From the NCBI RefSeq assembly GCF_021134715.1, contig NC_060019.1:5952001-6016000 (forward strand): a stretch of 64,000 nt of DNA, given 5' to 3'. Each line of letters opens with the position of its first letter. The stretch's first letter is position 1. The notes beneath the pieces are model-generated. The model was not told the DNA's origin and did no database searches. It saw only the letters and a list, made by a program, of their open reading frames with translations. Below, piece after piece: positions 1-64,000 of the stretch. This DNA is from Daphnia pulex. Its lineage: Eukaryota; Arthropoda; Branchiopoda; Diplostraca; Daphniidae. The translations under genes were made by a program, and so were the position numbers.

Positions 1-163
1 CTTGGACATTGGGTACTTCGTTAACAGCTTGTGCATACTGTTGAATGGTTTGAAATGCTTCTTCAATTCTCCCGAAGGGCAAGAGAGGAAGAGCAATACA
101 CATCCCTATAATTCTTCCAACAATTTGGATGTCCTGATATGTGACAGTAAGCCCCAAGGAACA
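1..163 (-). mobile_element. MULE transposase fragment, runs off the left edge
   Basis: Read on the minus strand, this stretch encodes a peptide ending in AVNEVPNVQ that closely matches the FLYWCH-MULE transposase exon at about 28,350-28,510 on the plus strand (shared core IALPLLP, GRIEEAF, YAQAVN). It is therefore a second copy of the same element family, cut by the window edge. At the position where the other copy has an in-frame TAA, this copy has GAA, so the stop in the other copy looks like a mutation. Similarity stops at about 163, next to unrelated sequence. Confidence 0.75.
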
Positions 164-299
164 CTGTAGAAGGAAACGCATTCACCACAGTATGTACCCC
201 ACGGATCACACAGAGATTGACCGGAGTATGTTTACGGAGACCTCCGTACGCTGCTCACTGGAGCGGATCACCTCTCCAGCAAATCGGTCACTTCTTATT

Positions 300-1560
300 C
301 CTTCTACAGGTGAATGATGGACGGATTTTTTACTGCTGAAAAGGCGACATCGTCCGTCGGCTCCGAGTCGCTGCCGCTGGCCCTGGCCGTCTGTGAATCG
401 TTGGCCGACAACGAGTCTTTGAGAAAGCAACTCGAGTGGTTGGTGGCGCTAGAGTTGCCACTGGGCTTGACATGGAGATCCCGTTCGAAGAAAGCTTCCC
501 GCAAATACGGCGGGTACGTCTCGGCCAACTTGTTCTTGGCCTTCGGCCTTTGGGGCTTCCGCTTGGGATTGCCTGCACGCATCGGCGGCGACTTGATCGA
601 CCGCTGTCGTCGTCGTTGTGGGAGGCGTCGGCGTCGTTGCTGTCGTTTCCTTCGGGGATGTAGGGTGTAGTGGACTAAAGCGTCAACGCTCTGGTTTCGA
701 ACCCCGGCTGAACCCGTCATAAAACTGCCAGCTGTGCTGTTATGCAGGATTCTTGATTGCTTTCAGGGATATGACGTTAAATATACTGTGATGTGTTTAA
801 TCACATCTTCCAAACTGGAAACTAACCAGCGACATCTGATCTAATTATTGTGATATGGAAGGTGCGCTATATAAATGTAAAACCAAACCAAACCAACTGC
901 TGAAACTTCACATCGGCCGTGTTGTAATTGTTCATGGCGTCCTTTTTCTTGTCTTTGACACCCCGGTGCCCAGGTTCTGTAGTTTTCGTTGGCGCTTCTT
1001 GCGCAAAATCAGCGCTCCGTTGTCGCTCTGGATGATATCGGGGACGTCGGGCAACTGCCTGTCTTCAGCATCACGCAGGGTCAACACCATATCGTCTTTG
1101 AACAGAGAATCTTATTCTTGACCGTCTCCTTGGACGTCCTGAATGGTCTTCAGACTCGAGCGACTACTGACCTGGAAAAAGAGTCCGGGGATTTGAGCCA
1201 GATGCTGTTGGATGATCCTTTGATCAAGAGCCCACCGGCCAATTTCTGTAGTAGATCTGGGACGGGACTAGGCAGTGGAGTGGCCGATGATGACTGCCTG
1301 TTTTACCGATTGCCGGCCTGATTGGAGGCGGCCTGGACCGATACCGACGGCGGTGGTGCCAGTGTCAAGGCATCGACGGAAGCGTTGGATAGGTGCAGAT
1401 ACGGAGGCTGTTGATCGGGTGAGCGACAGAGGACGCAAGTGTATCCGTCCTTGGCACAAAATTTCGCCTCTCGCTCGTTGCGGATAAAGTCGCAGGCGGC
1501 GTCGAGCCACCACTGCTGGCACTGGATGATGAGCTCATTTTTGAGCACGTGAAAGATGAC
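300..1560 (-). pseudogene. KMT2C/D-like (MLL3/MLL4, Lpt-type) gene fragment, broken
   Basis: Minus-strand pieces in different frames resemble the PHD and middle regions of KMT2C/D histone H3K4 methyltransferases. In order they are a PHD-like piece at about 1,548-1,300 (CDFIRNEREAKFCAKDGY, then TCVLC), a piece at about 1,110-940 (QLPDVPDIIQSDNGALIL then RKKRQRKLQNLG), and one at about 720-310 containing AETYPPYLREAFFERDL, like the PAYLQEAFFG block of MLL3/4. The frames do not join without shifts: one is visible near 940. The PHD motif has lost zinc ligands, reading CQQWWLDAACD where the family has CxxCDRWLHxxCD. A SINE lies between the second and third pieces. I read this as a pseudogene or captured fragment. 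The family assignment rests on remembered motifs only. Confidence 0.55.
660..897 (+). repeat. tRNA-derived SINE
   Basis: The head holds pol III-type boxes: an A-box-like GTAGTGGACTAAAGCG near 665 and a B box GGTTTCGAACCCC near 692-704. A roughly 150-bp body follows, with a tail ending in repeated AACC units (aaaccaaaccaaacc) at about 881-897. This is the standard layout of a tRNA-related SINE. It interrupts the KMT2-like fragment, so it is younger than that fragment. I could not delimit a clean target-site duplication. Confidence 0.65.
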
Positions 1561-1871
1561 GGTGACTTTAACCTCTTAAAGTCCTCATAAAGGAATGAAT
1601 AACTGTCATGCCCAATTGCCCATATCCGTCTACCTACACCACAATCCAAATTCTAGGCTTATACCGGCTTATGCCTCATATTCATATTATTTTGAAAATT
1701 CTGCATCCAGCTCGGCCGAACTGAAAAGCGTGCCAAAATGAGACAAAACACAAACCAATTAAATTCTTGCCAATGCTTCTTCATGTGGATGTTTTAAAAT
1801 TTAATCAAGCGGTTTTCTAGAGCGAACATGAAACTTTCACAGTTGTAGAACTAAGTTTATTGATGAAGTGA

Positions 1872-2112
1872 AGTCTCAAGTGTTATCGAGCCAATTCTCT
1901 ACAATCACAGGATATCTGCTTCTAAATATACTCTCTGTAAGTTACTTTATATTAATATAATGTATGTTAATGTTTGACACATGCCTATTTTCTTTCACCT
2001 ATGTAGGCTATAGGTTCATTCTCAACTCAAGTGTTATCGAGCCAATTGCCCTTTTAATCATTACAGTCAAAAGACAGGATATTTGCTTCTAAATATCCAA
2101 TCTGTAAGTTAC
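1872..2112 (+). repeat. Direct repeat pair, each copy ending in a splice-donor-like GTAAGT
   Basis: Two copies of an approximately 75-bp unit sit about 155 bp apart. Both contain CTCAAGTGTTATCGAGCCAA, then an AGGATAT-TGCTTCTAAATAT block, then CTGTAAGTTACT. They start near 1,872 and 2,030. The shared GTAAGT could be duplicated 5' splice sites of non-coding leader exons for the hAT gene that follows at 2,192. That functional reading is inference. Confidence 0.55.
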
Positions 2113-2191
2113 TGTATATTGTTTGAATGTATCTGAAGTGATTATTTAATATTTATTCTGTGTCACTTCAAGGCACTCATATATTTCGAAA

Positions 2192-4921
2192 ATGGGTGGT
2201 CCAAGTAGTGGAAAAAGAGCTGCTTCACGAGGGGGATCACGAGGGGGATCACGACGTGGATCACGTGGTGGATCACGTGGGGGTTCACAAATAAGAGGAC
2301 GTGGTGGTGCAACTGCTTCTTCTATTCAAGACCAGCTATTGTACGAAGAGGAAGAGGAACAACTCCATGCAAGGCCAAGAAAACGATTCTGATGAAAGTC
2401 AAATGTCTGGTGAGGAAGAAGTTGGCCCTGACAAGGAAGATCAAGCCATCGAAGTACAAATACCAAAAGACGCTGTTCCAATGCCCGCATTCGAGAAAAC
2501 GAAGTGGCCTCTTTGGAGACAGAAATGTTGGAAGAATTGGCGTATTATACACTCCAATGGAAAGGTTTATGCGCAATGTGTTTATTGCAAAGATGATAAA
2601 TATCACAACGGCAGTTCCGATTCCTTTTCAAATTTCTTACGGCATTTAAGAAGAGTTCACGAGGAAGAGTACGAAAAAACGAAAGCAGGAGGGAAAAATC
2701 ACTCATCAGACCAATCTTCCATGAAGAATTTTCTTGCGACGAACATCCCAAAAGATAGGCAAAAGAAAATCGATAATCTAATAGCCGAAATGATCGTTTT
2801 GGACAATTTACCTTTAACCATTTTACAAAGAGAGGGGTTTCGGAAGGTAATCTCGTTTATAGCGCCAACATATAAAATTCCAAGTTATGAAAAGATGCGA
2901 GACACCATCATACCTTAAATTTACTCAAGAATAGTTGAAGGAGTGAAAGAAGTACTGAATTCTTGTGATGTTGCTACCATCATGTTGGACCTCTGGTCAT
3001 CTAAAAGCATGGTTGGGTTCATGGGAGTCTCTTGCTCGTCAGTAACTGCAGATTATATCCCATTCACCTGTTTTTTAAACATGAAGGAGATGCCCAAAAA
3101 CCATACAGCAGAAGCCATTCTCTCAGAGTCCGAATGCGTCGTTTCTGACTGGGGACTTAATGGAAAGGTTTGTTGTCTAATCTGTATACCTCACTGTGAA
3201 CTACTGAATCGTCTTTCTAATAATTAATCTATATTTTCAGGTTATCCGCACGGCCACTGATAATGCCTCAAATATGACAAAAGCGTTTAAAATGCAGCTC
3301 TCAAATTTCATCAGAGAAGAGAAAGAAGATGAATTCATTGACTTAGAGCTGGTAGCAGGGATTGAAGTCCCAAATTACGTTTTAATCCCAGAATACTTAG
3401 AGTGCACGTCTTCCGCTGGTGGTTCCCAGACAGAGGATTCGGACATTGAACATCTTTTGTCAACTTTAGAAATTGATCTTGCTGAATTGATAACAGAAAA
3501 CAGCTGGAAAATCAACGAAACAGGATTTGTCACATCCACTTCATCCCACGCAGGATGTATGCCTCATCAAGAACAGCTGGTTATTAAAGATGAACTAAAG
3601 GCACTCGACGTAAATATCAGTTCGTAGCTGCAGTTTTATGAAATTAATTGCTAACCAGTTTTAAACTTTTTAGAAATTTGTTTCCGATGCGCTAGATCTT
3701 CTATGCAAGATCGTTGGAGGGGTTCGACGAAGTGTTGTAGATTCAAAGGTTCTTTTAGATTTTGTTGGATTCAAAATACCAATGATGAATCTAACTAGAT
3801 GGAATTCGCAATTTTTAATGGTGAAGTACGTCCTAAACGCTATTGAAATTGACCCAACACTTCAATCGAAACTGAATGCTTGCAAAACTCGCGGATCTCT
3901 GTCATCTCTGCAACTGAAATGTCCGAAAGAATTCGTTAATCTACTAGAGCCATTCAAAATCTCAACAGATGTTTTCCAAAAAGATACCGAGACTGTGGGA
4001 CTAGCAATTCCATTTTATTAGGATTTAGTTAATCAATGTTCACTGGATCCCAGAGTAAATAAAGATTCTAAATTTATTACTTCGTGCAAGAGTATGGCGG
4101 AGGAATTAAGCCGATCACTCAAGAAGAGAATGGGATGGATCCTATAAGACACTTTTTTTGTATTAGGTACGCAATATCATTGAAGTCAATAAGGTTATTG
4201 CATAAATTTTTTAACTTAATAATTACAGGATCAGTACTTGACCCAAGAATTAAAGGGTCGTGGATAACAACTGCTGGAGAAGAAGTAGAAGAGGTGCTAT
4301 CGTCTGTGAAGGAATTACTGAAATTGCGCTATCGCACAGTCGGTAAAAGTGCATATTTTTAAAATAACATCCGAATTGTTAGTCAATTTCCTCAATTCAT
4401 TGTTCGTGATTTTAGGCAGAAACGAAGGCGATCACATTGAAAACAACGCTGACAGTGGCGCTGAAGATGATGGAAACAGAAGACGCAAAGCAGATGAAAA
4501 TCCAGTGGGCCACCCTGTTCAGAAGCGCTCTAGACAAACTAGCCGACCTTTACTTGCAAGCGTTCTTGTACGCCCACGAACACTATCGAAAGGTGTTGTC
4601 AAAGTACTGGAAGAATTTGATGTTTATTTTAAAGAGCCCCCCATTGTAAACGAAAAGGGTCAATTTGATTTAGATTTCAGTCCTTGTGATTATTGGAAAG
4701 TTAATCAACATAGATTCCCTGCTTTAGCCCCAATTGCACGGGATGTAATGGGTATTCCAGTTTCATCAGCAAACATTGAGCGTGCGTTCAGCACAGCAGT
4801 AGAAATTTTGTCGGCAACGAGAAATAAGATCAAACCAAAATTTTTTGATATGCTTGTATTCATTAAAAGAAATGCTCATCTCCTTGAAACCGTCTGTGCT
4901 AAGGAGAAAAAAGACAAATAA
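2192..4921 (+). mobile_element. Degenerate hAT-superfamily transposase gene with BED zinc finger
   Basis: The N terminus is Gly/Arg/Ser-rich (2,192-2,330). It is followed by a BED-type finger at about 2,500-2,660 (CVYC, then HLRRVH), a middle domain with IMLDLWSSK and the ATDNASN block at 3,255-3,280, and a hAT C-terminal dimerisation domain at 4,660-4,900 (DYWKVNQHRFPALAPIARD, then SSANIERAFSTA). Likely introns are 3,169-3,240 and about 3,612-3,673. Damage includes a frame change near 2,385, an in-frame TAA at 2,917 and several breaks between 4,020 and 4,400. This was a cut-and-paste transposase and now looks inactive. I could not identify terminal inverted repeats or an 8-bp duplication. 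Confidence 0.85.
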
Positions 4922-5100
4922 ATTGGATTTAATTTGGATTTGATTTGGATTTAACAAAATATTTAATGGATTGGATTTTAACGATTTTTTCAATGATTTG
5001 ATTTGCAAATTCAGATTTTGAACGTGATTTGATTTGGAACTGATTTGACGGGATTCTTTTTTCACGGATTTGATTTTAAGTTTAAATAAGTACCAAATCC
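4922..5100. repeat. Subterminal GATTTGATTTGG-type repeat array
   Basis: Immediately after the hAT stop codon, about 180 bp is made of irregular repeats of GGATTT, GATTTGATTT and ATTTGGAT. hAT elements often carry short repeated transposase-binding motifs next to their ends, so this may be the 3' subterminal region of the element. That role is inference from position and composition. Confidence 0.5.
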
Positions 5101-5390
5101 AATACACTCTAGTCCTAGTCAAACCTATTTCCCAAATTAACTAGGAAATTTAATCCTGCAGTGTGTTTTATGACTTTAATCCATTATATTTAAATTTCAT
5201 CTCAATAAAATGTCAGAGCTTTAGGGATTCGGGTTTCGGGTCGTGGTCGTGTTTTTTTTTTTTTTTTTTTTTTTGTGGGGGGGGGGGGGTTTAAAGAAGG
5301 ATCGACTTAATATGTTTGGCCAATTTGTTTTTTAAAGCAATTAAATACCAGAAGTAATTCCGGTCAAATTTTTGTACCTTGACAGAATCC
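5101..5390. other. Non-coding stretch with T-run/G-run
   Basis: No supported gene. The clearest feature is a T tract of more than 20 bases at about 5,251-5,274 followed by GTGGGGGGGGGGGG at about 5,275-5,290. Such a tract is prone to sequencing or assembly error. Confidence 0.6.
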
Positions 5391-7321
5391 CAACTTTCCT
5401 TTCCATTTGCCGTCGTCTCCGCAGCGACGGAATGGCTGATCCGGGAATTCACGACGGCCTCCTCCTTGTTGTTGTTGATGATGTTGTTGTTGTCGTTTGA
5501 TTCTCTCACCTTGGCCGGTTGATCGTTGGCGACCTTTGCGAGTTGCGCGCTGCTCAGCAGCTGATCCAGTCGATCCGCCGACGGCCAGTTGTCTCTTGTC
5601 GTTCTCGTTTTTCTTACCGTTATGTTTTCCTGATTTAATCCATTTCATGTCAGACTCTTACGTATACATCCCTCCGGGAGCGGGGAATTACAAGCGGCTT
5701 TTACCTTTCAACTTTTTGTGGGCTTCCTCTGAACTATTTTTAGCGCTAGTTTGCCAATCTTGATGAGCCGGCGGACAGACTTGAGTGGCTTTCCAGCCTT
5801 GGAGCATGGCCAATCCGCTGCTGGATTGCCGGTTGGAGAGCATGATGCTTTTCTCTTCGAGCAAAGTTGCCGGGTTGTTGAACACCTGGTTGGCTTGCCA
5901 GGCTGGACGTTCACTGTTTTGCTAGCTGCTCAGCTCAATCTTTGCACAACATTTCGATTGAGGTAGGCCAATACACCTGAACCGTACGAGTAATCAAATG
6001 AAATCGCTAGATATGAATGCATTACCACTACCCTGATCCTGATAAAGAAACTTAAAATCGCACGCGCTTAGGGTTTAGAATTCTATTACTCAACGATGTG
6101 AACGAATAGCATGGCTTCAGGGGGGATTACTATTTGTCTCTTTATCTTATTTTATGATGACGAATTTCTCAGATATTCAACTAGTAGATCCCCAGCAGGG
6201 CGAAGAACACATGCACCAAATGTTCTGTAATAGTCTATTCGAATTTTATTGATCATGTGCGCAAAATTGCTAAATCAGAGATGGAACCATTCTTTCCGGA
6301 TTGTTTGTTCTTGTTATGTTTCTTTGTGGCGATTTTTCAAAAGACAACTTTCGGGTTGGCGTTACACCATATCTATAAAAGGTATAGACGACGAGCTTTC
6401 CGCTCAAAAACATATTTTCGACTTTAAGAGTGGCAGACGGTTTTTTTGTTTTCGAATACTGTGTTGTTGTTGTTGTAGGAGGTTTGGGATTGGGGGCGGG
6501 TTCAGTCGACGTCTCATAGGTGGCAGCACTTGCCGTCGTTGTCCGGTTCTGGACTCTCACTCGGATCGTATTGTTCCACGGCCTATGATTGGCTTCTTTG
6601 TTACCCGTTACCTTTGAAGCTAATTCTAAGAGAGAGACAGACAGAGGAGGAATATGTGTAAAGAAAGAAAAAAGCAAATCTCTTTTTCTCTTCTTCAAAA
6701 AGGTCTCCCCCGCGCTGGTAGAAAATGAATTTACGTCACTTGAAAATCCAAAAAAAAAGAAGAAGCCCAAGCAGCTGAATGAACGAGAAACACTTGAAGC
6801 GCTCACAAATATTCGAAAAATAGGGGAAGATTTGCAACAACAACAAAGACACGACATTTGTGCGGGTGCGCATTGATCGGTCGCTCGTGTAAAGAGTTAA
6901 AAGATAAGCTTTTGTTCCAAAAATAATCATAATAATAATAATATAAAGTAAAACAGCAATAATAATAATAATCAAAAGGCTTCAACAGTCCCCGTTCTTT
7001 CGGGGGAGTTTGCAGCATGTGCCTCCAGGGGGGAAGAGAGAGAAAGTGAGGGGGGTGTAGATTGGAATAGCGTTGATACAAGTTCATAGACCCAAATTGT
7101 TAATTACCTTTTTCGCAGGCAGGCGGCGGTCTAAGAGGATTCCATTTCAGACTGGACAAGCAAGAGCGAACGGGATTACCCGTGACGCGGAAGCCCGTAT
7201 CGCATGTGAAGTAGCAGAGCTGATTGGGGGTGGCGTCGCCGCTGGCGCACGAAAGCGGGCTGACGCTTCGTTGGCTGGCTTGGTACTCCTCTCTCTCTCT
7301 CGCGCGGCGCGGATGTTCCAA
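5391..7321 (-). CDS. Sushi (CCP) domain protein, partial gene model
   Basis: The exon at about 7,321-7,108 encodes most of a sushi/complement-control module: a CYFTCDTGF strand, TGNPVRSC, W and a terminal PPPACEK just before a GT donor. It joins in frame to sequence starting at 6,625 after a CTCTCTCTTAG acceptor. That exon encodes a Ser/Thr/Pro-rich linker with N-glycosylation sequons (NNT, NRT) and the stretch PNPKPPTTTTTQ. Further likely exons lie at about 5,930-5,697 (VFNNPATLLEEKS frame, donor GTAAAAG) and about 5,640-5,391, where a second sushi end is visible (RCGDDGKWKG, then GFCQ, then a GT). The protein is probably secreted or a cell-surface ectodomain. No signal peptide, start or 3' end was found, so the gene is either larger than shown or a fragment. 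Confidence 0.45.
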
Positions 7322-7479
7322 GTCTCATCCGACTGAGAAACAGACAGACTCATCTAAAAGTTTCTTGCGAAAACAGAGGGAACTCGGCACCGGAATGCTG
7401 GCATGTTTAGATAGCTCGTCAACCAGCACATTTTAACCCTCTTAACCCACATAAATACAATTTATTTCCAATTTCCAAA

Positions 7480-7865
7480 TTTCCAATTTATCATAGCCAT
7501 TCTCTCCAGTAAACTCATTTGTCTTGAGGAGAAATCCGATTCTTTGGATCCTTCGAGCGACAGGGCGACGGACACGAGTTGGTTCATCCGTTCGGCAGGG
7601 ATTCCCACGTCTTTCTCGACCAGACTCTCGAGGCATTCGAGTAATGAAATGTCCTACGAAATCAATGCAAGTTATTTAAAAAGAAACAAATTGTAGACAC
7701 AATCTCTGTTTTACTTTTGTGGTGCTGAATTTGACGGCCAATAAAACGCACAAATCCAAGGTACGAGGTGGGTGGTTCGATTGAGTGGCAAGGAGGAATC
7801 CGCGGACAATGTGGCTGTAAATAGTCATCTGTCTTTCAAATTCTCTTTCTCTCTCGAGACTATTA
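7480..7865 (-). CDS. Unidentified two-exon coding fragment
   Basis: Exon A, about 7,865-7,715, encodes a peptide with ERQMTIYSHIVRGFLLATQ and LDLCVLLAVKF, and ends at a GTAAAA donor. Exon B starts after TTCGTAG at about 7,653. It continues in the same frame with DISLLECLESLVEKDVG and LEGSKESDFSSRQ. The two join without a frame change, which argues for a real coding region. I do not recognise the family and found neither a start nor a clear end. Confidence 0.35.
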
Positions 7866-8820
7866 TCTATCTACATTTAAATTATATTCTTCTCTTCTAA
7901 ATTTCAATTCCATCTTTCCTGGAATTATTAGACGCATTTAACCTTCTTGCCCTTTAAAAAAAACCCCTCCCCGTGATTCAATGACGTCACCATATCCTCG
8001 TTTTCTTTTTCTTGGACGATGTGATTGAGTTGCATTTATATCGACCAAACCGCTTCTGGCTTTGTTTTCTTGCTCGGTTATATTTTGAGTTTTTTATTCC
8101 TCAAAGTTATTATCCGTGCTGCACAACACTAGTATATACTATATATATATACATGCTGAGCCGGCCTTGTACATTTCCTACAAGATAGATCCACCATCTT
8201 TTTTTTTTATTATTTTTTACTTTTATGACGACTTTTATTTCGATATCGTTATTCATTTCATTTCATTTTTTTTTTCATTTCATTTTTTCTTCAATTCCCA
8301 ACTATAGTCGTCAGTTATTATTTTGTGCTGTGTTCCCAGCAGTTTGTGTTGGTTGTGTGTCCATGTCTTTTCTGCGTGCGCTGTGTTGTCTATGCCATAT
8401 CGCCCAAATTCAGTTTGCCGGTGTGATTATTTCAATCCAGTTGAAAGGAAGGGTCCGCGCTGGATTAGGCCATTCCCTGCTGCACACACACACACACACA
8501 CTCACACACACACGTGAGCAATAGCGACGACGTTGGGTTTGTGTCAACATACGACTGCAGCCGTGATGAAGTTGATTTTCTCTTTTCTTTTCCCGGACGA
8601 CGACGACAAAATGTGACAAAAGTCGTTTTCACTTGGGCACGATATATGCATAGAGTTGGAAGCTATAGAGCTCGAGCGTGTTTCACTAGTTTTACAACCG
8701 ACACGCGTGGTCTGAAATCCCAGACCGTCGATTTTGGCCAAACGATCCGGGCAAGTTCGTCAAAAACGCGAGCCAATTTCCTGGTCTAGTTTCCATAGCG
8801 GATGACAATAGTTTTCCAGC
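7866..8820. repeat. Non-coding stretch with a (CA)n microsatellite at 8,482-8,513
   Basis: Low-complexity T-rich sequence, a TATATATATATA run near 8,140 and a CA dinucleotide array broken once by TC. I see no coding exon. The short ORFs here follow from the composition. Confidence 0.6.
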
Positions 8821-8823
8821 CAA

Positions 8824-9232
8824 AAAGAGCGGACGAAACTGGTTCAGGAAAGACATTCATTGCAGCCCTTCTGATCAAAGAAAAATCTCATGATGAAGTT
8901 ACAAAACCGTTAGATTCAGGAGGAAAAAGGACAGTTTTTCTTGTACCCACCGTTGTGTTGGCTATTCAACAGGTCGCCTACTTATTGCGTACGTCCTAGT
9001 ATAGATATTGATTGTTCGCATCCTCTTACTGTACGGATTTTCCATTTAGGGCGCCACACCTATTTGAAAGTTAAAGAGTTTTATGGAAGTATGGGAGTTG
9101 ACATGTGGGAAAAAGACAGGTATGTTTAGTTAACGAACTTTTTAAGCACAATCGTTTGATTTTTTAAATTTATCCATTTGATTTATTTTTGTTGTTCAAG
9201 GTGGAACATTGAATTTGATGATTGAGTTGAGT
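8824..9232 (+). pseudogene. Dicer helicase-domain fragment
   Basis: Exon pieces encode the Walker A region of a Dicer-type DExD/H helicase (ETGSGKTFIAALLIKEKS), then GGKRTVFLVPTVVLAIQQ, a GTACGT donor at about 8,988, an ATTTAG acceptor at about 9,048, and HTYLKVKEFYGSMGVDMW. This follows the known Dicer order: TGSGKTFIA, then RTxFLVNTV, then the HTxLKVGExxGxMGVDxW block. A third exon starts at about 9,201 with WNIEFDD and meets an in-frame TGA at once. Helicase, PAZ, RNase III and dsRBD regions downstream are absent, so this is a captured or decayed fragment and not a working nuclease. Confidence 0.7.
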
Positions 9233-9621
9233 TTGCCCAATCCTGGCAGCTATTCTGCATTCAAAGAATTTCCAGATTCAATTGACGAGCAAAGGAACAA
9301 ATGGACTGATCTGGCTAATGGGAATCCGTCGGATGACGGCAGAAAATACTTCAAATGCTCATAACTTTTGAAATTTATTTTGGTGTTTGAATATTTGAAA
9401 CCTAGATAATAGAAGAAAGTCCTTTTAATCTTTTGAGACTTACTTTCATTTTGGTGTTGAGTATTAAGCCTGTGGTGTGACCTTAAAGTCTTGAAATCAC
9501 AAAAATGATCTCCGAGAAAATAAATCACCAATAAAAGGTTTATATTCTGGTGACTGAAAATAATTCTACAAATAAACAACAAGAATTAATCGTATGAATT
9601 TGTTTCTACAGTAGGTGGATA

Positions 9622-10690
9622 TCATACTTGAAGTAGTTGGATTGCATCGTCTAATTGGATGCCCAACCGGATACAGTGTTCTGCGTAGCACGTGATTATG
9701 TTTGGGTCTTGGGGCGACATGGAGCACTCCAATCGTACAAAGAATGGCTGATCGTATCTCACCCTTTCCAGCCCATATTCTCCATATTGGTTCCACAAAA
9801 AATCCGTTAAAACGTCTAGCATTTCAAACAAAACAGATTCGACTGACGCTGCTGCTTGTTCTCTGAGGGATGGATACAAACTTGACTGGTTTAAATACCC
9901 TCCACGAAAGACGTCAATATAAATACTATAGCCCTCTGACCTAACGAAAGGAAACCAAAGAATCTTACAATGTTAAACTGTATATAGCAATAGTTTATGC
10001 TGTTACCCGGCTGAATCCAACTGACTACGAGTGGTCTGAAATCCCGCCTCACTGTTCTTATTTGAATGAGGGGCGGTTTTGTTCTTCCAGTTCCATAAAC
10101 ACAGTTTCTCGTCACCGCCCAATGTGAGTAATTGACTACTATTGACGGATGCAGCCATGCTGATAATACCGGATTTATGATCTAAAATAATTCAGAGAAA
10201 GAAAGAAGACTCAATTTAGAGTAGAGATATCAAAGTAGATTAGGTAATTATCATCTTACAGCTTATTTTCTGAATGGGATTCAATTTGTTAGAAGTATTG
10301 AATTCCCAGAACTGAACGGTGCCTTCTTCACCATGAATCTGTCACGAAAAAAAGAAAAAGGTAAATCAGTGTCTTAGCTTTTAAATTTGATTGCTTGAAA
10401 AGTCCCCCACATGTCTCGTAGCATCTTCTCTTGAAAAATCATTATGTGAAGTGGCAACTTGTTCCAGCTCGACGTTGAATTGAATCCCCGAAACTTCTGA
10501 TGCGCATTCAAAGGCGTCAATCAACTCACCCGTCGTTGCATCTATCAAATAATTTCAAGCGTCAGTCGACCCAAAATTCAAATAAAAGAAAAAAAAAAGC
10601 TGCACAAAATAACCATACTGTGAAGGCGGATGCTCGACTCTGGATAACCTGTGCTGGTAAAGAGAACATTGGGATTCCAGGGACAGTAAG
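9622..10690 (-). CDS. Cdc20/Fizzy-like WD40 protein, 5'-truncated
   Basis: Five minus-strand exons splice in frame: to 10,619 (CPWNPNVLFTSTG, then SSIRLH), 10,541 to about 10,412 (NATTGELIDAF, then FNVELEQVATSHN), 10,338-10,260 (GTVQFWEF), 10,181-10,007 (GIISMAASVN, then GGDEKLCLWNW) and 9,940-9,622. The first four match the last WD40 blades of the Cdc20/Cdh1/Cortex family, which supply APC/C substrates. The fifth exon encodes an acidic C-terminal piece (VLFEMLDVLTDFLW) that I do not recognise in that family. No N-terminal half or start codon is visible: the frame above exon 1 closes at TGA and runs into the FHA fragment on the other strand. It could be a divergent paralogue, or a pseudogene truncated by rearrangement. 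Confidence 0.5.
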
Positions 10691-10719
10691 AATATATTCA
10701 TTTTTGTTTTTTTTTCTAG

Positions 10720-11158
10720 AAATTGTGTCAAACATTCGTGTGCCTGCTGTGCTTCGAAGGGAAGGTTCCAATGATACAACTACAAGTGACGACTGCATCC
10801 CACTGGACCGTGATGAGGTAAGTTTAGTGAAAAAAATGTATTTCTGTTTGCTGTTTGTTATTTTTCTCTCTAATTGGCTTAGTTTTTCATTGGACGTGCC
10901 AAAGAAAGCAATTTTTGTATCCCTGAGGGTGGTCTTTATGTGTCTCGTAATCACGCCGTTATCAGATGGAATGGAGGTCAATGGTCCATCAAAAGTCTGG
11001 TAAGTATTCTATTTATTTTAAACAGCGTATTGGCTTGCAAAATCCAATGATATATTTTTTTTGTAAGGGCCAAAATGGTGTGGTTATAAATCGCGTTGTA
11101 TTACCAAGGAATCAACAAATGGCTATTCAACACATGGATATTATCAATTTTAGTTCCG
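10720..11158 (+). CDS. FHA-domain gene fragment (RNF8-like FHA)
   Basis: Three exons join in frame: 10,720-10,817, 10,883-10,999 and 11,068-11,158. Together they encode a forkhead-associated phosphothreonine-binding domain: FFIGRAKESNF, then the hallmark YVSRNHAVIRW, then QWSIKSL, GQNGVVINR and a final HMDIINF strand. The GR, SRNH and NG(V)xxN positions are the conserved FHA phosphopeptide-binding elements. The closest pattern I know is the FHA of the RNF8 ubiquitin ligase, but no RING or coiled coil follows. No start is visible upstream, where the reversed Cdc20-like gene begins about 30 bp away. Confidence 0.5.
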
Positions 11159-12045
11159 GTGATAAGTATTTGTATACTTTCCGTGTTGATGATTCGTTTC
11201 TTCTTTTCTTTTCTTTTTTTTGTATTGGTGGATGCTTATTTTCTTTATGTGTGTATGGCTGACTGGCTGCTGCTGTTGTCTAGGCTTTGCCTTGTTGTTC
11301 CGGTCTCTTGCACAAAGAGATTCGACGAAGGGCCAACACAACGAGTATCCAACATTTTCGACCGCTGTTGAATTTAGTTGCTCTCCCCCCCTCTCGATCG
11401 TTTCCTCTCTGGGGTTTTTTTCCTCTACCAAAGAGGCCAGGTGTGTCGTTTTCCAGGTGGGAAGAAGAAGAAGACGCACACACACACACACTGTCCTTCG
11501 GTATTTTTCTTTGACTTTGAAACGAAAGGATTTTTCCGGTGGATTTGCTTTCAAAATAAAAGAAAAAAAGAAAAAGGGAAGAAAAGAAATAAACAAAAAT
11601 GTCCAACATTGAAAATCACTTCCAGTGATGTTTAGAGGCGGTTGACGTCTGGGCTGAGCCGCTCATATGATTCAGAGCGTGCACTCTTCCAATATTGACC
11701 ATCCGGTGCATACAGCAGAGAGACTACAACCCGACAAAATAATCCCTTTTTGGATATGGACGTTTTCAAGAGTCAATATTGATCCTCCTCTGCACTTCAT
11801 TAAGGAGTCTCATTTAGAAAATCCTCGGCCGGGACTCCTATTCTTCTCCCCCAGTCTGGGTTGGGTTCCTCCTCCAAACATAATCAAGTGTTTCTTTCTC
11901 GTCCGTCCGTCCGACCCCGCCTCACCGTTTTGGTGGCATCCTACCAAGTCAAATGCAAAGGGGGAACAATGGGGGTCGAACTAGGGAACAAGAGTAGTTG
12001 CGACTCTGTGAATTCCACCTTTTCAACATGCTGTGAGATTTCAAG
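11159..12045. other. No gene recognised
   Basis: Poly-T and purine-rich tracts, with a short CA run at about 11,476-11,491. The overlapping ORFs on both strands are compositional. Nothing supports an exon. Confidence 0.5.
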
Positions 12046-12381
12046 CTACTTGGACTCTACTTCTCGACGAAGCTGTCTGGTCTCCTCCTCAGCAGTGGCC
12101 TTAGCTTCCTCCAAAACCTCTCGAAGCTTTTCCAAATTAGCTTTCTTGAAAGACAGCTCTTGAATTTCCGACGTCAACTGTTCCATCGCTACTTCCAGAT
12201 TTCTCATTTCACCTTGAACAGCTTGCAAGACCATCATTTCATTTGTTAGTTGACCTTTTTCCTCGACGGCTTTCTTCAAATCCAGCTCCAATTTGCAGAC
12301 TTTCGCCTCGCGTTTCTCTCTTCTAATCTTGTCCAAGTCATTTGCACAAGGTATTGGACCCGCCGAGTTATCAGTCCGCAA
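12046..12381 (-). CDS. Coiled-coil coding fragment
   Basis: An open frame without an internal ATG start encodes about 100 residues of charged heptad-like sequence, including DLDKIRREKREAK, KKAVEEKGQLTNEMMVLQ and EEAKATAEEETRQLRREVES, then a stop. It reads as the terminal exon of a coiled-coil protein. I cannot name the family, because myosin-rod-like or ERM-like resemblance is generic. Upstream is a TCTCTC tract and no convincing exon. Confidence 0.4.
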   Translation of the reverse strand: MRTDNSAGPIPCANDLDKIRREKREAKVCKLELDLKKAVEEKGQLTNEMMVLQAVQGEMRNLEVAMEQLTSEIQELSFKKANLEKLREVLEEAKATAEEETRQLRREVESK

Positions 12382-12888
12382 TCCTCTTCCCCTGAGTCAT
12401 TCTCTCTCTCTCTCTCTTTGTCTCTCTCTCTCCTCATTGAGGCAATCAGATCAAGGCGATTTCCAGCCGAATATCCTGATGGCTTTTCTTCCATTCTCTT
12501 TGTCGTCGTCTCTTCCCTTGTTGTTATTGTTATGCTTTTCCCATTTTAATTTACAGAGGATCTCCCTATTCTTCCTGGCACAGTCTATAGACGCAGAGCT
12601 AATAGGAAACTCCTTTTATATCGCCGGCAAAGTCCAGCAGCATCAGCAGCAGCAGCTCTCTCTCTCTCCGAATGTGCGCCTTGTTTTTTCCTTGATGAAG
12701 TGAATAAGGCAAAACCGTTTTGATAATCAACTTTTTTTTTGTTTTGAAGTTTTCTGGCGGAGGCTCATCCAAAATTGTTATTTTCTTTTATTTTCTCTCT
12801 CTTCTTTGATGTACAACACAACCCAAAAAAAAAAGTTGCTAATATGTTAAAGTTGTTTATCTTGATTCTTAATTGATTTGATTCTTAA
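12382..12888. other. No gene recognised; simple repeats
   Basis: (TC)n at about 12,401-12,432 and a CAGCAG run at about 12,635-12,655. No supported coding exon on either strand. Confidence 0.5.
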
Positions 12889-14065
12889 ACAAGGAATTGT
12901 AACTTATTAAGGTTTTTTTACGAAACATGTTGCGCGAAGCTGCAAACCATCAGAGGGGTCTTCATGTTTTCTGCCAAGTTCATTCTTTATTTATAACCTT
13001 ATATGCATAACATTTGAACGATCTTCAGCGGTCTAAGTTTCACAAGCAAATATGAGTTTAAAAAATTGACATGATTTTGTGTTATTGTACTTACAGGGTT
13101 CGTCGGAGAATTGCCGAGCTCTTTACCTTTTTACCGCAGTAATGTCGTGGTTATGGGACAATAGTGGCCGACATACCAAAATAGTATCCAGTCGGTAATC
13201 GGACACCTTCCACTGTAAGTCAGCTTTATTATGTGTGTCTGTTGAAACTGTTTTTTTTTTTACTTTGAAGAAAAGGCTATTACCATAGCATGAAATAACC
13301 AATCAATACCTGAGAGTTTATCATTTTCGTAGCAAATTGCTAAATATGTTTTCTGTTATACATTTCTATAATTTGCTTCACAACCAGCTGAGGGGGTCTC
13401 ATCTCTATCGAATTCACAATAGAGTTCCATTATTAACCACTAGAGAGATGTAAGGATGAGCATGCTGCAAGTTAAATAGAACCACAAATTTTAAAAATAG
13501 CTTATTATAAAATAAAATGTGATCTACATGATGAAGGCCATTATGATTGCTGTTTGTATCCAAATGATGGCCAGTCTATAAAAGGAATTCTTTGATCCAA
13601 CGACAGGCAACTTTAACCATTCTATCACATGCATACCAAAATGTTGATCCATCAAAAAAGTGTTCCTTTCCATGTCTATGAACTGAATTTGAAGTTCCAC
13701 GTACTTCTTCGATTTGTAATGCTGAAAAACACAAATGAAGTATTAACAGTAATAAGAATACACTACAATGATGTGTACTTACCACTGTTTTCGAAATAGA
13801 TTTTTAATCTAAAATCTGACGTAAACCTTGTGTAATTTTAACTAATCACAGTGCTCTCTAGCTTGAAAGTCCCAGGTGACCCTGTTCCACGAAAAAAAAC
13901 TCAGGTTGATCTTGAGCAAACTGGCTTTAGTTTTAAATAATAACTTACCCGTATATGGCTTCATAACCGAGTGCTCTCTCATGTAATCGTTAGTATTTTA
14001 ATCGCAATTGACCGCAGATAACAATACTAGTACGAAATATGAATAATCCATTGGTGACGCTGAGT
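12889..14065. repeat. Dispersed ~1.1-kb repeat, copy A
   Basis: This block is a diverged direct copy of about 29,945-30,985. Shared landmarks in the same order are ACATGTTGCGC with a TCTTCATG/TCCCATG block, CTGTTGAAACT, a GCTGAG-rich block near 13,390, CCATGTCTATGAA, CCCAGGTGACCCTGTTC and CATTGGTGACGCT. Minus-strand exon-like sequence at about 13,723-13,576 (HGKEHFFDGSTFWYACDR) after a TTTTCAG acceptor suggests the unit once carried a gene end. No terminal repeats were identified. Confidence 0.65.
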
Positions 14066-14391
14066 TGTTTGTGTAAATCATGGCCTACTATATAGTTCAC
14101 GGCCCATCATCGTACGGTTCTGTGTGGGAAAAATTTTGGATTCCCTGCCCCTTTCCTGTTGCCATAGTACGTACCTAGCCAGAGTGTCGTAACTTGCCGA
14201 TTTTTTTTCCACATTTCTGCAGCTTCTTTCCAACCTTTGGGATTTTTTGCCATTCCAGCCATGCTTACTCGGGTTTTCTTGTTGCACCATTAATGGGTAT
14301 GCCTTTCTTAATTATTCATGTTATTATCAGTTATTTGCCTCTATTGTAATAATATTTCTTTTTTTTAAGATTTTGCTGTATCGAAAGGAAA

Positions 14392-15292
14392 ATGCCAAAG
14401 TGTTGTGTTCGTTTTTGTTTTAATTCAAGTACTAAAAATCAAGAAAATGGATTGGTGTTCTTTCTCTGGCCCAAAAACGAAACTGTTATTGACAAATGGC
14501 TTCAGGAATTTGCAGTACACTGCAACGTAACTGGGTATTCCCAACAGCATTTCAAAATAACCAGGAGCATGCGTATTTGCAACTTGCATTTTGAAGAAAA
14601 CTGCTTCACTAAAGAAACTAATAAGTTGTTGAAAGACGCAGTACCAACCATCTTCAAATTCACTGCAAAGGTTAATTATTTCTTGCTTAATCTCACCATC
14701 AGTTTAAATAACACGATGTTTAATTCTATTTTTCATTTTTAGCCAAAAGATGTACCCAGACATTCTCAGGTGAAAACTACATCCACTGCTTTTACTCGAT
14801 CAGCAACTCATCAACATTCAGTGTCTACCTTGGACAAACTATCGGGTATAAATATTAAACATATATCTCTATTTAACAAACTTGCAATTGATTATAAATC
14901 ATCTCATGCTACAGGAACATTTACACAGAATCAGGATCTTAGATTAAGTGGAAATAATAGGCTTCAACAACAATGTGTGGTAAGCCTTTTACTGTTATTA
15001 GTTTTCAATCATATTTGTTTCTAATTTTTCTGTATTTCAGGATAACCATAGTTGTAATCCAATAGCTTATCACTCACCTGGAAGTAACGACAAACTTACA
15101 GAAATTTCATGCACCAATAACTTAAATGACCAAATTAGTTTCATTGGATGTTATATGGTAATGATACGTATTTGCATGACAACAAACAAAAATAACAAAA
15201 TTAACTGTCTTTGCTTTTAATTTCAGCCCAAGGATCTCTCAAACGAAGTGGCAACTGTTTCAACTCTTCAATCGTTAGCGATAATTTTATAG
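14392..15292 (+). CDS. THAP-type zinc finger protein
   Basis: The start ATG at 14,392 opens a THAP domain: MPKCCVRFC, an invariant W in KWLQEFAV, CNLHFEENCF and the closing AVPTIF. The C2CH ligands and AVPT box are complete. Likely exons are 14,392-14,670, 14,743-14,979 (possibly split again at 14,849-14,912), 15,041-15,158 and 15,227-15,292 (TAG). The rest is a short Ser/Thr-rich tail, with no transposase domain and no long coiled coil. THAP domains bind DNA and are shared by P-element transposases and host regulators. Part of this gene, including an intron, recurs on the minus strand at 32,040-32,275, so it belongs to a repeated (mobile) family. Confidence 0.7.
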
Positions 15293-16179
15293 CCTATTAC
15301 CATTATGTATATTTACTACGTTTAGTTCTCCTGTATATCAAGTATACTTATTATTCGATGAGACCACGAAATATATGAAATATAAGTCAAGAGGAATCTC
15401 AAACGAGTTGAAGTAACTGTAATGGTAAAGGTGTTGAGCTGGTGTGCAGAAGGTCTAAGGTTCAAGTCTCTTACCCATCTGTTGTAACAATTAAATCTCT
15501 TGAGATTAATATTGAGTACGAGCATTCTATGTCAGAAAAGCAATTAATACAAAGACAACCTATTTTGTGTTAGGTATTCTTAACTCTTGTGTTCAGTGAA
15601 CACCTTTTGAACGGATTCAAAAAATGACTCCAAATCTAGCTAAGAAATAGATAATGGGTCATATACTGGGTTCTTGAACTATGGTTTGTAGCATCTACTT
15701 TCAGTTCTGAAACGCGTTCCCGCCAAATTGCACGCGTTTTAAATGGATTAAAAATGCATTCCCAAGCAGATTTTACCTCCACGGGTACCCGTGGAGCTTC
15801 TGAAATGGAAAGCCTACAGAAACCGAAAACATAACACATAAGATTTTTTAATTTATTTCAAATATTGCACGTTGAAAGATTAGTTTACTGTACCAGAAAC
15901 GAACACCGAGTTTTCTCAAAATCAAACGTTTCCCTTTCAGTAGTTATTTTACAAAGTTAAAGAAAAAAAATAGTCGTGTTGACACTTGAAAACCTGTCAG
16001 TTGTCACACACAAATAATGTTTCGACAAAAGCAGTAGGCTTGCCAGGGCTGCCACTTTTTGAGAAGAGGATTTTTGACTTTTTGTAATCACAGTATCACC
16101 AGGTAGGCCTATCACACCAGTGACACCACTAGCCGTCAGTTTCACTAAGTCTAAAGTCAATTTCTAGGGGGTCATAGCT
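15293..16179. other. Non-coding, with a tRNA-like SINE segment near 15,420-15,490
   Basis: Around 15,425-15,480 an A-box-like TGGTAAAGGTGTTG and a B-box-like GGTTCAAGTCTC occur at SINE spacing. Otherwise only unsupported short ORFs are seen. Confidence 0.4.
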
Positions 16180-16690
16180 ATGCCACTCAAAAGAGCTTTT
16201 TACACGAAAGTGTTGACAAATTTGGATGTAGAAAATGTTCTCACTTGCACTGGCTATTTTAGACATCGAACAAGAAAACGCAGTCTTGATGAATTACAGA
16301 CACGACACGTATCCAAATTACGATATAAAGCTGCAAAAATAGTTAAGGTTTGGTGCAAGGATGGACTACCCAATGACATTTGGACGTATGTAGGAAATGC
16401 ACCTGATTTGATATCGAAATTTAGTTTAAAGCCTGCCATTATCAGTCAATCCTAAACTGCAGAATATGATCAGGTACATAATGTTTAGAAAGTGTCTGCT
16501 AGAATAATCTCACAGTAATTCACTAAATATTTTACTTTCAGAGCTCGGATATTATTGAATGTAATATCCAGGATGATCTTATGGGTATAGAAAAATAATT
16601 AAGGTATGATAAAAAAGAAAATATTTTTTAGCATTTCTGTTTTATAGAGGATGAAGATGAAACGTGTGATTCCGTGTCTTTAATTAAGTT

Positions 16691-17932
16691 CCCAGCTGAA
16701 AAAGAACTGCAGTATTTTGCCGAAAACTGCAGTATTTTGCAAAAAAATGTAGTTATTCTACATTTACTTTAGTTTTCCATTACTATATTTATTTTACTGT
16801 AGTTTATCCTTTTAAAACTGTAGTTTTACCAAGTCTGTTTTTCCAAAATTAAAACAACTGCAGTTTTTTTTATTAAACTGTAGTATAAATTTTAAAAACT
16901 GCAGTTCAGCAAAATGTATTTTAGTTTTTTATTACTATGTTTAGTTTACTGTAGTATAAATTTTAAAAACTGCAGTTCAGCAAAATTTACTCCAGTTTTT
17001 ATTACTATGTATCTGTAATGCTGCAGTTTAAACAGTTGTTTTTTTATTTATAAAAATAGTTAAACGAATATGAAATTGTACGTGAACAATACATTTAATA
17101 GGAATTGTTCACATACACATATGACTTGGCAGTTAAAAAATTGACAGTGAAAAAAAATTATTAAATATTATACAGCAGGAACTACACATTTAATCCATTT
17201 CAAATCTACAATTATTTGGGACAAATGACTAACTCTTTAAAAATAACCCGTTCCCGAAATGATTCTGGGACAATAATCTTCATAAAATTAACGAGATTAA
17301 TGTTTCTTGACTTGACAAGTTTTGTTTTTCTCTATATGCAGCAGCGGTACAGAATTATTTAAAGTCTATTTAATAGTTTATTAGGCCTATTTAGTCAAGT
17401 AGATCAATTTTCATTTGCACTTAGCCATACATCACATTTTCCAACTTGAAATATTTTTATGTATCTCCCCTTGCTTATAATTTTACCAATTTCTTAAAAC
17501 GTAAGTAGTCTAACCTATAATGTTAAGTCTAAGTACTATAATTGTATTTGTGAGTGTTTTCGACAAACACGCCCGCTACCTTCTTACTCCTGTTTTCTAA
17601 ACTAACAAAGACTAGAAAAATTTCCAAGTCCATAGGTTATAAAAAACAAAAATCATAACCTAATTCATAGAAGTCTACCAAATAAATAAGTCAATTGGTC
17701 TAGTGGTTAGCGAGATGAGTTGCCAACTACAGAATTAAAGGTTCGATCCTCACTCAAGTCGAATCTTTTTTTGTCGAAGTTTTTTAACAATGATAGTAAT
17801 AAAACTGCATTTTTTATTGAAGAAAAACTGCAGTTATTTGAACTAAAAAAATTATAGTTTTGCGGCCAAATTACTCTAGTAATGGAAACTATAGTTAAAC
17901 TACAGTTAAACTGAAGTTCTTTTTTAGCTGGG
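16691..17932. mobile_element. 1,242-bp non-autonomous DNA element with terminal inverted repeats
   Basis: The left end reads CCCAGCTGAAAAAGAACTGC and the right end is the reverse complement of CCCAGCTAAAAAAGAACTTC, giving about 23-bp imperfect inverted repeats. Both subterminal regions (16,705-17,040 and 17,805-17,915) are crowded with AACTGCAGT/ACTGTAGT motifs, many of them palindromic. The interior has no ORF. The flanks share TT, and the host reading frame is continuous when the element and one TT are ignored, so the boundaries are well fixed. The superfamily is undetermined. Confidence 0.8.
17690..17775 (+). repeat. tRNA-like (pol III promoter) segment inside the 16.7-17.9 kb element
   Basis: TAGTGGTTAGCGAG (A box) and GGTTCGATCCTCAC (B box), spaced as in a tRNA and followed by TTTTTTT at about 17,766. 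The acceptor and T stems pair poorly, so this is a tRNA pseudogene or SINE head and not a functional tRNA. Confidence 0.5.
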
Positions 17933-18090
17933 TTGCTACGTCATTTTTCAGCATATACTAATCAAAAACAAAATCATCTCACGTATCTGCTGACGTTGCT
18001 AAAGCTCTATGAACCTACCCCAAACTATTCGTTACTACCTAGTACGGGCAAAGAATTGATGACAATTGACGGAAATGATTGGCCCGATTA

Positions 18091-18483
18091 AAGTAATGAG
18101 CCATTTAAAAAGACATTACCTGCTACTGTCCCGAGCCTCAGCGTTGCGACATCAGAATTACGGCTGTCTGAAATCTTGGCAAAATTTATGGCTCTTCCAT
18201 TGAATCCTTCCCTCCCTATCTCATTTGATAACGAAGAGCTAAAATAAAGTGGTAATTTAGTCCCGTTATTGCACTCGTATAAAAAATGAAGGTGAATAAA
18301 CAATTATCAAATGTAATACAGTTCTTTTATGAGGTATGATGTATCCCTGTAATAAGGGAGTTTAAAAGTTAAAGATAAGTAAAATATAGATTGAGAAACG
18401 TTATGTAACGAAAAAGTTCTTGCCGAACAGTTGCCTCTCATAGCGTGTTTCGTTATGTATAAAGAATGATAGAGCACATCTCA
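18091..18483. other. No gene recognised
   Basis: AT-rich sequence after the stop of the interrupted gene. Short ORFs only. Confidence 0.4.
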
Positions 18484-18600
18484 CAGAGTGTAGTGGTTAG
18501 AGCACATTTCTATTAGTCCATAGTTCCTATGTTCAACTCCTGCTTAGAATACGATAGCCGGATATGTAGCCCATATAACCGTAAACAAAAAAATTTACTG
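18484..18600 (+). repeat. tRNA-derived SINE-like segment
   Basis: GTAGTGGTTAGAGCACA (A box), TATGTTCAACTCC (B box) and a tail with GATATGTAGCCCATATAACC followed by A-rich sequence. The tail resembles that of the SINE at 660-897 (gatatgg...gctatataaatgtaaaac). Confidence 0.5.
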
Positions 18601-18924
18601 CTACTTCACCCTTATTCGCGTCTTATTTTTCCATTTTTCGTTACCCACCCCTAAGAATGTCGGATATCTGACCATGAAATGCTTTTATAACGGATTTGGT
18701 TACTATTTCGACCATTAATAACACATATGACATTCGTTTTTCAAACAGAAAATTTCACGGCAGCTTGCACCGAGCGCGCGCCCAGCTACTTTGTCTTTTA
18801 CGTTACCCTTCCCTATAAATACCATAAATCTGTACGTGGAACGCCTTTCAAATGGATTTCAATTCCGTTAACAGAAACGGAGTATGATGTCGGTCAGATT
18901 CTTCCTCCACGGGTAGATATAAAG

Positions 18925-18971
18925 TAGACAAATTGTAGATACTCTAGACAAATTGTAGATACACTAGATAC
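18925..18971. repeat. Short tandem repeat, 20-bp unit
   Basis: TAGACAAATTGTAGATACTC is followed directly by the same unit with one change, then by the start of a third. Related GTAGACAAA fragments recur to about 19,180. Confidence 0.65.
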
Positions 18972-19700
18972 CTTTCTTTGCCATCATGGGGATTTTTTTA
19001 AATGGTAGACAAATACTATTTCTATACACAATATGTACTATTTCTAAACTATTCAAATACTATCTACTTTTGACTACCTTTTCGCGACTTTATTGAAAAC
19101 CAAAACCAAAAACCAAACAGTACCAAAAAGTACTATGGCCATTTCGCTACCGAAAAAGTAGCCGAAAGTAGACAAAAGTAGGAAGACAAATCTTAGAGTG
19201 TAGTATTTTCGGTCTATGATCGTGCCGAAACGGAATGTTTAAGTGCCGAAGCGGATAGATTTAACAAAGGTATGGGGCCGAAACGGACACTTTACATTAA
19301 TTCAAGATTTCCTTCCACCTTTCAGCAAATTTATCATCCAGATATTAAAAAACTTTTTATCATCTACTGACAGTGAAGCTGCATGTGCACACTTGATCGC
19401 AACTCAACAACCAACACTCCATCATATATTTATTTATGAAATAATAATTCAAGCCATCGATTCCACAGAAAATGCGAGGGGTTTGACACTCAAACAAGAC
19501 CCACACGACTGTCCCTAAAAATAATATAAAAACGCGCAAAACGGTTTTTTCCTCCCTCTTTTACCAGATTTTCTTATTGTTTTCTTGCCTCCAAAAATTT
19601 CCAAATTCCCAGCTTCTTCCTTAAAAAGTGGAAAATAACTTTTTATTTTCCATTTTTACTTATATTCTGCTTTTTCCCCTATTTTTCACTTTTCTAATTT
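18972..19700. other. Non-coding, GTAC/TAGACA-rich
   Basis: Fragments of the 20-bp unit above and many AAAGTA/GTAC motifs up to 19,200, then T-rich sequence. I see no supported gene. The 19,243 ORF has no recognisable domain. Confidence 0.4.
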
Positions 19701-19704
19701 TTTT

Positions 19705-21550
19705 GTTTTAAAATAACAGACCATCTGAAGTGTAGTGAGTCGGGCTAATTTTTTTGTCCCTTGATAATGCCATGTCCTCGAGAAAATTTGACAGTTGGTT
19801 AACTGTTAATTGGTAAAAAAATTGTTTTGAACCTTGGGTATCACACCTAAATGTTGGAGAAGGACAACTACAAATATACAAAACACGAGGGTGAAAACCA
19901 TGATAGACATGTACTTCGATTAATTTTTCCAAAAAAAAAGATTGATTTATATCTAGTTTATACCATACGCAGAGTACCCCAACCTCGTGGTCTTTTTATC
20001 AACTATCCATTCAAATAAGATGAAAATAGATTTTTTTAGTGTTGTTAAAGTATGCAAAAGAGAGAACTCGCCCCAAAAGAAAACCATTCCCTTCCAAATT
20101 CCGAAAAAGACACCAGTCCCCAATTTGTACAACTTTTCGAGTTGAACTTTTCGGAAAAATTTGCCGACTGCATGACTCGCAAAGTGCGATCATTGCTCAA
20201 TCGCCGAACTGAATTTTAGCAAAACCACACGACCGCGCTTTTTTAACGACGATTCCAAGCTCTCAATTCACAACTCAAGCTGGAGAGAAACCAAATACTC
20301 CTTCAAAATAGGAAATAAACACTTCATAAAATTTACGACCACCCTGAATATAACTGTACATGGCAAAATGTAATAGTCCAATATCCTTGTCGTAGCGATA
20401 TCCACCAGGTTTTTTTTTTTAATTTGAACGCTAGCTTGAATGTTCAAGCGTTGAAGAAATGTTCTTCTTGAGCTTGAGTCTTTTGGTTTTCTGGATAGAG
20501 TACGACTCACTACTGCTGTCCGTTACTAAAAACCTGGCTCTCATTAGAAGGCAAGCTTTAGAAGGTTCCGACCCGACAGTTTCTGCTGGCGATGCTCCAG
20601 AGTAAAGTCTATTAGGTTGTGATTGTGTAATTTTGGCTGGATTACTTTGATCACTGGTTTCTGGGGATGTCCCATGACTTGTAGCATCGTGACCGTTCGT
20701 TTTGTGAAAATTATTGATGTGATTCAAATAAGCAGAAAATTTCCAGCCGAAATGTTTGTCACCATTTACGTTAAACGGCGCTATTTTACACGTAGAACAA
20801 GTAATTTTAGGCTATTCGCTTTCATGATCGTCGATCTTCCATTTAATAGACGGTAAATCTCACATATAAAGAAGTTTGATTTTTGAAATCCAATTGAATA
20901 AGTATTCTTGTAACGATTTTCCCTTTCATTTAATCACGCTTGCAGTAGTTGTTGTTTCTTCAAAACGTAACGTTTGTCATATCAATTTGGCCTTCTGAAA
21001 TATTTGCACGACTTATGAATCGCATCACAGAATCTATGGGAAGAACATTAGTAGGGCTAACTTCTTGTAATCCTCCATTCATAGGCATATCAGCCAAGCC
21101 ATCAGCACTGTTATTTTTTTTTCTCTCTGACACTGATGAACTGAAGGTAGACGCTCTCTTTCTTTTGCATCCTGATGAGTGATAACGGTAAAATGTCATA
21201 GGAAAAGTTCTCTTGACTTCGCGCTGTTATTTTTTTGAGCAGTGTCAACAACATCAGCAATTAAAGCTTTTTCTCCTGGCATCATAAAACTAAACTTTGA
21301 AGGAATTTTGCAAAAATCTCGAAAAATGCTGATTCTCTCAGCTTCGGATAAGTCAGCAACGTAATCTATAACAGCAGATCTTAAAAATTTTTCTAATTCA
21401 GCACAATCGGGATTTATTCAAGGCAAAGTACGAAAAGAACTATAACCAAGCTTTAATAATAAGCACTTAATTTTGGGGATAACATTTATGTCAAATTTTG
21501 TATGCAGAATAGAAAAAACACAGTTTTCCCCCATTTTCGTCACTCTTGGC
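19705..21550 (-). CDS. Transposon-type gene with a CxxC...HxxxxH finger, partial
   Basis: Minus-strand coding pieces occur in order: about 21,535-21,200 (VFSILHTKFDINVIPKIKCL, then IFRDFCKIPSKF and MMPGEKALIADVV, with a stop between the first two), 21,199-20,960, about 20,830-20,440 with a zinc-finger-like TCSTCKIAPF and YLNHINNFHK, and 20,193-19,708 (GDWCLFRNLEGNGFLLGRVL, then LSNFLEDMAL). Such combinations occur in repeated crustacean genes that I associate with DNA transposons. I cannot name the superfamily. At least one in-frame stop and unclear splice junctions suggest decay. Confidence 0.4.
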
Positions 21551-21869
21551 ACTAGATCGAGGATGCAGGTATTCAGAACCGCACGACAAAGTACTCTACC
21601 TTCAACTGAAACAAATCAAATCAGCGAAAATTCTACTTTTTTTCCGTAAAGATTCACTTTTTTCACTTTTTTTCACTTTTTTCCCTTTTTTCCCTTCTTT
21701 ACCTCTTGATTCCCAAAGTGACGAAAAATAAATTTTTGGTCGCCACTTCCCCTTTTTTATCATATTGGGGCGTTTCAAGCATCTTTTTCTTCTCTTTTAT
21801 TTGTAGAACTGATTCCCGCGCATCAAATTTTCCCATTTTCTAGTCCTTTTTTTTTAGTTTCGAACCCCT

Positions 21870-24340
21870 CGAGAAAATGTGGAAAACAGTCTAGTAATGC
21901 TGCTGCATGCGCTTGTGGAAGGGAAAGTGGTTTGTGTAGAACAATATTTAAAGGTAAATAATTAGTTTCAATTGTATATGGCTTCTATCTTGAAGCAAAT
22001 TTTATTATTAGGGTGTTTCATGGATAAGAGAGGATTTCGATCATATTACTTCATTGGTACCTGATGCGAAATTCAAAATACAGAAATTCAAGATGAAATG
22101 TAGAATTGCGGGTTTTTTTAAGGAAGAATTGTTGAAAAATTGTGATTTCTTGCATTATGAAAGACTCGATCAGAATAAAGAGATCCTAACTCCTACATCC
22201 ACGAACACCAACTTAAAGTCTACCAAATCTGATATTCAAAAGAGTACACACGTTAAAAACAGAATGATTGTGAAAAAACTTCGTCGTAGAGTGAATAGTC
22301 TGGAAAAAGAATTGGAGAAACTGAAAAAAACTAGTTGGATCACAAGCAATTAATCTATACAAATCTGACAATTGGATGAAATTGGCTATGCAATCATTAA
22401 TAGCAGTTTTTCAAGCGGCAAATGACAAATTATGTGAGGAACATTCGAAAGCTTCATTTCAACTGTGCACAGGTAAACAATAACATTCTCCAAAATTGAA
22501 TTATTCATCAATTTCTTTATTTAGCTGTTGAACTTCACTAAATCCCCGAAACAAGCAAGGTATTGTCAATGGACATTAAAATATGCGATAGCGATCCAAG
22601 GAAGGAGTCCTACTCTATATAGGTTCATAAGAAAGCATAACCTACTGACTCTTCCCCGCAGAAACACAATCATAAGCTACACAGGAACAAGTAAAGGATT
22701 AGTCGGAATAACAAACGTAAATCTAGCAAGATTAAAAATGATTGTAAATGACCTCAAAGATCAAGAAAAGAAAGTAAGCCTGGAGATCGACGAGATGGCA
22801 TGCAAGTCCCTATTGCTCTGGATACAACCGAGGCAACAGTTTGTTGCGAGGTCGACTTCGGTAATGTACCTATGAACGAAGATTATTATCACCTTAGCAA
22901 CGAAGAAGGTGAAGACGAATGTGAAGAAGAAATCTATGATGTTGAAGATGAACTAGAAGAAACAATTGGCCACGGGAGAGATGTTGATGGAGGGAAAATT
23001 TCTGAAAGTGCAGCTTTCTGCCATGACGACGTTTCTGTGAATCATGATGGACCTCCTGTCTTAGCAAACAGTATCCTGAACTTTCTAGTTACTGGATTGA
23101 CGAAAAGATACTTTGCTCTAGTTGGCTGTTGGCCAGTTGCAAGATTGACAGGCAGACAGCTGTTTTGTCTGACGATTCACGTAATAAGAAAACATGAAGA
23201 AATTGGTTTTAAAGTTGTCAGAGTAGTCGGAGACAATGCTAAAGTAAATGTTAAGCTATTTCAGTTACTGAGAAGAGCAACAGATGCGGAGGAGTTCCAG
23301 GTTACCCACCTAGTGGATCCATCTCGACATTTATTTCTCTCCTTTGATCCCACTCACCTTCTAAAAAATATCCGAAACCAGATGATTGACCGTCCCCTAA
23401 AATGGGATGGGGAATTGATTAATTTTTCACTCATTCAGTTACTGTTCACGAAAACAATGTATGATCGGTTAGCGTTATGTTGATACCTCACAAGAAGAGA
23501 TGTAGATCCTACCAATGTTGAGCGAATGAAGGTGGCGTATGCAAGGGATATTTTCAAACCCGAGACGGTGGCAGCACTACGAATATGCATGACCTGGGGG
23601 AAATCGGTTTCAAAAAGGAGAACCACTCGTTAAGTTTCTTGAATATTTTTGGAAGTGGTACAACTACCATGATATCTGCAATCTTAGTCAACATTATAGG
23701 CAGAGGGAAGCTTCCAAAAAAACATTTTCGGATAATTATGACCTAAAGAATGCAGGGACTAGACGAAGAAATACCGGAACTCCTAAAGAAGTGGAATAAA
23801 GACAAGAAAAGTGCATTGGAATGCTTTACTAAAGAAGCGCTTGAAGCCATTATTTTTACTTCCCGTTCTACAGCTAACTGTGTTAAGTACCTCCTGAATG
23901 GAGGATTTCAGTTCGTTGTCACCATACGTTTCACCACGGATAACATCGAACGCTTCCATGGTGCAATACGGAATTACTGTGGCAACAATGATTACCTCTC
24001 TGTTGGTCAGTGCTTGAGCACCATTGAACGAATAAATAGAACTCAATTGGCCATAACTTCCATGAGTTGTAATACGTCTTTGGTAACCGAAGCCGTTCTA
24101 AAGAAAGGAGATGCAATAATTCTGAATGAAAGAAAGGCGAAATGTATCAAGTTAAGGGCTAGAGATGTCTTAAAGAGCACGGAAACAGCTAATATTAATC
24201 TATTGAAAAACTTAAATTCTTCTACAGGTTGGTTATTACTTGAATTTTAATCATTTCTCACAATTTGACTGACCTTATTTTCCATTAGATCATATTCCCT
24301 TTACTAGGGATGCACTATCCTGCGTTCACGAGTCCGGTGC
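21870..24340 (+). mobile_element. P-element-superfamily transposase, degenerate
   Basis: The N-terminal THAP finger is not seen. What remains is a basic coiled coil (KKLRRRVNSLEKELEKLKK, about 22,265-22,330), a P-transposase core starting RYCQWTLKYAIAIQGRSP and LYRFIRKHNLLTLPRR at 22,560-22,665, EIDEMACK with a frame break at about 22,800, VVGDNAKVN at 23,230, the conserved FDPTHLLKNIRNQM at 23,342-23,385, and a C-terminal block FTTDNIERFHGAIRNYCG at 23,928-23,982. Stops at about 23,481 and a frame break before 23,750 inactivate it. The last coding exon (about 24,290-24,345) runs into the GACCAAA repeat element. The protein would catalyse cut-and-paste transposition in the nucleus. Confidence 0.8.
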
Positions 24341-24344
24341 GGAA

Positions 24345-24560
24345 GACCGATGCGTCAATAGACCATTGTGACAGTGGCACAAAATTAGGTAAATAAATGA
24401 CAAAAGACCAAGACGAATGTAGACCAAAACGAAAAATGATCCTTGCGTCTTCTCCCCAAAATGTCACATGCCCAATTATTTTTCTTTTCTACGACTTTTG
24501 AACAAAAAGTCAGAAGACCAAAGCGACACTAAACCAAACCTTTTATATAGCCATACTATA
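24345..24560 (+). repeat. GACCAAA-rich short element, copy 1
   Basis: About 210 bp with repeated AGACCAAxxCGA and TGACA motifs, starting near GGAAGACCGATGCG and ending near AGAAGACCAAAGCGACAC. A related sequence lies in reverse orientation at about 31,030-31,215. Both sit inside P-element coding remnants. Probably a MITE. Ends not fixed. Confidence 0.4.
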
Positions 24561-27085
24561 GAGGGACTTGGCAACGCATAGCAGACAGCTTGTGTGAATC
24601 AAATCAAAACAAAAATAAGTCAGTAATAAAAAGAGTTTGATTTCAGAATTAAACTAATGTCGCAGTAATTATCAGGAGTTAGTCTACTTTGCCAAACAAA
24701 ACAAAAACCCCTTCTTCATGATTATCAAGTGTATTTCGCTATTCAAGTATTCAGGCAACGTGGAAAGTTCTGCTAGTATGGAGCTCTAAATGCTTCTCTC
24801 AATCATCAAAGATTTTACGAGATTACACATGTGAAAAGAAGTCAAATCCATTTCGATGCCGAAGAACTGTCGAAAAATGGATATTCCAGCACCCTCAGTG
24901 TAACTAAATTGCTTGTGTTATTCATTTGAGTAATAATGTGTTTATATTTCTATCGCTTTATCTGTAGTTATACACCAAAGGAAAGGAAGTGTCAGTGCGA
25001 GCAAAGGTCTCTCTAATTTGGGGAGCACATCAATGTCAACCAAGTCTTGAGCCAAACTAATTGGTTGACACAACTACTCGACGTGGAAGTTCAAGGTGGC
25101 CATGTTGTGCAGCTGAAAGGTTCATTGGAAACTCCCCCTACAGCAGTTCCTATGCAGCCTTTCAAGAACAAGAAAACTGAAATCCTGTGGTGAATTCATC
25201 AGAAAAAGCAAATAAAGAGGAGCCGTTAGTTGCTGAACCAATCGGTGTAACCTTGGTTCAGGTAGAATATGTGCAATAATCATGCAAACTTTTTTGTTAA
25301 AAAGTTCAATCATTTTCTAGATAAACCCCCCTAAGTGTTGAAGATGATTCTACTGTTACGAAGACGGAAGATACTGCTAGCTGATTAAGAAACCGACGAA
25401 GAAGAAAGTCTTGTCTCGTTATGTGGAGTCATTGAGCACAGCGGTCGGCTCAGTAGTTACCACAACACAGCTTTCTTTTAAGTAAAAGTAAAACCAGTAA
25501 CATCGCATCCATTAACCCAGCTTCAAATGTCGCTTAATACAAAGTTTCATCAGAAAATTAACATTTGGAGTTTTCTTTTTGCTGTCGTGCTAGAATGAGA
25601 ATGACTAAGAGAAATATCTCATTGTCCCTTCATAGATAATAGGTTTTAGGAGAGAAAACGGTTCAAACCAGGTGGTGGCGCAGAGAAGTGGCATTCACCT
25701 GAAAGCCAGGTTCTAACTGTAAGATTTCTCTGTGAATCCAATGCAAATTCCCATTTCTCCATCAGAGAAGAAAAGGGTAAGATAAAGCTGGCTGCTTGTG
25801 TTCAGGCATTCTTTTACGTCGCGTTCGTTGTATCCGAGTAAAAGAAACTTTAAGGGCGCATCCTAATTTCTGGGAATGTAAATTCTTGAATTGTTAATGA
25901 AAAAAGTAATAACTAATTCTTTAAAAAAAGACCTTGAACGCGAAAACTTGAACGACGCCCTTTTCTTTCGGGAAGACTCGTGTTAAGGACATCGTTCTCT
26001 TTCCCTTTAGTTCAAATAAATTTTGACCGATGATTAGTATTCAACTGAACCCGTACTAAAAAGGGTAAGAAAGAGCTGTATAGGAGAATGAAAACATCTA
26101 TAGGTCGGAAGTCTCAGCAATGCGTTCCCATCTCACTTAGGTTGAGACAATGGATGAAAGGGCGGAGATATCGGATGACTATCATTACTCAATCACTCGG
26201 CCACACGCGATTAATTGTTCCTTCCTTTATAACGTAGGACAGCAATAAAATAGAAGGGCATTCCACCAAGGTTTTCTCCTTGTTTCATTTCACAATAATG
26301 GGGGGATGATGTTATTCCTCTCATCACTGCATTTTTATTTACTAAACGCTGCAACGCTATGTTCTCGCATTCAATGGTTGCTAAGATGCCTTTATCGAAA
26401 CCTATACATCCCGGATAGCACAGTGTCTTTCGATGATCAGCAAACACCTCCAAGGACGTAATTGGAGATCTCGTTGTCGTCTAAGAAACGCCAAGAGTAA
26501 ATGTCACCCGATTCCCTAGAGCTAGAGATGAGAGCAGATTGAAAGAGTCAGTCAATCAAAAGCGAAAGAGGATCGAAACTTTATTCAATGGACGTTAGGT
26601 ATATGAGCGGGATATAGAGCGTTATCGTAAATCTTCATTTCGAATTTGTTTGTAGATGCTCTGAATGAATCGGCGAGAGTTGTGTTAACTGTAGAGAAAT
26701 AAAATCGCTATAACCTATTCATGACCTTCTACTTGTCTCGGACGTATCACTTTAAGTGGATTGAACGCGAATTACGCTATACAGCACAGCATGGGATATT
26801 CCGTTCAACGTATTGAAGTAGGGGTGGGGGGTGGGACACAGTTTGCCCCTCCGGTGGAAGCTGTCGGTGGAAGCGGCACAAATAGCTCTAGCCTGTGAAA
26901 AATATTCGTCAACGCTGTACTTTAACCTTGATCATCTCAACATGAACTACGTTGGATGAACGTTTTCTGGTAGGCCTACTGAATAGTAGGCAGCGAGCTG
27001 CAGTAAAGCTTTATTCAAGTTGGGATGGTGGGTTGATGTTTTAGTTCTCTCCTCATGTTTTTTTAATCAAGTGCAATTTATCTCG
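24561..27085. other. Long stretch without a supported gene
   Basis: Mixed-composition sequence with short ORFs only. The minus-strand ORF at 26,453-26,211 (GCIGFDKGILATIECEN) has no family that I can defend. No tRNA, long repeat or clear exon was found. Confidence 0.4.
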
Positions 27086-27092
27086 AACGAAT

Positions 27093-29209
27093 ATGGATGC
27101 ACCTCCCGTAAGATGGGAATTTAGAGCTGGGATTCGAAGCGGAGGAAATGTGTTGGTGGATTTGCGACATGGCTACATTTACCACGTCCATTCCGAGTCC
27201 AGGTAAAATTTGCGCTTCATTCTGTGTGAATACGCAATTTATGTATTTAAATTTTTTAATTAGGTGGCGCTGCTCCCGACATCGAAGCAACCGATGCCGA
27301 GTTATGGTTTCTTTTGGGAACAATGCCTAATATGTGGTCTTAGGGGAGCATTCTCATCCCAATGATCGGCAACTGATAAGGAACCTTGAGATGGAAAATT
27401 GGTGCCGCCTCGAAGCCATAAACTCACCTAGATCTCTTCATCAGATTTATCTAGATGCAACTGAAAGGTAAACGTTTCATGTAATAATTCTAGCATCACA
27501 ATCATAGACTTTATTTCGGCCTCAGGCCAAGTAATTGTGTGATTTAAGTGATGTTATTTCGATTATCAATCATCATTTGTTGTTTTCCTGAAATTGCAGA
27601 TTCCCGGGTGCAACCTTGACATTTCCCCAGGTTCGAAGGAATTTACAAAGAGCTCGTGCAAGAGCGCAACCTAGAATTCCAAACACCCTCGAGGATGCGC
27701 ACCAGTTAATAGAGAACAGCCCCATGTACCGGTATAACATAAGAATGAATTTCTTCGTCTATACCCTTAACTATATCGCTTAATTATTTTAGGATGTTAC
27801 GTAATGGGCAAGGACAATTTTATTTCGGAGAAATAAGAAACGGCGATGGACTCGCCTTGGTTTTTATCAACATTCCTCTATTGCGAATTTTACGAATTAC
27901 CACGGAAATTAGCATGGATGGGACATTTCGCTGTGTCCCCCCGTTTTTTCCAACAGCTGGCAACCGTACACGCCATAGCCTACGGATATGTAATGCAGAG
28001 ATTTTGATGATATTTTTTGTTCTCTGCCATTCTATGTAACAACTTTTATTCAGTCGTTTCCTGTAGGTTTCTTTTTGATGACAGCAAGGACTCAAGCGTT
28101 GTACACTTTGTGTTTGCAACGCTTAGTGGAAATCTGTATAGAACACGCTGGAGCAGAACCACAACCTGTGCGAATGATTGCGGACTACGAGCTGGCGCTC
28201 CTTCAGGCAATGCAGACTGTTTTTCCTGACGGGCATGCACGCGGTTTTGGTTTCATTCTGGCATGGTTTGTTTTTTTCCCTTCTTTATTAGATATTTTTA
28301 TTTGTCATTTTACGCATTTTTTTTTCGTTAGGCCATGTACCGATATGCCTGCTCCTTGGGACTTACTGCCGCGTATCGGGACATCCCAATTGTCGGACGA
28401 GTTATACGGATGTGTATTGCTCTTCCTCTCTTGCCGCACGGGAGAATAGAAGAGGCATTCCAAGCCATTCAACTGTATGCACAAGCCGTTAATTAAGTCC
28501 CCGATGTCCAAGTCCGACTATCCGTGGCCCAATTTTTGGGTTACATAAGAACGTTTTGGCTGGATCGAGTTGGTGCCCCACGCTTCTCTGTCTACAATCA
28601 AGTTAATCGGACAAATAACCTGATTAAATCGTGGCACCGTGGATTGAACGAAATAATAATGGTAGCCCATCCAGGATTTTGGGTCTTTATCGGTAAGTGT
28701 TGATAAATACTCGAGTTGTAAATGGCCATTGGAAGTAGTGCATTGAATCTAATGTTGACGGATTAATATAATTTTACAGGACATCTCCAACGAGCGGCGG
28801 AAATCGCCATTCGCGATTTGTTGCGGGTAGAAGGTGGTTTGGTAGTTCGCGAATTAAGGCGAAGGAGAGACGTACGTCGAGACAGACAAATAGCCGATGC
28901 TACTAGTCGCCTTCAAGAAAACAGAGTAACACTCTTGGAATTCCTAATTCTGGCATCCAATTATTTCAATCCCGATGGCGTGATTCAAATGAACAATCAT
29001 GCGGAGGAGCAAATGGTACGAATTTTATACTGATTGCCTTTTAATGCGTGCCCCCAAATAAAAAAATTTTTCTGTCAATACTCTTTACTTATAGATCTTC
29101 AGAGAACCCGTTCAAATTGAGAGAATCGCTTTCGAGGTACTCCTTCGCGTTGATCCCATTGGTGCCGTAGAAATCCCTCAAGTTCCAGTTCCCGAGGAGA
29201 ATGCTTAAC
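27093..29209 (+). mobile_element. FLYWCH-MULE transposase gene
   Basis: The start ATG is at 27,093. Exons are 27,093-27,202, 27,264-27,467, 27,600-27,731, 27,793 to about 27,985, 28,069-28,265, about 28,332-28,692, 28,780 to about 29,015 and 29,095-29,209. The N terminus is a FLYWCH-like finger (YHVHSESRWRCSRHRSNRC, then GEHSHPND). The centre is a MULE DDE domain: EISMDGTFRCVPPFF, then FFLMTARTQALY, PVRMIADYELALLQAM and FPDGHARG. Damage includes TAA at 27,328 and 28,494 and a frame change at the T run at 27,943-27,949. The left-edge copy (1-163) lacks the second stop, so the family had an intact version. No terminal inverted repeats were delimited. Confidence 0.75.
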
Positions 29210-29220
29210 CTACCAAGGAG

Positions 29221-29598
29221 ATGGCCCCGGAGCCACGTCGTATCCGCATTATTCGCCGTAGAAGCGACGAGTTTGTTGAGGGAATTGTGGGGGATAGACA
29301 AATGCATCGCGCCAATCGACCTCGAAGAGAGGACTTGCCCCGCCGTGATGTCGCTCTGATCCACCAGCACAGAATGGGGCCGTTCGATGTCTGCAGCATA
29401 TGTCAGGAACGGCCCGCTGACTGGGGGATCGATTGCTGTGAGCATCATTTTTTCGAAGACTGCGTTGGGGAATTATCGCAGGAGAGAGTGGAAAGGGAAG
29501 ATGGCTTTCGCCTTCGAGCAAGTGTGTGCCCCTACTGCAGACAGGAGTTTTTATTAGCTTTTCCTCTGCAAAATCCGGCCCAGTTGGAGAACCAATAA
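29221..29598 (+). CDS. RING-like zinc finger ORF downstream of the MULE gene
   Basis: A 125-residue ORF starts at ATG 29,221, eleven bases after the MULE frame ends, in the same orientation. The first 55 residues are Arg-rich (RRIRIIRRRSDEF). A RING-like motif follows: CSIC, then CCEHHFFEDC, then CPYCRQEF. The usual RING order is CxxC...CxHxxC/HxxC...CPxC. Here the fifth ligand position is Phe, so one zinc site may be altered. If folded, it would be an E3-ubiquitin-ligase-type domain. It may be a second transposon ORF or the end of the MULE protein after a mutated stop. No similar element architecture is known to me. Confidence 0.6.
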   Translation: MAPEPRRIRIIRRRSDEFVEGIVGDRQMHRANRPRREDLPRRDVALIHQHRMGPFDVCSICQERPADWGIDCCEHHFFEDCVGELSQERVEREDGFRLRASVCPYCRQEFLLAFPLQNPAQLENQ

Positions 29599-29944
29599 CC
29601 GCCAATAAGAAGTTCAAAAGATTTGTAACAAGAGGAGTTGACTGCATCTTAAAGCGTTTTATCTTTGATGTGTATTTGTCAGCCTCCTCTTCCTGCGCAA
29701 CAATAATTTCTAACTATTTTGTCATTTACATCGCGTGCATTTCATGTAAAAAAAAGTGCTGAACTTCGCTAAGCTGTTGTTTTTTAATGTTTTCACCTGT
29801 TGACGTCTTAACCTGCCCCAAAAACCCAAAACAACCCACCTTGTCCTTTTTTCTCACTTCACAACAGGGACCTGGAATAACTGATCATCTAGTGCGCTTT
29901 TTACATTGCATTTTTATTTCCAACAAAGATATGTACAACTTTTT
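29599..29944. other. Non-coding
   Basis: T-rich sequence after the RING ORF. No exon or repeat recognised. Confidence 0.4.
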
Positions 29945-30985
29945 GTCTTGAAGAAACAAGGAATTTGAATTTGTTATCTTTCATTCGTTATCTTTTTTGG
30001 GACAAACATGTTGCGCCAAACTGTGAATCACACCAGTGAGGTCCCATGTCTTCTGCCATTTTGTCAGAAATCGCAAACCTTCTGCTGAAAAGCATGGCTT
30101 ATTCTAGCCAGCTTTATTATCAATGTCTGTTGAAACTTAAAAAACAAATTATTTCAAGAAAAGGAAGGCTATTATTATAGCACAGAATAACCAGTTAATA
30201 CCTGAAAGTTTATAATTTTCGTAGCGAATTGCTAAAAATGTTTCCTGTTCTACATTTCTAAACCGTGCTTTACAACCAGCTGAGTGTGTGTCCTGTCTCT
30301 ATCGTAGTCTCAATAGAGCTCCATTGTTAACCACTGGAGAGATATGAGGATGTGCATGCTGCAAATTAAATAGAACCATAAATTAAGAAATAGCTTATTA
30401 TACAAGAAAATGTGATCTACATAAGGCCATTGTGATTGCTGTTTGTATCCAAACGATAGTCAGTTCATAGAAGTAATTCTTGAATCCAAAGACAGGACCT
30501 TCAATCATTTGCAATCACCTGCACACCAACACGCCAATTTATCTCCAAAGCATTCCTTGCCATGTCTATGAAACATAAACTGGATTTGAAGTTTCAGTTC
30601 TTCGGTTTGCAAGGCTGAAAATAAAAACGAAGTATTAACAGTAATGAGAATATACCACAATAATGTGTGCTTACCACTGTATTCTAGGCCTAAATAGAAC
30701 CACTTTTATTCTGCAAATCTGATGTTACCCTGATGTAATTTGAACTTAACACAGTTCTACCTGGCTAGAAAATCCCAGGTGACCCTGTTCGACGAAAATT
30801 CAAAGGTTGATCTTGAGCGAACTGGCTTTTTGTTTTAATAAATAACTAACCCATATATGGCTTCAAAGGGGATTGTTCCCTCATATAATCGTTGGAATTT
30901 CACTCGCAATTGAGTAAAGATAAAATTACTAGTAGGAAATACGAATAATCCATTGGTGACGCTTAGAGTTGTTTGTAAATTACAA
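29945..30985. repeat. Dispersed ~1.1-kb repeat, copy B
   Basis: Direct, diverged copy of 12,889-14,065 in the same orientation. The HGKEHFF-type minus-strand exon of copy A is recognisable here (CATAGACATGGCAAGGAATG on the reverse strand) but broken by small indels. The copy ends where the P-element remnant and GACCAAA element begin. Confidence 0.65.
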
Positions 30986-31029
30986 CCCACTATCGTCTGC
31001 TGAGCGTTGCCAGGTCTCATTGGTATCGT

Positions 31030-31215
31030 GTCGCTAAATACCAAAGACGCTTTGGTCTTATGAATTTTGGTCTAATGACGTTCAGAGTTTTGTTCTTCTG
31101 TCACTAAAGTCAAATGATCACTTGGGCATTTGTCATTAACGCACAATTTCTTTCGGGCCTAGTGTCGCAATTTTTTATTTGTGGTCTAGAGTCACAAATG
31201 CACATTGTCTATTTG
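31030..31215 (-). repeat. GACCAAA-rich short element, copy 2 (reverse orientation)
   Basis: On the reverse strand it begins near AGAAGGCCAAATAGACAATG and ends near AAGACCAAAGCGTC, parallel to the copy at 24,345-24,560. Internal TGACA and AGACCA motifs are shared, but the overall match is loose. Confidence 0.35.
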
Positions 31216-31760
31216 GCCTTCTGTCCGGCACCGGCGTTCACATTACGGGTTATGCCATTTTTAAGCATGGTCAACTTGACAATTTCTGTATAGATTGCTA
31301 TGCAAAATTAATTGTTCCATCTTTAAAACACGAATTATCTCAAATTGATCAAATATCTTGGTAATTATATTCCCTATCCATAAATCATCCTTGATCTTTT
31401 AAAAGTTACTTTTTCCCTTAGACAGAGGTGGTCTAAAATATCCTAGTGAAAGACTGGCAACTAGAATGTGGACGTTTTTCCTTTTCTTCAGAAAAGTTTT
31501 CCCTCAATTAAGGACCACAAGCAAAATCGGGGATGACTCGCTAGAATTCATTGTACCTCGCTTGGCCCAGTGTGAAGAAGTACGATGTAGTGCCGATGGA
31601 AAACACAGCATATTTTTGTGCACGTTATTATGCAAAAAAATTTTACGCTGCAACACAGGCAAGGAGCAGCCGTGATGCCCAACTTCAATGCCCGCTTGAT
31701 CTCCGTGACTCAAAATCCATTGAAACTAACGAATTAAAAAGTGAAATTCATCGTTAGAAA
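31216..31760 (+). mobile_element. P-element transposase C-terminal remnant
   Basis: Two exons: about 31,216-31,362 (HITGYAIFKH, then CIDCYAKLIVPS) and, after a CCCTTAG acceptor at 31,421, a piece reading RGGLKYPSERLATRMW. The GYxxxK, CxxC and RGGLxYPS order is the C-terminal signature of P-element/THAP9 transposases. A frame break follows at about 31,540. The rest of the transposase is missing upstream, where the GACCAAA element and repeat copy B lie. Confidence 0.55.
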
Positions 31761-32039
31761 AAAGAAAAATAGGATCATCACTCAACAGTAAGTGTTCATA
31801 CCTGAAGCCTGAGTCAATTCAATGAGACAACAGCTATGCACTCAACGTCCTGTGGAAGCAGCCAATCAGATAGAGGATCCAAATGAAAGCAAACGCGTTC
31901 CAATAATTGTTCCAACATTCCAAGTGTCCGCTAACTGGTTCCAAAATGTAGGGCAGGTATTCTGCCGAGACTTGTTTCAGCCTCGAGTTACTCCAAGCAA
32001 AGATCTGTCGACGAAAAATGAATTGCAATTTCAGAAAGT
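31761..32039. other. Short ORF region, unassigned
   Basis: A plus-strand open frame at 31,822-32,036 (VPTFQVSANWFQNVGQVF) leads into the reverse THAP-gene repeat. I do not recognise it. Confidence 0.3.
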
Positions 32040-32275
32040 AACAATTATTACAACCATAAGCTATTGGATTACAACTATGGTTATCCTGAAATACAGAAAA
32101 ATTAGAAAAAAACTATGATTGAAACATAATAACAGTAAAAGGCTTACCACACATTGTTGTTGAAGCCTATTATTTCCACGTAAACTAAGATCCTGATTCT
32201 GTGTAGATGTTCCAGTAGCATGAGATGATTTATAATCAATTGCAAGTTTGTTAAATAAAGGTGAATAATTGGCTA
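32040..32275 (-). repeat. Reverse copy of the THAP-gene exon 2-intron-exon 3 segment
   Basis: On the minus strand this repeats 14,866-15,070 with only scattered differences, including the intron between QQQCV and DNHSCNPIAY. Because the intron is kept, the copy arose at the DNA level and not through mRNA. It ends abruptly where the BEL element starts (about 32,278). Confidence 0.8.
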
Positions 32276-32279
32276 GCAT

Positions 32280-34634
32280 CTTTCTTTTCCACTACCGAAG
32301 CTATTTCTACTGCCCATCAACTGACTGAAGCTCTGAAGATTGGAGGTTTCCAATTGACGCAGTGGGCCACTTCCAACGAAACCGTAAGGAAATCACTTCT
32401 AGGATTACAACAGGAAGGAGGTTCTATCAACATTGATTAAGGCGCCGATGCGATTGAACGAACTTTCGGATTAGTCTGGGATTTCCGTCGCGACGTCTTC
32501 GTCTTAGGTGCAAAGGCGGAGTCAGGTGGAGGGACAAATAGGGACTTGCTGAAATATATCTTCAGCATCTTCGACCCCCTCGGCTTTCAAGCGCCGATAG
32601 CCTTCCAAGTAAAGGTACTTATGCGATGTATGGCGCCATAAATTTGACTGGGACGACGAGCTGAGCCAGGATCTGATCGACCACTGGGTTCCGCTGGGAA
32701 GAAACTTTGCCCTCGCTTTCTGGACTCGACTTAGAACGATTTTTTTCTCCCGGCCAAGACAATCTCAATGCGACCGAACTGCACGTATTTGTAGACGCTT
32801 CAGAAATGGGCTTTGGCGCCGTCTCCTACTCGCGATGGATCAGCGACCGTTCGTTTCGTCATCTCGAAGGTCAGGGTCGCTCCGCTTAAATTCCTGACGA
32901 TCTCACGTTTTGAACTAAATGCTGTCTTTCTAGCCTCTTGTCTCGGCGCGCATGTGAATTTTGAGCTGGACTTCGTCTTCAACCGAACTCTCTACTGGAC
33001 CGATACTACGACCGTCCTCGGCTAAATAAAATCCGTAATTGTCGTTTTAACAATTACGTCGGAAATGGTGTGGACGAGATATTTGAAAGTTCGACGGCCC
33101 GATCAATGGAATTACGTCCCTTGTGCCAGTAATCCTGCAGATAAAGCTAGCCGCGATTTGGACCCTTCCGACTTCACCGTTAACCACCGTTGGTTCTCTG
33201 GTTCACCATTTCTTCAAGGTTTCGACGAATGGCCTTCACTCAAAACTCTTCCAGTAGTAGACGAAAGCGATCCAGAGATCCGAGAAACAGCCTGGTTCGG
33301 ACTTGTGTAGCGAGAGAGCGACGGGATTGACCTTCTCATCGAAAGAAAATCCATACCGCTAATCATCTTCAACACCGTCGCATATTTTTTCCGTTTCATC
33401 CGAAACGCCCGTCAAAAGGATCGTGATCGACGTTTAACATGCGAACTTTCAGTCAATGAGATCGAGTTCGGAACAACATTCATTCTTCGCCGCAAGTAAT
33501 CTAATGCGTATCGACAGGAGGTGAACGATCTACAGGCCAGCCGACAAATCGACGAGAGTTCAAAAATAATTAAGTTGACTCCATATCTTCCCCGTCACGG
33601 TCTTAAGTGTGTCGGCGGACGACTAAAAAATGCGCCTTTGTCGATCGACATTCGGTATCCGATCATTCTTCCTCGTTCAGAGTGGGTGACTGAAATCATC
33701 CTCTTCAAGCTACACCGTGATCGCGGCCCTCTCTCGACCAACCAGCTCCATCACGAGGCACGTCAACATCATTGGATTCCATAGGGCCGTACCGCCACCC
33801 AACGTGTCTACCATCTCTGTTGCCGTTGCAGAAGGCTAAGCGCAAAAGGAAGAACTCCATTCTTTCATGGCCTCTCCAACAGCCTCCCGATTGAAAATAG
33901 GCTACCCTGCGTTTGCCAACACTGGGGTAGATTATTTCGGCCCCATCGAGGTGACAATCTTCCGTCGCACCATCAAACGTTGGGGCTGCCTTCACGTGCC
34001 TGACATCAACATGTGTCCAACTCGAAATGGCCTATTCGCTGGATACAAGTTGTTTCATCTCTGCACTCGACCGTTTCTAAAATCGTCGTCCCGTAAAAAA
34101 TATTGGGTAGTCAATAGCTAGAAGCTAGTTATAACTAGCTTCGTCCGTGCTAGAACGTCCAAGTTATAACTTGGACCTACTAGCTAAAAATAACTAGCTG
34201 AAATGTAGGTTCTTTTTCCACATTCTTCTTAGCCAAATTCACCTAAATAGGGCGTTTATATTCCGCTAGTAGCTACAACGACAAGCTAGTTACGAACCTG
34301 GAAGGCTTAATTACAATATCTTAGCTTAACTCTAGGTAAAAACTGACTAGAAATTGTAAATTGAATATCTCTAGCTGAAACTAAGCTTGTGATTAGCTAT
34401 TAGCAAAACTCGATACGACAACGGTGCTAACTTCGTCGGAGCGCAACGAGAACTATGGCCGAATGCCTCCAGAACTTGAGCCATCACGCCATCCAGCGAA
34501 ATCTGAATCGTCAACCGTCCAAATGGGTTTTCAACCCTACAGCCACTCTATATTCCGGTGGTAGGTGGGAGCTGATGGTACGAGCCGCTAAAATTGCTTT
34601 ACAAGCAGTTTTAGGGAATCAACGCCTCGCCGAT
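32280..34634 (+). mobile_element. BEL/Pao-type retrotransposon pol fragment
   Basis: Coding pieces in several frames follow BEL/Pao order: a reverse-transcriptase tail (ERTFGLVWDFRRDVF, then SIFDPLGFQAPIAFQVK), an RNase H-like block beginning ELHVFVDASEMGFGAVSYS at 32,779, NYVPCASNPADKASRDLDPS, an integrase zinc region (HHEARQHHWIP), the integrase core (GVDYFGPIEV) and, after an insertion, DNGANFVGAQRELWP at 34,418. Multiple stops and frame shifts show it is dead. No LTRs were found. The right end is cut at 34,634 by the LTR of a minus-strand element. Confidence 0.8.
34096..34410. mobile_element. TAGCTA-rich insertion inside the BEL integrase
   Basis: BEL integrase coding sequence stops near 34,096 (VKNI) and resumes at about 34,411 (TRYDNGANF). 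The roughly 315 bp between them is non-coding and rich in AGCTAG, TAACTAGC and palindromic AAGTTATAACTT motifs, with AATAGCTA near both ends in inverted orientation. Probably a MITE. Exact ends are uncertain. Confidence 0.5.
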
Positions 34635-34745
34635 TGTTGTAGTCTTGATAGTCTGAGTCTCTCTGTGTATTGCCAAGTGCAGTGAGGGTGGTCTTGACAT
34701 GGGAGTGATAGATTTGAGGCCATCTAGTGGTAGTACATTACAACA
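34635..34745 (-). repeat. 111-bp LTR-like end of the minus-strand gypsy element
   Basis: On the minus strand it begins TGTTGTAATGTAC and ends GACTACAACA, so it has TG...CA ends inside a 7-bp inverted repeat (TGTTGTA/TACAACA). It is preceded by a purine tract (TTAAGGGGGGGAGA) at 34,746-34,759 that would serve as polypurine tract. It is very short for an LTR, so it may be truncated or from a small-LTR family. Confidence 0.5.
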
Positions 34746-36965
34746 TCTCCCCCCCTTAACCATATACGATCCATACTACCATACCGAACACAAATAAATC
34801 CAAACAAAATGTATGACGAGAATGCGAATAATAAATCAATATGAATGAACAATGAGGACGTGAGATAAAAAATAGCACGAACGATTAGTGGTGAAACAAT
34901 GAATAATGAAAAGAAAATGAATTGAACTAGCATGACGATAAATCGGACGAGCGGATGAAATGTCGACTTGCGTCATTTACTGAGGGGGTGGTGGGGGTTT
35001 GATGTAGCTTCGGCCCGAGCGGGTAACACCAAGGGCCGACACAGGAACATGTTGACTATTATTGGCCGAAGGGGGCACCCAAACCACCGTGTTACGAACG
35101 GGAATACGGGAAACAAATAAACGAGTGAGACGTGAGGCCGGAATCTCTCGAGCAGGGCGGCCGGGCGCTTCTATCGAACGGACCGGCGTAGACTCTTGCT
35201 GAACAGACGACTGGAACACGGAAGACTGTCCGAACGGACTATTGACTCCTGTGACTGGACGGGACGTCCCGGTGACGGCGGACTGGACCGCTACTGCAGA
35301 ATTTCCACCGGCTGAACCACATCCGGCGGATGAGTGGGGGGGGGGGAACGAAAACCGGACCACGGTGAAATTGCGGACGAGAAGGCTGCAAGGGTCTTTG
35401 AACGGCTGCCGGTCTGTTCGCGTTATCGACGTTAATTGCCCAGCGTGTACGACGAAACATACGTCCATCACTCAAGCGGACGATATAAGAGTGTGGCTCT
35501 GGGCACACCACATTCACAAAACCAAGTTGCCATTTTCGTTTGATTAAGGCACGAACACGTTTTCCTACAGTCAACGCAGATGACCGAACATTCACTGGGC
35601 GGGATTGAACAAACGACACCGTTTGTTGTCGACGAGACAGTTCTTGAAGTACAAACGACGCCGGCACCAGCTTTGGAGCCAACAACGCGTCGATAAAAGG
35701 CAGCACACCACGAAGATTACATCCTTGAAGTAGAACGGACGGAGCTGGACACCGGAGTTGAACGGATGGCTGCCAGTGCCTCCCACAGGGATTTTCCTTC
35801 AGCAAACATCTTAAGTAAAGTGCGTTTTACCGTTTGAATGTGTCGCTCAACAAGTCCGTTAGATTGAACGAACTCGGGACTCGACGTAACTTGCTTGATG
35901 TTCAATGATGCATAATATTCACAGAACTCCGCACTGGAAAACTGCTCCCCGTTGTCACTCTCCAACTCCTCCGGCCGTCCAAAATCACAGAAAATTCTTG
36001 ACATTACCTCGATAATTGCTGACGACGTTGTTGACTTCAGGGGAACGACACACGGTCATTTGCTGTACGAGTCCACCAGCAAAATATAGTTCACGCGCTT
36101 AAACTCAAACAAATCAGCAGAAACCAGCTGAAAAGCGTAATCCGGAAGTCAGACGGGATGTATCGGCAACTTAGGGTTTCGACCACGGTTTTCTTAACAA
36201 ACCGAACAACTGGCTACCATATTTTTCACTTGGTCTTCTCAACCGGGCCAGTACACAGCGGATTTTGCACGTAAAACAGACTTCGTCTCACCGAAATTAC
36301 CGCCGTGTATACCCTCCGTGGTCTTGCGACGAAGTGACATTGGAACCACTTAACGACTACCGCACAATAAAATGCTTTCCGCAATTGACAATTTGCTCCG
36401 AACTGACCAATACGGTTTGACTGCAGCCGGACACTGAGCACGCTTCTCAGGCCACTCTGTTTGAATCACCGTTTTCAAAAGTTGAAGGGTTGGGTCTAAG
36501 GCCGTGGCTTTGGCATAACGCCCCCATGTGGACACGGACGTGACGAGACTATGAAGCACATGATGCATTTGGTCTTCACTATCCTGGGTGACGTCATCCG
36601 TGAATAAACGCGGCAACGGTGCTCTGCTGTGGGTGTCGACCACGGTCTAACAGGAGAGGTAGACAAACGCGCTATCCCTGGCATCAGCTGGAATAGCTCA
36701 CTGGGGTGGGAGGGTTCCATGGCATTCCGCTAGGAGCGCCACGCGCAGTGAAGGGCTAATGCGAAAAGACAAGAAAAAATATCGTGCACCTCAGCAGTCA
36801 GCAAGCTTGGCTACTTGGTCTCGTTGTCAACCGTCAAGCGATGCTGAGGTAAAAGCTCTTATGGCCTATGTCTACCTCTCCTGTTAGACCATGGAGTCGG
36901 CGATAAAAAGTTCCTTGCCGGGCATATACACAAAGCGAAAGTCAAATCTTTGTAGTTGAAGTCTC
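34746..36965 (-). mobile_element. Ty3/gypsy-type retrotransposon pol 3' part, degenerate
   Basis: On the minus strand, from right to left, there is an RNase H tail at 36,965-36,890 and the short basic motif found after it (SRAPLP) beyond an insertion, a zinc-binding region, the integrase core at about 36,004-35,720 with SDNGEQFSSAEF and SNGLVERHIQTVK, and a C-terminal domain (SYIVRLSDGRMFRRTRW at about 35,440). Stops and frame changes are frequent. It is inserted into the BEL element at 34,634. The gag, protease and most of the reverse transcriptase are absent. Beyond 36,965 unrelated sequence begins. Confidence 0.75.
36644..36890. mobile_element. 247-bp MITE with 22-bp terminal inverted repeats
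   Basis: Left end GGTCTAACAGGAGAGGTAGA (plus CA), and the right end is its exact reverse complement at 36,869-36,890. It splits the gypsy-type reading frame between IADSM and VVDTHSRAP, so it inserted after that element. Non-coding inside. The flanking target duplication is not clean. Confidence 0.8.
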
Positions 36966-36970
36966 ATTCT

Positions 36971-37244
36971 TAGGGGTCATTCCACGCCAATCCAACAAAT
37001 TGTTGACGCGTGGAAAATTCCGATTTGGTTCACATTTGGACCATATATTTAAAAACACGAAAAAAATAACTGCCAAGTAAAAAAAATTATCTTGAACGGT
37101 TCTTTAGTTATAGCCGTTTTAAAATTGCGTTTTTTCATTTTGCCCTACGGCGCCGCTCATTAAAAAAACATTTTATTTTTTATTTTTCGAGTCCTTGTTT
37201 TTTTCTGAGATCGAGACCACAACCAATAGATAAGGAATTTAATT
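36971..37244. other. Non-coding, AT-rich
   Basis: Sequence between the gypsy-type fragment and the palindrome. It starts with GGTCATTCCACGCCAATCC. No coding evidence. Confidence 0.4.
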
Positions 37245-37583
37245 CTCTATCTAAATACCTAATGCATCTAGATTAGGCAATTTTTTATATGTTTAATTCG
37301 TGATTGAAATTCACATTTTTTTTTTTTAATTGCGCCAAAAAAAACAAATCAAATATTTTTTGTAATTATTTATTTTTGTTTATTCTATTTTAAAATATTT
37401 AAAAAGAATTTTAAAATATTATAGATGAATTTTAAAATTTGTTCAAATAGAACTAAAAAAATTAGTAATTTAAAAAAATTGATTCGTTTTTTTGGCGCAA
37501 TTTAAAAAAAATGCAAATTTCAATCGCGAATTGAACATATAAAAAATTGCCTAATCTAGATGAATTAGGTATTTAAGGATAGG
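37245..37583. repeat. Long imperfect palindrome (about 105-bp arms)
   Basis: The left arm at 37,245-37,353 and right arm at 37,479-37,583 are inverted copies. Shared stretches include ATCTAGATTAGGCAATTTTT and AATTGCGCCAAAAAAA. The 125-bp AT-rich loop separates them. It looks like a foldback or MITE end pair and would form a strong hairpin. Confidence 0.85.
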
Positions 37584-38530
37584 GAATCACATTGAACTTA
37601 AACTATATCAATTTCTGGACACGTTGATCAGTAATTTCGTAGATAACGTTCGAAAAACCCCAATTTTTACTATACCCCCGAGAGACAAGTGGCCACCTAT
37701 ACTAGCCAACCTGGCGGGAAATCTTAGGACCCTTTACTGAACACCCGCCGTTTCTTCCAAGAGACCGGGAGAGCGCGAGAGTGTACCTTTCCTGTTATTT
37801 CGTGGTTGAACTTAAAAATCCAAGTTCAGACGGAATGTCCATTTTTGTTTTTAATTTTACGATGCGTTCGTGAAGACAGCGGTACGGAAGGCTATTGAAT
37901 CAATAAATAGAGAGGGAATGATTGTTGGTTTTTATTAAAACCCTAACCGTCAAATCACCTTTCACCCTCGTCGGACGAGTCGAAAGACAAATTAAACATT
38001 CAAATTTCGCAATTAGACAAGTCCGGGAGGTCTTTATCTATAGAACCCGGATTCCAGGAAATTCATCCCAACACTCTGTAATCATTATCCAGACATGTAC
38101 AAAATCAATTACGAAATTTAAAAGAAAATCCAAGTAAAGCCGGCGGCGTATTTGAATATTTGCGCTTCCTCCTCTCACTTTGGTCGTCTTTCACCTACTT
38201 GAAAAAAAACCACGAAAAAGACCTTGCAAAGTCATAAAAGATTGAAGGTGAGATGTGCGAAATGGAATAGCTCGTTAAAAAAAATCTACATGCAAACAAA
38301 TTCAAGGGGAATGTGATTATGATGAACAGCCAAGCAAATAATAACAAAAATTCATATCAAGGACTGTCAAGGTTATAGACCCCAACCAGCGCTACACGTT
38401 ATGTATATAATTGTATATTCATGATGTAATCAAAGCAACACGGGTTCCCGGGTGCACCTTTATGGGATACACAATAATCATTGGAATGTCGCCAAACTAG
38501 AAAAAAAAAATAGAATAAATACTAGCGCTG
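37584..38530. other. Non-coding stretch before the Hakai fragment
   Basis: No RING or other Hakai upstream exon, and no repeat recognised. Short ORFs only. Confidence 0.4.
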
Positions 38531-38534
38531 TGTT

Positions 38535-38978
38535 TATTTATGTGATTTACAAGCCCACATAAATCACCGACATCTTCGCCTACCGATGGAGAAGGAGCCG
38601 CAGAAAATCAGCACCGTCCCCCTGTCCAGCTCTCGTGGTTCCCAGCACATGCCTCTCCTGCACAGCCGCTCCAACTTGGTGTCTGTGCACATTCAAGATC
38701 CCACGACGGGTCTCTCGAGCAACAACAGCGGGAATGCGGGAAGTTACTACAACAGTATAGCCCCACCCACGAGTGCCGGATACAGTTACTCTTATAGTTC
38801 ACAAACTGGCCATTACAGCACGACGCCTAGTTACTACGCAAACTATCAGCAACCCGCACCACCACCTCCTCCACCGCCGCCTCCGCCTCAACAGCAACAA
38901 CATCAGTACGATGTTGGCAATCAATCGTACGCAAGCAATCAGTGGTCCACATCCACCAATCAATCCTTCTATCGGTGA
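38535..38978 (+). pseudogene. 3' fragment of Hakai (CBLL1-type E3 ligase)
   Basis: Reading through the ATG at 38,586, the open frame begins upstream with YLCDLQAHINHRHLRLP. DLQAHINHRH is the characteristic end of the Hakai HYB (phosphotyrosine-binding) domain. It continues with RSNLVSVHIQDPTTG, matching the SNLITVPIQD block of CBLL1, then a Ser/Tyr-rich and poly-Pro/Gln tail (YYANYQQPAPPPPPPPP) to a TGA. The RING finger and the first part of HYB are absent from the preceding 950 bp, and the residues before DLQ do not fit. So this is either a far-separated last exon or, more likely, a truncated copy. Family knowledge: Hakai ubiquitinates E-cadherin and is a subunit of the m6A writer complex. 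Confidence 0.6.
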
Positions 38979-39251
38979 AATTAAAAAAAGTGAAAAGAAA
39001 AAAATGTCCACAACCAACGAGAAAGCAACGGACAGCAACATCAATCCTTAGCCAAACCCTGTTAAAATGAATCGTAAACCTTCTTTACACTGTCAATGTA
39101 AAAAAAATTGTAATACAATGACACTGACATAACTATATCTGTTGCAGTTTCTTTTTGTCATAATTAAAAGACAATCCAGAGATGGACTGAAGGGATAGAG
39201 GAGAAAAAAACGGACAGTATTTACAAGAAATATTGGACGAAATTCAATGCA

Positions 39252-40528
39252 CTAAGCTATGCTCGGCTTAGAAGTGGATGGATCTATTTCAACAGCAACA
39301 GTGAGAGGCTCGACCGGATTGGATGCTGTAGATGATTGATCTCCAGCCTGCACTTCGGTCTTTGGCCGGGAATCGTCGTCCAAACTAGGCCAGGACGATC
39401 CTGAATCTGCCTGCTGACTCAGACGTTCACTCAAAGCTTTGAGAGCGATTTGCCTGAACAATATACAACAATAAATCAATAAAATTCTAGCAAAAGGTTG
39501 GTAAAAGAAATATGTATACCTCCGACGTTCAGCGTCGTGCGTATCAGTTCCCGGAAGACTAATCGTTATCGCTGTGGGTGCACCCACATCGTATTTCCTT
39601 ACAGGCTTCCGGCAAACTTTTATCCCGACTAGCAGGTTGTACACAAATTTGGAGCAAATTTCAATTGGGGGTTGCATGACTGTTGGGAAAAAGCTGTAAA
39701 AACCAAACATGAGCTGTTAAAGCTGTAATTTCATGCATTAGGTATTTAGGTGTCATATTACCTTGCAAAAGTGAAATTATCTGCCATATCACCTCTTGTG
39801 CCATTGCTATGTCTTTGATAAAATCTGAGATACAACCACCCAATGACCACTCCAGTAGTGTACATAGTGGGATATGCTCCTTCTAGCAAGCCAACTAAGT
39901 AAAGGATGATGGACAAGAGGGAAACACAGAGTGGAACATTTCGATTGGTCATCTTTCCCAATGGGGTTCTGATTACAACATGATCAGGCATCTATAACAA
40001 AAAAAAAAGGTTTAGAATTTCATAATCTCTGACATGGTTTATGTCCTTTACCATCTGTTTCACAGCAACAGAAACTGCAGCTATGTATCCAGAAAGACCG
40101 TGAATGTGAACTTCGAAAAGGACATCTGTGTTGAAGGTTGCCATGTAAATGGCAAGGTAGAAGAAGACCCCAAAGAAGGCCACAGAGGTGTTGATCAATG
40201 TGAAGAAGGTCAGCATTTCCATCTTGCCCCAGAGAGGCTCAATCAACTTGCCGCACAACCCAATCGTGACAACATCAACACAGACCTCCCAGAAGTGAAA
40301 CTCTACAAAGCAATGCGTAAAGATGGTCCAGATTCGGAAACCAGGAGGAAAGACATAGCCTGGTGTGACAGTAAGGAAAAGAACGGCCGGATCATAGTAT
40401 GAAACGAAATAACCTATGAAGACCATCAGGCAGACAATTTTGACAGACGAACTCGTGTTTCCCAGTAGGGCGTAGAGTTGCTGCTTCAAATAGGGAACAT
40501 TACGGTGCAGCGTTTTCAGGGCCGCCAT
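39252..40528 (-). CDS. TMEM115: TMEM115 homologue, Golgi rhomboid-like membrane protein
   Basis: Four exons (40,528-40,052, 39,991-39,762, 39,693-39,520, 39,453-39,252) give about 360 residues, close to the roughly 350 of the human protein. I chose the ATG at 40,528 (MAALKTLHRN), because the open frame upstream has only TTG. Transmembrane helices of the DUF1751/rhomboid-like fold are plain, e.g. VCLMVFIGYFVSYY and FFTLINTSVAFFGVFFYLA. The conserved WLYLRFYQRHSNG and MADNFTFA, then YDVGAPTAITISLPGTD and HDAERRR, fix the family. The tail is acidic (WPSLDDDSRP). Family knowledge: TMEM115 is a Golgi protein associated with the COG complex and retrograde transport. The gene looks intact. Confidence 0.93.
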
Positions 40529-40559
40529 ACTGTTAAACTGTAACAAACTTTCAATTAAT

Positions 40560-41370
40560 CAAAGATTTCCATCAGGAATACAACTCTTTCACATATAACG
40601 AATTTTACAACTCAATCCACAAGTTGCGCGAAAGAACAGGAAGAACGGAACTCGGGACCGTCTCAATATTTTGACGTAGACTATTTCCAATGCAGCATTG
40701 TCAATTCTCGTTGTTATTTTCAGTTGGGATTTGTTTATTTCCACCTTCCACGCTTCCACGCAAAAATCGTCTCATCACATCAGAGGTTTCTTCGTTTTTC
40801 GTTATCATCGGTTATTATTATAATAATGATAAGATATTACTGCGACTAGAGTCTGCCAATATTGACGACTGCGTAGAAAACCAGATGCTTTCCGCTTAAA
40901 TAATTTATATAATAAATTAATAATGCGTAGTTAGATAGATATATAACGTACCGCAATATCTCTTCAATAATTCAAGTAACAACGCAAGTTTTTTTTTCGA
41001 AGAGAAGTTTAAACCAGTTTCTGCATTTCTCCCTTTCAGAATGGCTCGAGATACGTTATGGTTTTTGGGTTGTGTATTTTAACTGGTCTCAATGCAACAT
41101 TTTCAAGATTACTCTTCAAACAAAGTAAATCAGATATTTTAGGCCACATAGCACAAGATTTCCAACACTGATTTATAAATTAGTCAGTTTGGTTTCTTAT
41201 ATGCCAACTATAACATTAGAATATGGATATGAATTTATAAAGCGGAATAACCAGAGCATGAATTTGTCAGTTAAAACAATCATGTGTAGTCACATGTAAA
41301 ATGCATTTATAATTTATAAGACCTGGTAGTAATACCAAACAGTCTAAGCCTTATCCTCTTGAGCATTTTG
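40560..41370. other. Intergenic
   Basis: Sequence 5' of TMEM115 and 3' of the next minus-strand gene. AT-rich, no supported exon. A putative 5' UTR splice acceptor (TTGTTACAG) lies just upstream of the TMEM115 start. Confidence 0.45.
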
Positions 41371-41376
41371 GGGATT

Positions 41377-42203
41377 TTAATGTTGAAAGGGGCACCTTGT
41401 CGGTCCGTCACCTGCTGGATCGACCTCGACATCTTTTCTTTTCATCAAGCGACCCAGCATTGCATGGGGATCAAAAAAGACTTGCAGATCAATAATTTTT
41501 AGATTTTCATCGACTTCCACCACCGACGATCCGACCAACTCCATAAGCTCCCCAGTGGGTGGGTTGTTTCTATAAGGGCCAGTCCAGTGAGCCCAGTGTC
41601 GCCAGGTAAACGACACCTTCGGGGGGCCTGCGACGTTTTAAAACTTTGCATTTTAGACTTTTGCGGCTCCAATCGGGCGGAACTAAGAGTGAGATTTACC
41701 TGACAAAAGATCCAGTAGTTCCCAAGCGAATCCATCGGGGAAGCACTCTTTGAAAAGGGCATGAGAGGAGGCATTGGTTTCTTTGGAAACATCAAACAAA
41801 GGAGAATTGTCCATCATCATATTGTAGTTTCCGTTCTGAATATTGTTTTCCAGGTCCTTGGGAGCTCCGCCGTTCGTCCGGAAAATGTAACGTTCGGGAT
41901 CTACCGTACCCCAATCCTTAAAATTACAAATTATAAGGCTGTGTAAAATTAAACCGTGTAGAAAATTCAACCTACTTTCACTTTAATTTTGTGTGTACTC
42001 TCCATTTCCCAAGTCTTGACTAGATTTTCGACTAGTTTTTCTAGCGAATCTGCCTTGTGAAATTTGGTTCGTTCTGCCAAATATTTTGCATTGACTACAC
42101 TGTAATTAGGTTTAACGGTACGCCATTCAATTTCGGGATCTTCCATGTACATTCGGTTAGGAGTATCGGGATGATCGGCGACGGGTAAAGTTTCGGTTGG
42201 CAT
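41377..42203 (-). CDS. Pathogen-related protein-like (SnoaL/NTF2-fold) protein
   Basis: Exons 42,203-41,976, 41,916-41,700 and 41,627-41,377 give 231 residues. The N-terminal block (DPEIEWRTVKPNYSVVN), the middle WEMESTHKIKVK joined to DWGTVDPERYIF, FPDGFAWELLDLLSG and the final SFTWRHWAHWTGPY with ELVGSSVVEVDE match the family named after the barley pathogen-related protein, which also occurs in many invertebrates and fungi. The C-terminal half has the features of a SnoaL-like cone-shaped NTF2 fold. No signal peptide or membrane segment is seen, so probably cytosolic. Biochemical role unknown. Splicing and frame are intact. A TATA/initiator promoter and a non-coding 5' exon lie just upstream. 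Confidence 0.8.
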
Positions 42204-42292
42204 TTTTCTTTGGATAAAATTATACGTTGAACCAAAACATTCAAATTAAAAAAAAAAAAAAAAACTTGTGAATATTATTCGTCTAAACTTAC

Positions 42293-42415
42293 TGGCTGGT
42301 TTAATTGAACTACGATAATAATTAATACAATAAAAATTAATGCTAGCAAAACACTGTCCGGAGATGAGAGAATAGAGACTGAGCAAGCAGATGGGTGTAT
42401 TCCTTGGCTTTTATA
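42293..42415 (-). promoter_or_regulatory. TATA plus initiator promoter and 5' leader exon of the pathogen-related gene
   Basis: On the minus strand TATAAAAG (42,415-42,408) lies 35 bases upstream of an arthropod-type initiator TCAGT (42,382-42,378). The leader exon, about 42,380-42,293, ends at a GTAAGT donor. The matching acceptor (ATCCAAAG) precedes AAAAATGCC of the coding start. The spacing suits a focused core promoter. The ORF overlapping it is a shadow. Confidence 0.6.
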
Positions 42416-42419
42416 ACAT

Positions 42420-43140
42420 TTCCGAATCTGCCCATCCTTATACGGACGAAAAGGGGTCTGGGTTCGGGTCGACTTTCTCATATAAAACAAAAAGTGCGCA
42501 GTCATGTTACTAAATATATAAAAAAATATTGGAGGTCAAAATTGTCAAAAATAGGATAATAAGAAAGGGGCATAGGGGACATTCGATTATTTGAACCCTT
42601 CCCTCGCCTTAGATAACTATTTCATAGAAACGTTAATCAAATAAATGTGTTGATAGGAAGATTACGAGAAATAAAGCTTATTTGTTTTTATGTTGTTTGC
42701 GGAGTAATTATGAGCAAAGTCGACTGTAATCTTCGACTTACTTTTTCTTGCACACATATATTAAGTCAACACTTGAAAAACTCATTCAAGCAAATGATTT
42801 TCGTAATATTCCAAAAATGTATTTGCAATTTTTCGATTCTTTTATAAAAAAGAGACACTAGTAGTTATGGTTTAGTGGTCTACGTGCGACCTTCCACGTT
42901 CACATAGGTCCTGTTTGTTTGGGTTTTGATACTAGAATTTCTTCTTTCTATGAAGTAATGGCCTCGTTTTTATGCGTGAGCGACACGTGTGAGGGCGTTC
43001 GCACGTCCGCCATCGGATTGCAACAATCGCAAATAATAAAAAAGACGCGCCAAAGCGGAGTTGTCTTTTGGACGATTTATTTCATATAAATTGGTATAAC
43101 TTGATAAACTAGTCAAACGATGGATATGTTTTTTTTTTGT
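42420..43140. other. Intergenic, possible tRNA-like remnant at 42,866-42,925
   Basis: TGGTTTAGTGGTCTACGTGC resembles a tRNA D-arm/A box, but the T-arm is poor. No gene recognised. Confidence 0.35.
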
Positions 43141-43142
43141 TT

Positions 43143-43658
43143 TCAGCCACGTCGGATTCCGCGCTGGATGAAGCAACCCTTGAATGACTCGAAACGAACG
43201 TCAATCTCACCAACTTCCAACTAAAACAAGTTATCGAGTCGTTAGATCGAACCCAAAGTTAACAAACTGTAATATAACTGTCTACCTTGTCGCCTTGGTA
43301 GAGTTCAATGTAGCACGAAGGAGAGATGCATTCACGAATGCAGTTAAGCCGATCAACACCCTCTAATAGCTGGCACGACGGGTTCTGTTTACACGCAGAC
43401 TGGAATTCTTGAAAGTAAGTTTCCTTTTGAAAAAAAAATGGTCGGTTTGGTTAAGAAATATGCTGATGTGAACCAGCATTATGTAAGAATAAAACTCACA
43501 TATTTCGGTAAAGCAACGTAAGAGTACTCTTTGAACGAGTATCGCGGGATGTTAGTTGCAGATTGGGCCGACTCTTGAATGCTTGAATGAATCAGCAGAA
43601 ATAGGGTATAAACGATTAATTTGAACTGAGTCGACACATGAAGATAACGGAATTCCAT
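43143..43658 (-). CDS. Small secreted arthropod protein, uncharacterised
   Basis: Three exons (43,658-43,500, 43,423-43,286, 43,220-43,143) splice in frame to 124 residues. The N terminus is a signal peptide (KLIVYTLFLLIHSS core). The mature part contains SACKQNPSCQLLEG, LNCIRECISPSCYIELYQG and, in the last exon, VGEIDVRFESFKGCFIQRG. Six to seven cysteines suggest disulphides. The ECISPSCYxE plus GEIDVRxxSFKGCF pattern is one I recall from conserved but unnamed insect and crustacean secreted proteins. No function is known to me. The start is the ATG at 43,658; the frame above it has only GTG. Confidence 0.65.
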
Positions 43659-43661
43659 CAC

Positions 43662-46149
43662 CAGAAAATATTCCGACTTCTACCGAGTGCAAATAAACAT
43701 CAACCGATCAATACTTTCACGGCATTGTCGAATGTTATCGAAAACAACTGACCAAAAACAGTTTCGGATCAAGTTTTTTAGTTAAAGATGGCTATTAAAT
43801 CTATTATTTATAGAATGGTTAGTTTAAAATTGAATATAAATAAATTTCAATACCCATTCTTGCTTGGTAATTTGAAAAAAACATTTTTGCCTCGTTTGTT
43901 GCAGTTTGAGTAACCAACGTTATTCTTGTCTGATAGATGGCGTTCGTAACGCCGTGAATACTGTTTTATTTTATTAGCTGGAGGGAGTGGAGCTTAACGA
44001 CAAGTAAACAACAGAAATGAAAGCTCTTAGAACAGCCCAGCCATAGAACAGCATTTTACGTTTCATAACAAGAGATTGGATAGCTGAGATATTTCTGAAG
44101 TGTAAAGTCTTATGTGCTAATCATTTTTCTTGTTGCATAGGGTGACTGCTGTCTATCGCAATTAAAGCCTCGTGTTACTTGTTCGAATTGGGGATCATCT
44201 CCAGAATAACTTTAACGTGTTATTAAGGCATGTATATGGTATTGTGTAATATTTTTTTTTCAGGACTTTGTATTGGCTTCTCCAGTTTCTGCTGACCTTG
44301 GTAAATTTTTAATTGAAGTAACTTCTTAATTAAAATTTATGTTTTACAAAGTAAGGTGATGGTAAGGTTTTGCCTTCAGAATACTTGCATTCATCAATCA
44401 GAAAGTTTTATATTAATTTCAAGAGTAATTTTTTAAATATCTATTGCAAAACTTATATCACCAATATCATTCATCACCAACTTATATAAATTTAGTTTTG
44501 AAATTCCTATGTAGCCCTGAAAGTTTTACTGAGTTGGAGCCATAAAAAAATCACATTGATTTGTGGCATTATTTTTCTTGATTTGGGTTTTCTATTATGT
44601 TACAGATGTAAATTCCCAGTTATGGTCAAGATGAGCATAGTAATCTTTCACAAAATTTCCTGTACCCCTGTCTAAGCTGTAAATAGTATCTTTAATCAGG
44701 CTAATATTAAGACCTGATTACATTGCTAGAACCTAGAATGCTCCCCAAAACTTGTTAGACAAGTTTGAGATTTTTGGCAAGATATTTTAACCAAATTCTT
44801 TGAAAGTTGTTGATCTTAAAATCTAATTTATACATTTTTATAGATGAGTCAGCATAGCTGAAGCCTGAAGGGACGAATATTTATCATTCTTTTTTAGGCG
44901 AATTTTTCCGTTCAAGTTTCGATTCGTTGTTACAGTAGAATATTTTGTATGTTAAATGTATACATTTTTCTTTCCCCAACATGTTTTTGTGCGGTTTGCT
45001 TCTTCTTCCCAACATTTTATTTTCCGTTTGTACCCGCCAGGGGTGCTCCGTGTCGTTGTTCCCCCCCCCCCCTTTATTTTCTTAAATCCCTCTGGCTATG
45101 CCCTCGGGGTAAGGAATGTTATTGATTTTAGAGTGCCTGAGTGGAGCCCCTCTGCTAGCTCTAGCTGCTACATGAATTATAAAATAATATAAATGTCTCG
45201 CTGCTAAAAAAAGAAATGTGGACCTTCACGGTGAAAACACTTAACTCAATAGTGTTACCTGTCAATTTTTAATTGCATTTTATATTCTTTCACGAGTCGT
45301 AAGAATAAGATTAAATTTAAAAAAAGAATCTACACTAGTTGTGTGTAAAATAAGCAGCAGCAGCAGACTGGGGAGAGGGGGGGGGGAAGAAATGGGGCTA
45401 AGCATGGATTGAGAACAAACTTGGTATCTCTGCGCGCCAACAAGAATTCAACCAGAAAGGAAGAATAAATGGAAAGAAAAGTTGTGTTTGTTTGAGCAGT
45501 AATATCGAGATTGATTCGTCTCAAATAATAAAAAATTCAGCATGGAGAAGAACACGGCTTTAGTATATATTCTTCAATAAAATCTGGCAGCCATTAAGTT
45601 TATTTTTTATGACAAACGGTTTGGCCTTGAAATTCAAAGCCACAAAAAGTGGGAGAAAAACATTCCTTTGTTTCAAACATATTCATGGGTTCCTCTTCTT
45701 GTCTCGAGTAGGTTTGAGCGAGAAGAACAACATTCTTTATATTTTCCATTGTCTTTTTGTTAAATCTGATTTGAGAGAGGTTTGATATTTATCCGTCTGC
45801 TGCTTAAAAAATCGAAAAGATTGCAATCACACAGCCACAGAGGATGTGACTTTGAAAAAGCAGAAGTCATGGCGCGCTTGGCGTTTAAAAGGGGAAGGAG
45901 GATTTCTAAAGTTAATTCTGTCTCTGATGGTGATGGTTCAGGAAGGGGAAAATAGGGTTAAAGAAAGAAGAAAAAGGGTCGAAAAGGACATGATAAATAA
46001 TTCGAAAGCGACACACACACAAAGATGTTTTTTTCAAGGAGAAGTAAGAAAAAACGGAGGGGGGGAGAGAAAAAGATGGCGGATGATGAAGGAAGGAAAA
46101 AATAAAATAAAAGAGAAACGTGACGCGATGGCTGGCGGGCGCTGAGATC

Positions 46150-46150
<1 letters not shown>
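43662..46150. other. Long intergenic stretch
   Basis: AT-rich, with a C run at 45,061-45,072 and purine tracts at 45,900-46,100. No coding exon, tRNA or large repeat recognised. Confidence 0.45.
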
Positions 46151-48817
<2,667 letters not shown>

Positions 48818-49546
48818 AACTTGTTTCGTATTTAGTTTTCTTCCGTGTTCCATCACGTCCCGTCTTTACTTCTTCATCCTCATCTTATCTCAATCCGCCG
48901 GGATTATCCGAAACAAACAAAAAAATCAATTATGCCTACCTCTTCAAATTTCTTCTTCTTTTTTTTGTACGAGAACCTCACTGATTTTGCAGCTATTTCT
49001 GTTTAGGTGTTTCAAGATTGTTTGCTCCGTTCTCTTCCAATCACATTTGTTTATCTTTCTGTGTTGAGGTGAGGAAGGAAAAGTTTTTTGGTGTTCTGCA
49101 CGTACCTGACAAACGGCGGATTCAAACCAACCAGGGACCAGAGTCGATGATGATGTGTGCATGTGCTGTGTTTAAACGCTCCCATTTAGATATTTCTTGC
49201 TGTACTTGACGAGTTAATATCTCGCGCCCCCACCACATTATTGGCCAATATGAAGATAAGTTTTTCTTTTTATGTTCGTGCCTTTTTTCCAATTACTCGT
49301 CCCTTACTGGACCCCTATCCCCTACAGTTGTCTAAACGTGGCGGTGATCTCCTTATTTCCGACGTGTTTTCCTTTTATAACTATTCTGTAAGGTTTTTTT
49401 TGTTGTTTCATTTTGTCCTCTTCACTTAAGTAATTGCGATCGATTTCATTGGACACTCGTGTATTTGTCAATGTCGTGTGTATATAAATACATAATGAAT
49501 AATTTTTCCAGAAAAAAACTTGTGTATTCGTTTCACATTTGAGTTA
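48818..49546. other. 3' UTR/intergenic between convergent FOXN and NF-YB
   Basis: T-rich sequence that probably contains the FOXN 3' UTR. No coding exon. Confidence 0.5.
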
Positions 49547-50404
49547 TTATCCGAGTTGGAATTGAGTTATTTGGGTGCCAGGATAAGTAGTGTAAATGAC
49601 GTTGGCCTGCTGATTGCTCAGCTGCCCGTCCGCAGTCAAGACGTTCACTGTGTGGCTTGAAGAACCTGCATCACCTAAAAGTAAACAAACAAACTAAGTG
49701 ACATCTCTAATCAAAACAAAAACAAAGAGGCTTCTGCTACCATATTCTTCAGCTCCTTCATCAAAACCATCAGCTCCAGGAGTCCTATCCCCTTTAATTG
49801 ACTCGCGATACTTTTGGAGGTAATTCTTGAGTGGCTCTGCATAGTTATCAAAACCCAAGGTAGACATGGCAAAAAGAATATCCTCTCCATTGATGGTCTT
49901 TCTTTTCTCTTGGTGGCAACGTTCACTTGCTTCACTTGTGATGAAACTGATGAATTCAGAAACACACTCTTGAACACATTCCCTGGCATCCTTGGCAATC
50001 TGTGTAACATTTTTGTGATCATGATGTAGATTTATAAAGATCAACATACTACTGACTCTTAATCATCACATAATTTTATTCATCTTAAATTTACCTTTCC
50101 TGTGCGTGGGATTGTTTTCTTCATAATACGAGCTACATTGGCAATTGGGAGGAATCTATCCTGCTCCCTCAACATGGGATTAGAATGATCACTTCCATCT
50201 CCATCACCAGAATCATCTGCATTGTCTCCTCCCATACTGTTTTCTCCTGTTCATTAATAATTAAAATAATATGTCATCACATTGAATAACATAAAGAAAT
50301 GGTTTTCTTGTTTTACCATCGCCATCCGATTGCACAAATAACTGGGAATCTGAAGAGAGGAACGTCGCACCCAATTCTTGACTGGCGTCATTCCCGTCCA
50401 TCAT
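49547..50404 (-). CDS. NF-YB: Nuclear transcription factor Y subunit beta
   Basis: Exons 50,404-50,317, 50,246-50,095, 49,999-49,741 and 49,674-49,547 give 208 residues, the usual NF-YB length. Residues about 56-150 are the histone-fold: [18 protein letters not shown], then [19 protein letters not shown] and [17 protein letters not shown]. It dimerises with NF-YC and, with NF-YA, binds CCAAT boxes in promoters. A Gln/Thr-rich tail follows. The start is MMDGND (either Met possible). The gene lies head to head with the bS21m gene across about 520 bp containing two CCAAT boxes. Confidence 0.95.
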
Positions 50405-50924
50405 TTCTAAATATTTATATAAAACTGTAAAAGAGTTTTATCTGCGAAAACTATCTCGACTTTGAGTTGAATTGTCCAGAAAACAACACGTCCAATCAGT
50501 GAGTGAAGGAAATGCGATTGGCTGTGAGCGTCGACAATGGCAATGGGCAACGCTGTTGGGCATTGGTGGCTAAATAGTTTAATGTTCGATTATTTATGGG
50601 TTGATTTTATCGACGAATATTTGCTGTAAATAATCTAATAATAAAATTTAAAAAGCAATAATTATATAATTGTATGAATCTATGCCAATTTGCTTTAAAA
50701 AAAAATATTTCTTTAAGAATCTAAATCAGTTTTCGATTATTCTATCGTTCTAGCAGACGATCGTCGTTACTACTGACTTGTGTGTAACCGGTGTATGTTT
50801 ATATTTCCTGACTGTTTAGAGTCCGAAATCATAATTAAACTAGTGAGTATTTACATTTATGCATAGGAAATTCTAATTTCTAAGAACAATTTCACAAAAT
50901 TAATTGGAATTCACAATAGGCAAG
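50405..50924. promoter_or_regulatory. Divergent promoter of NF-YB and bS21m with two CCAAT boxes
   Basis: CCAATCA at 50,492-50,498 and, on the other strand, AGCCAATC over 50,516-50,523 lie about 90-120 bp upstream of the NF-YB start. They face both genes. CCAAT is the binding site of the NF-Y complex that NF-YB belongs to, so self-regulation is possible (inference). No TATA box is obvious. Confidence 0.55.
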
Positions 50925-51365
50925 ATGATGGGCCAACACGCAAAGTTCATTGCTAGGACGGTGTTCGTCCAAAACAACGACATTGAACAAGCCTGCCGTG
51001 TAATTAACAGGTTTGTGTATTATATTGTGTTGGAAAATACAAAATTTAAAGATCAATACTGTGCTGTAACGTCAAATGGAACTAACTTTCTTTAAACAGG
51101 ATAATGGGTTCTGAAGGATGGTTTGATCAGTTTCGCAGGACCAGACGTTATGAGAAGCCTTACATGGTATGGCACTGAGTATTGTTCTGTTCTTGATTGA
51201 GTATGAAACTAAGGGATTAATGCAAGACTTATTTTCAATCTTTAAATTTAGGCACGAAGAAGGATCAATTTTGAAAAGTGTAAAGCCATCTACAATGAAG
51301 ATATGAACAGAAAAATTCAGTTTGTATTGAGAGCAAACAGAGTGGATCCATTCCCTGGATGTTAA
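50925..51365 (+). CDS. MRPS21: Mitochondrial small ribosomal subunit protein bS21m
   Basis: Exons 50,925-51,010, 51,100-51,166 and 51,252-51,365 give 88 residues, against 87 in human. The protein MMGQHAKFIARTVFVQN, ACRVINRIMGSEGWFDQ, RRYEKPYMARRR and the invariant end RANRVDPFPGC match the family throughout. It is a basic protein of the mitochondrial 28S subunit. The start is the first ATG pair at 50,925; the open frame upstream has only TTG. All junctions keep frame. Confidence 0.95.
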
Positions 51366-51654
51366 AAGTTTTTTCATTATCTTAGTAAAACACAATTGTC
51401 TTAATCATTATAATTAAATGTCTGTTTTATTTCATTAAACATCTAAAACAGCTCTAACAACTTGAGGTATATTACAACACTATTGCCATAGAAACATGTA
51501 TACCTATAAAATACTGCAAGCAGAAAAGAGAGGGTGAATTTGCATAGGAACATGAAAATAATACGATAGTCTCACACGATCTCCAGTCGTTTATGGAAAT
51601 GAGTAACATAGAAAAAGACTAGGTAGAAACCGATTTGTTTAAACGCTAGAAAAG

Positions 51655-54600
51655 TTAAGGCACTGGGACTGAATAGTGTCTTTCGTCCTCCTCAATTATG
51701 GATATTAAATTGTTGGAGGATTCAAAATCTGGGTAAGAAGTACGTAGATCCACATTGTCCTGCCCATCAAGGTTCATGGTCGTTGGGCGATATACGTCTA
51801 TTCGGGCATGAAGTGCAAATCCCAGTAAGTAATACTCTGCCTAAAATTAAAAAAAAAAAAAATGCAATGAAAAAACTGTATGATTCTCTTTATTCACTAG
51901 ATCTTCTACCATTCTTACGTTCCTCTGATATGAGCAGCAGTTAAATAAAGCGTAAAGACTGAGTAATATTTTTATCATTTAAGAATTCGTGAAACAAAAG
52001 CTAACATACCCGTTGTAAAGTAGTCGAATCTCCAATCGGATTTAGATAATTCATTGCCAATCCCTTGACATTTTTGGAATCGGGGCGCGAAAAGAGGCCC
52101 AGGGCAAACAGTGGAAAAGAGTCTCCAAGTGAATCGGCCAAATTTAAATTCAATGCGGCGCTCAACATGTGCAACTTTAGAGCTTCCATCAGTTGCGTGT
52201 CCAACACCAAGTCTGCATTCAAGCGAGACACAAGAGCTTCCAATGGATCATTTTCGCTGGCCAAGTCTTCCATCTGCAAAAAAATAGGAAACAGTTTTAG
52301 CAAATCGTATCACGTTTCAAAGGATTTTGTGAAAAATACCAAACGATCCAGCGTTTCTAGACACAAATGAATGCCCTGGATGACATTGTTGCGTCCATAA
52401 GGCAATCGATGACCAAACGTCCATTGACGTATCCATTCCCCTCCTTGAGCCAGTTCACGATCAATAGAGTCGATAGCTTCACTAGCTCGTGGCCAAGGAA
52501 TCTTCTTCATCACCATCTGGCATAATGTTGCTCTGAGGATGCCGTAGTTGTCTCCACGCATTTTCCTCATTCTCCGACATTCGGTTAAGCGTTCCAATTC
52601 GATGTAGGCCTTTGCAAATGAATTAAGATATGAGTCAAGCTGACACGATTGTGACGCAAACTAAGGCATACTTGTTTAATAGTCTGAGCACGCGGCGTTG
52701 GGGCTTGCCATGTATCCTGGGCGTAATGATGCAATAGGACGGTAGATCCAACCGCTTCTTCTCTCCAGGATGCTTCCAGATCGAGTCCAAGATCAGAGAA
52801 GGCTGAATCCCGATTATGTTGACTGGACTTTGCCCATTGTCGACGTTTGACCACTCCACTTCCAGCGACGCTATCTTCATGGGACGAATCGTCAGGACTA
52901 GTCATGCAACTACTGTAGGATGACGTCGTGGTGCAGCTCATGGAATCACTCTCCCTTTTCAAGAGAAATGAGAGAATGTTTTCCATATCATTCCAGACGT
53001 TGAAGATTCTTTATTTTTCATACCTCTTCTCTTGAAGAGGTGAGAGGATCGAAGCCGATGTAAAAGAGGCCGATGCATCACTGCCAGGTGTTGTTCCCTC
53101 CCACTCCAAGTAGCCAGATTCTTGCGAGCACCAAACAGGATCAATGTTTTGAACTTCCAACAACTTGCCACTTTTGTACATGGGAAGCGCTGTGCAAGAG
53201 GCTGAAAGTACTGGATCCGCAAGTAACGCCGATTTCTCATCATCATCGGGCTTTTTCTGTGTGTAGTGGTTGGGCGGTTGCAAATCAAGATTATCCCATT
53301 CCATGGATATTCCATCTTCATCACTAAAAATTGTAAAAAACCAGATTAATATTATTCCATGCAAAAAAATATTGGCATTGATGGATGTTACCTGCCAGAG
53401 ATAAGGGGTAGCTGTACGTGACTAGGAGAAAAGTCGGAAGCGTTGGATGCCACGTCGCTGATTTCGTCGGAGATAGAGGTCAGGTTGAGCATGCCTTTGA
53501 ACGAGGATTGCGACAAATGGAGGGGAGCCAATTCCATGTTCATACCTGACAGATCAATCTCAGACCCACCGCTTGTCGGGTGATCGTGAAGAGTGTACAA
53601 TTCGTGGTTCATGGCCAAACAATTGTTCTTGACGCTGTTTATTTCTTGCTCGATTCGTTCAATGACTTCCAAGGTGTTTGAGCTGCAACCTGCACTGAAA
53701 GGCAAGTCTAGGGAGAAATCCGAGCAGTCACTATCGACTGAACACTCCCGGATTAGTCGACTCACTTCACTAGCTCCGGATACGAAAGATTCTACAGAAC
53801 CGTCCCACAGGCTCCAGGAGACTCCATCAGACTGTAGAAAAGAGAAGAATGACTCAACATTTCAAGAATAAATAAACGTGTGTGAAATATACCTGAGAAT
53901 GCGGATCTTTAACGGACAAGCTGTAGGAACGTAAACGATGTGAACGTATTGGTGAAACTTCTTGTGAAGAAAATCCGGAGAAGGATTCACTAGACTGATG
54001 GACGAAAGTTCGTTCATCTTGTGCAGGTTTGTGCATTGGGTACGTCAATTCTTTAAGCTTGACCAATCCGTCTGGAGTGGAATAGCTCGGGCGAAGTGGC
54101 AGTGGATGGAATCCGAGTTCCTGTTTCTGTGTTTGTTTACGGCGGCATGCCACGTGACGCCAGCGAGTGCGAATTTGATCAGCTATGTACACTCCTTTAC
54201 CAATCTAAATTTGGAATGGGTTAAAAATAAAACGATAGATTTTGATCGAGTGAGTGAGTTTGCCACATAAAGTATTTACCTTGCGTTTCGGTCGGTGATC
54301 GGCCGCAAGGCAGTTGAGTCCCACGGAGATATCGATCTCGAACAAGTCAAACAAATCCTGAATTCAATCACGATACATCGTAGTTAGTAATGGAGAAGTG
54401 ACCATGCTGGCCAGGCCGTTCTGGAGACGACCACGCTATTTATGGATCAATAGGTGGAAGGGGTCCAACAGGCAACATTCGGATTGACGTCATTCGACAG
54501 TACGTACCTCCTCCATTTCTTCACAATCCTCGCCGCCGTCGTGTTCCATTTCAAAGGACATGGGAAACAAAGAAGGTGGTATTCCTCCGTCTATGAACCT

Positions 54601-55037
54601 CCTATGCATCGAGTATAGCCAGTGGTAACAGAGTACTCCGCCTACTCCGAGAAGCACTACGATTCCTGCTGCCTTGGCTATAAATGTACAAGACAATTAA
54701 ATTTATGAAAGATGACCATATGGATGAACTGTGATGGATATATACCCGAATGTTTGGCGACAGCCCATGCCTGTTCGAGCCAACAAATTTCTATGCCTAT
54801 ATTTCCGGAAAAGGAACACACATTGCTCTCTAAGGCGATAGCGCCTGGAGTGGCTACTAAACCCAGGGTGGAACATGGGGAAAAAAGTCCTGAATTTCCA
54901 CCTGGGCTGAAGTAGACAGCAAAAAGAAGGCCACCGGGTACTGAACCGGAGTAATCAAACATGCTGGACCTGGGCGAGCGACTATTGACTGGAGACGCTT
55001 CGAATTCGTCCTCCAACAATATGAATCTTTTCTTCAT
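51655..55037 (-). CDS. OTULIN/FAM105-type protein with membrane segment and altered catalytic site
   Basis: Ten exons (55,037-54,746, 54,677-54,508, 54,357-54,280, 54,204-53,893, 53,831-53,392, 53,323-53,024, 52,954-52,672, 52,609-52,340, 52,273-52,010, 51,840-51,655) splice in frame to 864 residues. A transmembrane helix lies at about residues 100-120 (AAGIVVLLGVGGVLCYHWLY). A long Ser-rich, probably disordered middle follows. The C-terminal OTU domain of the OTULIN type (about 630-864) shows RKMRGDNYGILRATL, GEWIRQWTFG, LFALGLFSRPDS and EEDERHYSVPVP. Human OTULIN has the nucleophile in GDNYC and the catalytic H and N in RHYN. Here they are Gly (residue 648, codon GGC at 52,543-52,541), His858 and Ser860. 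It should therefore be a pseudo-deubiquitinase, like membrane-bound OTULINL, rather than a linear-ubiquitin hydrolase. The isopeptidase loss is inferred from residues. Confidence 0.85.
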
Positions 55038-55970
55038 TCCAAGTAGAAAGGCTCCAATGGAGAGATGAGTTGCAAACCAGCATCAAGCTTGGATTTTCTT
55101 TAACTGACTTTTGCTACTGTCACAGCAAGTGGTTGGATGCTGTGTGTCTTCAACAGATACCGTTTCAGATCTGAAATATGCACAACAGATATCCCTATAG
55201 GAATCTTTGGACAAAATTGAATATTTAGCAATGATCAATCAATATATCTCTTATGTAATTTACATCTTTGTTTAGCTCAAATATAATTCATAGAAAATAC
55301 TCACCTTAAACATTTTGGAGATATGGCAAACAATAGTAAATGAAAAGTGTTGGGGGGTGTGAAAGAGAAAGCAGTTAATACCACAAAAATGGAGAAAAGG
55401 TCTAGCTAAGCTTGTGAATCAATAATTTTTTTACTTGAGGTGAATTGACAATGACCGAAACGTACCACCGCGTTGGGTTTTTATCTAAGGGCCAAGAGCT
55501 CTAATCTACGCAGTCTACGTGATTCTTATAACGTAAGAAATTGTTTACCTTGTGAAATAATCAGATTTTGGCTTTCCCTTTAGGTGGTGTGATAATGTTC
55601 TAGCCTCGGTTGGAAGACCAAAGGTTGCCGGGCCGCAAATCGGCCACGGCTTCCTTTCGATTAACTTTAAACGCAGTCCAATCTATTGTGGTGGTTGACG
55701 TAAATCCTATCATCCAAATACTTAAGTAAACACACTTTGATTCACCCAGAAACTGGGCACAACTACTCTTCAGAATCCATCACTGTTGATGTCTACGACC
55801 ACAATATTACTAGTAGACAGCTGAGCCCTCCAGCGTCTAGAGGGAGATACTCATCGTCAAGCCAAAAGAGAGCTGCTTACGGTAATATTATTTCCGCCTA
55901 CAATACGCAGAACGCAGTATAATGTGAAACATGAAAAAAAAAAATATATTATTAGCGTACTTTAGAAAGG
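55038..55970. other. Intergenic/5' region of the OTULIN-like gene
   Basis: No supported coding exon. The plus ORF at 55,737-55,922 (MIHPETGHNY) has no recognisable domain. Confidence 0.4.
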
Positions 55971-57918
55971 CAGAGCTATAGATACCTGGTCAGTTCATGG
56001 CTGTGTTGGCTTCCCTATCCCGGTTTCAGGGTAAACGTAAGCCGATTTGGAAGAATGAATGAGCGCCTCTAGTGAGTGTGTCAGCTACTACGTGAAGCCA
56101 GCCAATCAGGAAGGGTCTATGAAAAACTCATTGGCCAATCACAGCTTACTTTTCTACAAGAAGTAAACAATAATAAAAAGGAGAAGTATCCAACTGTCAA
56201 ACCTCTAAGTTTTATCTAACTTCTAAGTGTCCTATCTTTTTAAGTGTCCTCACATTTTTACATTTTATTGTTTGGTTGTGTAAAAAAAATATGTGGTGTA
56301 AATACATGGTACGTTTTATTCTTAGTTACTTTGAATTTTATTCTCTTTCTGCAATATTTCGATCTTAACACGCCAGCTGAGTCCAATATACCAGAAAGAC
56401 GAGATTAAAAGTTAATATTTATGAACCTTTAATGAGGAATGCATGAACAAATTTTTCGATCGTTGAAATCCTTTATCAATTGCGTTATATTTTCAACTGT
56501 TGTGAAATGGTTTGACAAAGCAGTAGTGCTTGATGGAATGTTCTTTCCGTTGACATAATACATTACTTCTTGTTTGTTTTGAAAATGTACACTTTTCACA
56601 TTATAATTTCCATTTGGTAGTTGATCCATCGAAATGCAATAAATCATTTGTTTGATTTGATCAAAAGACCATATCCAATTCTTTGGTATCATTGATAAAG
56701 TTACTAGTGACTGAAATGTCACAAAATTAGACTTGAAATTAGTAGAGCTTGCTTCCATAGAAGGTGATGTAACTGTCGAATCTTCAATGACAACAGCAAC
56801 GTTTTTGTTCATTACATCAGGAAGTGGATCAAAAATAGCTTCTTCAGCAGCCTGGGGAATGTCCATTGATTCTTGAATAGTAGAGGTAGCTTCCATAGAA
56901 GGCGATGCAACTGTCGTATCTTCAATGACAACAGCAAGATTTTCTTTGCTTGAATCAGGAAGTGGATCAACAATTCCTTCTTCAGCAGCCTGGTGAATGT
57001 CGATTGTTTCTTGAATAGTAGAGGTAACTTCCATGGAGGGTGCTATAAGATAAAATTAAAGCAATTGCTCTTCAAAATAAAATGTAAAGAGAACTATTAT
57101 CAATACCTGTACTGTCAACTTTTTTTCTCTTTGACGTAGTAGGTGGTTTGTCTACTTTTGGTCGTTTCCTTACTGATGCATTGCTAGCATTTGCTTCCAC
57201 TGCAATACATATTTAAGAATAGCGTTATTTGATGTTAAACAAAATAAACATATGTAAAAATACCATTAAGGTTATTTCTCCATTTAAAACCATCAACATT
57301 TTACATTGCTTGTCGGCTAGATTGTATCTAAAATGAAAATGGTTTAGTTTCTGTGTGACATTAAAGATTTTACAGGAAAGGAAATACATACCATTTATGA
57401 GAAAATGTTTGGGAATTGCTCCAGCATTAAGATGCCTACGTTGGAAAGGATGGAACACGTTAAAAATTTAAATCCCTGATTTAAAGTCACTTTCGTCAAA
57501 ATGACGGGAGCAAATACGTGAGGTGCTCGTCAAATTGCTACATGGAATTAGTTCTTGCCATTTTGATAATGAAGTTTTAGGAACTGCAAACAAAGTTACA
57601 TCATTTTCTTTTTGATTTCCTTTGTAATATGTTGTTTTACAACCAGGAACAGCACACCTGCCAACCATTTTTACAGAAATTATGGTTAGGCTTCATTCAC
57701 GTAATACACGATGATGGCCGCCGTATTCACATATTACACAAAAATGGCCGCCGAAAGTATTCAACGTCTTATCACTAGATGGCGCTGATTCATTCTTCCA
57801 CTTCACAACTTCTGACAAGCTCCGCCCTAAAACCCCCTGAAAATCGGCTTACGTTTACCCTGAATCCGGGATAGGGAAGCCAACACAGCCATGAACTGAC
57901 CAGGTATCTATAGCTCTG
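55971..57918. mobile_element. 1,948-bp TIR element carrying a THAP-protein gene
   Basis: The 78-bp terminal inverted repeats (55,971-56,048 and 57,841-57,918) differ at one base and start CAGAGCTATAGATACCTGGT. They are flanked by a 7-bp direct duplication AGAAAGG (55,964-55,970 and 57,919-57,925). The element is thus complete and fairly recent. Inside is one minus-strand gene with a THAP domain and no recognisable transposase. The CA...TG ends and the 7-bp duplication would suit the P superfamily, but this is inference. Confidence 0.92.
56429..57668 (-). CDS. THAP-domain protein with 46-residue tandem repeats
   Basis: The start ATG at 57,668 opens a THAP zinc finger: MVGRCAVPGCKTTYYKG, KWQELIPC and SRICSRHFDESDF. 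A second exon at about 57,434-57,391 (HLNAGAIPKHFLING) supplies the AVPT-like box. Later exons encode a basic stretch (RKRPKVDKPPTTSKRKK, about 57,200-57,105, a likely nuclear signal). The last large exon (57,042-56,429) begins with two and a fraction copies of a 46-residue unit (TSTIQE, DIHQAAEEG, DPLPDSS, VVIEDTTVAS) and ends with an aromatic-rich C-terminal domain (IPKNWIWSFDQIKQMIYCI, then YNVKSVHFQNKQEVMYYV). That domain has no family known to me. The junctions between exon 1 and exon 3 are not all certain. Confidence 0.65.
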
Positions 57919-57925
57919 AGAAAGG

Positions 57926-58909
57926 TAATTCAGCGCCACGTACAGAAATTGCTGCCGTTTTGAACGGTAAGGGGCACTAGAGGGAAAACCGAGGCACTAA
58001 ACGAATTTATGATGTAGCACGACAATGGAGCAGATCGCAGAATCGCTAGGCCGCTGACCGTTCAACAACATCCGTTTTGCGGTTTTCCCAAGTCCTCAAT
58101 GCATTTGATTCTTTTACCACGGTTGGCAGTTGTGTATAATGGATAACTTCCGTTTTGTTTTTCCGATTCGTTGTCTTATAACGCTTTCTGATTGAAGCGA
58201 TCTCCGTGAAAATCTATTATCCCAAAATAACTTTACAGATTTCACTTTTTCGGCTTAAAAAATTATTCACCCTTAACTTAACACCCTAATAAACATACTC
58301 TAGTTGCCAAGTTGGTCGTCCATTACAAAAAAGTTTCAACGTTTGCGTGAGCACGCCGGTATTTACTGGATTGGCTTCATTTCAACAAGACATTTTCCCT
58401 TTTTTTTCATTTTAAAAATATTTGTGACGCCACTATTGTAAGCGTGACAAAGCACGTAACCTGTGGGTAAAAATGGACCAGATAAGATGCAAAATCACGT
58501 CCGACTCTAGTTACCGCGGAAAAGTGACGACGCGGATCGTGCGTTCGCGAAGGAAGAAATTTCAATTAGTAATTAAGACACGCGTGGGCTTTGCAGTATT
58601 TTCTTTTCTCAGCAGAATTTTAAAAAGAAAATTAATATATTTTTCCATGATCTATAAATAATTCAGCACTAGAGTGCACATGTCCAAGAATAATTTCATT
58701 TTTTGATTTTTTTTAATCTTTAAAAAATGTCACGACTTGAAATTTCCCTTTCACAGATGGCGTTTTAACAATAATGCTAGTCCTTTAACAGATGGAGCGC
58801 GCAGTCTGGCAGTGCAGACGAAAAATAAAGTAGTCCCTAGCCGCAAGCCCGCAAACGTTTGTGTTATTATACATGTACCAAAATAAAAACAAATTCGTCA
58901 AGTTCTGTT
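57926..58909. other. Intergenic, COA7 copy 1 upstream region
   Basis: No gene. The segment CAGATGGAGCGCGCAGTCTG...GCAGACGAAAA (about 58,789-58,825) recurs in variant form before COA7 copy 2 (about 61,501-61,535), so the duplication included the proximal promoter. Confidence 0.5.
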
Positions 58910-61291
58910 ATGGCATGGAATTTCAAAAATGAGGAAGAGGTGAAACAATTCTCTGATAAGTTGGGAAACGACTATAGGTTTGGATGTTTCAACGAAAAGA
59001 AACCTGAAGGTGAGATCGGTATTTGTGACCAATGTTACCGGTAAAATCTATTGCACTCCGGAGTCCGGAGCGCTCTAGTGTCAAAAGTGGCTATTGCACT
59101 CCGGAGTCCGGAGTCCTCTAGCGTCAAAAATGGCTATTGCACTCCGGAAAGGAAACATGTAGTACTTTCATTTGGCGGCGAATGGCATTCTGTTTCTGTG
59201 TTTTGAAATTTGAATGGTTTTTATTTGAATTCAAAATAAATAACAATCAAATATATTTGAATTTCACTAATAAATACAGATAGTCGGATAATGATAGTAG
59301 TAAGATGGAACTTATATTTAGTTATTGTTAACTTAGCTAGAGTACTATGTCCAACATTGAATCAGTACCTTAAAATTCAAATTGTAAATATAGTTAAGTG
59401 TCTTGCAACAGGAATAAAGGAGAATTTATAAAACATATCAATTCAGGGTGATATTTCTTGTTAACATTTTTAACTTCTTGCTCTATTTGCTAAGGTGTTA
59501 CCACAATTCCTACTCACACAAAATTCTTCATAAGCCTCGATATCAATATCACCAAAAGGATTGGAAATCAGGTATTTCTGTATTTCATTGCAGTTTATAT
59601 TACACAGAGATCATTATATTCAAAGTAAGGATTTAGACAGGTTGTTAAACACGCTATAAACACACGACATAGTGAGTCACCCTCTGACACCCCCATACTT
59701 GCCTGAAGGTCGAGCCGGAATTCTCAGAACGGGGCTTCGAGGGGTTCTTTGTGACCTTGAAACGCATTGACCAGCAACTCACTATTTCTGCTGATTGACA
59801 CGTAACGTGTGATTCAGCTGATTTCACGCTATAAACCATGCAATGTCCGTGTCCCTTATTCCAATAAACTAACAGCTAGACACGTCTTTCATATCTTGAA
59901 ACAAAACAATACATAACTAAGTTAACATGCAGTTTCCTTTATTATAGTGAGAATATCAAAAGACATTTTAACTGAATTGTGAGTGCGAAAAAATACTTGG
60001 TATTTTCGTGTTCAGTTTCACTCGGTGCTTTGTCATCACATGAATGAACTGACAATGAAAAAGTAATTGATTTAAGAGGGGAAAGAATTGGCACATATGG
60101 CGGCGTCAATCAAAGATCCTTTAAGAGCGGAATATGGAAGCGCCTCGTCCTTTGATGATGGGTTGCTTTGGGTTCAAACGCCGAGGAGAATAGAGCAAGA
60201 AGTTGAAATGTTTATCAAGAAACATCACCCTGAATTGATATGTTTATACATTCTACTTTATTCCTGTTTATTTGCAATTTGAATCTAAGGTACTGATTCA
60301 ATGGTGGACTCTCCGACTCTAGCTAAGTTAACAATACTAAGTCCCATCTTTTATACTGGCTAATGGCTATTTGTGTTTATTAATGAAATTCAAATATATT
60401 TGATTGTTATAAATATATTGCAAATTTATTTCTTACCCTTAATTTAATTTTTAATGAATTCAAAACCAGTAAAAACACAGAATCAGTCGTTATTTGCCAT
60501 TCGTCGCCATAAATGACTTCATATTTGACTTCATATTTCCTTTCCGGAGTGCAATAGCCACTTTTGACGCTAGAGGACTCCGGACTCCGGAGTGCAATAG
60601 CCACTTTTGACACTAGAGCGCTCCGGACTCCGGAGTGCAATAGGCGTGACCAATGTTACCACGTTCACACACTTAATGGTTTGTTTGTTTGTTTGATGCA
60701 GTATGCCATCTTCTAGGAGATTTCATGGAAGGCTTCAAAAGGGATTTGAAAAAAGCCGCTATTATATATCGATCCACTTGTGATGACTACAGTTTCAGCC
60801 ACAGCTGTCATAAATATGCTACCTATTCATTGACTGGTAAAGGTAGTCCACCCGACTACCTGAAAGCATTTGAATACTTTAAGAAAGGCTGTCATTTGGA
60901 AGATTCAGGCTCCTGCTTTTTTGCTGGCCTTATGTGTATGTATGACAATGAAAACACTAAAATTAAACAAGATTATCTTCAAGGAATGGGATTTCTGAAT
61001 CAGTCCTGTGACAAAGGAAACCACAACAGCTGTCACTATATCAGTGGGATATATTTTTTCGGGGTTCCTGATGTTTTGAAGAAAAATATGGCCACAGCAT
61101 ATGACTACAGCAACAAGGCTTGTGAACTTGGAAATATATATGCTTGTGCAAATATAAGCAGAATGTACAAAAAAGGTGATGGAGTTGAGAAGAATCCTGA
61201 ATTAGCAAATGTATATAAGAAAAAAGTCATTGTTATGGGAAAGGAACTGAAAGATCAATTTAAACCCGTTGAACTGGAAAGGGAAGCCTGA
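58910..61291 (+). CDS. COA7: COA7 (Sel1-repeat) protein, copy 1
   Basis: Exon 1 at 58,910-59,009 (MAWNFKNEEEVKQF, ending EKKPE) and exon 2 at 60,702-61,291 give 229 residues, close to human COA7 (231). Exon 2 holds Sel1-like repeats: [62 protein letters not shown] and [20 protein letters not shown]. Regularly spaced cysteine pairs are typical of this intermembrane-space protein, which helps assemble cytochrome c oxidase. The 1,692-bp intron contains a complete foldback element; copy 2 has a 66-bp intron at the same place. The reading frame is intact. Confidence 0.9.
59025..60660. mobile_element. Foldback element with tandem-repeat inverted ends in the COA7 copy 1 intron
   Basis: A 15-bp direct duplication GTGACCAATGTTACC flanks it (59,025-59,039 and 60,646-60,660). 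The inverted ends start CTATTGCACTCCGGAGTCCG at 59,048 and end at 60,643. Each end has two and a half tandem copies of an approximately 53-bp unit (GCACTCCGGAGTCCGGAG..., then CTCTAG, GTCAAAA). The inversion continues inward, weaker, through CAAATATATTTGAATTT and TTGTTAACTTAGCTAGAG, to about 59,395 and 60,278. The arms are thus about 350 bp. The middle holds a short ORF at 60,097. Confidence 0.85.
60097..60282 (+). CDS. Short ORF inside the foldback element, origin unknown
   Basis: From ATG 60,097 the frame encodes MAASIKDPLRAEYGSASSF, then WVQTPRRIEQEVEMF and IKKHHPEL before entering the right arm. Its composition is that of an ordinary soluble protein. I do not recognise it. It may be a captured first exon. 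No transposase is present. Confidence 0.3.
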   Translation: MAASIKDPLRAEYGSASSFDDGLLWVQTPRRIEQEVEMFIKKHHPELICLYILLYSCLFAI

Positions 61292-61335
61292 GACTGAGAG
61301 TCTGAGACGTCGAGACTCGAGACTCGAGAGTTTAG
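61287..61335. repeat. GAGACT/GAGACTCGAGA simple repeat
   Basis: Just after the COA7 copy 1 stop: imperfect repeats of GAGACTGAGA and GAGACTCGAGA. Absent after copy 2. Confidence 0.6.
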
Positions 61336-61635
61336 TTTGAATTGTGTTTTTTAATATTTTGAAAAAGAAATGTGATTTTTGAATAAAAATTTAATTAAAT
61401 ACTTTTGTTTCTACTTCTTCTTAATTATGCCTTCTTAGATTAAATTATTATTTTTTTTTTATCTCCTTCCAAATTACAACGAAACATGGAAATCTCTTCA
61501 TAGATGGAGTCTGTGAGCCTTGCAGACGAAAACGAAAAATCAACTTTCAAAGTAACCAATGATGTAACATTCTAACAAAGTTTAAATCTTAATTCCATTT
61601 GTATTAATTCAGAAGAAAATATTTACATTTCCGTC

Positions 61636-62391
61636 ATGGCGTGGGATCTAAAAACTGATGAAGAGGTGAAACAGTACTTGGACAATTTAGGAACTGAGTA
61701 CAGGTTTGGATGTTTGAGCGAAAAGAAACCGGAAGGTAAGTGCCGGTATTCGTGACCAAAATCACGTTTAAAGTAATGACGTAATGATTTGTATGTTGCA
61801 GTATGTCACCTTCTGGGAGATTTCATGGAAAGCATCAAAAAAGATTTCAACAAAGCAGCTTCATTGTACAGATCTACATGTGATGACTACCAATTCAGCC
61901 GCAGCTGCCATAAATTTGCTTCTTATGCTTTAACTGGTAAAGGTGGTCCTGCAGACCCATCAAAAGCATTTGATTACTTTAAGAAAGGGTGCAATTTTGG
62001 AGATGCAGATTCTTGTCTGTATGCTGGCCTTATGTGTACAGCCAACAATGAAAAAATTAAAGTTAAACTAGATTACCCACAAGGAATGGGATTTCTGAAC
62101 CAGTCGTGTGAGAAGGGGAACCACAATGGCTGCTACTATCTTAGTGGCATGTATTTGACTGGTGTACCTGAAGTTTTAGAAAAAAACATGACCTCTGCCT
62201 TCAATTACAGCATAAAGGCTTGTGATCTTGGTAATATATATGCTTGTGCCAATGTTAGCAGAATGTACACTAAAGGTGATGGAGTAGAGCCGAATGCTGA
62301 AATTGCATTACAATTTAAGAAAAAGGTTTTTGAAATGGAAAAAGAGCTGAGAGGTCAGTTTAAACCTATTGAAATGGAAAGAGGAGCCTAA
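61636..62391 (+). CDS. COA7: COA7 (Sel1-repeat) protein, copy 2
   Basis: Exons 61,636-61,735 ([15 protein letters not shown], ending EKKPE) and 61,802-62,391 give 229 residues, the same length and exon phase as copy 1 about 0.3 kb upstream. Sel1-like repeats include [51 protein letters not shown] and [20 protein letters not shown]. Both copies keep an open frame and all repeat cysteines, so both may be functional. The role is in cytochrome c oxidase assembly in the mitochondrial intermembrane space. The intron is 66 bp. Confidence 0.92.
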
Positions 62392-63139
62392 GATGTTCAA
62401 TTTGTGTTGATTGTAAAAAAATAATAATAATATAGTTTAACGAAATGTATTCGTACTCGTCCTGAACATTACTATTAAATTACTTTTAAAAACCCGAGGA
62501 AATAATCAATAACGTAACTAGAAAAAAGAAATAAAAAATTTTTTTATGAAGTCTCCGATCTTTTTGGTAAATTGCGATGGCCCAATAATGGTATTATGCA
62601 AATACCTTGTGTACACAAAAACAGAAACACATTATCATTTTATATACGTCTCGAAATGTCAAGCTCCTGTTGTTCAGACTTCCGCAGAGTACTCCAGTTC
62701 TCGATACCACCAGTAGTTGACAAATACAAACATTGTGTATGATGGCCTACCTCCCAGCTAGCACGAGTTCTCCCAGATAGTGAACAAAACACGAACACGT
62801 CAAAAATCTCCGCACACATTTTTTCCCTCGTTTTGTGAGTGAACATATCACTCTCAGTTCACTCCCAAAATGTATACTTTTTCTTACTGCTCACAAATCC
62901 CGCACAAATACGAACAAGCTAGTTTTATAATAATTTTGACATTTTTTACGTTTAATAAAACTGAATGATAAATTTACTCAAAAACACCAACTTTTCTTCT
63001 ATGAATTGATTATGTATTGATATTCACTCAATTTTATTTTCCATGAGAAGTGGAAAAGCCACATAACGTTCACCTCCTTCTTCAGCCTCTTCACAATTAA
63101 AAACATTTGGTACAAGAAAAATTTTATGCAAAATGAATG
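62392..63139. other. Non-coding
   Basis: AT-rich. No exon recognised. Confidence 0.4.
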
Positions 63140-63771
63140 CTACTGGCCATAGTTGTAAGGTAGGAGAAAGACAATCAACATATTTGATAGACAAAATTGA
63201 ATTCGATTCAGAGCCTTTAATCCTTTCAACAAATAATTCCCAGCACTCCCGGAGAGATTTTTGTTCGTTACGAAGGTGGCCAAGAAGTTTCGTAACTCAG
63301 TAGCACCATCGACATCGTTGTCATCTACAAGGATTTCTTCAATATCAGCGTGATGGAAGTCTTGCTCGTTGACTTCATTCTTCTCAGTTGCATAGTCTGA
63401 GTCGCTGTCCGAAGAGTTGTATGTCGATGAATCACAGCTTTCTAAAGGGACACCTTCATCACTGACGACACTTTCCAAATCATATTCAGATTCTAGTCCT
63501 TCATAAAATGATTCGTGGCTTACAGTGCTCTGTCGAAGGCTATCATCCCTTTCTATTTGGTGAACGGAGAAAAACTCTACATTGTCATTGTTGGAGTCAT
63601 CATAGGATATTTCCTCTTCATCGTCACCCATAAAGCCGCTCTCTGTCATAAATTCATCCCCCAGCTCACGTTCGTTTCTTCTTCAATGGCATTTGTCAAG
63701 GTGTGCAAAAAACGATGGCGCAGTTGACGGGGTTTGACATTTTCTTTCCTCTTCTTAAACAATTTTGACAT
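63140..63771 (-). CDS. Transposon-type acidic ORF
   Basis: ATG at 63,771 begins MSKLFKKRKENVKPRQLRHR. A frame change or short intron near 63,670 leads to a Ser/Asp/Glu-rich stretch (SYDDSNNDNVEFF, SSTYNSSDSDSDYATEK) and ends with ELRNFLATFVTNKNLSGS, GNYLLKGLKALN and a stop. A basic start, acidic middle and short helical LLKxLK end is the layout of N-terminal ORFs that I associate with some invertebrate DNA transposons. It resembles the end of the interrupted gene at 16,180-18,090. Downstream parts are not seen. Confidence 0.4.
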
Positions 63772-64000
63772 GCCTACTAAAAAATGAAAGGTTAAAGAAA
63801 ACCTTGAATAACAACGGTAGACAACTATTGTAATTATTACCTCCAACAGTCCTTGTCTTTCGCAAGTTTACAGAATGTTCTGAAAGAGCCAACTTATCCA
63901 GCCTCAATTGGACTCGCAACCTCTAAATCTAAAAGCAAACAGCACGAGTATTAAATCAGGTTTACATCTATGAGGTATTGTCTCCAATTGTTTGTACCTG
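63772..64000. other. Window end, non-coding
   Basis: Upstream region of the preceding ORF. Nothing recognised. Confidence 0.3.

Follow-up and report, generated by a model that had tools for sequence, protein, structure and literature searches.

Does the element bounded by terminal inverted repeats (TIRs) at 55971-57918, in the 64,000-nucleotide stretch of Daphnia pulex DNA analysed here (the window), make a THAP protein that acts on its own ends, or is it only moved by a protein made elsewhere? The first-pass annotation, which was made from the sequence alone, had put forward two answers: an element mobilised in trans that encodes a THAP repressor or helper, or an element whose C-terminal domain is an unrecognised catalytic module.

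Ends, exons and full-length relative of the window element

The 78-nt TIRs lie at 55971..56048 (left, plus strand) and 57841..57918 (right, minus strand, located by inverted-repeat search). The two arms are 99% complementary, with one mismatch, and other copies of the left arm are present in the genome. Direct reading gives the target-site duplication (TSD) AGAAAGG at 55964..55970 on the left and at 57919..57925 on the right, neither being assigned a strand. The subterminal inverted repeat is found at 56048..56067 (plus strand) and 57781..57800 (minus strand) by an inverted-repeat match of 95% and by comparison across copies; its start lies about 78 bp in from one end of the element and 118 bp in from the opposite end.

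Between these ends, four exons are read on the minus strand. Exon 1 (57392..57668), supported by its open reading frame, by Pfam and by copy alignment, encodes the THAP domain (PF05485, E 2.9e-11) and contains a premature TAA at codon 67 (57468-57470). Exon 2 (57264..57327) was placed by comparison with sister copies and has a 1-nt insertion in common with the sister L016, and exon 3 (57107..57199), a basic linker, has splice sites that are conserved in sister copies. Exon 4 (56429..57042), an open reading frame whose acceptor is also conserved in sister copies, contains tandem repeats and a pre-catalytic domain and runs to the stop codon. The repeats consist of two 138-nt (46-residue) units at 56740..57015 with 86% identity, and a third unit starts at 57014-57033. 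The domain is a 113-residue W-x-W domain at 56432..56770; in the full-length relative described below, it comes before the catalytic exons, on their N-terminal side. The inverted repeats with one mismatch, the 7-bp duplication and the THAP finger in a minus-strand gene had all been noticed in the first-pass annotation and are confirmed here, as are the basic linker and the splicing; its two-plus repeat copies come to two and the start of a third. The gene, however, is not intact, with a stop at residue 66 and the insertion in exon 2. An Rfam search of positions 54000-60000 gave nothing at the gathering score. About 2.8 kb from the element, a 204-residue open frame (60677-61291) has what we take to be a resemblance to Sel1-type repeats.

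In the genome searched (133.19 Mb, 13 contigs), a full-length relative, L012, is found at C7:3952755-3957776. It measures 5,022 bp, has the TSD TAAAAGG and ends of the same kind as those of the window element, and its exons, with splice sites read by eye, encode in order the THAP domain, the repeats and C-terminal domain seen in the window element and, after these, a P-type transposase. The transposase part matches the Pfam models TNP-like_RNaseH_N (PF21787, 1e-20) and TNP-like_GBD (PF21788, 3.7e-7) and the Drosophila P transposase structure 6p5a in PDB (8.6e-10). Two L012 aspartates align with aspartates of 6p5a that we take to be catalytic, and a PDB search with the C-terminal exon of L012 gave no match. 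When the window element is aligned to L012, element positions 1-374 correspond to L012 1-363, and position 377 onward corresponds to L012 3175 onward, a part that aligns piecewise since the two differ in repeat number. The junction falls at 56344..56347 of the window (no strand assigned), where 2.8 kb of L012 with the transposase exons is missing, and the RNase-H and GTP-binding region is thus absent from the window copy. This comparison bears out the earlier view of a P-related element that would need mobilisation in trans. It also realises the case that the first-pass annotation had set against its own reading, i.e. a copy with a longer interior and a P-type transposase, of which kind of element the window copy is a deletion derivative.

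L012 and the window element share only 89-91% identity, and so we regard L012 as a relative that is not necessarily the source. Its own TIRs differ from each other by 7 edits in 78, and therefore it may not be the current source. The 259-residue transposase exon of L012 has 84 matches in the genome, the next best of which by score is 50% identical; no near-identical exon besides that of L012 was found in this genome search. A group of 1.73-kb copies (the L017 type) has a deletion junction different from that of the window element, and therefore the deletions arose more than once.

The THAP frame and the origin of the element

When the THAP frame of the window copy is read through the conserved splice sites, it stops inside the THAP domain, codon 67 being changed from GAA to TAA. 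A frame survey covered 32 copies, 21 of which have the THAP gene without transposase exons or host cargo; L021 and some partial copies lie outside the survey set. The frame stops at residue 66 in 12 of these 21 THAP-only copies (the window copy, L030-L038 and both L019 elements), and for L032, L033 and L038, where the exon-2 pattern was unmatched, the stop was read from a separate comparison of THAP copies. Six others (L015, L017, L018, L029, L020 and the outer L009) have a frame open for 301-482 residues. L016 stops at 95, or at 327 if exon 2 is skipped, and L014 stops at 125. L011 is split by a 5.5-kb insertion (L011:1731-7236) with frames of 470 and 1290 residues, presumably related to a LINE, which they resemble.

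L016 is 99% identical to the window element but lies at another genomic site with a different TSD, which points to recent movement of this form. The change from GAA to TAA at codon 67 is present in the window copy and the L030 group and absent from L016, despite the near identity of the latter to the window copy; such a distribution would correspond to recurrent mutation or conversion. The largest group among the THAP-only copies is the L030 group, which is made up of eleven closed copies, and this suggests that its amplification did not need the encoded protein. In pairwise comparison of 12 copies over 65 THAP codons, changes are few and dN/dS lies between 0 and 2.8.

P elements with internal deletions are well documented, as are repressors of the KP type (PMC7776569, PMC12393704). 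With a KP-like function in this family, truncated THAP proteins of the deletion derivatives would bind the element ends and repress transposition. The six THAP-only copies with open frames speak for it, as does the precedent of small P elements encoding repressors, e.g. the 207-residue KP protein (PMC7776569). On the other hand, the window copy and 11 others of the 21 are closed inside the THAP domain, and the dN/dS values give no sign of selection for a truncated protein. By our reading, a putative zipper-like stretch of L012, rich in lysine, is lost with the deletion as well; in KP the dimerisation part is retained. We consider a KP-like function improbable. For the window copy itself, the THAP repressor or helper proposed earlier is unlikely because the frame stops at residue 66 and exon 2 carries the 1-nt insertion; unlike a KP-type repressor element, this copy lacks an open truncated-THAP frame.

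The C-terminal domain raises a different possibility, an autonomous or helper element with a new catalytic module. The domain has no Pfam model at the cut-off, which would leave room for this proposal. Nevertheless, the 113-residue domain aligns, at 87%, with the segment of the L012 protein that is encoded ahead of the catalytic exons, so that what had been described as an aromatic-rich C terminus is, by sequence comparison, the pre-catalytic part of a P-type transposase. A domain search of the genome with E up to 1 gave 32 matches. Eight of them do not belong to the family (20-44% identity), and two of the eight are weak (E 0.015 and 0.07). Two of the eight, distant relatives at C3:9059087 and C8:1051491, lie on the same strand upstream of matches to the L012 transposase exon at 9058392 and 1050569, respectively. 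The distances from domain to exon at the two loci are 483 and 704 bases, and the exon matches cover the first 71-73 residues of the L012 transposase exon. Five columns (W, W, C, I and F) are invariant in nine aligned domain sequences. We read the 113-residue region as a domain of the P-type transposases of this genome that would stand before the catalytic exons. As the window frame is closed besides, a new catalytic module there is scarcely credible. We give as little credence to the capture, on one occasion, of a host THAP gene by a TIR element of another kind. Animals commonly have THAP genes, but in L012 the THAP exon is the first of the P transposase gene, and in the 32 copies surveyed it begins next to the same TIR (L022 with a single TIR in the sequence examined); a single-copy host THAP gene is ruled out by this gene structure and arrangement.

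The window element is, very probably, a non-autonomous internal-deletion derivative of a P-superfamily cut-and-paste transposon. Comparison with L012 shows that it retains both ends, with the 78-bp TIR and the subterminal repeat, together with exons 1 to 4 of the transposase gene, and that about 2.8 kb containing the exons for the RNase-H and GTP-binding parts is gone. Its movement, now or in the past, would occur only through the action on its ends of a transposase from a full-length copy, L012 being an example. Because it no longer encodes a complete THAP domain, this copy is most likely a passive substrate competing for transposase and not a source of repressor. The junctions suggest aborted or template-switched gap repair as the likely origin of the deletions and also of the host DNA in the sister elements. 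No host gene fragment is present within the window element, which aligns to L012 on both sides of the gap. Taken alone, it is an ordinary, routine deletion derivative whose gene is broken, and its kind is known; the sisters that carry host genes make the family more interesting but not this copy.

The genome family and related P systems

The genome search for the TIR that the first-pass annotation had recommended revealed a large family of copies and not a single element. A DNA search with the window element gave at least 136 matches, with 40 of 140 candidates scored, and a 21-base end pattern had at least 150 matches at up to 2 mismatches compared with 0 for the reversed control. The TSD census covers 38 elements with two ends, L049-L053 being left out with one or no readable end. 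An exact 7-bp TSD was found in 30 of the 38 and an 8-bp TSD in four, while the outer L009, L046, L047 and L068 have none. Two insertions are nested in other family members (L019, L009), so that the empty site is known, and each duplicated 7 bp. The family also includes MITE-like elements of 274-284 bp with the same TIRs (L068-L073), five of the six having 7- or 8-bp TSDs.

The subterminal repeat occurs in several sequence variants (as in the window element, L010, L043 and L068-L070), and within an element the variants at its left and right ends tend to be alike. This was evaluated on 33 elements, five of the 38 being dropped with one end unreadable. For the 12-base cores in 11 distinct pairs, the edit distances add up to 25, while shuffled pairs give a mean of 37.9 (p about 0.003); shared descent remains in this shuffle. 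L014 has two ends unlike each other in this repeat.

Several marks of the P superfamily are present, namely the THAP domain, the P-type RNase-H core with a GTP-binding insertion (in L012) and the TIRs, and the superfamily TSD of 7 or 8 bp is found in 34 of the 38 elements. Like the Drosophila P element, the family has a multi-exon transposase gene with the THAP exon first, an RNase-H core with a GTP-binding insertion in the full copy, a TIR plus subterminal repeat and many internally deleted copies (PMC12393704). It differs in its TIR of 78 bp compared with 31 bp, in a TSD of mostly 7 bp compared with 8 bp and, with respect to both P and KP, in the tandem 46-residue repeats and W-x-W domain after the THAP domain and in the broken protein of the window copy. 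Galileo, a Drosophila member of the superfamily, has a 7-bp and sometimes 8-bp TSD and a TIR longer than that of P (PMC4168063, PMC3688188), although its TIRs measure 0.5-1.2 kb. The P-MITEs of Anopheles, which are short and have P ends with unrelated interiors beside P masters (PMC1562414), resemble our 274-284-bp forms. Their TSD is 8 bp, and the origin of their interiors is left open (PMC1562414), whereas two parental host loci are identified here for the longer forms.

Nine families of P elements were listed for D. pulex in a survey of 2010, PelementA1.1 to A8.1 together with PelementNA9.1, which is non-autonomous, and each has 1 to 20 BLASTN copies (PMC2884549, Table 1). The present family may be among these nine. 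The words THAP and captur are absent from the main text of that survey (PMC2884549).

Host DNA between the ends of sister elements

Host fragments are present between the TIRs of L043-L048, L010, the inner L009 and L013. In the first eight of these (L043:4017-7261, L044:1112-4355, L045:3747-6990, L046:981-4224, L047:205-4072, L048:2361-4843, L010:318-3431 and L009:379-3494), the pieces are 96.8-98.6% identical to C11:2687996-2690371, and the cargo from this locus amounts to up to 2.4 kb. The parental locus holds the 3' part of URB1 (NopRA1, 1.2e-12) facing the gene for the ATP-synthase OSCP (2.1e-23), of which the elements have taken up a part. Six of the eight elements have a TSD, and one of the eight, L043, also has a THAP domain (Pfam PF05485, 1.1e-12). 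The right capture junction is identical in all eight: the parental sequence stops at position 2972 of L067, and the filler that comes next has one sequence throughout, except that 6 of its bases are missing in L043. The left capture start falls at parent position 597-598 in L043-L046, at 640 in L010 and the inner L009, and at 1488 in L047 and L048; later deletions from one capture would explain these different starts. L043 and L010, which carry one and the same capture, have different subterminal variants at both ends.

A second capture is found in L013:285-2133, where 1.15 kb is 90% identical to C10:9417385-9418554 (L065:1501-2670). The parental locus L065 has a NUDIX match (5.7e-5), and none was obtained in the frame tried from L013 itself. 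A 323-bp part of the piece captured by L013 is also present in L050. Captured pieces run through intergenic and apparent intron DNA, and therefore DNA, not RNA, was copied. Four capture junctions were inspected, two of which are blunt and two have filler of 21 and 4 bases, which would fit template switching in repair.

Compared with the parent, the captured URB1 piece has N/S values of 0.07-0.16 in six copies and 0.36-0.41 in L047 and L048. Changes common to six copies number 11 synonymous and 3 non-synonymous, and the variable ones comprise 3 synonymous and 7 non-synonymous changes and 1 stop. In this comparison, L047 was left out, and the slices of L044-L046 extend 6 bases past the junction; the number of columns compared with the parent equals that of L043, and so these extra bases are taken to lie in gap columns. 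As the shared changes are mostly synonymous and the variable ones mostly non-synonymous with a stop, we take the constraint on URB1 to predate the amplification, with none visible afterwards.

The sisters, but not the window element, resemble the animal Pack-TIRs in having a host fragment between TIRs, a TSD and a parental copy elsewhere (PMC8277862). That survey reports 370 cases, 323 of them hAT or TcMariner. Multicopy cases number four in reference genomes, besides the fly family Ssk-FB4, and captures by P are described there for artificial activation (PMC8277862). The origin it proposes is gap filling for single-copy cases and fork switching for multicopy ones (PMC8277862). No natural multicopy gene-carrying P element was found in the gene-capture literature searched, which took in few subscription papers and no supplements and in part of which papers writing only 'P-element' could be missed. 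We consider it likely that the family is a natural multicopy Pack-P in an animal, in which P ends have captured multi-exon host DNA (URB1 with OSCP, and the NUDIX locus) and transposed it repeatedly, with subterminal variants that look as if end recognition had been exchanged or made uniform at both ends together. This one genome combines the full-length relative with deletion forms, MITEs, forms that carry host genes and both parental loci, a compact natural case from whose junctions gene capture by P-type transposons can be read. Moreover, where partial URB1, OSCP or NUDIX genes, or THAP genes, are annotated in this genome, they may be cargo of a transposon.

Two further interiors were examined as captures and rejected. 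L014:1458-2210 has a 753-bp interior of repeated sequence where the transposase exons would be; its pieces match 24 places including itself, mostly repeats, and it was not counted as a host gene. The interior of L049 consists of dispersed repeats, and no second TIR was found for it. Among the elements with URB1 and OSCP cargo, L045 shares a contig with the parental locus and ends 77 kb away from it.
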